A stretch of DNA of 39,910 nucleotides. Source: Opitutia bacterium. GTDB lineage: Bacteria > Verrucomicrobiota > Verrucomicrobiia > Opitutales > Opitutaceae. The notes under the pieces are model-generated. The model ran no database searches and was not told where the DNA came from. It was given only the letters and a program-made list of their open reading frames with translations. The stretch lies in the NCBI GenBank assembly GCA_947467625.1, contig CANIJN010000015.1, positions 1 through 39,910 on the forward strand, read 5' to 3'. Every line of letters starts with the position of its first letter. Positions within the stretch are counted from its first letter, which is position 1. Below, in pieces: positions 1 through 39,910 of this stretch. The position numbers and the translations under genes were made by a program.

Positions 1-2556
1 CTCCTCGCGGCTGAGCTGGAGCAACATCGTGAGTGCCTCGCGGAAACGCGGCGCCTCTTCGAGGGCGAGCAGCGTCTGCGCGCGCGCTTCGGCTGTCTCG
101 CCATTCTTCCGCAACAACTGCGCAAGTTGGAAATGCCCGCCGGCGGGATCGGCCCCGCCGAGTTGCAGCAACGTGCGCCACGCGGCGATCGCTCCCGGGG
201 TATCGCCAGACTCCGCACTCACTTGTGCGAGCGAGCGCCACGGCGGAGCCACGAGCGGATTGACCGCGAGGTAGCGCTCGGCGTTACGCTTTGCGGCCGG
301 CCAATCTTTGTCCTCGATCGCCAGCTCCGAGAGGCGTTGATAGCCATCCGTGGCTTCATCATCAATGGCTGTCCATGCGGTCAACACGTCTCGTTCAGCA
401 TTTTTGTCACCCGTTTCTTTCAGGAGTGCGGCCAAAAGGAGGTAAACGCTGTCCGCCCCCTTCGCCGTGGGAAACAAACTTACCAGACGCTCAAGCAAGG
501 CGCGGGCTTCGGCCCAATTTTTCTTACCCGACAGCTCGCGCACCCGCTTCATCAACAGCCAATAGTTATCGGGATGGGTGGACTCCCACGCAGCGACCTC
601 GATCGCGTTCGCCGTCGCCAGCATCAGCTCCGCCGGTGGCTTTTCAAAATTCAACTTCGGCGCCAGCTGCTCAGCGCTCTCGCGAGCATAAACCGCAAAT
701 TCTTTTTCCAACGTGTCCAACGGCGCCACGTTCTTGGCGAGCGCCGCATTAATTTCGATGCCACCGCGGAGGTCGCGCAGCAAGCCCCGCAGTGTGTCGA
801 TGCCATGGCGCACAATAATGAACTCAACCACGAGCGACGACTGAAGGTAGGCGAACTGGAGGTGCCGCGGCGACTTCGGAGCGAGAAAGGAGGCGCTCAA
901 ACCAGCGATCTGCGCCATATCGCCGTCCAAAATCATCTTTCGGTACTCCACATTGATCCGCATCCCCCAGGCTCGGCTCGCTTGCCGTTCCTCATAGACC
1001 GAGATGCCTTCGCTCAGCCAGCGCGGCATTTTGTTCTTCGTCATTTGCAGCGTCACCACGTGACAAAATTCATGCCATAACACCGCCTCCCAATTCGTCG
1101 ACCGACCACCGAGGGCTGCCGGGCTGTTGGCGGTAACCACCCGGCCAAAGCACACGCCCAAGAATCCCGCAACATCCGGCATGCCGAACGTCCGCACCGC
1201 GAAATCCTTGGGGTCTGCGAAAATCTCTACATAGGTCGGATTCGCGAGCTCAACTTCATATTTTGTCGTGAGCGCCTGCTTCGCCTTAGTCAGCAAATCA
1301 AGGACCCGCGGACCGTAAATCGCTGCCTCATCCTTCGTCATGCGAATCACAAAATCGTTCGAAGCCAGCGTCGCATACTTGGCCATCGTGTCCCGTAAGG
1401 TCACGAGATTAAACGCCTCGACATCATAGTCATCCCGTTCGTGCACCGCGCGCGCCAGCGCCCAGCCTTCGGTCTCCTCACCGAGACGAAGCAAATCATT
1501 CGCGAGCTGCGCCGTCGCGGGAAGATAGCTGGGGTCAGCCTCCCGCGCCCGACGCTGGTAAGTGGCCCCTTCCGCGAAGCGATACTTGGCGGAGAGCTTC
1601 TTCCCAATGAGATAATCGACGCGGGGATTCTTCGGCCAAAAGCGCAGCGCCGTCGCCCGGGCCGTCGCCTCATCTGAGATGTCGTTGCGCAGATGCGCCA
1701 CCACTGCCCGATAGGCCCACGCGTCCGACTGGACAGGATTAGTCGCGACGACTTCCGCGATAAACTTCTCCGCACCGTCGTAGTCTTCGGCATCAATACG
1801 CCGGTCGGCCAACTCGAGCAGACTCGGGATGTGCTTGGGATTGATCTTCAACGCCGCATTCAACGCCGCGGCCGAAACCTCGCGATCGCCGCCCTCGTAA
1901 GCGCGAGCCCGGCCGGAGTGGAGATCGGGGTCGTCGGGCAAAACTTTCAGACCGGCTTCAAACGCTTTCGCCGCGAGAGGAAAATCGTGTTTCTCCAACG
2001 CCAGCTCGCCCCGCGCGAGATAAACATCCCGCAACTTCGGGTCGGCCTTCTCCGCGACCGCGAAGACACGTTCCAGCACATCCTTCGGGTCAGCGCCCAA
2101 CAGCAAAGCCGCACGGCCAAACACCACTAAGTCCGCCGGTTGCCGATAGGTCCATGACCGGCCGGCGACCAACCGAGTGATCTCCTCGGCGCTCTTGGCG
2201 GCCTCGGCGGGCCGGCCGTTCGCAAAGGCCACTTCGCGCGAAAGCCAACGCAGGCGAATGCTGGAGGGATCGCTGCCGAGCGCGACCTTCATCGTGGTGT
2301 CCGCCTCGGCGTATCGTCCGGTCGCGAGCAACGCTTCGATCCGCAGAATTTGCCAGTCGACATTACCCGGCGAGGAACGCAACCCACCCTCGGTTTCCGC
2401 CAGAGCGAGGGAATAATTGCCCGCCAAAAATTCTCGCCGGACGTCCGCCGGCTCGGCGGCATTCGCGCCGAGCGACGCAGCGAACGACATGATGACAGCC
2501 CTGCCCCACCACCGGAGTCGGGCGTAGGCACCGCGTGAAGGCGAAATGTCGCTCAT
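1..2556 (-). CDS. Exported TPR protein with gluzincin (peptidase MA-like) domain, 3' end outside window
   Basis: The minus-strand frame is open from ATG 2556 to base 1, giving 852 residues with no stop, so the C-terminus lies outside the window. The N-terminus has Arg-rich residues, then a hydrophobic stretch around residues 20-34 ending ANA-AEP, a likely Sec signal peptide. Residues about 35-380 read as degenerate TPR helices (for example ADTTMKVALGSDPSSIRLR). HEFCH at residues 495-499 is an HExxH zinc motif, followed by WLSEGISVYEE with Glu516 as the probable third ligand, as in peptidase MA-like gluzincins. TPR-like helices resume after about residue 620. Family knowledge predicts a periplasmic or outer-membrane metallopeptidase fold; the substrate is unknown. 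It could be non-proteolytic. No clear Shine-Dalgarno sequence precedes the start. Confidence 0.8.
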   Translation of the reverse strand, partial: MSDISPSRGAYARLRWWGRAVIMSFAASLGANAAEPADVRREFLAGNYSLALAETEGGLRSSPGNVDWQILRIEALLATGRYAEADTTMKVALGSDPSSIRLRWLSREVAFANGRPAEAAKSAEEITRLVAGRSWTYRQPADLVVFGRAALLLGADPKDVLERVFAVAEKADPKLRDVYLARGELALEKHDFPLAAKAFEAGLKVLPDDPDLHSGRARAYEGGDREVSAAALNAALKINPKHIPSLLELADRRIDAEDYDGAEKFIAEVVATNPVQSDAWAYRAVVAHLRNDISDEATARATALRFWPKNPRVDYLIGKKLSAKYRFAEGATYQRRAREADPSYLPATAQLANDLLRLGEETEGWALARAVHERDDYDVEAFNLVTLRDTMAKYATLASNDFVIRMTKDEAAIYGPRVLDLLTKAKQALTTKYEVELANPTYVEIFADPKDFAVRTFGMPDVAGFLGVCFGRVVTANSPAALGGRSTNWEAVLWHEFCHVVTLQMTKNKMPRWLSEGISVYEERQASRAWGMRINVEYRKMILDGDMAQIAGLSASFLAPKSPRHLQFAYLQSSLVVEFIIVRHGIDTLRGLLRDLRGGIEINAALAKNVAPLDTLEKEFAVYARESAEQLAPKLNFEKPPAELMLATANAIEVAAWESTHPDNYWLLMKRVRELSGKKNWAEARALLERLVSLFPTAKGADSVYLLLAALLKETGDKNAERDVLTAWTAIDDEATDGYQRLSELAIEDKDWPAAKRNAERYLAVNPLVAPPWRSLAQVSAESGDTPGAIAAWRTLLQLGGADPAGGHFQLAQLLRKNGETAEARAQTLLALEEAPRFREALTMLLQLSREE

Positions 2557-2945
2557 GCGGTTAGCGTGGGGGGTAAGTAAATCTTGGCAAGGCACTGACA
2601 CGTTTCTTTGAAGACGCACCGAACCGGAAAGAGTCGTAGGAATCCAGCGATATTTTCCTGCGTCCGACAAAAGGCCTAAATCGGGGGACAGGACGGCCGC
2701 TTACATCAACGTCCAACCCCGCGGTTCAAAGGAGCGAGCCCGCGCCCCGCCGTCGCCGAGACCAACCCACCGGGCGCCTCGCCCCGCGCCCTGACCGTAA
2801 CCACACCCAGCCGATTCGGGCGTTCCTTTTCGAAGTACCCGAGGAAAATCTCGCCGATCGAAAGGGGCCCGAAAACTACGGCGCGTTCGCACCAAGAGGG
2901 TGTCTGCCTAAATGATCGTGGTTCCTCGCCGCCGCGCTGCCGCAT
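2557..2945. other. 389-bp gap, no convincing gene
   Basis: This gap lies between the start of the TPR/gluzincin gene and the stop of the second metal permease, both on the minus strand. A 79-codon minus ORF (2706-2945) and an overlapping 64-codon ORF exist, but they are rich in Arg and Gly, have no recognisable domain, and one frame is no better than the other. The promoter of the gluzincin gene should lie near 2560-2640; I cannot point to convincing -35 and -10 boxes. GC-rich repetitive stretches occur around 2740-2800. I see no intrinsic terminator for the metal operon. Confidence 0.4.
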
Positions 2946-3827
2946 TTAGGCGGCACCCCTTCCCTCGGCCGGCGTTCCCGCTGACACGAGCCGCCCCTGC
3001 CGTCGCGCCGCCCACAAACCGTGCTTCGGTGCGAAAACCAAGGCGGTCAAAAAGACTGCCGCCTGCAAGAGCACAATACACGCCCCCGTTGACGCATTGA
3101 TGAAGAAGCTCAGATAAACGCCAAAAAAGCTGGAGCCCATCGCACTCGCGGCGGCGATGAGGAGCATCGAGCTAAATCGATCCGTCAGCAGATAGGCGAT
3201 ACACCCGGGCGTCACCAGCATCGCAATCACCAAAATGATCCCCACCGCCTTGAGCGAGACCACGATGGTCACGGCCAGCAACGACAGGAGTAAATAGTGC
3301 AGAAACGCCGTGCTCAACCCGAGGGTCCGCGCGTGCCCGGAATCAAAACAATAGAGCAGCAGGTCGCGCCGCAGCACGAGGATCACCCCGAGCGTAAGCC
3401 CGGCTACGATCAAGGTGTCGCGCAGATCACCGGGAGCCAGCCCGAGGATATTTCCAAACAAAATGTGGTCCAGATGGAGGTCACTCTTCACCTTCGTAAA
3501 AATCACGAGGCCAAACGCAAATAAACCAGTGAACACCACCCCCATCACCGTATCCTCCTTCACGCGGCTGTTGGCTTTGATGTAGCCGGTGGCCACCGCG
3601 CAAAAGAGCCCCGAGGCAAACGCGCCCACCGCCAGCGGCAGACCGATCGCGTAGGCGATCACGATCCCAGGCAGCACCGCGTGCGAGATGGCATCGCCCA
3701 TCAACGACCAGCCTTTGAGCACCAGATAACACGAGAGCACCGAACACACTGCGCCGACCGCAATGCCGACGATCATCGCATCGACCATGAACCGGAATTG
3801 AAACGGCGCGAGCAGCGTAGTGATCAT
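2946..3827 (-). CDS. Metal ABC transporter permease, second subunit (SitD/YfeD-like)
   Basis: A 293-residue ABC-3 family integral membrane protein. About eight hydrophobic segments are visible, with the family motif GWSLMGDAISHAVLPG near residues 35-50 and a second conserved block AMLVTPGCIAYLLTDRF. It should form the membrane channel of a Mn/Fe/Zn importer together with the paralogous permease just upstream. The start is ATG 3827 (MITTLLAPFQF), whose ATGA overlaps the stop of that permease by 4 bp, indicating translational coupling; the longer upstream frame is a shadow of the neighbour. The two permeases are clearly related to each other, as in SitC/SitD and YfeC/YfeD. The metal is inferred from the operon, not from this protein. 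Confidence 0.93.
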   Translation of the reverse strand: MITTLLAPFQFRFMVDAMIVGIAVGAVCSVLSCYLVLKGWSLMGDAISHAVLPGIVIAYAIGLPLAVGAFASGLFCAVATGYIKANSRVKEDTVMGVVFTGLFAFGLVIFTKVKSDLHLDHILFGNILGLAPGDLRDTLIVAGLTLGVILVLRRDLLLYCFDSGHARTLGLSTAFLHYLLLSLLAVTIVVSLKAVGIILVIAMLVTPGCIAYLLTDRFSSMLLIAAASAMGSSFFGVYLSFFINASTGACIVLLQAAVFLTALVFAPKHGLWAARRQGRLVSAGTPAEGRGAA

Positions 3828-4702
3828 GTCGCGACCTCCGTCGCTCCGACACCCGATGCCGCCGCCCGCCGCCGCGCGCGTTGCCCGATCAGCCCGTGTT
3901 TCGGCGCGAACACCAGTGCCGCGACGAACAACGCACTCTGCAAGGTCACGATGCACCCTCCCGTCGAGCCGTCGAAAAAGTAGCTCGCATACGCACCCAC
4001 GATCGAGGTTCCCACCCCCATCGACGTCGCGATTCCGATCATCTTTCCAAAACGGTCCGTCAACAGATACGCCGTTGCACCCGGCGTGACGAGCATCGCC
4101 ACCACCAGACACGCACCCACCGTCTGCAACGCCGCGACCGCCGTAGCCGAGAGCAGCGTCAAGAGCGTGAAATGCAGAACCGTCGTATTGAGTCCCAATG
4201 CGCGCGCTTGATTCGGATCAAAACAAAACAGCAGGAGGTCTCGCCACTTGAAACCTAGCACCACGAGCGTGCCCCCCGAGATGATCAGCACCTGTACAAT
4301 ATCCGCATTCGAGATTCCCAGAATGTTGCCAAACACGATCGAGCGCAGGTCCACCTGACTCGGGTAGAGCGAGATCAACAGCAGCCCGAGCGCGAAAAAC
4401 GCCGTGAACACCACCCCGATCACCGCGTCCTCCCGCAGCCGAGTGTTCGCTTTCACGAACCCCATACCCACCGCGGCCAACAGCCCCGTCACAAACGCAC
4501 CCGCCGCGAACGGCCAGCCCGCATAAAAGGCCACCGCGACCCCCGGAACCACCGAGTGGGACAGCGCATCGCCCATCAGCGACCAGCCTTTCAGTGTGAT
4601 GAAACACGACAAAAACGCGCACACGCCTCCGATCACGCCACTCACGAAGATCGCCTTCAGCATGTAGTCGTACTGCAGCGGCGTGAGCAGCGTCTCGATC
4701 AT
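3824..4702 (-). CDS. Metal ABC transporter permease, first subunit (SitC/YfeC-like)
   Basis: A 292-residue ABC-3 family permease with about eight membrane segments. It carries GWSLMGDALSHSVVPG, matching the equivalent motif of the downstream paralogue, and AMLVTPGATAYLLTDRFGK. The start is ATG 4702 (MIETLLTPLQ), supported by a strong Shine-Dalgarno AAGGAGAT at 4708-4715, about 7 nt before the ATG. Upstream in-frame codons are shadow sequence. The stop overlaps the next permease start by 4 bp. A 130-bp spacer with hairpins and hexamer repeats separates it from the ATPase gene, unlike the otherwise tight operon. Its role is one half of the membrane channel for Mn2+/Fe2+ uptake. Confidence 0.93.
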   Translation of the reverse strand: MIETLLTPLQYDYMLKAIFVSGVIGGVCAFLSCFITLKGWSLMGDALSHSVVPGVAVAFYAGWPFAAGAFVTGLLAAVGMGFVKANTRLREDAVIGVVFTAFFALGLLLISLYPSQVDLRSIVFGNILGISNADIVQVLIISGGTLVVLGFKWRDLLLFCFDPNQARALGLNTTVLHFTLLTLLSATAVAALQTVGACLVVAMLVTPGATAYLLTDRFGKMIGIATSMGVGTSIVGAYASYFFDGSTGGCIVTLQSALFVAALVFAPKHGLIGQRARRRAAASGVGATEVAT

Positions 4703-4740
4703 ACTGCATCTCCTTGGGGCAGGGACCGACCTCCTTGTAG

Positions 4741-4786
4741 CCCTGCTCGTGCGACGAGGGACCGACACACCGGGCGTCCAACGCCC
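4741..4786. repeat. Two tandem hairpins in the ATPase-permease spacer (BIME-like)
   Basis: CTCGT/ACGAG arms (4746-4750 and 4754-4758, 3-nt loop) are followed by a perfect GGGCGT/ACGCCC hairpin (4772-4777 and 4781-4786, loop CCA). The first hairpin is bracketed by two copies of AGGGACCGAC. In the transcript these structures would lie between the ATPase and first permease coding regions, where they could affect mRNA stability or relative expression. That function is inference. Confidence 0.6.
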
Positions 4787-4794
4787 ACGCTTAC

Positions 4795-4824
4795 GTTCAC
4801 TTTCACTTTCACTTTCATTTTCAC
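4795..4824. repeat. Hexanucleotide tandem repeat, about five units
   Basis: Five consecutive hexamers read GTTCAC, TTTCAC, TTTCAC, TTTCAT, TTTCAC on the plus strand, starting 9 bp below the ATPase stop codon region. The tract is much less GC-rich than its surroundings. Copy number could vary by slippage, changing the length of the intercistronic spacer; no variation can be seen from one sequence. Confidence 0.75.
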
Positions 4825-4832
4825 TTTGGTCA

Positions 4833-5744
4833 TCAGTCGTCCCCCTCGCTCTCAGTGCGCTTCTTCAAAATTTCAGTGTGTTCGGCCCGTTTGCTGTATT
4901 CGACGTGCCCGCCTTTCCCGAAGACCAACGGGCGCTCGTCGTCCGTCAACAGCGTCACCGCCCGCCCGTCGTGGTTCTGCACTGTCGATTCATCGAACCG
5001 GAAGTGCCGCAACACCCCGCCGAAGGTCCGCTGCAAATTCTCCTCCGTAAACACTTCCGCGATCGGCCCCGCCGCGAGCACTGTGCGGTTAATCAGCACC
5101 ACGTGGTCGCAGAACTCCGGGACCGATCCGAGGTTGTGTGTCGAGACAAGGATGATGTGACCCGTTGCCCGCAATTCCCGGAGCAGCGCGATGATCGCCG
5201 TCTCGGTGTTCACGTCGACGCCGGTAAACGGTTCGTCCAACAAAATCACGCGCCCGCACTGGGCCAGCGCCCGCGCCAGAAAAACCCGTTTCCGCTGCCC
5301 GCCCGACAATTCGCCGATCTGCCGCTCGCGAAATTCCAGCATGCCGACCCGCGCGAGACTCTCCTCCGCGATACGCCGATCCTCCGCGCGCGGTGTCCGC
5401 ATAAAATTCATGTAACCGTAACGCCCCATCAAGACCACGTCCCACACGCTGACCGGAAAACTCCAGTCGACCTCCTCGGACTGCGGCACGTAGGCCACGA
5501 GGTTCGCCTTCAACGCGGCCTTCACCGGCCGGCCCGCGATCGTCACCGTGCCCGCCGCCGGCTTGAGCAACCCCATGATCGCCTTGAACAGCGTCGACTT
5601 CCCACTGCCGTTGACACCCACCAACGCACAGATCGTGCCGCCTTCGAGCGCAAACGACGCAGCGCGCAGCGCCACGTTCCCATTGGGATAACTCACCGTG
5701 ACGTCAGTCACGCGCACACTCATTTCAGTGGAGACAGGGTTCAT
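4833..5744 (-). CDS. Metal ABC transporter ATP-binding protein (Mn/Fe type)
   Basis: A 303-residue ABC ATPase that should power Mn2+ or Fe2+ import from the cytoplasmic face. Walker A is GVNGSGKST at residues 43-51, the Q-loop VPQSEEVDW around 86-94, the ABC signature LSGGQ at 146-150, Walker B VILLDEP with Asp170-Glu171, and the switch His203 in STHN. The block [19 protein letters not shown] is characteristic of the Mn/Fe/Zn ABC family. The C-terminal 70 residues after the core extend past the usual domain and end in an acidic/basic tail. Start codon is uncertain between ATG 5744 and ATG 5723 (MSVRVTDV); neither has a well-spaced Shine-Dalgarno. It sits 91 bp after the binding-protein gene. 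Confidence 0.94.
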
Positions 5745-5761
5745 ACGCTCCGAAGGTAGGA

Positions 5762-5775
5762 GCCCGCTTGCGGGC
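5762..5775. repeat. Short REP-like hairpin centred on CTTGC
   Basis: GCCCGC (5762-5767) and GCGGGC (5770-5775) form a perfect inverted repeat around TT, in the 91-bp gap between the binding-protein and ATPase genes. The core CGCTTGCG resembles other CTTGC-centred hairpins in this window (6733-6749, 7031-7045). Confidence 0.5.
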
Positions 5776-5835
5776 GATTTCCCCGGCGCGCGACCGCCGG
5801 TGTGCTCATACTCCAGGGCAGGGACACGATGAAAT

Positions 5836-6780
5836 TCATGGTCCGAGAAACCCTCTCACGATCGTGCGTGCATTGTAGTCCATCAATTTCAAATACGTCG
5901 GGGCCGGGCCCTGCGCATCCGTCAACGAATCGACGTAGAGCACGCCGCCGTAACGCGCCCCCGTCTCCCGGGCCACCTGCTGCGCCGGTTTGTCGCTCAC
6001 GGTACTCTCACTGAACACGACAGGGATTTTGTGCTGCCGCACGCCGTCGATGACTTTGCGCACCTGCTGCGGCGTACCCTGCTGATCAGCGTTCACCGAC
6101 CACAGGAACAATTCCTTCATCCCGAAATTTCGCGCGAGGTAGGGAAACGCGCCTTCGCTCGACACCAACCACCGCCGATCGACCGGAATCTTTTCCAGCT
6201 CCACCCGGACCGTCCGTTCGATCTCCGAAAACTTCGCCGTGTAGGCCGCCGCGTTCGCGTTATAGGTCGCCGCATTCGCCGGATCGAGCTTCACCAGCGC
6301 CTTGCGGATATTCTCCACGTAAATGACCGCGTTGCTCGGCGACATCCACGCGTGCGGATTGGGCTTACCGACAGCGGTCCCTTCCGCAATCCCCAGCGGG
6401 GAAATCCCCTCCGTCAGCACCGCACTCGGCACGCTCTTAAGATTACCGAAAAAGCGCGCAAACCACCGCTCGAGATTCAGTCCGTTCCACAACACAAGGT
6501 CAGCTTTCTGCGCCTTCACGATGTCCTGCGGTGTCGGCTCGTAACCGTGGATTTCCGCGCCCGGCTTCGTGATCGATTCGACGATCGCGGCATCACCCGC
6601 AACATTTTGCGCCATGTCTTGGATAATCGTAAACGTCGTCACGATACGTTTCTTCGCCGCCGCCCCATAACACGGAACCAGCGCCACCCACAGAGCCAGC
6701 GCAACCCAGCGGAATGTGCTCGCCGCAGTCCGGGCGTCTTGCCGACGCCGCACGCTGTCTGGAGAGAAGGGCGCATTCAT
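5836..6780 (-). CDS. Metal-binding periplasmic protein of ABC importer (TroA/SitA family)
   Basis: A 314-residue cluster A-I solute-binding protein. The N-terminus has an Arg-rich segment (residues 11-17), a hydrophobic core (about 24-36) and a probable cleavage near GAAA (39-42); Cys37 follows Pro so a lipobox is unlikely. The four expected metal ligands are visible: His78 (EIHGYEP), His143 (NPHAWMSP), Glu209 (SSEGAFPYL) and Asp284 (YVDSL). The His-His-Glu-Asp set, with [13 protein letters not shown] after the Glu, matches Mn/Fe-type proteins (MntC, PsaA, SitA), not ZnuA, and no His-rich loop is present. The first 25 codons include a REP-like hairpin (6733-6749), so the leader may have been extended by a repeat. 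First confident gene of the importer operon. Confidence 0.93.
6733..6749. repeat. REP-like hairpin inside signal-peptide codons
   Basis: GGCGTC (6733-6738) and GACGCC (6744-6749) flank the loop TTGCC. The hairpin lies inside codons for about residues 11-17 of the metal-binding protein, producing its Arg-rich leader. Confidence 0.5.
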
Positions 6781-6789
6781 GGCAACTGA

Positions 6790-7191
6790 TCAAAAACGTC
6801 GGGAGATCCCGGCAAAACACCGCACCTGCCCTCCATGGACCGTGACCGGATTTTCGGTCACAGCCGGTCCGTCGGTGGACACCACCCGCAGGAGTGTGCC
6901 GGGCGTGGGTCGAAAAAACGTCTCGGCGCGCTTGTCGGCCTGCTGCGCCGCGGTGGGGTCGGCAGCCTGGAGCGTTGCCCCGATCAGAACGAGGGCGGCT
7001 AAGCCGTAACGTCTCAGTGAAGTGTCCCGCCGTCGCTTGCCGACGTGCCGTTGCGCAACGGAAAAAACCGACGTAACGGCAAGCGCCAGCCCACCAGCGA
7101 GCGTTCTCCGTGGCCTCATCCGTGAAAGCCCGCCCGCCTGGATAGATACGGCTAAGTGCAGCCGGCCAAAAAAATAAGGTGATTCCGTCAC
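6790..7191 (-). CDS. Uncertain small exported protein at head of metal operon
   Basis: A 133-codon ORF from GTG 7191, ending 9 nt before the binding-protein ATG. I do not recognise it. The frame contains two hydrophobic stretches: residues about 30-45, and LAALVLIGATLQAAD near residues 65-79, which looks like a signal peptide core. About 55 residues follow, including FFRPTPGTLLRVV. A REP-like hairpin (7031-7045) interrupts the frame between the two, so the true protein may start later or be a remnant. A Shine-Dalgarno-like AAGGAG (7209-7214) lies too far from the GTG to fit well. Position between the MntR operator and the importer suggests metal-regulated expression if it is real. Confidence 0.35.
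   Translation of the reverse strand: MTESPYFFGRLHLAVSIQAGGLSRMRPRRTLAGGLALAVTSVFSVAQRHVGKRRRDTSLRRYGLAALVLIGATLQAADPTAAQQADKRAETFFRPTPGTLLRVVSTDGPAVTENPVTVHGGQVRCFAGISRRF
7031..7045. repeat. REP-like hairpin CGTCG/CGACG
   Basis: CGTCG (7031-7035) and CGACG (7041-7045) flank the loop CTTGC, inside the doubtful 133-codon ORF. It shares the GTC-n-TTGCC-GAC core with 6733-6749. Confidence 0.5.
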
Positions 7192-7216
7192 AGTGCGAAA
7201 GATGATTACTCCTTAC

Positions 7217-7241
7217 TTTGATTAGTCAAAATAAACGTTTA
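7217..7241. promoter_or_regulatory. Probable MntR operator: two adjacent palindromes
   Basis: TTTGA-TTAG-TCAAA (7217-7230) is a perfect 5-4-5 inverted repeat. It is followed by the 10-bp palindrome TAAACGTTTA (7232-7241). Their centres are about 13 bp apart. The pair sits in the AT-rich 85-bp divergent gap between the metal-importer operon (-) and the MntR-like gene (+). DtxR/MntR proteins bind short AT-rich palindromes as pairs of dimers, so joint control of both transcripts is a reasonable inference. The exact sequence does not match a published consensus that I can name. Confidence 0.65.
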
Positions 7242-7276
7242 GTTGCTTCAAAGGTTTTTTTCACTACCACCCTAAT

Positions 7277-7939
7277 ATGGCAACGAGCACCGTTGAAAAT
7301 TACTTGAAACACATGCTGCTGCTCTCCGAGGGGGGCGAGGAGCTCGTGTCGATGGGTGCGCTCGCCGAGGCCCTCGCCGTCGTGCCGGGCACGGTCACCA
7401 CCATGGTCAAAGCCCTCGCCGATTCCGGCCACGTGGAGCACCGCCCCCGCCAGGGCGTGCGCCTCACCCCCGCGGGCCGCCGCGTCGCGTTAAACGTCCT
7501 CCGCAAGCACCGCCTCGTCGAGTGCTTCCTCGTGAACGTCCTCAAAATGGACTGGGCCGCCGTCGACACCGAGGCCGAGCAGCTCGAACACGCCATCTCC
7601 GACGAGGTGCTCGACCGCCTCGACGCGCTCCTCGGCCACCCCGAGACCGACCCACACGGTGATCCGATTCCGAGCCGGCAGGGCAAACTCGACTCTCAGG
7701 TCTACGCCACCCTCGCCACGTGCGTCGTTGAAAAACCGTTACGCATCATCCGCATCACGGACCAGTCCGCCGAGTTCCTCCTGTTCGTCGAACAAAACGG
7801 CTTGCTCCCCGGAGAATCTGTCCGCGTGACCGAGCGCAATCTCGCCTCCGGCCTCGTCACCGCAAAAAAAACCGCTGGCCGACCCCTCGCGCTCAGCCTC
7901 GCCGCCGCCGGAAAAATCCTCATTCAGCCCGCGCGGTAG
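7277..7939 (+). CDS. DtxR/MntR-family metal-dependent repressor
   Basis: A 220-residue regulator: winged HTH at residues about 1-65, dimerisation and metal-binding helices to about 140, and a C-terminal FeoA/SH3-like domain (about 150-217). Metal ligands expected in the family are visible at His78, Glu82, Glu101, Glu104 and His105. The Glu at 101 replaces the Cys of DtxR, as in Mn-selective MntR. The N-terminal ligands of Bacillus MntR (Asp8, Glu11) correspond to Asn8 and Lys11 here, so the first site is altered. It is divergent from the importer with a palindromic operator between, so Mn2+-dependent repression of uptake is inferred. No clear Shine-Dalgarno precedes ATG 7277. Confidence 0.92.
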   Translation: MATSTVENYLKHMLLLSEGGEELVSMGALAEALAVVPGTVTTMVKALADSGHVEHRPRQGVRLTPAGRRVALNVLRKHRLVECFLVNVLKMDWAAVDTEAEQLEHAISDEVLDRLDALLGHPETDPHGDPIPSRQGKLDSQVYATLATCVVEKPLRIIRITDQSAEFLLFVEQNGLLPGESVRVTERNLASGLVTAKKTAGRPLALSLAAAGKILIQPAR

Positions 7940-7970
7940 AGCGGCGGCAGGCCGGCGCGGCTTCGCTGGA

Positions 7971-8486
7971 TCAGCCGACCTCCCGCGCCACGCGCTGCCA
8001 AATCAGCGTGAACGAGGAACAATAGTCCTCAGGCCGTGCCGCCAGCCGCCGCGCCACTTCGGCCACCGCGATCCACTCGCCCCGCTCGATTTCCTCCGGG
8101 TGCAGCTCAAACGGCCCTTCGTGACGAAGCCGATAGATCCAACAAAATTCCCACCCGGTCTCTACGCACGCCTCAATCCGGAACCAGCGCTCCGGCGGCG
8201 CAGACAAGCGCACGCCGATCTCCTCCCCTAATTCGCGCACGGCCGCGGTATCGTAGTCCTCTCCTGCGTCGAGATGACCGGAACACGAAGAATCCCATAG
8301 GCCCGGGGAAAGATCTTTTTTCATTGAGCGCTTCTGCAGGAAAATTCGCCCGGCCGCATCGAACACGAGCACATGCACCGCCCGGTGCCAGAGCCCCGTG
8401 GCATGCACCACTCTGCGGGTTTCCTGCCCGATCACTTCATCGCGCGCGTTCACCACGTCGAACCATTCATCGGCTGTCTTGTTCAT
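7971..8486 (-). CDS. Nudix hydrolase (YfcD/IPP-isomerase-like subgroup)
   Basis: A 171-residue protein with a full Nudix box: GHLDAGEDYDTAAVRELGEE, continuing IGV, which matches GX5EX7REUXEEXGU. The N-terminal DEWFDVVNARDEVIG and LWHRAVHVLVF segments, and KRSMKKDLSPGLWDSS before the box, resemble the YfcD and isopentenyl-diphosphate isomerase-like branch. The substrate cannot be told; a nucleoside- or prenyl-diphosphate hydrolase is likely. ATG 8486 (MNKTADEW) is chosen because an upstream in-frame ATG (8537) adds 17 low-information residues. It converges with the mntR-like gene (31-bp gap) and is divergent from the 8613 operon. Confidence 0.88.
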   Translation of the reverse strand: MNKTADEWFDVVNARDEVIGQETRRVVHATGLWHRAVHVLVFDAAGRIFLQKRSMKKDLSPGLWDSSCSGHLDAGEDYDTAAVRELGEEIGVRLSAPPERWFRIEACVETGWEFCWIYRLRHEGPFELHPEEIERGEWIAVAEVARRLAARPEDYCSSFTLIWQRVAREVG

Positions 8487-8612
8487 GCAGCCACTGAGAG
8501 AGCCCGAACCTGAAAACGCTTCAAGCCCCGTCCACAAAATGGCTCACGGAAGATTGGCTTTGTCATCCCCGGCCCTTCCTGTCCTCTCATCCCCTCTCGT
8601 ATCTAAAACACC

Positions 8613-9050
8613 ATGGCCAAAATTGACGTCAGCAAAGTCGCTGAGATTCTGAAGAAAAACCAAATCGATCCCGCGATGCTCCGCCGCGTCATCGAAGAGA
8701 TGAACCTCGCCGTCGAACCCGAGGGCGCCGACGGCGACAAGCCGCCCGCCGTTAAAAAGCAATTTGTGGTCATCGTCAGTGACCCCGAAGGCCGCCTCCC
8801 GAAAAACGATTTCGTCGGCTGGGTAGTTCAGATCCCCGAGAGCGAGAGCCCTTCCACCACGCTCGACCGCATCTTCCGTAGTTCCTACGACTACAACACG
8901 ACCAAAAAGGGCCAACTGCTGCCCGTGAAGACCGTCGGCGAAGCGATCGAGGCTGTCCCCGCCAAATTCCTCAAAGAGGCCGACGTCTGGATAAAGACTA
9001 AGACTCCCGTTCTGGTCGTAAAAACCGACAACGATATTCCGAAGGAGTAA
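8613..9050 (+). CDS. Conserved-looking hypothetical protein, 145 aa
   Basis: I do not recognise a family. The protein has a short N-terminal helical segment (AKIDVSKVAEILKKNQIDP, residues 2-20), an acidic linker (residues 34-43), and then a mixed strand/helix region including QFVVIVSDPEGRLP and a C-terminal VLVVKTDNDIP. There is no signal peptide or membrane segment, so it is probably cytoplasmic. Its end carries AAGGAG, the likely ribosome binding site for the next gene, which begins 8 nt downstream. It heads the long plus-strand operon, so it may be housekeeping, but no function can be assigned. Confidence 0.8.
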   Translation: MAKIDVSKVAEILKKNQIDPAMLRRVIEEMNLAVEPEGADGDKPPAVKKQFVVIVSDPEGRLPKNDFVGWVVQIPESESPSTTLDRIFRSSYDYNTTKKGQLLPVKTVGEAIEAVPAKFLKEADVWIKTKTPVLVVKTDNDIPKE

Positions 9051-9058
9051 TTCTCCGC

Positions 9059-9868
9059 GTGAAAACACCCGCGGGTCCGCTGGCCATTTGGCTGCTGAGT
9101 GTCTGCCTCGCGGGGTCGGCCGGATGCGACGCGAAATCTTCCGGGAGGCTGGGCGATCCCGCTCCCTTGGTCACGTCTTCCTACGAAGTCGTCCACACCT
9201 TCCCACACGACCCCACAGCGTTCACGCAGGGGCTGGTCTTCCTCGAAGGTGACCTCCTCGAAAGCACCGGCCTCAACGGCAAATCCACCCTCCGTCGCGT
9301 GGAGCTTTCCACCGGTCGCATCCTCCGCCACGTGCGCGTCCCCGCCGAATACTTCGCCGAAGGCATGACCGTGCTCGGCGGAAAAATTTACCAGCTCACT
9401 TGGAAAAACCAGAGGGGCTTTGTCTACGACCTCGCCACGTTCACGCTCGAAAAAGAATTCTCCTACGCTGGGGAAGGCTGGGGCCTCACCACCGATGGCC
9501 AATCGCTGATCCTCAGCGACGGCACCCACCAACTCCGCTTTCTTGATCCTAACACCTTCAAGGTCACGCGCACGGTGAGTGTCCTCCGCGACGGCCAGCC
9601 CCTCCGCTTACTCAACGAGCTCGAATTCATCCGCGGCGAAATTTACGCGAACATCTGGCAGAGCCACACCGTCGCCCGCATCGCGCCCAGCACTGGCCAC
9701 GTGATGGGTCTGATCGATTTCTTCGGTCTCTTGCCCGACGCCGACCGCACTGCGGACACCGATGTCCTCAATGGTCTCGCCTACGACGCCGCCACCGACC
9801 GCCTCTTCGTCACCGGCAAGCACTGGCCGAAACTCTTCGAAGTGCGCCTCAAACCGGCGCGACCCTGA
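9059..9868 (+). CDS. Glutaminyl-peptide cyclotransferase-like lipoprotein
   Basis: A 269-residue protein of the plant-type glutamine cyclotransferase (Glu_cyclase_2) beta-propeller family. It shows HTFPHDPTAFTQGLVF, ESTGLNGKSTLRRVEL, LTWKNQRGFVYD and LNELEFIRGEIYANIWQS, all typical blade motifs. The family converts N-terminal Gln to pyroglutamate. The N-terminus has a hydrophobic stretch (residues 7-20) followed by AGSAGC at about 18-23, a weak lipobox, so envelope anchoring is likely. The start is GTG 9059, with GGAG 11 nt upstream inside the end of the preceding gene. Its biological peptide targets are unknown. Confidence 0.9.
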   Translation: MKTPAGPLAIWLLSVCLAGSAGCDAKSSGRLGDPAPLVTSSYEVVHTFPHDPTAFTQGLVFLEGDLLESTGLNGKSTLRRVELSTGRILRHVRVPAEYFAEGMTVLGGKIYQLTWKNQRGFVYDLATFTLEKEFSYAGEGWGLTTDGQSLILSDGTHQLRFLDPNTFKVTRTVSVLRDGQPLRLLNELEFIRGEIYANIWQSHTVARIAPSTGHVMGLIDFFGLLPDADRTADTDVLNGLAYDAATDRLFVTGKHWPKLFEVRLKPARP

Positions 9869-9932
9869 GTCGCCGGTTGCGCGCTTGCCGATCTCCGTCG
9901 CCCACTCAAAGTCACCCAGCAACCGATCGTTT

Positions 9933-11075
9933 ATGGCTGCCAAATCCCTCCCTCCTCCGCTCCTTTACGCCGACACCACGCGCAGTCCCGACGCGCTTTA
10001 TTTCGGTCGCGTCGAAGTGCCCGACCCGTTCATCGCCTTCGGCCTGCGCGGCAAGAAATACGCCGTGGTCGGCGCCCTCGAGTTCGGTCGGGTCAAAAAA
10101 ACATCCTCGTTCGACGTCGTCCTCCCGCTAGAATCTTACGTGAAACGCGCCCGCGACCTCTGGCCGGAACGCAAACCCGGCGCAGCCGAATTTATTTATC
10201 TCCTCGCCAAGGATTTCTCACAAACGCGCTTCACGGTTCCCGAAGATTTTCCCGCCGGAATTTACGAAAAACTCTTCGAACTCGGCCTCGACCTCGAAAT
10301 CGCCGACGGCGCGCTCTTTCCCGCACGCGAAATCAAAACCCCCGCTGAAACCGCCGCCATTCGCGAAGGCAATCGTCTCAGCGCCCTCGGCTTCGCGGCC
10401 GCAGAAAACATTCTCCGCACCAGCACGATCTCCGGTCGGGAACTGCTTCACCGCGGGAAACGGGTGACGAGTGAAATGCTCAAGTTCGCCATCGAGGTCG
10501 CCATTCTGGAGGCGGGCGGCGTCTCGGCCAACACCATCGTCGCCGGCGGCGACCAAGCCTGCGACCCCCATGAGCGGGGGACCGGACCCCTCCGGCCAAA
10601 TGAGCTCATCATCATCGACATCTTCCCACGCGTCACGGCCACAGGTTACCACGGCGACATGACGCGCACCTTCCTGCGGGGGCGGGCCAACGACGCCCAG
10701 CGCGCCCTCGTCGCCGCCGTCCGCGCCGCCCAACTCGCTGCGCTCACAGGTATCCGCGCCGGTGCCAATGGCCGATTGGTTCACGGCAAATGCGTCGAGG
10801 TTTTCGCCGCCCGCGGCTACGAGACCACGCACACGTCCACGGGCGCTTCCGGGTTTTTCCATGGCACCGGTCATGGCCTCGGTCTCGCCGTGCACGAGCT
10901 CCCCCGGATGAGCGGCTCCGTTGATTACATTCTGCGAAAAAACTCCGTCGTGACCGTCGAGCCCGGCCTTTACTACCCCGGTCTCGGTGCCTGTCGCATC
11001 GAGGACGTAGTCCTCGTGACCTCCACCGCTCCGAAACTTCTCTCCCATTACCCCTATGACTGGGAACTCAGCTAA
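9933..11075 (+). CDS. M24 family metallopeptidase (Xaa-Pro aminopeptidase-like)
   Basis: A 380-residue pita-bread peptidase. The N-terminal creatinase-like domain spans about 1-140 and the catalytic domain the rest. All five dimetal ligands are visible: Asp229 (IIIDIFPR), Asp242 (GDMTRTF), His314 (HGTGHGLG), Glu343 (TVEPGLY) and Glu357 (CRIEDVV). It should remove N-terminal residues, perhaps before proline, in the cytoplasm. ATG 9933 is used because the longer frame starting at 9762 overlaps the previous gene and yields Ser/Pro-rich shadow sequence. The stop is 7 nt before the heptose kinase start. Confidence 0.92.
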   Translation: MAAKSLPPPLLYADTTRSPDALYFGRVEVPDPFIAFGLRGKKYAVVGALEFGRVKKTSSFDVVLPLESYVKRARDLWPERKPGAAEFIYLLAKDFSQTRFTVPEDFPAGIYEKLFELGLDLEIADGALFPAREIKTPAETAAIREGNRLSALGFAAAENILRTSTISGRELLHRGKRVTSEMLKFAIEVAILEAGGVSANTIVAGGDQACDPHERGTGPLRPNELIIIDIFPRVTATGYHGDMTRTFLRGRANDAQRALVAAVRAAQLAALTGIRAGANGRLVHGKCVEVFAARGYETTHTSTGASGFFHGTGHGLGLAVHELPRMSGSVDYILRKNSVVTVEPGLYYPGLGACRIEDVVLVTSTAPKLLSHYPYDWELS

Positions 11076-11082
11076 CCTGCGC

Positions 11083-12060
11083 ATGAAATCGCTGCCTTCT
11101 CTGCTCAAAAAAATCGCAGGCCTCCGCATTTTGGTCATCGGCGATGTCATGCTCGACCGCTACATCTGGGGAGATGCTACCCGCATCTCGCCCGAGGCCC
11201 CGGTTCCCGTGATCGATGTCTCCCGCGAGACGTGGACCGCCGGCGGTGCCGCCAACGTCGCGCTCAATATCGCCGCGCTCGGCGCTCGCTGCACGGTCGG
11301 CGGATTCGTGGGCTCGGACGAATCTGGCGCCAAACTGACCCAATCGCTCGAGAGCAAAAAAATCGCCGTAATCAAAACGCCGGGCTCTGCCCAGACGATC
11401 GTGAAGACCCGCGTAATGGTGCAGCGCCAGCAGCTCTGCCGGATCGACCTGGAGTCCCCACCCGCGTCCTACGGGATGACCGCCCTGCAGGCGCAAGCGC
11501 TATTCGCCCAGGAAATCGCCGCCTGCGATGCCGTGATCATCTCCGACTATGCCAAGGGCATTCTCAACGATGAGGTGGTTGCCCGCGTCACCCAACTCGC
11601 CCGCGCCGCCGGCAAATTCATCGCCCTCGACCCGAAGCCCAAGCGCAAACTCTCCTTCCACAGCCTCGATCTCATCACGCCCAACAAGCGCGAATCTCTC
11701 GAACTCGCCGGGCTCACTCCCGCACCCCACACGCCTTATCCCGCGGCCGAGGTCTGCACCCGCCTCCACGAACGTTACAGCTCTAAGCATCTCGTCATCA
11801 CGTTGGGCGAAGAGGGCATGCTCCTCAGTTCGGGCGGGAAAATTATCTGCACGATCCCGACGGCGGCCCGGGAAGTTTTCGACGTTTCCGGTGCCGGCGA
11901 CACCGCCCTCGCCGCCCTCGTGCTCGCGCTGACCGCCGGCGCGAAACTAGAAAACGCCGCCCTCTTCGCCAACGCAGCCGCTGGTGTCGTCGTCGGCAAA
12001 CTCGGCACGGCCACGGTCTCCCCCGCCGAACTCCGCGCCTACGTCGCCCACGAATCATGA
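11083..12060 (+). CDS. rfaE1: Heptose-7-phosphate kinase, RfaE1-type (PfkB family)
   Basis: A 325-residue PfkB carbohydrate kinase matching the kinase half of HldE. Features are VIGDVMLDRYIWGDATRISPE-type start, TAGGAANVALNIA (substrate domain), and DVSGAGDT at 267-274 with catalytic Asp273. It phosphorylates D-glycero-D-manno-heptose 7-phosphate at C1 for ADP-heptose and LPS core synthesis. No nucleotidyltransferase (RfaE2) domain is attached, so that activity must be encoded elsewhere. ATG 11083 is preferred; ATG 11056 overlaps the end of the M24 gene. The stop overlaps the next ATG by 4 bp (ATGA), coupling it to the GmhB-like phosphatase, which is the next step of the pathway. Confidence 0.9.
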   Translation: MKSLPSLLKKIAGLRILVIGDVMLDRYIWGDATRISPEAPVPVIDVSRETWTAGGAANVALNIAALGARCTVGGFVGSDESGAKLTQSLESKKIAVIKTPGSAQTIVKTRVMVQRQQLCRIDLESPPASYGMTALQAQALFAQEIAACDAVIISDYAKGILNDEVVARVTQLARAAGKFIALDPKPKRKLSFHSLDLITPNKRESLELAGLTPAPHTPYPAAEVCTRLHERYSSKHLVITLGEEGMLLSSGGKIICTIPTAAREVFDVSGAGDTALAALVLALTAGAKLENAALFANAAAGVVVGKLGTATVSPAELRAYVAHES

Positions 12061-12587
12061 GCAAAGCACTCTTCCTCGATCGCGACGGGACGCTGATCCT
12101 CGATAAACATTATCTCGCCGACCCTGCTGGCGTGGAACTTATCCCCGACGTCGCTACCGCTCTCACCCGCGCCCGGTCGTTAGGCTATAAATTATTCATC
12201 CTCACGAACCAGTCCGGCATCGGCCGCGGGATGTATTCCCTCGACGACGTTCACCGCTGTAATGAGCGCATGGACGAACTGCTCGCGCTCCCGCAGCCGA
12301 TCTTCGACGGCATCTGCATTGCGCCCGAGTCGTCCGACCAGCCATCGCTCTATCGCAAACCGTCCCCTCGCTACATTCTCGAAATGATCACGCTGCACGG
12401 CCTCGACCCCACTCAATGTTGGATGGTCGGAGATCGCGACACCGACATCGCGGCGGGGCTCAATGCCAAGATAAACGCCGCCGCTGTCTGCACCGGTAAG
12501 CACGACGCCGCGACGTGGGCCGCTCTCGCCGCCCCCGGGGTGCGGGTCTTTCCTGGTCTCCTCGAATTCGTCGCCACGCTGCGGTGA
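12057..12587 (+). CDS. gmhB: HAD-IIIA phosphatase, GmhB-like
   Basis: A 176-residue HAD-superfamily phosphatase. Catalytic motif I is FLDRDGT with Asp8 and Asp10, motif II is ILTNQSG, the conserved Lys is in YRKPSP, and the C-terminal acidic motif is VGDRDTDI. The expected role is removing the C7 phosphate of heptose 1,7-bisphosphate, and coupling to rfaE1 supports it. The structural zinc loop of classical GmhB (Cys-x-His ... Cys-x-Cys) is not present: here the segment reads CIAPESSDQPSLYRKP with one Cys only. Substrate could therefore differ from E. coli GmhB. The next gene starts 4 nt after the stop. Confidence 0.85.
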   Translation: MSKALFLDRDGTLILDKHYLADPAGVELIPDVATALTRARSLGYKLFILTNQSGIGRGMYSLDDVHRCNERMDELLALPQPIFDGICIAPESSDQPSLYRKPSPRYILEMITLHGLDPTQCWMVGDRDTDIAAGLNAKINAAAVCTGKHDAATWAALAAPGVRVFPGLLEFVATLR

Positions 12588-12591
12588 TGTT

Positions 12592-13419
12592 ATGCCCGAG
12601 CTCGCTGAAGCCGAATTCTACCGCAAGCGCTGGGACCTCGCTGCGTGCGGCTCGATTGTCACCCGCGTGCTGACCCATGATCGCGCAGGAGTTTTCCGCG
12701 GCACCGATCCAGCGATCGTGCGCCGACACCTCACGCAAGCCCGATTCCAAAGCTCACAGGCAGCGGCGAAGCAGATAATGTTTCACTTTTCGGGCGACCG
12801 TTGGCTCGGCCTTCACCTCGGCATGAGCGGCGCACTGCGCGCCGAACCACCGGGCTACGTCCCGCAGAGACACGATCACCTCGTGCTCGTCACGCCGAAA
12901 CACGCCCTCGTTTTCACCGATCCGCGCATGTTTGGGCGCGTGCAGTTTCATCATGATCCCGCGCCGCCCGCGTGGTGGACAACGATCGCCCCCGCCATTC
13001 TCTCACCCGCCTTTACACTCGAAGCCGTCGCCCTGTTCCTTCGCCGGCGCGCGCGCACGCCCATCAAAGCCGTCCTCCTGATGCAGGAACGCTTCCCGGG
13101 GATCGGCAACTGGATGGCCGACGAAATTCTTTGGCGCGCTGCGATTCACCCGCAACGCCGCGCTGGCGCGTTGCCACCGACCGAGATTCGCACGCTCTGG
13201 CGCGAATGCCGCCGCGTCGCTCGGCTCGCTCTTCGCATAATCGCGGGTCACGATGACGTCCTCCCGCCCGACTTGAACGCCCACATCCCGCGCACGTGGT
13301 TGTTTCATCATCGCTGGGCCGACGGTGGCCGCTGTCCGAAAACCCACGCGCCCCTGATGCGCGCAGCGGTAGGCGGCCGCACGACCTGCTGGTCTCCTGC
13401 CCGACAGCCGTTGCGCTAA
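12592..13419 (+). CDS. Fpg/Nei-family DNA glycosylase with altered zinc finger
   Basis: A 275-residue Fpg/Nei-like base-excision repair protein. It begins MPELAEAE, keeping the catalytic Pro (residue 2 before Met removal) and Glu; the usual PELPE is PELAE. Lys60 (AAKQIMF), Asn173 ([11 protein letters not shown]) and Arg263 (GGRTT) match conserved DNA-contact positions. The C-terminal finger is unusual: only Cys248, His252 and Cys266 remain where four cysteines are expected, and the end reads [10 protein letters not shown] degenerate or zincless finger is likely. The role is excision of oxidised bases; substrate range is not predictable. It is packed 4 nt after gmhB and 1 nt before tlyA. Confidence 0.87.
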
Positions 13420-13420
13420 T

Positions 13421-14197
13421 ATGTCCACCGCCCCGAAACTCCGCCTCGACGAACTCCTCGTCGCCCGCGGCCTCGCCCCGACTCGGGCTCAGGCGAAAGC
13501 ACTGATTATGAGTGGCCGCGTTCTGCGGGGCACGGATCGTCTCGACAAACCGGGCAAAGAATTCCCGACCGACCTCGATCTCATCGTCGAGCAACCGCCA
13601 CGTTTCGTCTCCCGCGGAGGCGAAAAACTCTGCGGTGCCCTCGAACGATTCGCGCTCGATCTCCGCGGCGCACACGTCCTCGACGTCGGCGCGTCCACCG
13701 GTGGCTTCACCGACTGCTCCCTCCAGGCGGGAGCCGCGGACGTTATTTGCGTAGATGTCGGCCGCGCGCAGCTCCACCCCAAACTCCTCGCCGACCCGCG
13801 CGTCACGAATTTCGAAAAAATTAACGCCCGCCATCTGACTGCGCGCGACCTCCCGCGCAGTGATTTCGACATCATCGTGATGGATCTCTCGTTCATCTCC
13901 CTTCGTTCGGTGCTTCCCGCCGTCTGGCCGCTCCTGCGAGTCGGCGGCACCGTGATCGCGCTCGTCAAACCCCAGTTCGAAGCCGGGAAAGCCGCCGTAG
14001 ATAAGGGGCGCGGCGTCATCCGTGATACCGCGGTGCAGGACGCGGTGCTGAGCGGCATCCGGGATTTCGCCCTCGCCGGACTCCCCGGTGCCCGACTTGT
14101 CGGCACGATGGATTCGCCGATTAAGGGCACCGACGGCAACCGGGAATTTCTGCTCGGACTACGCAAAGAAACACCTCACACAGAAGCCCTCACATGA
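13421..14197 (+). CDS. tlyA: TlyA-family rRNA 2'-O-methyltransferase
   Basis: A 258-residue protein with an N-terminal S4 RNA-binding domain ([19 protein letters not shown], about residues 8-65) and a FtsJ-type SAM methyltransferase domain. The SAM site is [14 protein letters not shown], and the catalytic residues of the K-D-K-E type are represented by [16 protein letters not shown] and [11 protein letters not shown]. TlyA proteins methylate 16S and/or 23S rRNA cytidines. Only one nucleotide separates it from the glycosylase stop and its own stop overlaps nadK by 4 bp, so translation is coupled. It could alternatively be a TlyA-like hemolysin annotation by similarity, but rRNA modification is the known activity. 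Confidence 0.93.
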
Positions 14198-15033
14198 CCC
14201 CCATCCGCAAGCTCGCGTTCGTGGTGAACGAGGCAAAACCCGGCGCCGCCGAACTCGCCCGCGAACTGCTCGTCGTTGCACGCGGTGCCCGCGTCCCGCT
14301 CAAGCACACGAAGCGTTTCCCAGTGCCGAAGGGCTGGCTGCGTGGCTGCGACGCATGCTGCGTTATCGGCGGCGACGGCACTCTCCTCGGCGTCGCCCGC
14401 GAGGCGGCGCGCGAACAGGTGCCGATCATCGGGGTGAATCGCGGCAGCCTCGGTTTTCTCACCACCTTTTCCGCCGATGAGGCGCGCGCCCAGTTTCGCG
14501 ATCTGCTCCGCGGTCATTTTCGGATCGCCCACCGCGCCATGCTCGAGTGCTCCAACGGCCACGGTCTGCCCGAACTCGCGCTGAACGACGTGCTCATCAA
14601 GGACAAAATCAACTCACGCTTGGTCCGCCTCGAAGTCTTCGCCGACGGTGAACTCGTCACGAACTACACGTGCGACGGTCTGATTTTTTCGACGCCCACC
14701 GGCTCCACCGCTTACAACCTCTCCGCGGGCGGGCCGATCATCCATCCGAGCGCCAGCGTCATCGCCATGACGCCCATCTGTCCACACACGCTGAGCAACC
14801 GCTCGATCATCCTCCGCGAAAACGTCCAACTCCGGGTTTACAATCGCAGCCCCGGATCAACCTTGCTCGTAGCGGTGGATGGACAGCGCAATCTCCGCGC
14901 CGCCAACGATGCGCCCACCGAGATATCGATCTCCAAACTCCGGCTACCGCTCGTCCAGCGCGCTGATTATTCTCACTTCGCCGTCGTGCGGTCTAAACTC
15001 AAGTGGAGCGGCGGTTTTATCGACCAACGGTAG
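14194..15033 (+). CDS. nadK: NAD kinase
   Basis: A 279-residue ATP-NAD kinase that makes NADP+ in the cytoplasm. It shows the GGDGT motif (59-63), [22 protein letters not shown] with the conserved Asn-Asp, and [18 protein letters not shown]. Length matches the bacterial family. The ATG overlaps the tlyA stop by 4 bp, so it is the last gene of the plus-strand run. A stem-loop lies 30 bp beyond its stop, but the U-tract of that structure is on the opposite strand. Confidence 0.96.
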
Positions 15034-15059
15034 GTCAAACGGCGCTCCACACTGGGCGC

Positions 15060-15087
15060 AAAAAAGCCCCGGCTTTCACCGGGGCTT
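15060..15087 (-). terminator. Intrinsic terminator for the small EF-hand gene
   Basis: AAGCCCCGG (15064-15072) and CCGGGGCTT (15079-15087) form a perfect 9-bp stem with a 6-nt loop. Read on the minus strand it is followed by six T (15060-15065), so it terminates the minus-strand gene ending at 15110. On the plus strand no T-tract follows, but the stem may still help end or protect the nadK message. Confidence 0.9.
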
Positions 15088-15109
15088 AAAAATCAAACTG
15101 AGCAGGAAA

Positions 15110-15361
15110 TTATTTTCCTTCGCCCTTCTTCTTCTTCTCGGCCTTGGCCTTTTCCATATCGGCCTTCAGCGCAGCCTCTTCGTCGGCGTCGAGCTTACCG
15201 TTACCATTCTTGTCGTACTTCTTGAGGTCGGCTTCGGCCTTCTTTTTCTTCTTAGCAGCTTTTTCGGCGTCATCCGCAGCGCGGACGGCGGGAACAGTGA
15301 ACATGCCGGCAACAGCGAGGACGCTGGCGAGCAGGGTGATTTTGGAGGATAGTTTTTTCAT
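15110..15361 (-). CDS. Small exported EF-hand, lysine-rich protein
   Basis: An 83-residue protein. Residues 1-28 form a clear Sec signal peptide (MKKLSSKITLLASVLAVAG, with cleavage near VRA-AD). The mature part is about 55 residues: a Lys/Ala-rich helix, then one canonical EF-hand loop DKNGNGKLDADEE with Asp, Asn, Asn, Asp and Glu at the ligand positions, then a Lys-rich tail. It probably binds Ca2+ in the periplasm; a single hand suggests dimerisation or a structural role. ATG 15361 is chosen over an in-frame TTG three codons upstream. It is followed by a strong terminator, so it can form a short separate transcript end. Confidence 0.85.
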   Translation of the reverse strand: MKKLSSKITLLASVLAVAGMFTVPAVRAADDAEKAAKKKKKAEADLKKYDKNGNGKLDADEEAALKADMEKAKAEKKKKGEGK

Positions 15362-15416
15362 TGGACGCAAAAGAGAACAGGATGCCGGGCAGGAAATCCA
15401 GCCTCTTTTGCCGAAT

Positions 15417-16091
15417 TTATAACCATGAAACGACGACTTGGCGGACCCGATCGAGCCGTTTGTACGCGACCATCTCCGGCGACATCGAAGTCAGCGCGCG
15501 GCGCAATCCGGCCGCCGCCACCCCATCGACCAACATCGTGTCGAGCCGGTGCAATGCGATGCGCAGCCCCAACACGACGCCACCCGACTCGGGCAGCGCC
15601 ACCAACACCTGACGCTCGACGCGTAGCCAGAGCCGCTCCGGGGAAGTCGGTAGATCGGGAGCGGGCACGCCCCTCGCCGGATGGAGATTGAGTTCGTCGC
15701 TCTCCGTAAACCCCCAGTTGTCGCGATGAAAGGCAATCCCCGGCTTGAGCCGGTTAAGGAATTGCTGGATCGGCGCAGCGAGCGCGCTATTCAGCCACGG
15801 CGCGACGCCATGGATCCCCTCGATGGTCTGGCCCAACTTCGCTTCCAGCGCCCAGCCAGTGGGAAAGCAGAGTGCCCCGCCCCGCAGACGAAACGCGCCC
15901 CTCGCGTCCGGTGATAACAACAGAAAATCCGCCTCCATCGCAGCACCCAGACCGCGAATCGTGGCAGAGCTCGCCACGCCCCGTCCCGCACACAGCGCGG
16001 CAAACTCCGCGAGGAGCGGCTCCCCCTCGGCCGTGGGCGCGGCGTAGCGCTCAGGCTCCAGAGCAAGCCAGCGCATCCGCTCCGCCAACAC
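15417..16091 (-). CDS. DUF3445 / heme-dependent oxidative N-demethylase-like protein, short N-terminus
   Basis: A 224-residue protein with the hallmarks of the DUF3445 family: CFPTGWALEAKLGQTIEGIH, then FHRDNWGFTESDELNLHP, then LWLRVERQVLVALPESGGV. Characterised relatives are the alpha-type subunits of heme-dependent oxidative N-demethylases. Family members usually carry about 50 more N-terminal residues. Here the first start is GTG 16091 and an in-frame TAA lies at 16113-16115, just after a T7 run on the minus strand. It may be truncated, frameshifted, or a naturally short version. The 104-bp gap from the M16 gene has no other ORF of note. Function as an active enzyme is uncertain. Confidence 0.8.
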   Translation of the reverse strand: MLAERMRWLALEPERYAAPTAEGEPLLAEFAALCAGRGVASSATIRGLGAAMEADFLLLSPDARGAFRLRGGALCFPTGWALEAKLGQTIEGIHGVAPWLNSALAAPIQQFLNRLKPGIAFHRDNWGFTESDELNLHPARGVPAPDLPTSPERLWLRVERQVLVALPESGGVVLGLRIALHRLDTMLVDGVAAAGLRRALTSMSPEMVAYKRLDRVRQVVVSWL

Positions 16092-16195
16092 GCGCCCTGT
16101 CGGATCGCGCGATTAAAAAAAGTCGCGTGGCTCCCCGCGGCGGAGCGCTAGGTGGTGACGCTAATCTCCGTCGGCGAAAAGATCGCCGAGCGCGC

Positions 16196-18769
16196 TCACG
16201 GTCGCACCACAAGCTGCGTGCGCCGCCCGCGCTGGAAATATTTTTTCGCAAACACCGCGAGGTCGGCGATCCTCACTGCGTCAATCTGCGCGTCGTAGTT
16301 GCGCCACGCGTTCGACGGCTGACCCTGGAGCACGTTGAGGGTCGCCTGCAGGGCCCGCGAGGAATTCGTCTGCATCGATTGGCGTTGCCCGGCCTTGAGC
16401 CGCGCCTGACAGCGGCGCAATTCGATTTCTTCAACGGCGCCCGCCTGCACCCGCGCGATCTCCGCATCAATTTCCGCGAGCACTTCGCCTTCTTTGCCGG
16501 GCTGCGTCCCGGCCATGAAGTAGAACATGCCGGCATCGAGCCCGAGCACGCGTCCCGAGCGCACGAAATACGCTAGGCCCTTCTCCTCCCGCACCCGTTC
16601 AAATAGGCGCGACGCCATCCCGCTGAACAACTCGTCGGCCACTTCGCCGACATGAAAATCCGCAGCGTGCACGCGCGTACCGGGGAAAGCCTGCAAGACC
16701 ACGGCCTGCTCCCGCGGTTGCTTTTCCACAAAATCGCCGATCTCCGCCGGGAGTGAAACCGGTATGGCGGGCGCATCGCTCGAACGCGCTGTCGCCCGTG
16801 GAAGTTTCGACAGGAAGGCCTTTAGTTTCGGTCCGAGTTTCTTCGGATCGAAATCGCCAGCCACCGCGAGCACGACATTCGGTGCCACAAAAAGCCGGCG
16901 GTGGAGCGCCCGCAGCGCGGCGGGAGTCAGCGCCTTCACGCCGGCCTCGTCGCCGCTCGCATCGAGGGCTAGCGGGTGAGCCCCAAAGAATTTTTTCCGC
17001 AGGAGTTTTCGCGCGAGCGTGACGACATCGTCGGCGTCTTGCGCGAGCCCCGCGAGTTGCGCGTCCCGTTCGGTGGCAAACGTGGCGGCGACGAATTTCG
17101 GCTTCAGCACCGCATCGGAGATGACCGCGAGCGCCCGCGCCCAATCGGGCGGCAGCACTTCGGCGGCGACCCCAATGCTGTTGTTGCCCGCCAGCGGACC
17201 AAACGAGCCGCCGACCTCTTCGATGAATTGAGCGACCTGCGCGGCCGTGCGCTGGCCGGCATCCTTCGTGAGCATCGTGCTGAGCAACGACGTGGACCCC
17301 CGCTGGCCCGGCTCCTCGAAAAGCACGCCGCCGTTCGCTCCGAGGCGGAAATGGAGATTCGGGAGGTGGCGATTCGGCTGCAGCAGGAGCCGCGCCCCGT
17401 TCGGCAAGCGAATTTCCTGGAAATCAGGCATGGTCGTCCGCGTTAATTCAGGCGCTTCGATCGCCGCAACAGCCGCCTTGGGATTGAGCGAAATCGACGT
17501 CTGGCGAGCGGACGAAACGTAGGCCTTCAGCACCCGCACTAAGTCGGACGGCTTCACATCGCGCAACTGATCGAAATAGGAGCGACTGTAATCGAGGTCG
17601 CCCACCACGACTTCGGCGGCGCCGAGTCGCGAGGCTTGGCCGCTCATGGTTTTCCGCGAGTTGATTTCGCCCACCACAATTTGGCGCAGAGCTTTCTTGA
17701 GTTGGCCGGCCGTGAAACCCTTCGTCGCGCAGCGGGTCAACACGCGCTCAATGGCGGCGGTCGCGGCGATGCGCTTGTCCGCATCCGCTGTGAACCCGAT
17801 ACAAAATAATCCACTGCTGCCGGGATTCCAACTCGATGCGTCGATGGAGTGCACCAGCCCGGCCTTCTCGCGGATCTCCTGCCAGAGCACGGAGCTGTCG
17901 CCGCCGCCCAGCACCGTGGCGAGCAGATCGAGGATCGGTGCGTCCGCATGCGTGAGTCCCGGAATCGGCCAAGTGAGGGCGCCGCGGGTGAGCTCGACAT
18001 CCTCGAAGCGGTGCTCAGCCCGCGGAGCGAGTTGGAGCGGCTCGGTAGGAACCAACACGGGGGCGAGGCGCGCGCGCGGCGTGCTGCCGAAGTGTTGCTC
18101 AACCGCGGCGCGGGTCGCGGCGAGATCGATATCGCCAACAATGACCACGACCAAATTGTTCGGCACGTAACGCGCACGGTAGTAGCCGACGAGATCTTCC
18201 CGGGTGACGGCGGAAAACACATCGCGGTGGCCAATCACGGGCTGACGATACGGATGTTCGCGGAAGGCCGTCGAAAAAAGCGCGTCCCACAGACGGTTGT
18301 CCGGGTCGTCCTTCGTCATCGCGATTTCGCGAAGAATGACGTCTTTCTCCTTCGCCGTTTCGTCGGCCGGGAGCGTGGAGTTCAACACCGCGTCGGCGAG
18401 CAGGTCGATCGCGACCCCCGTGTGCTCACTCGGCAAATCGATGTAATAAACCGTACGGTCAAAGGTCGTGTAGGCATTGATGTAGCCGCCGTGCGCCTGC
18501 ACCGTCGCGGAAATTTCGCGGCCGGCCCGGCGCGTCGTGCCCTTGAACAGCATGTGTTCAAGATAATGCGACAGCCCCGCCCCAAGATGGACGTCCTCGT
18601 GAATACTCCCCGTTTTTACCCAGACCTGCACCGAAGCCAGGGCGGCGGAGCGATCAGACTTGAGGATCAGCGTCAGACCATTGGGGAGGACGGTGCGCTC
18701 AACGGGCTCGCGCCAAAAAGCATCGAGGAGGTGAAGATCGGCGGTGGCAGAGGACAACAGTGTGGGCAT
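16196..18769 (-). CDS. M16 family zinc protease, two-module (pitrilysin/PqqL-like)
   Basis: An 857-residue protein containing two tandem M16 modules. The inverted zinc motif HYLEH is at residues 68-72, and the distal Glu is at 148 (EKDVILREIA), the spacing of 76 typical for the family. The second half (from about residue 430) is the inactive partner, beginning EIRLPNGARLLLQPN. It lacks an obvious N-terminal signal peptide: MPTLLSSATADLHLLDAF follows the ATG. It is probably a peptidase that degrades short peptides. ATG 18769 is chosen over an in-frame GTG at 18799. It lies 54 bp after the Minf_1886 gene and probably shares its transcript. Confidence 0.92.
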   Translation of the reverse strand: MPTLLSSATADLHLLDAFWREPVERTVLPNGLTLILKSDRSAALASVQVWVKTGSIHEDVHLGAGLSHYLEHMLFKGTTRRAGREISATVQAHGGYINAYTTFDRTVYYIDLPSEHTGVAIDLLADAVLNSTLPADETAKEKDVILREIAMTKDDPDNRLWDALFSTAFREHPYRQPVIGHRDVFSAVTREDLVGYYRARYVPNNLVVVIVGDIDLAATRAAVEQHFGSTPRARLAPVLVPTEPLQLAPRAEHRFEDVELTRGALTWPIPGLTHADAPILDLLATVLGGGDSSVLWQEIREKAGLVHSIDASSWNPGSSGLFCIGFTADADKRIAATAAIERVLTRCATKGFTAGQLKKALRQIVVGEINSRKTMSGQASRLGAAEVVVGDLDYSRSYFDQLRDVKPSDLVRVLKAYVSSARQTSISLNPKAAVAAIEAPELTRTTMPDFQEIRLPNGARLLLQPNRHLPNLHFRLGANGGVLFEEPGQRGSTSLLSTMLTKDAGQRTAAQVAQFIEEVGGSFGPLAGNNSIGVAAEVLPPDWARALAVISDAVLKPKFVAATFATERDAQLAGLAQDADDVVTLARKLLRKKFFGAHPLALDASGDEAGVKALTPAALRALHRRLFVAPNVVLAVAGDFDPKKLGPKLKAFLSKLPRATARSSDAPAIPVSLPAEIGDFVEKQPREQAVVLQAFPGTRVHAADFHVGEVADELFSGMASRLFERVREEKGLAYFVRSGRVLGLDAGMFYFMAGTQPGKEGEVLAEIDAEIARVQAGAVEEIELRRCQARLKAGQRQSMQTNSSRALQATLNVLQGQPSNAWRNYDAQIDAVRIADLAVFAKKYFQRGRRTQLVVRP

Positions 18770-18823
18770 GAAGGAGGGTGGCTGGAGGCCGCGAGTCACT
18801 CGCTCAAGCCTTCCGAAAAAAGA

Positions 18824-19270
18824 CTAGGCCGCACCGAGGACTTCCGTCGAAGGTGAGGTTCCCGGAGGTCGGACGCGCTTGGTGGGTTGAAAAGGTTTCA
18901 CGAACGCCGTCTCAAAATCGTAGATTTCGGAAAAATCTTCGCGCTGGTCGCTCTCGGTTTTTGAAAACACGTTGTATTCGATCAGATTAAACACGATGTC
19001 GCCAAAATGCGCGCAACGCGTGACCCCCCAAGCCTTGAGCACCGTGTGGGTGAGGGGCCCGAACTGGTCGAGCGCGTAGACGCGGAGACCATCGAGGAGT
19101 TCGGCTCCGCTCACATGACGGGACTTCTCCGCGCGGGCGGCATCCTTTTTGCGCAACTCCTTGACGGCGTGGTCTAGCCCAAGACGGACGAAGTCGTAGG
19201 CTTTACGATCAAAGCGCGGATCTTCCTTGCAGATGAGGGTGACGATGTCGGCGAAATCAGGGACTTCCAT
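18824..19270 (-). CDS. Minf_1886 family protein
   Basis: A 148-residue protein of a family known mainly from Verrucomicrobiota and Planctomycetota with no assigned function. Diagnostic stretches are EDPRFDRKAYDFVRLGLDHA, RHVSGAELLDGLRVYALDQF and GDIVFNLIEYNVFSKTESD. It is soluble, with an ATG at 19270 (MEVPDFADIV); an in-frame GTG upstream (19297) gives 9 extra residues. The C-terminal 20 residues are Pro/Thr-rich and look disordered. It is the first gene of the minus-strand run with the M16 protease and is divergent from the Fur-like gene. Confidence 0.88.
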   Translation of the reverse strand: MEVPDFADIVTLICKEDPRFDRKAYDFVRLGLDHAVKELRKKDAARAEKSRHVSGAELLDGLRVYALDQFGPLTHTVLKAWGVTRCAHFGDIVFNLIEYNVFSKTESDQREDFSEIYDFETAFVKPFQPTKRVRPPGTSPSTEVLGAA

Positions 19271-19440
19271 GTGAAAGGGAACCAAATCGTGGCACACGCG
19301 AAGCCCTCGCGCAACCTCGCGCTCACGTCATTTACCCGGTCCCGCTCACTTAAAAGACCCGAGAATAAAATGCTCGTAAATGAGGGCGACAGAGCGTCGG
19401 TTGTTGCCGATTGACTCCTTCACCCCCAGCAAATTTTCCC

Positions 19441-19896
19441 GTGGCTGACTCCACCATTGCCCGCGAGGGCGCGTCTTCCCTCAAACGAGCTATCTCGAAG
19501 CTCAAGTCAGCCGGGCTACGCCTTACTCAGCCACGGATCGCCATCCTTGATGCACTGCACCAGCACAAACAACTCACGAGCATTGAACAGTTGCATGCCG
19601 CGCTCGCCGATGGGTCCTGTGATCTCGTGACCGTCTATCGCTGCATAGGGGCCTTCGAGAAAATCGGCTTGGTGAGGCGCGCATTTTTTCACAACGGCAC
19701 GGCTCTTTACGAACTCAACCTCGAGCAACCCATGCGCTACCACGTGGTCTGCAGAACGACCAACCGGGTAACGGAACTGAATGCCGACACTTCAGCTGAA
19801 CTGGGCTCCGCATTGAACCAAGTCGAAAACACGCTGCGCGGTCGCGGTTACGCAGACGTGAGCCACATCGTAGAGTTTTTCGGCGTAGCGCCATGA
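19441..19896 (+). CDS. Fur-family regulator with lost structural zinc cysteines
   Basis: A 151-residue Fur/Zur/PerR-like protein starting at GTG 19441 (an in-frame TTG at 19411 is weaker). The winged HTH is intact: LRLTQPRIAILDALHQH, SIEQLHAAL, and DLVTVYRCIGAFEKIGLVRR, the recognition helix. In the dimerisation domain the usual HHH-x-x-C-x-x-C stretch reads RYHVVCRTTNRV, so the second Cys is Thr and adjacent His residues are missing, and no C-terminal Cys pair follows HIVEFFG. It may therefore bind metal with a reduced set of ligands, or not at all. The target genes are unknown; the adjacent 170-bp divergent gap with the Minf_1886 gene is the natural place to look for autoregulation. Confidence 0.88.
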   Translation: MADSTIAREGASSLKRAISKLKSAGLRLTQPRIAILDALHQHKQLTSIEQLHAALADGSCDLVTVYRCIGAFEKIGLVRRAFFHNGTALYELNLEQPMRYHVVCRTTNRVTELNADTSAELGSALNQVENTLRGRGYADVSHIVEFFGVAP

Positions 19897-19993
19897 GGAG
19901 GACGCCTCGGAGCGCGCGCCGTGGCCGCCGACTCGAGACCCACACCCCGCGGCATCCCACCCGCTCGATCGCAAGCACGTAACTCGGCCTGCG

Positions 19994-20430
19994 ATGCCGC
20001 CACAAACCCGGCCACGACCGTGCGCAGGAGCTTCTTCACGGGATGCGGAGAACAACGGCTACTTCGATCGCTCCCTCCCCGAGGAAGTCGTCCCCGCCGT
20101 GGATACAAAATTTCGTACCCTCGCCCATAGCGAAAGCCACGCCGTCATGGGTCTCTCGATGGGCTGCCGCCGGATATCGCGGAGCCACGATCGGTGACTT
20201 CCCCACCCGCTGCAAAGCTCTCCTCGACGATCCGACCGCGCCTAAGCCAACACTCAAACTACTGTGAAACGTCTGCAATCAGCCGGACTCGGTGTTTGCC
20301 CGGAGCGGGCGCCTGCAGGCACGTTCTCCGCAGCCACGTGCGCCACACCACTCTTCAGATGGCAGGCCTGCACCACTACGTCGGGTGGCACCGCTGCTCT
20401 TCCGCCGGGTCAGCCACGTGCCGGTTCAGC
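19994..20430 (+). pseudogene. Decayed esterase (XynZ/feruloyl-esterase-like) remnant
   Basis: One frame from 19994 encodes NNGYFDRSLPEEVVPAVDTK, then FRTLAHSESHAVMGLSMG at about 20053-20164. This matches the region before and including the GLSMG(G) nucleophile elbow of XynZ-type esterases. The frame then ends at a TGA near 20195. A different frame (20196-20267) reads DFPTRCKALLDDPTAPKPTL, then KLL and a stop where the family usually has KLLW. Only about 14 codons separate parts that are normally about 80 residues apart, so an internal deletion plus frameshift is likely. A faint PLLFR-like end is seen near 20400. No intact start exists. I conclude it is a non-functional relic; the 3' boundary is approximate. 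Confidence 0.65.
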
Positions 20431-20437
20431 CACGTGC
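20331..20437. repeat. Three direct copies of CAGCCACGTGC
   Basis: Exact 11-mers lie at 20331-20341, 20411-20421 and 20427-20437, in the gap before the TIM-barrel gene. Each contains the palindrome CACGTG. Two 10-bp palindromes, GCCTGCAGGC (20311-20320) and GCAGGCCTGC (20362-20371), lie between or beside them. They could be operator sites or relics of repeat insertion. Confidence 0.6.
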
Positions 20438-20491
20438 GCACTTGCCAATTCCCACGCGGAGGCCGAGGGTCCCGCCCCGCCCCACTTGCCC

Positions 20492-21409
20492 ATGTCATCT
20501 CCAATCTCCCGCCTCGCCGCCCTTCGTGTCATCGCCGGTGCCACCGCCCTCGCCACTCTGAGCCGCTCCCGGGCCGCTGACGCCGCCACCAAATCCACAC
20601 CCGCCACTCCCACGACGTTGAACCCGCTCCGCCAGTCGGCTTGCAAATGGTGTTGGCCCAAGATCGACCTCGATGCCTTCTGCGTAGCCGGAAAAGAAAT
20701 GGGCCTCGTCGCGATTGATCTGCTCCAGCCGGAAGACTTCCCCACCCTCAAGAAACACGGCCTCCTCTGTTCGATGGTCAGCAACCCGACCGCCAAGACA
20801 CCCCAAGGCGTCAACGTCGGCGGGATCGGCAAAGCGTTCAACCGTCTCGAACATCACGATACGCTCGTGGAGATTTACACGAAGCGCATCGCCGAAGTCG
20901 CTGACGCCGGATTCACCAACCTCATTTGTTTTTCCGGTAACCGCGAAACAATGGACGACCAACAGGGCCTCCAAAACTGCGCCGTCGGTCTCAAACGTCT
21001 CCTGAGCATCGCCGAAAAACGCGGCGTCACCCTCGTGATGGAGCTCCTCAATTCAAAGGTGAACCACAAGGACTACATGTGCGATCACACCGCTTGGGGC
21101 GTGGAGCTGTGCAAGCAGATCGGCTCTGAACGTTTCAAACTCCTCTACGATATTTACCACATGCAGATCATGGAAGGGGACGTCATCCGCACGGTGAAGG
21201 CCAACGCCGCCTACATCGGCCACTATCACACTGCGGGTAATCCGGGGCGGAACGAATTCGAATCCCAGGATCAGCAGGAGCTCAACTACCCAGCGATCAT
21301 GCGCGCGATCAAGTCCACCGGCTACAAGGGATTCGTCGGCCAGGAATTCCTCCCGAAGCGCGACGCGCTGACCTCGCTGCGCGAAGCAGTAAAGTTGTGC
21401 AACGTGTGA
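20492..21409 (+). CDS. Exported hydroxypyruvate isomerase-like TIM-barrel protein
   Basis: A 305-residue xylose isomerase-like TIM barrel closest in motif to hydroxypyruvate isomerase (Hyi). Metal and catalytic positions visible are the Glu in VMELLNSKVNH, the Asp in LLYDIYHMQIMEGD, the His in IGHYHTAGNPGRNE, and the Glu in GFVGQEFLPKRD. The N-terminus (residues 1-35, SRLAALRVIAGATALATLSR, then SRAADA) looks like a signal peptide; relatives often carry a twin-arginine motif but here the pair is absent. ATG 20492 is chosen because the longer frame to 20264 reads through repeat and pseudogene sequence. Substrate and pathway are not known; it may be a sugar isomerase rather than Hyi. Confidence 0.85.
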   Translation: MSSPISRLAALRVIAGATALATLSRSRAADAATKSTPATPTTLNPLRQSACKWCWPKIDLDAFCVAGKEMGLVAIDLLQPEDFPTLKKHGLLCSMVSNPTAKTPQGVNVGGIGKAFNRLEHHDTLVEIYTKRIAEVADAGFTNLICFSGNRETMDDQQGLQNCAVGLKRLLSIAEKRGVTLVMELLNSKVNHKDYMCDHTAWGVELCKQIGSERFKLLYDIYHMQIMEGDVIRTVKANAAYIGHYHTAGNPGRNEFESQDQQELNYPAIMRAIKSTGYKGFVGQEFLPKRDALTSLREAVKLCNV

Positions 21410-21624
21410 CGCTCGACCCGACGGTCCGCACGTCGCTGCGCTGCGGCCTCATTGCCTTCAGCGCACTCATGACAATCTCCTGTTCGGGAATGTAGTCGCG
21501 GCCTGACGGAGCCACGCTGGAGCAAGCGGCGGTCGCGCCAGCGAGCTACGGATTCAGGACGCCGGAGGCCAACCACCTCGGTCGCCGCCAAAACATCGTC
21601 GTCGAAACACGGTAACCGGCGCGA
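21410..21624. other. 215-bp convergent gap with repeat-like sequence
   Basis: The gap separates the TIM-barrel gene (+) and recQ (-). Short overlapping ORFs on both strands are Arg-rich and have no domain. Read on the minus strand, the segment around 21520-21545 contains CCGCTTGCTCC, like the CTTGC-centred hairpins elsewhere. No clear intrinsic terminator is seen for either gene. Confidence 0.4.
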
Positions 21625-23577
21625 TCAGGCGGGCCCCTGTAAGGCCGACTTCGCGGCCGCAAGCACCTGAGTGAACGGGGCCTCGCCGGCAGCACCAAAA
21701 CGCGGGTGACGTGTGAGTTTGGCCGTAGCCAGCGCGGGTGACGACAGACCACAACAAAAACGCGCCAGCGGCCGAGCACCCCTCAGCGCACGCGGATGCG
21801 CCGCGCTGAGCGCGCGGAGTTCATAGGCGGTAAAGGGAACCGCGGCGGCCCCGCGCTCCAGCACGGCGCGCGCCTCGCCCGCGCACAACCCGCAATGTCC
21901 GCAGTCGCGGCCGTGGTCCTCCCCGAAATACGCGAGCAACCGACGGACGAGACAGCCCTCCCCTCCGACCAACCCTGCGACCGCAGCTACCCGCGCGATG
22001 TCGCTGCTTTCTCGGACGGAAAATCGCCGCCGCAGTTCGTGCCAGACAGCGGCCAAATCTTCGGGCCCCCGCACTACGCGGTAACCTTGACGCACGCCGG
22101 CAACCTGCAGCTCAAGATCGCCTTTCTCCTCGAGAAACGTCAGCGCCTTCACCACGCGGTCGCGCTCGCCCCCCAGCGCCTCCACCGCTTCGGCGAGGAC
22201 GACGGAATTCCACACGCGGCCGACCTTCGCGAGGGCGAAGAGAGTTTCGAGAAATGAGCGACGCTCCGGGTCAAAGCGCCCGAGGATCTCCGCCGGGGCA
22301 CGGAGAAATTTCCACTGATACGTTGTGTAGAACGGCGCGGTCGCCGCGATGAGGCCATCGAGTTCGAGGTAGGTCAGCGCGGTGGAAACCACGAGCTGGC
22401 GAATGTCGTGCCGCGCCGAGAGTTCGTAAGTGGAGATATCGAACACCTCGCCCGCCGCACGACTGGCGAGGAGTTCTTTCAAGAGATCGCGCAGCGCTTC
22501 GGGCGTGGGGGTGTCGCCGTAGGTGAAGTTTTCAAGTACAGTGAGATCTTCGGCTACCGCGAGAATTTCGCATTGCGAGGCCGCGCCATCGCGCCCGGCC
22601 CGGCCGATTTCCTGCGCGTAGTTCTCGACGCTCTTGGGGAGGTTATAGTGATAGACCGCGCGGATGTTCGCCTTGTCGATCCCCATACCAAACGCAATGG
22701 TCGCGACGACGATGGCCCGGTCCGACGCCATGAAGCGATTTTGCACGGCCTCGCGCACCTCCGCCTCCATGCCCGCGTGATAGGCCTCGGCGATGAACCC
22801 TACCGCGACCAGCGCCGCTGCGACGTGCTCGGCCGTTTTCTGGAGTGTCACATAGACGATGGTCGGGCCCCGGGGTTCTGCCCGGAGCCGTTCGATCAAT
22901 ACGTTGATTCGCTCCGGCGACGCGCACGCCGTCACGCGCAGAAAAAGATTCGGCCGATAGAAGCCCGTGTGAACGTGGGCCTCGGGCGCGATGGAAAACG
23001 CACGGCAGATGTCCTGCGCAACCGCCGGTGTCGCCGTCGCGGTGAGTGTCAGCACCCGACCTACGCTCAACGCTTCGGCGTAGCGCGCGAGCTTCAGGTA
23101 GTCGGGCCGGAAATTGTGACCCCATTCGGAAATGCAATGCGCCTCATCGATCACCAGCAGATCGATCCGCAGTGTTTTCAGCTGGGCGAGAAACCGTTCG
23201 TTGGCGAAACGCTCGGGTGCCACGTAGAGAATTTTCAGGCTCCCCGAGCGCAAAGCGCTTTGGATTTCCTCAAACACCTCGCGGCTAACCGAGGAATCCA
23301 AACGCGCCGCCGCGATGCCGCGCGCGAGGAGAAAATCCACCTGATCCTTCATCAGCGCGATCAGCGGTGAGACGACGACGGTGAGGCCTTCGAGCAGCAG
23401 CGCCGGGAGTTGGTAGCACAGGCTCTTGCCGCTGCCGGTCGGAAACACAGCGAGCGCCGAGTGGCCAGCGAGGAGTTGCGCGATCACAGCTTCCTGGCCA
23501 GCGCGGAAGGCAGTGAAACCAAATTTTTCCCGGAGGAGCGCCTCGGTGCGGGCGGCGTGGGGCGAGATCGCAGTCAT
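21625..23577 (-). CDS. recQ: RecQ-family ATP-dependent DNA helicase
   Basis: A 650-residue SF2 helicase. It shows FTAFRAGQEAVI (motif 0), PTGSGKS at 46-52, DEAH at 145-148 followed by CISEWGHNFRPDY, TATATP near 180, and QEIGRAGRDG at 323-332. A winged-helix-like region follows. The zinc cluster Cys543, Cys560, Cys563, Cys566 is near the C-terminal end, after the WH-like region, not directly after the helicase core as in E. coli RecQ. No HRDC domain is evident. The role is unwinding in recombination and repair. ATG 23577 fits the usual RecQ start; the frame is open for a further 143 codons upstream. A TATAAAGT sequence (minus, 23594-23601) and a TTCGC/GCGAA hairpin (23606-23620) lie just before the start. 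Confidence 0.94.
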   Translation of the reverse strand: MTAISPHAARTEALLREKFGFTAFRAGQEAVIAQLLAGHSALAVFPTGSGKSLCYQLPALLLEGLTVVVSPLIALMKDQVDFLLARGIAAARLDSSVSREVFEEIQSALRSGSLKILYVAPERFANERFLAQLKTLRIDLLVIDEAHCISEWGHNFRPDYLKLARYAEALSVGRVLTLTATATPAVAQDICRAFSIAPEAHVHTGFYRPNLFLRVTACASPERINVLIERLRAEPRGPTIVYVTLQKTAEHVAAALVAVGFIAEAYHAGMEAEVREAVQNRFMASDRAIVVATIAFGMGIDKANIRAVYHYNLPKSVENYAQEIGRAGRDGAASQCEILAVAEDLTVLENFTYGDTPTPEALRDLLKELLASRAAGEVFDISTYELSARHDIRQLVVSTALTYLELDGLIAATAPFYTTYQWKFLRAPAEILGRFDPERRSFLETLFALAKVGRVWNSVVLAEAVEALGGERDRVVKALTFLEEKGDLELQVAGVRQGYRVVRGPEDLAAVWHELRRRFSVRESSDIARVAAVAGLVGGEGCLVRRLLAYFGEDHGRDCGHCGLCAGEARAVLERGAAAVPFTAYELRALSAAHPRALRGARPLARFCCGLSSPALATAKLTRHPRFGAAGEAPFTQVLAAAKSALQGPA

Positions 23578-24007
23578 ACGAACAACGGTGTGCACTTTAT
23601 AGGGATTCGCACCAAGCGAATGTTTCACCAGGCCCGTGTCCTGCCGAACCCAGCCCCGGACACCCGCCGTTTCCGCGACGCCACCCCACGCGCAAAAGTA
23701 TATTTTCTGCACCTGACCTCCAACTGCGGCGAAGGCAGTCAACGTGGCGCGGTTGGTCTCCGTGAGGGTCTGCGGGGCCTTGAAATAGAACTCGGTAAGT
23801 GCACCGACCCAATCGGACTCGAGGGACAGCATCGCCTGCACCCCGTCACGAATCCTCCGATACGACTCCCCGCGCAGAATAAGCTGCGGGCGCGACTGCG
23901 CGAGCGTCGCCGACCAAGGATGCCAAATATTTCGGGGTGCAACCCACTCCGCGAGCCCGCCAAAGGTTTCTTGCGTTACATCACTGCGAGCAGACGGCGG
24001 AGGGTTT
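23578..24007 (-). other. Open, coding-like 5' extension in frame with recQ
   Basis: The recQ frame has no stop from a TGA at 24008-24010 to ATG 23577, overlapping the last codons of gatB (23976). The encoded ~143 residues look protein-like, for example ESYRRIRDGVQAMLSLESDW and VGALTEFYFKAPQTLTETNR, and GC is highest at third codon positions in the part I counted. GTG 23839-23841 or ATG 23830-23832 could start it. I recognise no domain. It may be an N-terminal domain of recQ, a gene remnant, or chance. Confidence 0.35.
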
Positions 24008-25511
24008 CATCGACGAGCTTCGGGTTCGCTTTGCCTTTGGCGGCTTTCATCACGGGGCCTTTGAGGGCGTTGATGGCGCTGTCTTTGCCGCTCTTGTATT
24101 CGGCCACCGCTTTGGGGTTGGCGGCGATCGCATCGCGGCACCAGGTTTCGAGTTCGTTCGTATCGATGGGTGCGGCGCACAGGCCGCGTTTCTCCGCGAT
24201 GGCGGCGGGTTGGTCACCGGTGGCAGCCATTTCGATGAAGATTTCTTTCGCGGCGTTGGTGAGCACCGTGCCGGCATCGACCATGTTCACGAGAGCGGCG
24301 ATGTGGGCGGGGCGCACTTTCGACGTCGCGAGTGCATGGGCGTCGGCTGGAGCCGCAAGGCCTCCGTCGCGGGCGGGCGAACGCGGGCGGAGCGCGGCGT
24401 CCCCAACAGCGGCGGCGGAGCCTCGGCTCAGCTCACGCAGGAGGTCGTTGACGATCCAGTTACCCACGGCCTGGGCTTTGCCGGGGCCGGCGAGTTGGGC
24501 GGCAGCCTCAAAATAGTCGGCCAACATCCGGTCCCACACGAGGACAGACGTGAGCGAATAAGGCACTTGGTATTGCTCGAAGAAACGGCGCTGCTTCGCA
24601 AACGGCAGTTCGGGACACTCGGCCTGAAGGCGGGTTTTCCATTCGGCATCGACCCGCACAGGCATGAGATCGGGGTCGGGAAAGTAGCGGTAGTCGTGCG
24701 CCATTTCTTTCGAACGGAGCGACTGCGACGTGCCGGTCTGGCCGTCGTAGTCGCGCGTCTCTTGGACGAGCGTGCCGCCGCGTTCAACGACCGCGATCTG
24801 CCGCTTGATCTCGTGATCGATACCGTCGCGAACGAAGGAAATGGAATTGAGATTCTTCAACTCGACCTTGGTGCCGAGGTGCGTGGCGCCGACGGGACGA
24901 ATCGAGATATTGGCGTCACAGCGCAGCTGCCCCTTCTCCATGTCGCAGTCGGAGATGCCGCCGTAAATCATCGTCGCGCGAATCGACGTGAGATACGCGT
25001 AGGCCTCTTCGGCCGAGTGCATCGCCGGATCGGAGACGATCTCCATGAGCGGGGTGCCGGCACGGTTGTAGTCGACGAGCGAATCGGTCGCACCGTGGTT
25101 TAATTTACCGACGTCTTCCTCGAGGTGGATGCGGGTGAGCGGAATTTTTTTGTGCTCTCCCATGAGGTTGCGGGCGGAAGCGGGGAGTTCGATTTCGACA
25201 GAGCCGCCGAGGCAGATGGGTTGGTCGTATTGGGAAATCTGATAATTCTTCGGGGAGTCGGGATAAAAATAGTTTTTGCGGTCCCACTTGCAAACGGGCG
25301 CGATCTCGCAGCCGAGGAGGAGGCCGGCTTTGATGATGGCATCGAGCGCGGCCTTGTTCATGACCGGCAACGCACCGGGGAGTGCGAGGACGACAGGATC
25401 CGTCAGCGTATTCGGTTCATGTCCGTAGCCGGTGGCAACACGCGTAAACATCTTCGACTGAGTCTTGATCTGGACGTGGACTTCCAGACCGATGACGGCT
25501 TCGTAGTTCAT
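23976..25511 (-). CDS. gatB: Asp-tRNA(Asn)/Glu-tRNA(Gln) amidotransferase subunit B
   Basis: A 511-residue GatB. It begins MNYEAVIGLEVHVQIKTQSK and contains CDANISIRPVG, KNLNSISFVRDGIDHEI and the C-terminal YqeY-like tail domain ending KLVDETLRRLLAVM. It binds the misacylated tRNA and carries the kinase site that activates the acyl group; ammonia arrives from GatA. ATG 25511 is chosen because the longer frame runs into repeat sequence. An odd insertion of about 32 residues (SRGSAAAVGDAALRP to DAHALAT, coded by 24328-24424) interrupts the junction between NDLLREL and SKVRPAHIAALV. It is low-complexity and has REP-like character. Normal GatB function likely persists because the insertion lies in a linker. 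Confidence 0.95.
   Translation of the reverse strand: MNYEAVIGLEVHVQIKTQSKMFTRVATGYGHEPNTLTDPVVLALPGALPVMNKAALDAIIKAGLLLGCEIAPVCKWDRKNYFYPDSPKNYQISQYDQPICLGGSVEIELPASARNLMGEHKKIPLTRIHLEEDVGKLNHGATDSLVDYNRAGTPLMEIVSDPAMHSAEEAYAYLTSIRATMIYGGISDCDMEKGQLRCDANISIRPVGATHLGTKVELKNLNSISFVRDGIDHEIKRQIAVVERGGTLVQETRDYDGQTGTSQSLRSKEMAHDYRYFPDPDLMPVRVDAEWKTRLQAECPELPFAKQRRFFEQYQVPYSLTSVLVWDRMLADYFEAAAQLAGPGKAQAVGNWIVNDLLRELSRGSAAAVGDAALRPRSPARDGGLAAPADAHALATSKVRPAHIAALVNMVDAGTVLTNAAKEIFIEMAATGDQPAAIAEKRGLCAAPIDTNELETWCRDAIAANPKAVAEYKSGKDSAINALKGPVMKAAKGKANPKLVDETLRRLLAVM
24328..24424 (-). repeat. Repeat-like in-frame insertion within gatB
   Basis: About 97 bp of Ala/Pro/Gly/Arg codons at a domain junction. 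It contains an imperfect hairpin GGAGGCC-TTGC-GGCTCC on the minus strand, with the CTTGC core of the other short hairpins. The frame is preserved. Confidence 0.45.
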
Positions 25512-25526
25512 TTTTTCAGAGGGTGG

Positions 25527-25596
25527 GCCCACGGAACACACGGAATACACGGAAGAAACACCGCTGAATTCCGTGTAGTCCGTGTGTTCCGTGGGC
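25527..25596. repeat. Long inverted repeat between gatA and gatB, 9-nt periodic
   Basis: Arms 25527-25554 and 25569-25596 are 28 nt long and complementary except one A-G mismatch; the loop is 14 nt. The left arm consists of three 9-mers, CCCACGGAA, CACACGGAA, TACACGGAA (25528-25554). The RNA would form a very stable hairpin 15 nt before the gatB start codon. No T-tract follows, so it is not a standard terminator. Confidence 0.9.
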
Positions 25597-25602
25597 AAAA
25601 AA

Positions 25603-27066
25603 TCAGAAGATAGGAAATTGTGCGGACCAGTCGTGGGCGCGTTCGTAGGCGTGGGCGATGGCGAGGAGGTTGGATTCTTTCCACGGTTGGCCGATGAGCT
25701 GGGCGCCGATCGGGAGGCCGCTCTTCGTGAAACCACACGGGACGCTGATCGCGGGGAGACCGGCGAGGTTTACGCCGATCGTATAAATATCGCAGAGGTA
25801 AAGTGCAAGCGGGTCGGCTTTCTCGCCGATCTTAAACGCGGGCATCGGCGAGGTGGGCGTCAGGAGCGCATCGACGTCGCGGAAGGCGTGAAGGAAATCC
25901 TGCCGGATGAGCGTACGCACTTTCTGCGCACGGAGATAGTAGGCGTCGTAGTAACCGGAGCTGAGCACGTAGGTGCCGAGGATAATCCGGCGCTTCACCT
26001 CGGGGCCGAAACCCTCGGCGCGCGAGTGGGCGTAGATGTCGACAGCGTCTTTCCCGACCGCCGAGCGGTGACCGTAACGAATGCCGTCGTAGCGGCTGAG
26101 GTTCGAAGACGCTTCGGCGGTCGCGATGACGTAATAGGTGTCGAGGCAATATTGAGTGTGCGGGAGGGACACCTCGCGAATTTCGCAGCCCTGCGACTGG
26201 TAGAACGCGATCGCTTTTTCGACGGCTGTGGCGATCTCGGGGTCGAGACCTGCGGCGAAATACTCCTTCGGAATTCCGAGTTTCCACGGGCCGCGTTGCG
26301 AGGTCAGCGCGGCGCGGTAATCGGGGATCTCCGCCTGAAAGGACGTGGAATCGCGTTCGTCGTGACCGGCAATGGCGCCGAGCACGATGGCGGCATCTTC
26401 GACCGTGCGGGTGAACGGGCCAATCTGGTCGAGTGAGGATGCGAACGCGATCAGGCCAAAGCGCGAAACGAGGCCATAGGTCGGCTTGAGGCCGACGACG
26501 CCGCAGAGGGCAGCGGGCTGGCGGATGGAGCCGCCCGTATCCGAGCCGAGCGTGGCGATGGCTTCGCCGGCAGCGAGTGCGGCGGAGCTGCCACCCGAGG
26601 AACCACCGGGGACGCGGGTGGGGTCCCACGGGTTGCCAGTGGGCCCAAAGGCGGAATTTTCCGTCGAAGAGCCCATCGCAAACTCATCGCAGTTGAGTCG
26701 GCCCCAGAGAACGGCGCCGGCCTTTTTCAACTTCGTGGTCACGGTCGCGTCGTAGGGTGAGACGAAGTCCTTGAGCATCTTGCTCGACGCGGTGAGCGGT
26801 TGACCGGTGACGGCGATCACGTCTTTGAGGCCAATCGGAATACCGTCGAGCGGACCGCACGATTGACCAGCGGCACGGCGGGCGTCGGACGCGGCGGCTT
26901 GAGCGAGGGCGTCGGCCTCGTCGAATGAATTGAACGCGTGGATACGGGGCTCGACGGCTTGGGTGCGAGCGATGACGGCTTGAGTGAGTTCGACCGAACT
27001 GAGCTGCTTGGCGTCAAGCGCGGCAGCGAGGTCGGCGATCGTGCGGAAGTAAAGTTTGGAAGACAT
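25603..27066 (-). CDS. gatA: Asp-tRNA(Asn)/Glu-tRNA(Gln) amidotransferase subunit A
   Basis: A 487-residue amidase-signature enzyme that hydrolyses glutamine and supplies ammonia to GatB. The Ser-cisSer-Lys triad is visible: Lys81 in DGIPIGLKD, Ser156 in [10 protein letters not shown], and Ser180 in [10 protein letters not shown]. Length and C-terminal [20 protein letters not shown] match the family. It starts at ATG 27066 ([10 protein letters not shown]), 40 bp after gatC. The GatCAB set indicates that this bacterium makes Gln-tRNA and/or Asn-tRNA by transamidation. The gap to gatB is filled by a long inverted repeat. Confidence 0.97.
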
Positions 27067-27106
27067 GGGTGTCGTGGCTGCGAAACGCTCGCGCGTTCGC
27101 TCAGGG

Positions 27107-27397
27107 TTACTCGACGACCTTGGGCACGAGAATCATGTTATCTCGCTGAGCCGGGGCATTGCGGAGCGCGTCGGCGACGGTGAGGCCGGGCTGCGCGACG
27201 TCGGCTTGCCAGACGTTGAAGATAGGCGAGGCGTGCGCAGTCGGCTCGACGCCGGTGACGTCTACCTTAGCGAGTTGTTCGATGTGGTGGAGCACATCGC
27301 CGAGCTGTTGCGCGAACGTCGCCTTTTCCTCGGCGGTGAGCGCGAGGCGGGCGAGTTTAGCGATGTGGTCGATGTCGAGGGCGGGAGCGGATGACAT
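27107..27397 (-). CDS. gatC: Asp-tRNA(Asn)/Glu-tRNA(Gln) amidotransferase subunit C
   Basis: A 96-residue GatC that wraps around and stabilises GatA and GatB. Typical segments are [16 protein letters not shown] near the N-terminus and the C-terminal [23 protein letters not shown] 27397 ([10 protein letters not shown]) is chosen over upstream codons that extend into a repeat. It is 73 bp after pheT and 40 bp before gatA on the minus strand. Confidence 0.95.
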
Positions 27398-27411
27398 GAA
27401 GGTGGCGTTAA

Positions 27412-27459
27412 GCACAGGGACTCGGAGAAAACGAGCGGTTCGGCTCTGGGTCTCTGTGG
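27412..27459. repeat. Imperfect inverted repeat between pheT and gatC
   Basis: GCACAGGGACTCGGAG (27412-27427) pairs with CTCTGGGTCTCTGTGG (27444-27459) in 12 of 16 positions, with a 16-nt loop. CACAGAG-type spacing resembles the other periodic repeats in this gene string. No T-tract follows directly on the minus strand. Confidence 0.6.
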
Positions 27460-27470
27460 TGGGAGTTTTC

Positions 27471-29954
27471 TTATTTCCGAAGTAGCCAAGCAGTGGTCTT
27501 CCCCACTTCGTCCTGCACTTTTTGAAAGACGGCGTTCACTTCGTCATCGGTGAGCGTGCGTTCCGACGAACGAAATACGAGTGAGAAGGCCAGGCTCTTC
27601 TTACCCTCGGGGACGCCGGGGCCAGCGTAGACATCAAAGGCGCTGACGGACTCGAGCGCAAAGGCGTTGCCGACGGCCGCGCGGGCGAGTTTCGCGAGCG
27701 TCTTTTGGACTTCGGAGGAGGGCGTGGTGGCGTCCACCACGAGCGCGATATCACGCAGGGCGGCAGGAAGGAGACTGAAGTCGGCGTAGCGGCGGCGCGA
27801 GGCGTCGCCCGTGATTTTCTCGGGAAGAATCGCGAACACCCCCGCGTAGACTTTACCCTCGATACCGAGCGACTTGACCATCGCAAGATTGAGCAGGCCA
27901 AAGCGCGCGGTCCAGCCGTGCGCAATATTGCCAGCGGCGGCGGAGTGGCCCTCTTGCCAGCCGAAAAACGGCGCGGCACTGGGCACCAGCGGTTGGCGGC
28001 CGAAATCGATCCCGGCGGCCCCGGCGAGCGCCGCGACGTGGTGCTTGGCGGCGAATAAATCTTCCGTCGGCGTGCGGTTTGATTTCAACCACGTCCGCTG
28101 CGCGATGGGCTCGGCGATAATGAAACCAACGGAAGCGCATTCGACATTCTGGCCGTCGCGTTCGAGGAATATCCGGCCAGTTTCGCAGAGACGCGTCACC
28201 CCGAGGCCGCGGGATTGGTTGAGCTTCAGCGATTCAAGGAGCCCTGTCACGAGCGTCGGACGCAGGTGGGATTGGTCCTCGACGAAGGGGTTCGCGAGAG
28301 CGAGCTCTTGCGCCGCGGATGCGGAGACCCAAGCGGCGATCTCCTTGGCCGGACGCAGCGTGTAATTGACGCACTCGTGAAAATCGTGGCCGACGAGGTA
28401 GTCGGTGACGCGCCGATTGAAGACCACAAGGGGATCATCGTCAGCGAGGAGACCGGGCGACGACACGACGGCGGGAGGAATTTTTTCCGTGCCGTAGAGG
28501 CGGAGAACTTCTTCGACGAGATCGATCGGACGATCCAGGTCGTCGCGCCAACTCGGGATACCGACGGTCCACGCGGGGCCGCGCGTGGGATGCGCGGTGG
28601 GTTCTTCGCGGGTGATGGTGAACTCGAGTGCTTCGAAGGCCGCACGCATCTCGGCGGCCGGAATATCGAAGCCAAGTTTTTCGGTGATGTAGTCGTGGGT
28701 GACGACGATTTCACGCTGCCACGGGATAGCGCTGCCGACGCGGAATGCGGGGCCGACGACGTTTCCACCAGCGGTCGCAATGATTAGATCAATGGCACGA
28801 TAAGCGGCTTCGAGGGAACTGTGAACATCGACGCCGCGTTCGTAGCGATAGGACGAATCGGAAGAGAGCCCGAGTCGCTTGCCGGTGGCGCGAACGGACT
28901 GGCGCTTGAAGAACGCGCACTCGAGGACGAGGTCGGTGGTGTCGGGGCTGACGCCGGAATCCACGCCGCCCATAATGCCGGCGATGACCAGGGGCTTGGT
29001 GGCGTCCGCGATGACCAGCATCTCGGGAGTGAGGACGCGCTCCTTGCCGTCGAGCGTCGTGAGTTTTTCTCCCGCGACGGCGCGACGAACGATAATGTGA
29101 GCGCCGCCAAGTTTACGCGCGTCGAACGCGTGCAACGGCTGACCGGTTTCGAGCATCACATAGTTGCCGACGTCGACGACGTTATTGATCGGACGGAGGC
29201 CGACGGCGGTGAGGCGCGCCTGGAGCCACGCGGGGCTCGGGCCGATCTTGATGCCGGAAATAATGTGCGCGGTGTAGAGTGGGCAGTCTTCAGGACAGTC
29301 GACGCGAACGGAGGTCAGGAGATCGCGGCGCAAAGCCGAGCCGACCGTTTCGTCGATCGCGCCGCGGAAGATTTCCTGCGGGTAGAGGAGCGGGAGCTTG
29401 AACCACGCGGCGAGTTCGCGCGCGATGCCGAGGTGCGAGAGGGCGTCGGGGCGGTTGGGCGTGATCTCGATATCGAAGACGGTGTCTCCGGGCGGGAGCA
29501 CATCGTTGATGGCGGCACCGAGCGCAGGACGGTCCGCAAGAATGAGGAGGCCGGCGGCATCTTCGGAGATGCCGAGTTCCTTCGCGGAACACATCATGCC
29601 GTCGGACGATTGGCCGCGGATTTTCGACTGCTTGATTTCGAAATTTCCGGGTAAAATTGCTCCGGGCAGTGCCACCGGGACGCGGTCGCCGACCTGGTAA
29701 TTTTGCGCGCCGCAAACAATGGTCTTCACACCGAGCGCGTCGCCGAGGTTAACCGTGCAGACGGAGAGTTTGTCGGCGTTCGGATGTTTGTCGCGGACGA
29801 GGACTTCGCCAACGACGACATGGGAGAGCTTGGGCGCGCCGGTGCGGATGACCTGCTCGACCTCGAAGCCGAGGAAGGTGATCGCGCGGGAGATCTCGTC
29901 GTGCGACGCGTCGAGGGCGACGTAGTCGCGGAGCCAGTTGAGAGAAATTTTCAC
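27471..29954 (-). CDS. pheT: Phenylalanyl-tRNA synthetase beta subunit
   Basis: An 827-residue PheT. In order: N-terminal B1 (MKISLNWLRDYVAL), the EMAP-type tRNA-binding domain (about 40-150, VVVGEVLVRDKHPNADKLSV), B3/B4 editing region, B5 and the core, and a C-terminal ferredoxin-fold anticodon-binding domain (about 730-827, including DVYAGPGVPEGKKSLAFSL). It pairs with PheS as an alpha2-beta2 enzyme charging tRNA-Phe. The start is GTG 29954 with no clear Shine-Dalgarno. A 9-nt periodic inverted repeat lies between it and pheS. Confidence 0.97.
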   Translation of the reverse strand: MKISLNWLRDYVALDASHDEISRAITFLGFEVEQVIRTGAPKLSHVVVGEVLVRDKHPNADKLSVCTVNLGDALGVKTIVCGAQNYQVGDRVPVALPGAILPGNFEIKQSKIRGQSSDGMMCSAKELGISEDAAGLLILADRPALGAAINDVLPPGDTVFDIEITPNRPDALSHLGIARELAAWFKLPLLYPQEIFRGAIDETVGSALRRDLLTSVRVDCPEDCPLYTAHIISGIKIGPSPAWLQARLTAVGLRPINNVVDVGNYVMLETGQPLHAFDARKLGGAHIIVRRAVAGEKLTTLDGKERVLTPEMLVIADATKPLVIAGIMGGVDSGVSPDTTDLVLECAFFKRQSVRATGKRLGLSSDSSYRYERGVDVHSSLEAAYRAIDLIIATAGGNVVGPAFRVGSAIPWQREIVVTHDYITEKLGFDIPAAEMRAAFEALEFTITREEPTAHPTRGPAWTVGIPSWRDDLDRPIDLVEEVLRLYGTEKIPPAVVSSPGLLADDDPLVVFNRRVTDYLVGHDFHECVNYTLRPAKEIAAWVSASAAQELALANPFVEDQSHLRPTLVTGLLESLKLNQSRGLGVTRLCETGRIFLERDGQNVECASVGFIIAEPIAQRTWLKSNRTPTEDLFAAKHHVAALAGAAGIDFGRQPLVPSAAPFFGWQEGHSAAAGNIAHGWTARFGLLNLAMVKSLGIEGKVYAGVFAILPEKITGDASRRRYADFSLLPAALRDIALVVDATTPSSEVQKTLAKLARAAVGNAFALESVSAFDVYAGPGVPEGKKSLAFSLVFRSSERTLTDDEVNAVFQKVQDEVGKTTAWLLRK

Positions 29955-29990
29955 GGAGAGAAACGAAAGGGAATGAGAAGAATTTTGTGG

Positions 29991-30054
29991 CCGCGGATGA
30001 CGCGGATGGCACGGATCGTCTGAGTATTATCAGGGTTATCTGCGAAATCCGCGG
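29991..30054. repeat. 9-nt periodic inverted repeat between pheS and pheT
   Basis: Three tandem 9-mers, GCCGCGGAT, GACGCGGAT, GGCACGGAT (29990-30016), begin the element. The 17-nt arm 29991-30007 pairs with 30038-30054 at 14 of 17 positions across a 30-nt loop. The CGGA core is shared with the gatA-gatB element. The RNA structure would lie just upstream of pheT. Confidence 0.8.
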
Positions 30055-30063
30055 TTAACTTTC

Positions 30064-31107
30064 TTACGCGAACTGCTTCAGAAAGCGGACGTCATTTTGG
30101 TAGAAGTAGCGGATGTCATCGATGCCGTAGAGGAGCATGGCGAGACGTTCGAGGCCCATGCCAAAGGCGTAGCCGCTCCAGACTTCGGGGTCATAGCCGA
30201 CGTCGGCGAAGACGGTCGGATCAACCATGCCGCAACCACCGATCTCGATCCACGGCTTCTTGACCTTGGGCAGATGGGTTGCGGTGAGATCGACCTCGAA
30301 ACTCGGCTCGGTGTAGCCGAAGTAGTGCGGGCGGAAACGGGTCTTGGTCTCTTTGCCGAGCAGCGACGCGAAGATGTAGTCGAGTAGCGCCTTGAGGTCA
30401 CGGACCGTGACGTTCTTATCGACGTAGAGACACTCGAGTTGGTGAAAGTTCGCGGAGTGCGTGGCGTCGGTGGTGTCGCGGCGATAAACGCGACCGGGGG
30501 ACACGATGCGGATGGGCGGCTCGCCCTTGAGCATGGTGCGGATCTGCACGGACGACGTGTGCGTGCGGAGGAGATATTTTTCCTCGGGATTGTGCTTCGA
30601 GACGTTGGCGAACTTGGCGGTCGCGGGGAGATAGAACGTATCTTGGGCGTCACGCGCGGGGTGGTCGGCGGGCGTATTGAGGGCGTCGAAACAGTAGTAC
30701 TCGGTCTCGACCTCGGGGCCATCGGCGACGGTGAAACCGACTTTGCGCAGAATGCGGCACATCTCTTCGCGGACGAGCGTGAGGGGGTGATAGGTACCGG
30801 GGCCGATGTCGGGGGCCGGCAGCGTGGCGTCGACGGCGGGCCCGAGTTGGGCTTGGAGCTCGGCGGCTTCGATCTGCGCGAGGGCGGCATCGAGGAGCGA
30901 CTGGAGACGGGTTTTGGTCTCGTTGATGAGCTTGCCGAGTGCAGGGCGCTGCTCCTTCGGAACGGTGCCCATCTGCTTCATCAGCGCAGTGAGTTCGCCG
31001 TTGGGCCCGACGTAGCGGGCCTTGGCGGCTTCGAACTCGGGGCGCGTGGTCAGCGCGGCGAACTCGGGTTGCGCTTTAGCGACGAGGGCGGTGAGGGTGT
31101 CTTGCAT
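30064..31107 (-). CDS. pheS: Phenylalanyl-tRNA synthetase alpha subunit
   Basis: A 347-residue PheS, the catalytic class II subunit. It has an N-terminal coiled coil (about 1-90), motif 2 near THSANFHQLECLYVDKN and motif 3 GYAFGMGLERLAMLLYGI. It makes Phe-AMP and charges tRNA-Phe with PheT. ATG 31107 (MQDTLTALVAK) is preceded by a CA-rich repeat with no good Shine-Dalgarno. A strong terminator after rplT lies about 100 bp upstream, so pheST may have its own promoter or depend on read-through. Confidence 0.97.
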   Translation of the reverse strand: MQDTLTALVAKAQPEFAALTTRPEFEAAKARYVGPNGELTALMKQMGTVPKEQRPALGKLINETKTRLQSLLDAALAQIEAAELQAQLGPAVDATLPAPDIGPGTYHPLTLVREEMCRILRKVGFTVADGPEVETEYYCFDALNTPADHPARDAQDTFYLPATAKFANVSKHNPEEKYLLRTHTSSVQIRTMLKGEPPIRIVSPGRVYRRDTTDATHSANFHQLECLYVDKNVTVRDLKALLDYIFASLLGKETKTRFRPHYFGYTEPSFEVDLTATHLPKVKKPWIEIGGCGMVDPTVFADVGYDPEVWSGYAFGMGLERLAMLLYGIDDIRYFYQNDVRFLKQFA

Positions 31108-31125
31108 GGAAAATGAACATTAAAC

Positions 31126-31149
31126 CACAGAGGCACCGAGCGCACGGAG
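31126..31149. repeat. CACnGAG short tandem repeat before pheS
   Basis: CACAGAG (31126-31132), CACCGAG (31134-31140) and CACGGAG (31143-31149) are spaced 8 and 9 nt apart. They match the CAC-n-GAG pattern of the other periodic repeats, with no pairing arm in sight. Confidence 0.65.
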
Positions 31150-31203
31150 AAAGACAAAACGACGAAATATTTTAAGGATCACACGTTGGCGCGCGAGCGG
31201 CAC

Positions 31204-31236
31204 AAAAAAGGACGGGCCTCGGAGAAGCCCGTCCTT
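31204..31236 (-). terminator. Intrinsic terminator after rplT
   Basis: AAGGACGGGC (31208-31217) and GCCCGTCCTT (31227-31236) form a perfect 10-bp stem with a 9-nt loop. On the minus strand it is followed by a T-run (31204-31209). It ends the rpmI-rplT transcript before pheS. Confidence 0.92.
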
Positions 31237-31250
31237 GGAAATTTGACGAG

Positions 31251-31274
31251 AACGCGACCCACTCGGGTCGCGTT
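31251..31274. repeat. Perfect hairpin directly after rplT stop
   Basis: AACGCGACCC (31251-31260) and GGGTCGCGTT (31265-31274) pair perfectly with a 4-nt loop. It lies 10 bp below the rplT stop and 15 bp before the terminator stem, with no T-tract of its own. It may protect the mRNA 3' end. Confidence 0.8.
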
Positions 31275-31283
31275 CGCTCCGCT

Positions 31284-31667
31284 TTAAGCGGTCTTGGGGG
31301 CAGCGGCCTTGGCCTGCAAAGCGGCTTGGACCGTTTTGACCAAGCCGGTGAAGGCGATTTCGTCACGGATCGCGAGATCGCTCAGGACCTTGCGGTCGAG
31401 CTCGATGTTGGCGGCGTGAAGACCTTCGATGAAGCGGCTGTAGGTGATGCCGTTATTACGGCAAGCAGCGTTGAGGCGCACGATCCAAAGACCGCGGCGA
31501 TCAGACTTCTTCTTCTTGCGGTCGATGTAGGCGTATTGCCAGGCATGCTGGACAGCTTCTTTCGCGTAGCGGAAGAGCTTGGATTTATTGCCGAAATAGC
31601 CCTTGGCGTATTTCAGGATTTTCTTGTGTCGCTTTTTAGCGGCGGGAGCGTTCGTTGCACGAGCCAT
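31284..31667 (-). CDS. rplT: 50S ribosomal protein L20
   Basis: A 127-residue basic protein of the large ribosomal subunit. Conserved blocks are RHKKILKYAKGYFGNKSKLF, then YAYIDRKKKKSDRRGLWIVR and NAACRNNGITYSRFIEGL. The C-terminal tail is Ala/Lys-rich. It is 92 bp after rpmI; infC, the usual partner, is not in this window. L20 often represses its own operon through an mRNA structure; none is recognised here. The usual long Lys/Arg N-terminal region is present after a short AlaThr extension (MARATNAPAAKKRH). Confidence 0.98.
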   Translation of the reverse strand: MARATNAPAAKKRHKKILKYAKGYFGNKSKLFRYAKEAVQHAWQYAYIDRKKKKSDRRGLWIVRLNAACRNNGITYSRFIEGLHAANIELDRKVLSDLAIRDEIAFTGLVKTVQAALQAKAAAPKTA

Positions 31668-31759
31668 GTTGGTTTATTCCTTTTGGTTAATCGTCGGCAG
31701 GTCGGCTTAGTTCACCTGCCGGACGAAGTTTTGGTTGATGCCTTGCGCGGACGGCTGGT

Positions 31760-31954
31760 TTAGAGGCCGAACGGCAATGCCCGCAGAAGGGGCTTGGCAT
31801 GGCCTGGGGCGACAAGCTTGTCGCGGGAGGCACGTCGTTTGGACTTCGTGCTCTTCGCGGAAAGCAAGTGCCGGAAGCCGGGCGTGCGGCGAATCAGCTT
31901 TCCGGTTCCGGAAATTTTGAAGCGCTTGGCGACGGACTTTTTGGTCTTTTGCAT
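31760..31954 (-). CDS. rpmI: 50S ribosomal protein L35
   Basis: A 64-residue basic ribosomal protein. It begins MQKTKKSVAKRFKISGTGKL and contains RRTPGFRHLLSAKSTKSKRR, matching L35 family length and pattern. ATG 31954 is chosen; the longer frame adds ten unrelated residues. It is the first gene of the rpmI-rplT transcript, and its promoter should lie within the next 100 bp upstream before the repeat at 32052. Confidence 0.97.
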   Translation of the reverse strand: MQKTKKSVAKRFKISGTGKLIRRTPGFRHLLSAKSTKSKRRASRDKLVAPGHAKPLLRALPFGL

Positions 31955-32051
31955 GGAGGGAAGGTCAGAAAACAGAGGCGGCACGCGGAGATGGCAAGGG
32001 GAATGTGCGTGGTTTTCCGGGGAAAAGAGAACTTGAACCTAAGAGCGGATA

Positions 32052-32192
32052 TTGAAACACAGCGAGCGCGGACCAGGTCAGGAGGAAATGAAACGCGCGG
32101 GCGGCTCCCCCGGCGGGAGACACCTCCGCAGTGCACCCAACATGGTTTTCGCCTCCGCACACCCTGCGCACTCCGCGTCTTCTGTGTTTCAA
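32052..32192. repeat. Inverted repeat with 9-nt period upstream of rpmI
   Basis: TTGAAACACAG (32052-32062) pairs with CTGTGTTTCAA (32182-32192), and GCGCGGA-like sequence next to each continues the pairing after 4 mismatches, giving 21-nt arms around 100 nt. The right side shows four 9-mers, CTCCGCACA, CCCTGCGCA, CTCCGCGTC, TTCTGTGTT (32153-32188). A CTCCC/GGGAG hairpin lies inside (near 32105-32119). Confidence 0.65.
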
Positions 32193-32250
32193 CGGCTTTT
32201 TCTGAGGTAAGCACGTCCGCTCCCTCAAAACCACGGAGGAACCGCCGTAG

Positions 32251-32360
32251 TATTACTCTGTTAAGTTCATAGCCAAAAAAACTACAATTCCCACAGGTAG
32301 TGTCACGTAATACGTGACACTTTTAAGGGACGTTTTTGAGAGGGAAATAACAGAGTAATA
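32251..32360. mobile_element. 110-bp MITE-like element with 13-bp terminal inverted repeats
   Basis: TATTACTCTGTTA (32251-32263) and TAACAGAGTAATA (32348-32360) are perfect inverted repeats. Taking TTACTCTGTTA as the end, TA flanks both sides, as expected for TA-targeting (IS630/Tc1-like) elements. Near the centre is a 10-bp palindrome pair AGTGTCACGT-AAT-ACGTGACACT (32299-32321). The interior is far more AT-rich than the surroundings. No transposase is present. It may be a non-autonomous transposon or another type of dispersed repeat. Confidence 0.6.
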
Positions 32361-32378
32361 ATCGCTCCCTGTGGCCAT
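32253..32378 (-). CDS. Possible 41-residue hydrophobic peptide within the repeat element
   Basis: The ATG at 32378 lies three bases past the ggt stop (TAG GAA ATG). The frame runs through the element and ends at the TAA inside its left inverted repeat. The peptide begins MATGSDYYSVISLSKTS, and its second half (VTYYVTLPVGIVVFLAMNL) is hydrophobic enough for one membrane span. Codon usage is unlike neighbouring genes. Most of it is element sequence, so it may be accidental; translational coupling to ggt is possible. I cannot assign a function. Confidence 0.3.
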   Translation of the reverse strand: MATGSDYYSVISLSKTSLKSVTYYVTLPVGIVVFLAMNLTE

Positions 32379-32381
32379 TTC

Positions 32382-34079
32382 CTACCAACCGACGGCGACA
32401 TTGGTGCGCCGGGGGTCAGCGTAACCGGTGAGCGTGCCATCGGGATTGAACGCGATGGCGTTGATGCCACCGAAATGGCGGCCGCGGCCGGGCTCTTCGG
32501 GGAGGACGACTTTCCAGCCCAGCGCAACCAGCGCCTCAGCATCAGCGGCTGGGAAGCTGCGTTCACCTTCGATCGTCGCGGGGTCGGTCGTATTGAGAGC
32601 GGGCACAAAATGCATGCGCGTATCCCCGATGGCTTCGGCCAACGGGCGATTGAGCGTCAATCGGTCGAGGAGCGTCTGCAGCATCGCCGTGGGAATGCGG
32701 GCCGCCCCGGGGATACCGAGGGCGAAGACGGGCTTGCCATCACGGAGGACAATCGACGGTGCGATGGTACTGCGAGGGCGCTTGCCGGGGGTTATGTAGT
32801 TGACGCCAGCCGGGCCGGTGTAGGCGAAGTTGCTCATCGAATTATTCATCACCACACCCGTGCCCGGAGGAACGACCCCGGCGCCGAAATGCAGACTCTG
32901 CGATTGCGTGGCGCAGACGATGTTGCCGGCGGAATCTGCGACGAGAAAGTGGGTGGTCGCGGCCAGCGGGCTTTCGGAGAACGGATTGTCGTCGCGAAAA
33001 ACGGACGTGAGGCCGGCCGGCTTCGGGGAGAAAACCTGAGCGCGGATCTCACGGATGGAGTCCGGAGCGAGGAGTTGTTCGACCAGCGCGCGGGAATGCT
33101 CGGCATCGCCCACCGAACGGGACACGAGGGGCGCCACGACGCGGAGGACGCGCCCGATCCGGTCGAGATTAGCCGGAGTGCGCAGCGGACCGCCACCGAA
33201 AGTCTCGTCTTCGAGCACCTTCATGATCGTGAGAAACAACGCCGGGCCCTGCGCTGGCGGTGGAGCGGCCACAATGCGGTAGCCGCGAAAGTCCACCGTG
33301 GTGGGCGCGGTGATACGGGCTTCGTAGCGGCCAAGATCGTCGAGCGTGAGCACTCCCCCGCCCTCCTGGGAAGCTTTGACGATGGCGGCAGCAACCGGGC
33401 CGCGATAGAAGCCGTCGCGACCGTGCCGGGCGAGACGTTCCATCGTGCGGGCGAGGTCTTCGTTGGGGAGCAACGTGCCGACGACGGGAAGCTGGCCGTT
33501 GGGCAGATAGAGGCGGGCAATCTCGGCGTCGCCGCGCTTAAGTTTCTTTTCCGACTCCTCGAAAAACTCGTAAGACTTCGGGAGAATGAGAAACCCTGCG
33601 CGCGCGAGCGCGATGGCGGGCTGCACGGTCTCAGCCCACGGTTTTTCGCCCCATTTTTGGTGGGCCGTCCAAAGTCCGGCCGCGAGGCCCGGCACGCACA
33701 CGGAGCCGTAGCCGTAGCTGCGGCTTTCCACCGGGCGCTTCACGTAGGCCGCGACGTCGAGCGAACCGGCGGCGTCCATGCCATCGACCACGTAGGTTGT
33801 CCCGCTCTTGGCCTCATAATAGAGCAGCATGAGTTTCCCGCCAAGGCCGGAGCCGTAGGGTTCGGCGACACCGACGGCGAGCGAGGTGGCGACGGCAGCG
33901 TCGATGGCGTTGCCGCCGGCCTGGAGCACGGCGAGACCGGCCGCGGCGGCCTGCGGGTGCGCGGCGACCACCATGCCGCGCTGGGCGGTCACGGGCGTGA
34001 TCGTGACCGGTGTCGCGGCGGCGGCCGACGCGAGCGCGCAGGTGAACGCGAGGAAGGATGTGAGGATATTAGGGCGCAC
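32382..34079 (-). CDS. ggt: Gamma-glutamyltransferase
   Basis: A 565-residue N-terminal nucleophile hydrolase that cleaves gamma-glutamyl bonds of glutathione-like substrates in the periplasm. The N-terminus (RPNILTSFLAFTCALASAAA) is a signal peptide. The proenzyme large-subunit part shows GGNAIDAAVA, and autocleavage should occur before Thr375 in AATTHFLVADSAGN, the catalytic nucleophile. The small subunit includes NNSMSNFA and GKRPRSTIAPSIV. The start GTG 34079 directly follows the T-tract of the upstream gene's terminator; a TTG at 34109 lies inside that stem and is unlikely. Expression may depend on read-through from the TonB receptor or on a promoter inside its end. Confidence 0.94.
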   Translation of the reverse strand: MRPNILTSFLAFTCALASAAAATPVTITPVTAQRGMVVAAHPQAAAAGLAVLQAGGNAIDAAVATSLAVGVAEPYGSGLGGKLMLLYYEAKSGTTYVVDGMDAAGSLDVAAYVKRPVESRSYGYGSVCVPGLAAGLWTAHQKWGEKPWAETVQPAIALARAGFLILPKSYEFFEESEKKLKRGDAEIARLYLPNGQLPVVGTLLPNEDLARTMERLARHGRDGFYRGPVAAAIVKASQEGGGVLTLDDLGRYEARITAPTTVDFRGYRIVAAPPPAQGPALFLTIMKVLEDETFGGGPLRTPANLDRIGRVLRVVAPLVSRSVGDAEHSRALVEQLLAPDSIREIRAQVFSPKPAGLTSVFRDDNPFSESPLAATTHFLVADSAGNIVCATQSQSLHFGAGVVPPGTGVVMNNSMSNFAYTGPAGVNYITPGKRPRSTIAPSIVLRDGKPVFALGIPGAARIPTAMLQTLLDRLTLNRPLAEAIGDTRMHFVPALNTTDPATIEGERSFPAADAEALVALGWKVVLPEEPGRGRHFGGINAIAFNPDGTLTGYADPRRTNVAVGW

Positions 34080-34107
34080 AAAAAAGGGCCGGCCAAGAGA
34101 CCGGCCC
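34080..34107 (-). terminator. Intrinsic terminator after TonB receptor gene
   Basis: CCGGCCC (34101-34107) and GGGCCGG (34086-34092) form a 7-bp stem with an 8-nt loop, and the minus strand continues with six T (34080-34085). The ggt GTG codon follows immediately, leaving no intergenic leader. Confidence 0.88.
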
Positions 34108-34120
34108 AAGGACTGACAGC

Positions 34121-37100
34121 TTAAAGTTTCTTGGTGACTTGCAGCGAATAGGTGCGACCGCGGGCCATGACGTTGTAGAGGCCGACTTCGTAGCCGCGGG
34201 AATCGGAGGAGAGCGGGGGCTTCGCCTCGAAGAGGTTGTTCACGCCGAAGCGGATGGCGGTGTTATTGAGCCAACGATTCTGCGCCACCACCCGGTAGCT
34301 CACGAACAGATTGTACGTCTTCGAATCATGGACGACGTAACGGTAGCTGTACGAACCGTTATTGAAGATGGGCTTGATGTAGCTCGGGTTGCCGAGGCCA
34401 TCCCAGATGGACTGCGTCGTCGTCGCACCGGTATCGGTGTAGCTGGCGATGTAATACATGCCGAGGCCGGCGCCCCATTGCTTGTTGCGCCAACTGAGGG
34501 TGGTCGTCCCGCGCCAGTCGGGGAGCGGGCCGTTGCCGTTGCCGCCCTTGTAGTTCGTGCGCGGTGAGCCGGGGGCGCTGTAGGCGTGAAAATCATTCAG
34601 GTAATTCCAGTTCGAGTTTAGGTTGAACTGGCCGACGGCGAGCTGCGGGAAGCGGTAATTGATATCGAAGTCGAAGCCATTGGTGAACTGCTCGGACTTG
34701 TTAAAATAACTGGCGAGGATGCGCTCGATGCCGCCGACGGTGGCGCGCTGATTGCCGGGCGTGCGGGTGGCATTGTAGGCGGCGAAGGCGGCGGTGTCGG
34801 CGGCGGTGATGGGGAGGCGCACGATGGAGGGATCGCCTTTGTAGTTCGCGGTGCCGGAGCCCGTGTCGATGCTACCGATGCTCTTGCCAGCGGCGAGTTC
34901 GGCTTGAGTGAAAGCTTGGAGCGCGGCGGTATCGTCGGCGATGCCGCCACCGGTGGCGATGAGGTCTTTCTGGCGAATCTCGTAGTAGTCGACGCCGATG
35001 GAGAGCCCTTTGATGCGGGGGACTTCAACGACGATGCCGACGGTTTTACCGGTAGCGGTCTCAGGCTGGAGACCTTGATTACCGGAGGCGATGCTGCGGC
35101 GGTTCGAGGCACCATCGGTGATGAGGCCGGTGACTGTGCTGCGGTACGTATCGGTGCTGCCGGTGACGGTGCGGATGAGCGTGCCGGTGAAGAGCTGCGC
35201 GAGGTTGGGCGCGCGGAAACCCTTGTTGTGGGAGGCGCGAAACATGAGCCACGAAACGGGTTTCCAGTTCAGGCCGAACTTGGGTTTCGTGGTGGCGCCG
35301 AAATCGGTGTAGCTTTCGTAGCGCGCAGCGGCGGAAACTTCGAGCGACTGGACGAACGGGAGTTTGAATTCGCGGCCGACGAGCGGGATCACGGTCTCGG
35401 CATAGAGAGCGGCGACGTGACGATTGCCGTGAGTATCAGAGTTGGGCGAAAAGCCGAGGAAGTCGTTAGAGTTCAGATCGAGGCCGGAGCCGCTGGGATT
35501 CAGGCCTGCGTAGGGTGGGCGGTAGTCGTCATAGCCCTCGAAGCGGAACTCGCCACCGAAGGCGCCGCCGATTTTGTTACCACCCCACAGTGGGAACACA
35601 TCGCCGCTGGCGCGGAAATCGCCGCTGCCGAGCTTGGTGATGCCGCTACGAATGAAGCTGGAGCGGAAGGTGGAGGTGACGCTGTCGGGATTCGTGTAGG
35701 GGCCGGTGACGACGAGCGCGCCGTTTTGCACGGCGAAGCTCCGGGTGAACGGATTGAAAGCCTTGGCCGGATCGGTCTGATTGACGGCGGCGATGAGAAG
35801 GCTCTTTCGGCTGGGCCCTTCTTCGTTCTCAATCACGCGGGCGGTGGACCAAAGGAGCGCAGCTTCCCAAGTCCAGGAATCGAAGATTTTTCCGCGCAAA
35901 CCGGCGACGCCGCGATACACGGAGTCGTCCACCCAATCGGTGCGGAGAGCAAGGTCGGTGAGGCGTTTGTTGGTGATGGATACGGAGGCGGGCGTGCCGG
36001 TGAGGCGGGGCGTGCCGTCGGTGTTGGCCGCGCCGGTCGTGGACCAGAAGCGGCTGCCGAAGGGGTTGTAGGGATTGTTCACGGGGACGATGACGAAGCC
36101 ATCGGTGCTCTGCGTGATGCCATCCATCTCGCGGTAAGTGACCGACTCGGCGCGGTAGAGGCTGGCGTCAGCGAAGAACGTAATGGCGTTGGTGAGATCA
36201 TATTCGGCGCTGGCGAAAATATTTGTGCGCTGCGATTTCGGCTGGATGACGCGGTAGGCGTTGTTGTTCCAGTAGTAGTCGCGGGTGACGCCGAGACGGC
36301 TCGGAGCGGCGGTGCCGAAGACGGCGCCACCGGTGCCATTCGGCTGGAGAACGAAGAGTCCCGTGGTGGCGGCCATCGTGGCAGGGACGCCGGCGGGGCG
36401 CGCGCCGGCGAAACCAGTGACGGCACCGTATTGATCGGTGGTGGTGACATTACCGACGAGGAAGTTGCCGTATTCGGTGGTGGCGGAGCGAGCGTTGAAA
36501 CTGGAAGCGGCGGTGAGGGAGGAGCCGTTGGAGACATTCCACGGAGCGGGCGCGAGGTTCGAGTGGTCGGCGTCGGCGGCGAAGCTGCGGACGTTGGCGA
36601 GAATCGCGGCGCGGCTGTAGAAGTCGGCATTGACCATCGCGCGGCCCTTGCCCTTGCCGAACGAGAGGCCGTGGGTGAGCGTGGCGCGGGACTCGCGGCC
36701 GTCTCCGTAGCTGGTCTCGGCGAAGCGGACGGAAAGCTCGGTGCCGCTGAAATTTCTCTTCGTGGCGTAATTCACGACGCCGGCGACGGCGTCGGTGCCG
36801 TAAACCGAGGAAGCGCCGTCGCGGAGCACTTCCACGCGCTCGAGGCCGCGATTCGGGAGTTGGTTGACGTTGACCGAGAGCGTGGGGACGCCGGCTTCAC
36901 CCTGGCTGATGGGATGCGGCACGACGCGGCGACCATTGACGAGGATGAGCGTATTGCTCGAGGGGATGCCGCGGAGAGAGATGGAGGCGTTGTCGCCGCG
37001 AGCGGTGGCACCGAGGGTGGCGGTTTCGTTTCCGGGGAGGCCGGTCACCTGCGGGAGCGCCGTGAGGAGATCAGATGGCTGGGAGGCGTCGCGGATTTCA

Positions 37101-37312
37101 ATCTCGGAGGTGCCGAGAATCGTAACCGGGAGAACTTTTTCGTAATCGAGGCGCTTGATGTTCGAGCCCGTGACCGAGAAGGCCTCAAGTTTGATGGTCT
37201 CCTCAGGCTTGCTGGTCGAGGAAGGCGCGGGAGCGGTCTGCGCGAAGGCGGTCGCGGCGGTCAGCGCGAAGGCCAAGGCGGTTCGGAGTCGGGTGTAACG
37301 CAGGTGGTTCAT
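34121..37312 (-). CDS. TonB-dependent outer-membrane receptor, complete
   Basis: A 1063-residue receptor. A signal peptide (RTALAFALTAATAFAQ) is followed by LEAFSVTGSNIKRLDYEKV, which starts the plug domain at about residue 42; the plug continues to about 190 with LRGIPSSNTLILVNGRRVVP and LRDGASSVYGTDAVAGVVN. The rest is the 22-strand barrel, with a TonB-type C-terminal end LQVTKKL. Transported substrate is unknown, and carbohydrate or siderophore both remain possible. ATG 37312 (MNHLRYTRLRT) has no good Shine-Dalgarno. A terminator lies directly after the stop, then ggt. It is a tandem paralogue of the receptor upstream. Confidence 0.94.
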   Translation of the reverse strand: MNHLRYTRLRTALAFALTAATAFAQTAPAPSSTSKPEETIKLEAFSVTGSNIKRLDYEKVLPVTILGTSEIEIRDASQPSDLLTALPQVTGLPGNETATLGATARGDNASISLRGIPSSNTLILVNGRRVVPHPISQGEAGVPTLSVNVNQLPNRGLERVEVLRDGASSVYGTDAVAGVVNYATKRNFSGTELSVRFAETSYGDGRESRATLTHGLSFGKGKGRAMVNADFYSRAAILANVRSFAADADHSNLAPAPWNVSNGSSLTAASSFNARSATTEYGNFLVGNVTTTDQYGAVTGFAGARPAGVPATMAATTGLFVLQPNGTGGAVFGTAAPSRLGVTRDYYWNNNAYRVIQPKSQRTNIFASAEYDLTNAITFFADASLYRAESVTYREMDGITQSTDGFVIVPVNNPYNPFGSRFWSTTGAANTDGTPRLTGTPASVSITNKRLTDLALRTDWVDDSVYRGVAGLRGKIFDSWTWEAALLWSTARVIENEEGPSRKSLLIAAVNQTDPAKAFNPFTRSFAVQNGALVVTGPYTNPDSVTSTFRSSFIRSGITKLGSGDFRASGDVFPLWGGNKIGGAFGGEFRFEGYDDYRPPYAGLNPSGSGLDLNSNDFLGFSPNSDTHGNRHVAALYAETVIPLVGREFKLPFVQSLEVSAAARYESYTDFGATTKPKFGLNWKPVSWLMFRASHNKGFRAPNLAQLFTGTLIRTVTGSTDTYRSTVTGLITDGASNRRSIASGNQGLQPETATGKTVGIVVEVPRIKGLSIGVDYYEIRQKDLIATGGGIADDTAALQAFTQAELAAGKSIGSIDTGSGTANYKGDPSIVRLPITAADTAAFAAYNATRTPGNQRATVGGIERILASYFNKSEQFTNGFDFDINYRFPQLAVGQFNLNSNWNYLNDFHAYSAPGSPRTNYKGGNGNGPLPDWRGTTTLSWRNKQWGAGLGMYYIASYTDTGATTTQSIWDGLGNPSYIKPIFNNGSYSYRYVVHDSKTYNLFVSYRVVAQNRWLNNTAIRFGVNNLFEAKPPLSSDSRGYEVGLYNVMARGRTYSLQVTKKL

Positions 37313-37420
37313 GGTGTCGGAAGAGTTGAGGATTGAACGTGACGATCAGGTTAACAAAAATCAAATCTTCCCGCCCGAAACGCCACCGGTCGGCGCCAAG
37401 GCCGGACGGACGGCGAAGAC
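37313..37420. other. 108-bp gap between tandem TonB receptors
   Basis: This gap should hold the terminator of the upstream receptor and the promoter of the downstream one. I see a GTTAAC palindrome (about 37351-37356) and a CCGG-containing stretch, but no stem followed by a T-tract and no convincing -35/-10 pair. Confidence 0.35.
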
Positions 37421-39910
37421 TCAGAAGCGTTTCGAAATCTGGCTGTAGAACGCGCGGCCTCGGGGGTTGGTGCCGGCGCTGCGTTGGTAGCCGACGTCGG
37501 TGTCGGCGAGCGGCGGTTCGGCGTCGAAGACGTTGTTCAGGCCGAAACGCAGGGAGACGTTGGCGAGCAGGCTGCCACGCTGGCGCGGGAAGGCGTAGTT
37601 CACGTAGGTATTGTGCGTCGTGGACGACGTCACGAGGTAACGGTAGCGCCGGACGCCGCCGGAGTCCACGTAGGTGGAGATATAGTCGGGCTGGCCGAGG
37701 ACGTCGTAGATTTCCTTCGTGGTCGCCGTGCCCGTATCGACGTAGGGGCCGTAGTAGGTGACCGCCCAGCCGGCCGTCCACCGCTCCTTGCGCCACGTGA
37801 GCCCGATGTTGCCGCGAAAACGGGTGCGGCCGTCGCGGTTGATGTCGTTGATCTTCGGTTGGCCGGGCTCCGAGACGGTGTCGTATTGAAGCAGGCAGGA
37901 GGCGTCGCCGCGGAGCGTGACCTGACCGAAGCGGGCCTTGGGCAGCCGCAACTCGATGCCGTAGTCGAGGCCCTGCACCTCGCGGCCGGCAAGATTCACG
38001 TAGTCGGTCACGATCGAACGCAAGCTGCCGACAGGGACGCGCTGATTGGAGGGCGGGCGCGTGGCGTTGAAGGCCGTGAAGGCCGCGAGGTCCGCCGGGG
38101 TCACGGGATCGCGGACGATCTTGGGATTGCCGACGTAGCTGCTCGTGCCGCTGCCGAGATCGATCTGATTAAGGGTCTTCCCGGCGGCGAGGGCCTTCTG
38201 CACCGCACCGTCGAGCAGTTCCTCGTCGAGCAGGAGCTGGGTGGTGCCCGTGACGGACGCGATCACGTCCTTCTGGTGAATTTTCCAGTAGTCGACGGTG
38301 ATCGTGAGGTCGCGGTAGAACGGCGCGGAGAGCGCGATGCCGGCGGTGATCGAGCGCGCGTTTTCGGGTTTCAGGTCGGCGTTGCCCTGGCGAAACGTGA
38401 CGGGCACGGAGCTGGAGTCGCGGTTGAGGCCGGTGACCTCGGAGCGGTAGACATCGTTGTAAGTGTTGCCGGAGCGCTGCAGCGGAGTGTTATTCGTCTG
38501 GACGAGATTGGGGGCGCGAAACGAGGCGGCGACGGTGCTGCGCAGCATGATCCAGTCGGTGGGCCGGTAGTTGAGGCCGAACTTCGGCTTCGAGGTCGTC
38601 CCGAAATCGGAGAAACGCTCCGTGCGGCCGGCGATCGAAAGCTCGAGTTTGCGGACGAGGGGTTTGCGGTTGGTCTTGCCCACGAGCGGCACGAGCGCTT
38701 CGGCAAACACGGAGGCGACGGTGCGCGCGGCGTAGAGATTCACGTTGGGACTGAGCGCAATGAAGTCGTTCTCGAGCGGGCCGAAGAAGAGATTATTGGG
38801 ATTGGCGGGATTGCCGTCGTAGGGCGCATTGGCGGGGTTGAGGCCAGCATAGGGCGGACGCCAGTCCTTGTAGTTTTCCCAGCGCATCTCGCCACCAAAC
38901 GCGACGCCGATAGGGCCGCCCCAGAGCCGGTCAAAGACCGAGCCGTTGACCTTGAGGTCCCAGCTCGCGAGCTCGGTGCGGCCCTCGCGGATGAAGTTGT
39001 CGTAGAGCGTGGCGGTGAGGGCGGCGGGATTGCTGTAGGGCTTGTCGACCATGAGTAGGTAGGGATTGGCCGCGTTGCCGGGCTGCGGCACGAGCTTGAA
39101 GGTGTAGTTGAAGGGATTGAAGGCCTTCGTCGGATCGGAGCTCGTGAGCGCGGTGCGCAGGCGGCTCTCGCGCATCGCGAAAGCTTCTTCGTCGTGCGTG
39201 GAATTGCGCCCGTAGAGCACCCCGGACTCCCATTCCCAGCCGCGGGCGAGGCGACCACGAAGGCCGCCGACGAGCCGGATCGCGTCGGAGTTCACAGTGA
39301 TGCGGCGGGGCTGGAAATCACGCGGAATCACGCCGACGCCGCTGAGGAACTGGATCTGCGAGGGAGCGCCGGTGAGGCGCGGCGTGCCGTCGGCATTGGG
39401 GCGGCCGGCTACCTCGTAGAAGCGCGAGCCGAAGGGATTGAAGGGGTTGTCGGCGCTGACGTAGATATTGTGGTCGGTGGCGACGTCGAACTTGTTGGGC
39501 AGGCGTCCCGTGAGGGACACGGAGCGGTAGGCGAGCAGTTCGCCGAAGAGCTCGAGGTTGTCCTGCAGCTTGTGGTGGAACACCGCGGTCAGGTTCGCGC
39601 GGTCCGTCTTCGGCAGGATCGGCTTATGATCATTGGGATTTTGAAACCAATTGACGGTCGGGTCGTCGATGTTGTGCGACGGCAGCGTCTGGCGCCAACC
39701 GATGGCTCCAGCGGCCAGCGGAATCAGGTAGAAGGTGCCGTTGGTCGCGAGCGTCGCGGACGTGCTGCCCGAGGTGGTGATGATGCCCTGGTTGGTCGTG
39801 GGCCGAGCGCCGACGAAGGTGCCGACCGCGTCATAGTTGCCGCGCACGAAACCGCCGTAATAGCTGCCGTCGGTGCTGAGACGATTGTCGAAGTTGTTGT
39901 TGCGCGAGAC
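37421..39910 (-). CDS. TonB-dependent outer-membrane receptor, 5' part outside window
   Basis: The frame is open to the window end, giving 829 residues of the C-terminal part. The signal peptide and most of the plug are outside; the sequence at the edge reads VSRNNNFDNRLSTDGSYYGG. It ends with the aromatic-terminated SQISKRF, and the last stretch NNVFDAEPPLADTDVGYQRS is close to the NNLFEAKPPLSSDSRGYE of the downstream receptor, so the two are tandem paralogues. Blocks such as SSYVGNPKIVRDPVTPADLA also align with GTANYKGDPSIVRLPITAAD in the other. The substrate is unknown. Confidence 0.9.
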   Translation of the reverse strand, partial: VSRNNNFDNRLSTDGSYYGGFVRGNYDAVGTFVGARPTTNQGIITTSGSTSATLATNGTFYLIPLAAGAIGWRQTLPSHNIDDPTVNWFQNPNDHKPILPKTDRANLTAVFHHKLQDNLELFGELLAYRSVSLTGRLPNKFDVATDHNIYVSADNPFNPFGSRFYEVAGRPNADGTPRLTGAPSQIQFLSGVGVIPRDFQPRRITVNSDAIRLVGGLRGRLARGWEWESGVLYGRNSTHDEEAFAMRESRLRTALTSSDPTKAFNPFNYTFKLVPQPGNAANPYLLMVDKPYSNPAALTATLYDNFIREGRTELASWDLKVNGSVFDRLWGGPIGVAFGGEMRWENYKDWRPPYAGLNPANAPYDGNPANPNNLFFGPLENDFIALSPNVNLYAARTVASVFAEALVPLVGKTNRKPLVRKLELSIAGRTERFSDFGTTSKPKFGLNYRPTDWIMLRSTVAASFRAPNLVQTNNTPLQRSGNTYNDVYRSEVTGLNRDSSSVPVTFRQGNADLKPENARSITAGIALSAPFYRDLTITVDYWKIHQKDVIASVTGTTQLLLDEELLDGAVQKALAAGKTLNQIDLGSGTSSYVGNPKIVRDPVTPADLAAFTAFNATRPPSNQRVPVGSLRSIVTDYVNLAGREVQGLDYGIELRLPKARFGQVTLRGDASCLLQYDTVSEPGQPKINDINRDGRTRFRGNIGLTWRKERWTAGWAVTYYGPYVDTGTATTKEIYDVLGQPDYISTYVDSGGVRRYRYLVTSSTTHNTYVNYAFPRQRGSLLANVSLRFGLNNVFDAEPPLADTDVGYQRSAGTNPRGRAFYSQISKRF

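Follow-up and report, generated by a model that had tools for sequence, protein, structure and literature searches.

The bacterial MITEs treated in the main text of one review (PMC10969869), which include the Correia elements of Neisseria, ERIC and others, are short and geneless, have inverted ends and a target duplication, and lie in many intergenic copies. They are described there as carrying promoters and IHF sites, and for the Correia elements a site for this host protein is reported. The word IS701 does not occur in that main text, and PMC9208149 mentions IS701 in general surveys only. Two kinds of small palindromic repeat are also relevant. REP/REPIN repeats, with their RAYT partners, are small dispersed palindromes that form doublets, lie in some genes and frame a gene of their own; REP-framed tyrosine transposase genes are described in a paper whose main text contains neither "opitut" nor "verrucomicrob" (PMC6006769), and GTAG repeats, many of them inside genes, are reported from Opitutus terrae (PMC3733652). 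Rickettsia palindromic elements of about 150 bp, as outlined in PMC10969869, are palindromic stretches that lie in frame in unrelated genes.

The element that we describe here lies in the window, the stretch of 39,910 nucleotides that was analyzed. In its build it is an unremarkable MITE that adds a member to a known kind; like the MITEs above, it is short and geneless and has inverted ends, a target duplication and many intergenic copies. Unlike the MITEs in the text of PMC10969869, it has ends that match an IS701-family element, and its centre is a palindrome that is also found outside the MITE, where it frames a gene for a helix-turn-helix (HTH) protein. This palindrome resembles the REP/REPIN repeats of PMC3733652 and PMC6006769 in its dispersal, its doublets, its occasional position in genes and its framing of a gene; unlike them, as they appear in those texts, it is a perfect palindrome with one central base, has no GTAG tag as a rule, and frames a gene encoding a small HTH protein rather than a tyrosine transposase. 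GTAG is missing within 10 nt of 234 of 246 palindromes, but the palindrome may still be one of the repeat families reported from Opitutus terrae. The palindrome also differs from the Rickettsia elements, as covered in the review, in being only about 21-25 bp long, in framing the HTH gene and in sitting inside a MITE. Among the open-licence papers listed, no title or abstract start named IS701-linked MITEs, MITEs of this family or such a repeat. The whole is probably best explained as a slightly worn MITE of about 110 bp, moved by an IS701-type transposase, whose centre is the dispersed palindrome that frames the HTH genes and is presumably bound by their product.

Perfect 13-bp inverted ends, which the sequence-only reading had already recognized, bound a 110-bp element at window positions 32251-32360 (Table 1). 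That reading also named a near-central palindrome of 10 bp; its presence stands, but its real extent is 21 bp (GTGTCACGTAATACGTGACAC, 32300-32320), perfect around one unpaired base, or 23 bp when the next pair is included. That this palindrome is itself a dispersed repeat was not seen there. The MITE is separated by 21 bp from the stop codon of ggt and sits between this gene and a cluster of pheS and rplT (both by Pfam) and rpmI (by eye) at 30064-31955, which follows ggt on the same strand. Upstream of ggt, two large ORFs on the same strand (34121-39847) have TonB-dependent receptor domains. Viral contigs scanned with ggt gave no match.

Table 1. Features of the MITE and its surroundings in window coordinates.
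Feature	Position	Strand	Basis
Left target-duplication remnant GTAG (ancestral CTAG)	32247..32250		Allele without the element in G094 (L169)
Left terminal inverted repeat TATTACTCTGTTA	32251..32263	+	Same 13 bp end the G094 IS701-family element
Inner left part of the MITE, with A run	32264..32298	+	Least conserved part in the 51-copy alignment
Central palindrome AGTGTCACGTAATACGTGACACT, copy of the family-dispersed palindrome	32299..32321		Highest conservation within the MITE when G062 is set aside
Inner right part of the MITE, with T runs	32322..32347	+	51-copy alignment
Right terminal inverted repeat TAACAGAGTAATA	32348..32360	-	Sequence and repeat reading
Right target-duplication remnant ATCG	32361..32364		Comparison with the G094 empty site
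41-codon ORF, insertion by-product	32253..32378	-	Not conserved
ggt, gamma-glutamyltranspeptidase	32382..34109	-	Pfam PF01019 G_glu_transpept, E 1.5e-120

The window's genome (G000) is a draft of 5.59 Mb in 362 contigs, 96.1% complete, and shares its genus with G099 and G097. It holds 14 near-full matches to the element, itself included, at 82-100% identity (40 of the 44 candidates scored), so that the multiple copies expected of a transposable element are present. A search for paired ends among the fetched loci also gave 14 copies in this genome; one list is without C254 and the other without C97, and combined they give 15. Across several genomes, discarding four duplicate records left 51 end-bounded copies. 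A few copies in this set are orthologous between sister species, and most were found with a probe that contains the palindrome, which biases the set toward intact palindromes. Some copies are altered. One in G098 (L117, C290, 212-450) is divided into two halves by some 120 bp of other sequence, which apparently inserted later at the palindrome; another (L111:670-792, G098:C10) has about 11 extra bases in mid-palindrome that resemble a partial duplication of the core. L052 (G079:C301) and L104 (G097:C233) hold the same MITE with near-identical flanks; their genomes are placed in different genera, and transfer is a less likely cause than a contig misplaced in one of the drafts.

The 23-bp palindrome occurs at 46 places in G000 with up to 2 mismatches, and its reversed control at none. 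Single palindromes, doublets spaced by about 55 bp and palindromes within genes all occur. The element as a probe matched at least 53 of 252 genomes and at least 23 of 49 genera of the bacterial family (three candidates scored per genome), and most of the matches listed cover the palindrome alone. Among 387 genomes drawn across the phylum, the palindrome (up to 1 mismatch) was found in 5 of the 37 that belong to the family and in none of the 350 outside it. These comparisons show the MITE centre to be a copy of a palindrome dispersed in the family outside MITEs. Its variants keep the arms matched (GTCACCTA/TAGGTGAC, GTCACTTA/TAAGTGAC, GTCATCTA/TAGATGAC and GTAACC/GGTTAC), and the base pair flanking the 19-bp core is G/C in 153 of 246 palindromes with up to 1 mismatch and T/A in 58.

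By a crude gene finder, 9 of 49 palindrome sites in G000 lie inside predicted genes. The palindromes may resemble the Rickettsia elements, as reviewed, in lying in frame in unrelated genes: six Pfam-matched genes (genes with the insert only) hold eight sites, namely those for a radical SAM protein, DEAD_2, a methyltransferase, EamA, a glycosyltransferase and an RNA methyltransferase. In these genes the palindrome is translated as CHV[IL]RD. The loci are L030 (G000:C87), L032 (C64), L034 (C214), L035 (C150), L036 (C4) and L045 (C230). The radical SAM gene is rlmN-like by eye and has two palindromes, and the DEAD_2 gene has two plus a degenerate third; in G171 (L073) a palindrome lies in an rlmN-like gene at seemingly the same place. 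Other repeats were met along the way. Tandem units with a period of 77 bp, each with a TTGTCACG palindrome and further inverted repeats, occur at L046:2750-2990 and L040:626-721 (G000:C358 and C63), one of these arrays coming after the HTH gene. A separate dispersed repeat, roughly 95 bp long, lies in the flank of L102 (G099:C22, about 3098-3196 of the query) and has many matches in G000, G094, G097, G098 and G099 among the matches listed.

On contig C358 of G000, a 138-codon ORF lies between palindromes, and in G072 two doublets of the local GTCAT palindrome enclose a related gene. We fetched 20 further stretches, mostly chosen for closely spaced palindromes. Over all loci collected by then, an HTH-family gene occupied seven of the eight gaps of 200-900 bp between strict palindromes; the eighth consists of two adjacent MITEs. 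We also fetched 40 stretches from 22 genomes around palindrome hits that were not chosen by gap. All three gene-sized gaps in them hold an HTH gene, and no other of the 40 does (two are without a palindrome by the strict rule). This makes 10 of 11 gene-sized gaps by the strict rule. By a looser rule applied to all loci, it is 10 of 14, the misses being L112 (two adjacent MITEs), L231 (G159), L232 (G001) and L283 (G122). In the loci collected before these 40 stretches, all 10 HTH gene midpoints fall within 350 bp of a palindrome, compared with 18.2% of 522,013 unique bases, and four of the 10 fall within 200 bp, compared with 11.7% of bases. The HTH loci were reached through palindromes, so these framing counts hold for stretches neighbouring palindromes. 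In all, the gene was found at 13 loci in 13 genomes and six genera, with recognized palindromes on both sides at 10 loci and on one side only at L237, L238 and L181; at L233 the upstream palindrome is in the reading frame ahead of the likely start. From these loci, the palindromes are shown to frame genes of one small HTH protein family.

The framed protein gave nothing over cut-off against Pfam and NCBIfam. Its best PHROGs match has E 0.012, and the weak matches in these searches are mostly to HTH families. Modelling of the G000 protein gave confident coordinates for residues 71-138 (block means 80-92), a stretch that we read as a compact, all-helical domain with a predicted helix-turn-helix. 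A Foldseek search with this model gave a best E of 0.16, and a sequence search of the PDB gave weak matches only (best E 0.076). The best 50 rows from VIA, at Z 5.6-8.1, include HNF-1A, POU, controller proteins, lambda repressor and similar proteins; according to the tool, Z values of this size may mean only a common arrangement. No relatives were confirmed in viral contigs (204 pattern matches) or plasmids. In the helix that follows the turn, the position three beyond RQR holds E, Q or D at 9 of 9 loci with GTCAC half-sites, L or V at 3 of 3 GTCAT loci and N at the single GTAAC locus. With loci treated as independent, this association of half-site and residue (9/0 against 0/4) has a Fisher p of 0.0014. 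In the 434 and P22 repressors the operator is read by Gln33 and Val33, respectively, with the valine packed against thymine methyl groups; the residue three after RQR may be at the matching position. On balance, the framing and the co-variation suggest binding of the palindrome by a dimer of the HTH protein, which we think somewhat likelier than otherwise.

The palindrome could instead be a passenger. The MITE would once have been built around it, and its arms would be kept matched by template-switch correction of quasi-palindromes rather than by protein binding. Matched changes in both arms do appear in single copies (GTGTCCCGT..ACGGGACAC in L114; ATGTCAC..GTGACAT in L101, L056 and L020), and some variants pair by G-T only, such as TGTCATTTAATGGATGACA in G062, where eight of nine copies have TGTCATTTAATGGATGACA or TGTCATCTAATGGATGACA and one is of the GTAAC type. 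Conservation inside the MITE depends on the copies compared. When G062 is set aside, the remaining 42 copies have a mean pairwise identity of 0.90-0.91 for the palindrome arms, compared with 0.81-0.84 for the inverted ends and 0.70-0.72 for all other positions; for the 14 copies of G000 the values are 0.96-0.99 (arms), 0.86 (ends) and 0.79-0.85 (elsewhere). Part of this excess may stem from the palindrome-holding probe. Once the nine G062 copies are included, arms (0.82-0.83) and ends (0.81-0.83) are about equal, as a passenger would have it. What argues against it is that one gene family is framed by the same palindrome across six genera, and that half-site and helix residue change together. 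We consider the passenger account unlikely.

A second alternative is that the palindrome acts as an RNA hairpin, serving as a bidirectional terminator or as a site of transcript processing, a role reported for the Correia elements of Neisseria. The window copy lies directly past ggt and has a strong predicted fold (32245-32368 as single-stranded RNA; z -5.2 on one strand and -4.4 on the other, with none of 200 shuffles as good), and A tends to precede and T to follow the stem. However, all 15 copies in G000 are intergenic in convergent, tandem and divergent contexts alike, as judged by a crude codon-usage gene finder, and other palindromes lie inside genes. A scan of 31900-32700 found no intrinsic terminator or promoter, with 0 terminators compared to 1.1 in shuffles. 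Rfam gave three matches, all far below gathering scores, so no known RNA family was recognized. A hairpin function is therefore improbable as the main explanation of the palindrome.

It is equally improbable that a RAYT (Y1) transposase, not recovered in these searches, moves the palindrome as an ordinary REP unit. The doublets are similarly spaced: 267 unique palindromes (up to 2 mismatches, in the fetched loci) form 65 neighbouring pairs within 130 bp, and in 38 of these the starts are 53-57 bp apart. Palindromes also lie inside genes, and Opitutus terrae is reported to be rich in GTAG REPs that do so as well (PMC3733652). Against this, GTAG lies within 10 nt of the stem in just 12 of 246 palindromes, degenerate tags being uncounted, and the gene that is framed is the HTH gene. 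The two Y1-transposase loci of G000 have no palindrome within the stretches fetched, and a RAYT partner was rejected for this genome on that ground. Binding by the HTH protein remains our preferred reading of the palindrome.

The movement of the MITE as a whole can be followed through empty sites. The sister species G094, 95% identical beside the window site, has CCGCC-CTAG-CTCCC where the window has CCGCC-GTAG-[110 bp]-ATCG-CTCCC. G099, 96% identical over 3.1 kb, has the element at the window's site. In G095, G096, G098, G100 and G101, ggt was matched but the region beyond it no longer aligns, and the search for the window site gave no match in G097. As these alleles read, the element jumped into the window site after the sister species split. 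We also checked 12 other sites by their joined flanks, ten of G000 and two of G099. A clear empty allele is present in at least one relative at seven of them (C176, C207, C244, C92, C10 and the two of G099), and one of the G099 sites is empty in the window's own genome. At C356 and C51 the empty alleles are imperfect; for C62, C104 and C1 there was no spanning match among the matches listed (33 candidates scored per genome).

Occupied sites carry a four-base sequence, for example CTAG or CTAA, twice, and empty sites carry it once. In 15 of 51 copies the 4-mers on the two sides agree, where shuffling gives a mean of 6.1 and none of 10,000 shuffles as high a count; the 15 pairs are 8 CTAG, 4 TTAG, 2 CTAA and 1 CGAG. 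Of the 29 copies without CTAG on either side, 7 have matching 4-mers, a number reached in 5 of 10,000 shuffles (mean 2.0). Flanks identical over 5 bp occur in none of the 51. The target duplication is thus 4 bp, and the TA belongs to the ends. The sequence-only reading had taken the element to be flanked by TA and had proposed a search for empty TA sites. Empty sites do exist, the window's own among them, but the target is CTAG-like, the TA is part of the inverted repeat, and the window copy's duplication has decayed to GTAG and ATCG. By this comparison of genomes, the copies, the inverted ends, the 4-bp CTAG-like duplication and the occupied and empty alleles between sister species show the element to be a MITE.

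A partner for these ends was found in the same sister species. We searched the end sequence in 13 genomes and obtained contigs broken off a short distance into an end, which is typical of multi-copy insertion sequences. Four contig ends in G079 read CTAG-TATTACTACGTTAAG. G094 has one nearly complete element with the left end CTAG-TATTACTCTGTTAAG, and its right end TATTACTCTGTTAT lies on two other contigs. CTAG is thus outside five left ends (L080-L083 and L085), whereas the right ends L087, L088 and L084 have CTAT and TTTT (G094) and CCAG (G079) outside. The G094 insertion sequence was pieced together from contigs, and no copy has both ends and flanks on one contig; its right-end contigs match the last 42 residues of its transposase at 100%. 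This transposase, 421 residues from the chosen methionine, matches Pfam DDE_5 (1.6e-64) and NCBIfam NF033540 IS701 (344 bits, cut-off 150), and has relatives in 6 of the 12 genomes searched. The same 12-genome search gave no IS701-family transposase match in G099 or in G000, the latter a draft 96% complete in 362 contigs, so the enzyme is either gone there or lost in assembly. A further same-ended element may exist at L086 (G094:C273, minus-strand end at 783), where a CTAG-TATTACTCTGTTATG end is followed by unrelated sequence.

The MITE and the G094 element have identical 13-bp ends, and CTAG lies outside the left ends seen of the insertion sequence. They share only these ends, 16 bp on the left and 14 bp on the right; the MITE is without a transposase and is not an internal deletion of the G094 element. 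Because a sister-species element has the same 13-bp ends, with its left end beside CTAG, movement of the MITE in trans by an IS701-family DDE transposase is strongly supported at the level of sequence. The initial suggestion of a non-autonomous transposable element thus holds, given the copies, the empty sites and the same-ended insertion sequence in a relative. The partner transposase that it called for was found in G094 and not in the window's genome. An alternative is an element of the IS630/Tc1 kind with a 2-bp TA target. The ends begin with TA, and CTAG targets are known for IS630. However, the 4-bp duplications include CTAA/CTAA and TTAG/TTAG, empty sites have a single CTAA or CTAG, and the same ends occur on an IS701-family element. 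The non-palindromic duplications rule out a TA-type element, and we regard this alternative as very improbable.

An ORF begins three bases past the ggt stop and passes through the element, as had been noted from the sequence; the peptide was thought to be either an artefact or a small membrane peptide that the element distributes. The frame is open for at least 34 codons in 5 of 51 copies, and only two of these, the window copy and its G099 ortholog, read this peptide, the three G098 copies reading another. In G094, without the element, the same ATG gives MDAGS and then a stop (five codons). The ORF is therefore not conserved among the copies, the idea of a distributed peptide falls away, and, judged by these alignments, the 41-residue peptide is an artefact of insertion. 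A functional membrane peptide coupled to ggt, for which one could cite an ORF of equal length in the 96% identical ortholog (L050), was rejected as barely credible given 5 of 51 open frames, three of them with a different peptide, a closed frame in G094, and differences between the two orthologs that, by eye, are not biased to silent changes.

These results suggest the following mechanism for the MITE. An IS701-type transposase would recognize the 13-bp ends, insert the MITE at CTAG-like sites and duplicate 4 bp. The core palindrome would descend from the family's dispersed palindromes or have a common source with them, and the HTH protein would be the partner of these dispersed palindromes. 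Every jump would then set a putative HTH binding site between genes. The steps up to insertion rest on genome comparison, and we infer binding and the effects on genes. That it matters to the cell or to the element when jumps drop predicted binding sites into intergenic DNA is a tentative idea, one that we would sooner doubt than assert. We give nearly even chances to a REPIN-like repeat system in which the partner is a palindrome-framed small HTH protein, palindrome and helix change together by lineage, and an IS701-driven MITE sows putative sites. If this is true, REP-like repeats gain a second kind of partner, a dedicated HTH protein. The upkeep of repeats would also become testable as the work of a host protein that needs the sites, and not only of a transposase that copies the repeats. 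The natural half-site variants with matching helix changes would be a ready test of protein-DNA specificity, and the presence or absence of the MITE between sister species would allow a direct test of regulatory rewiring by jumping sites.
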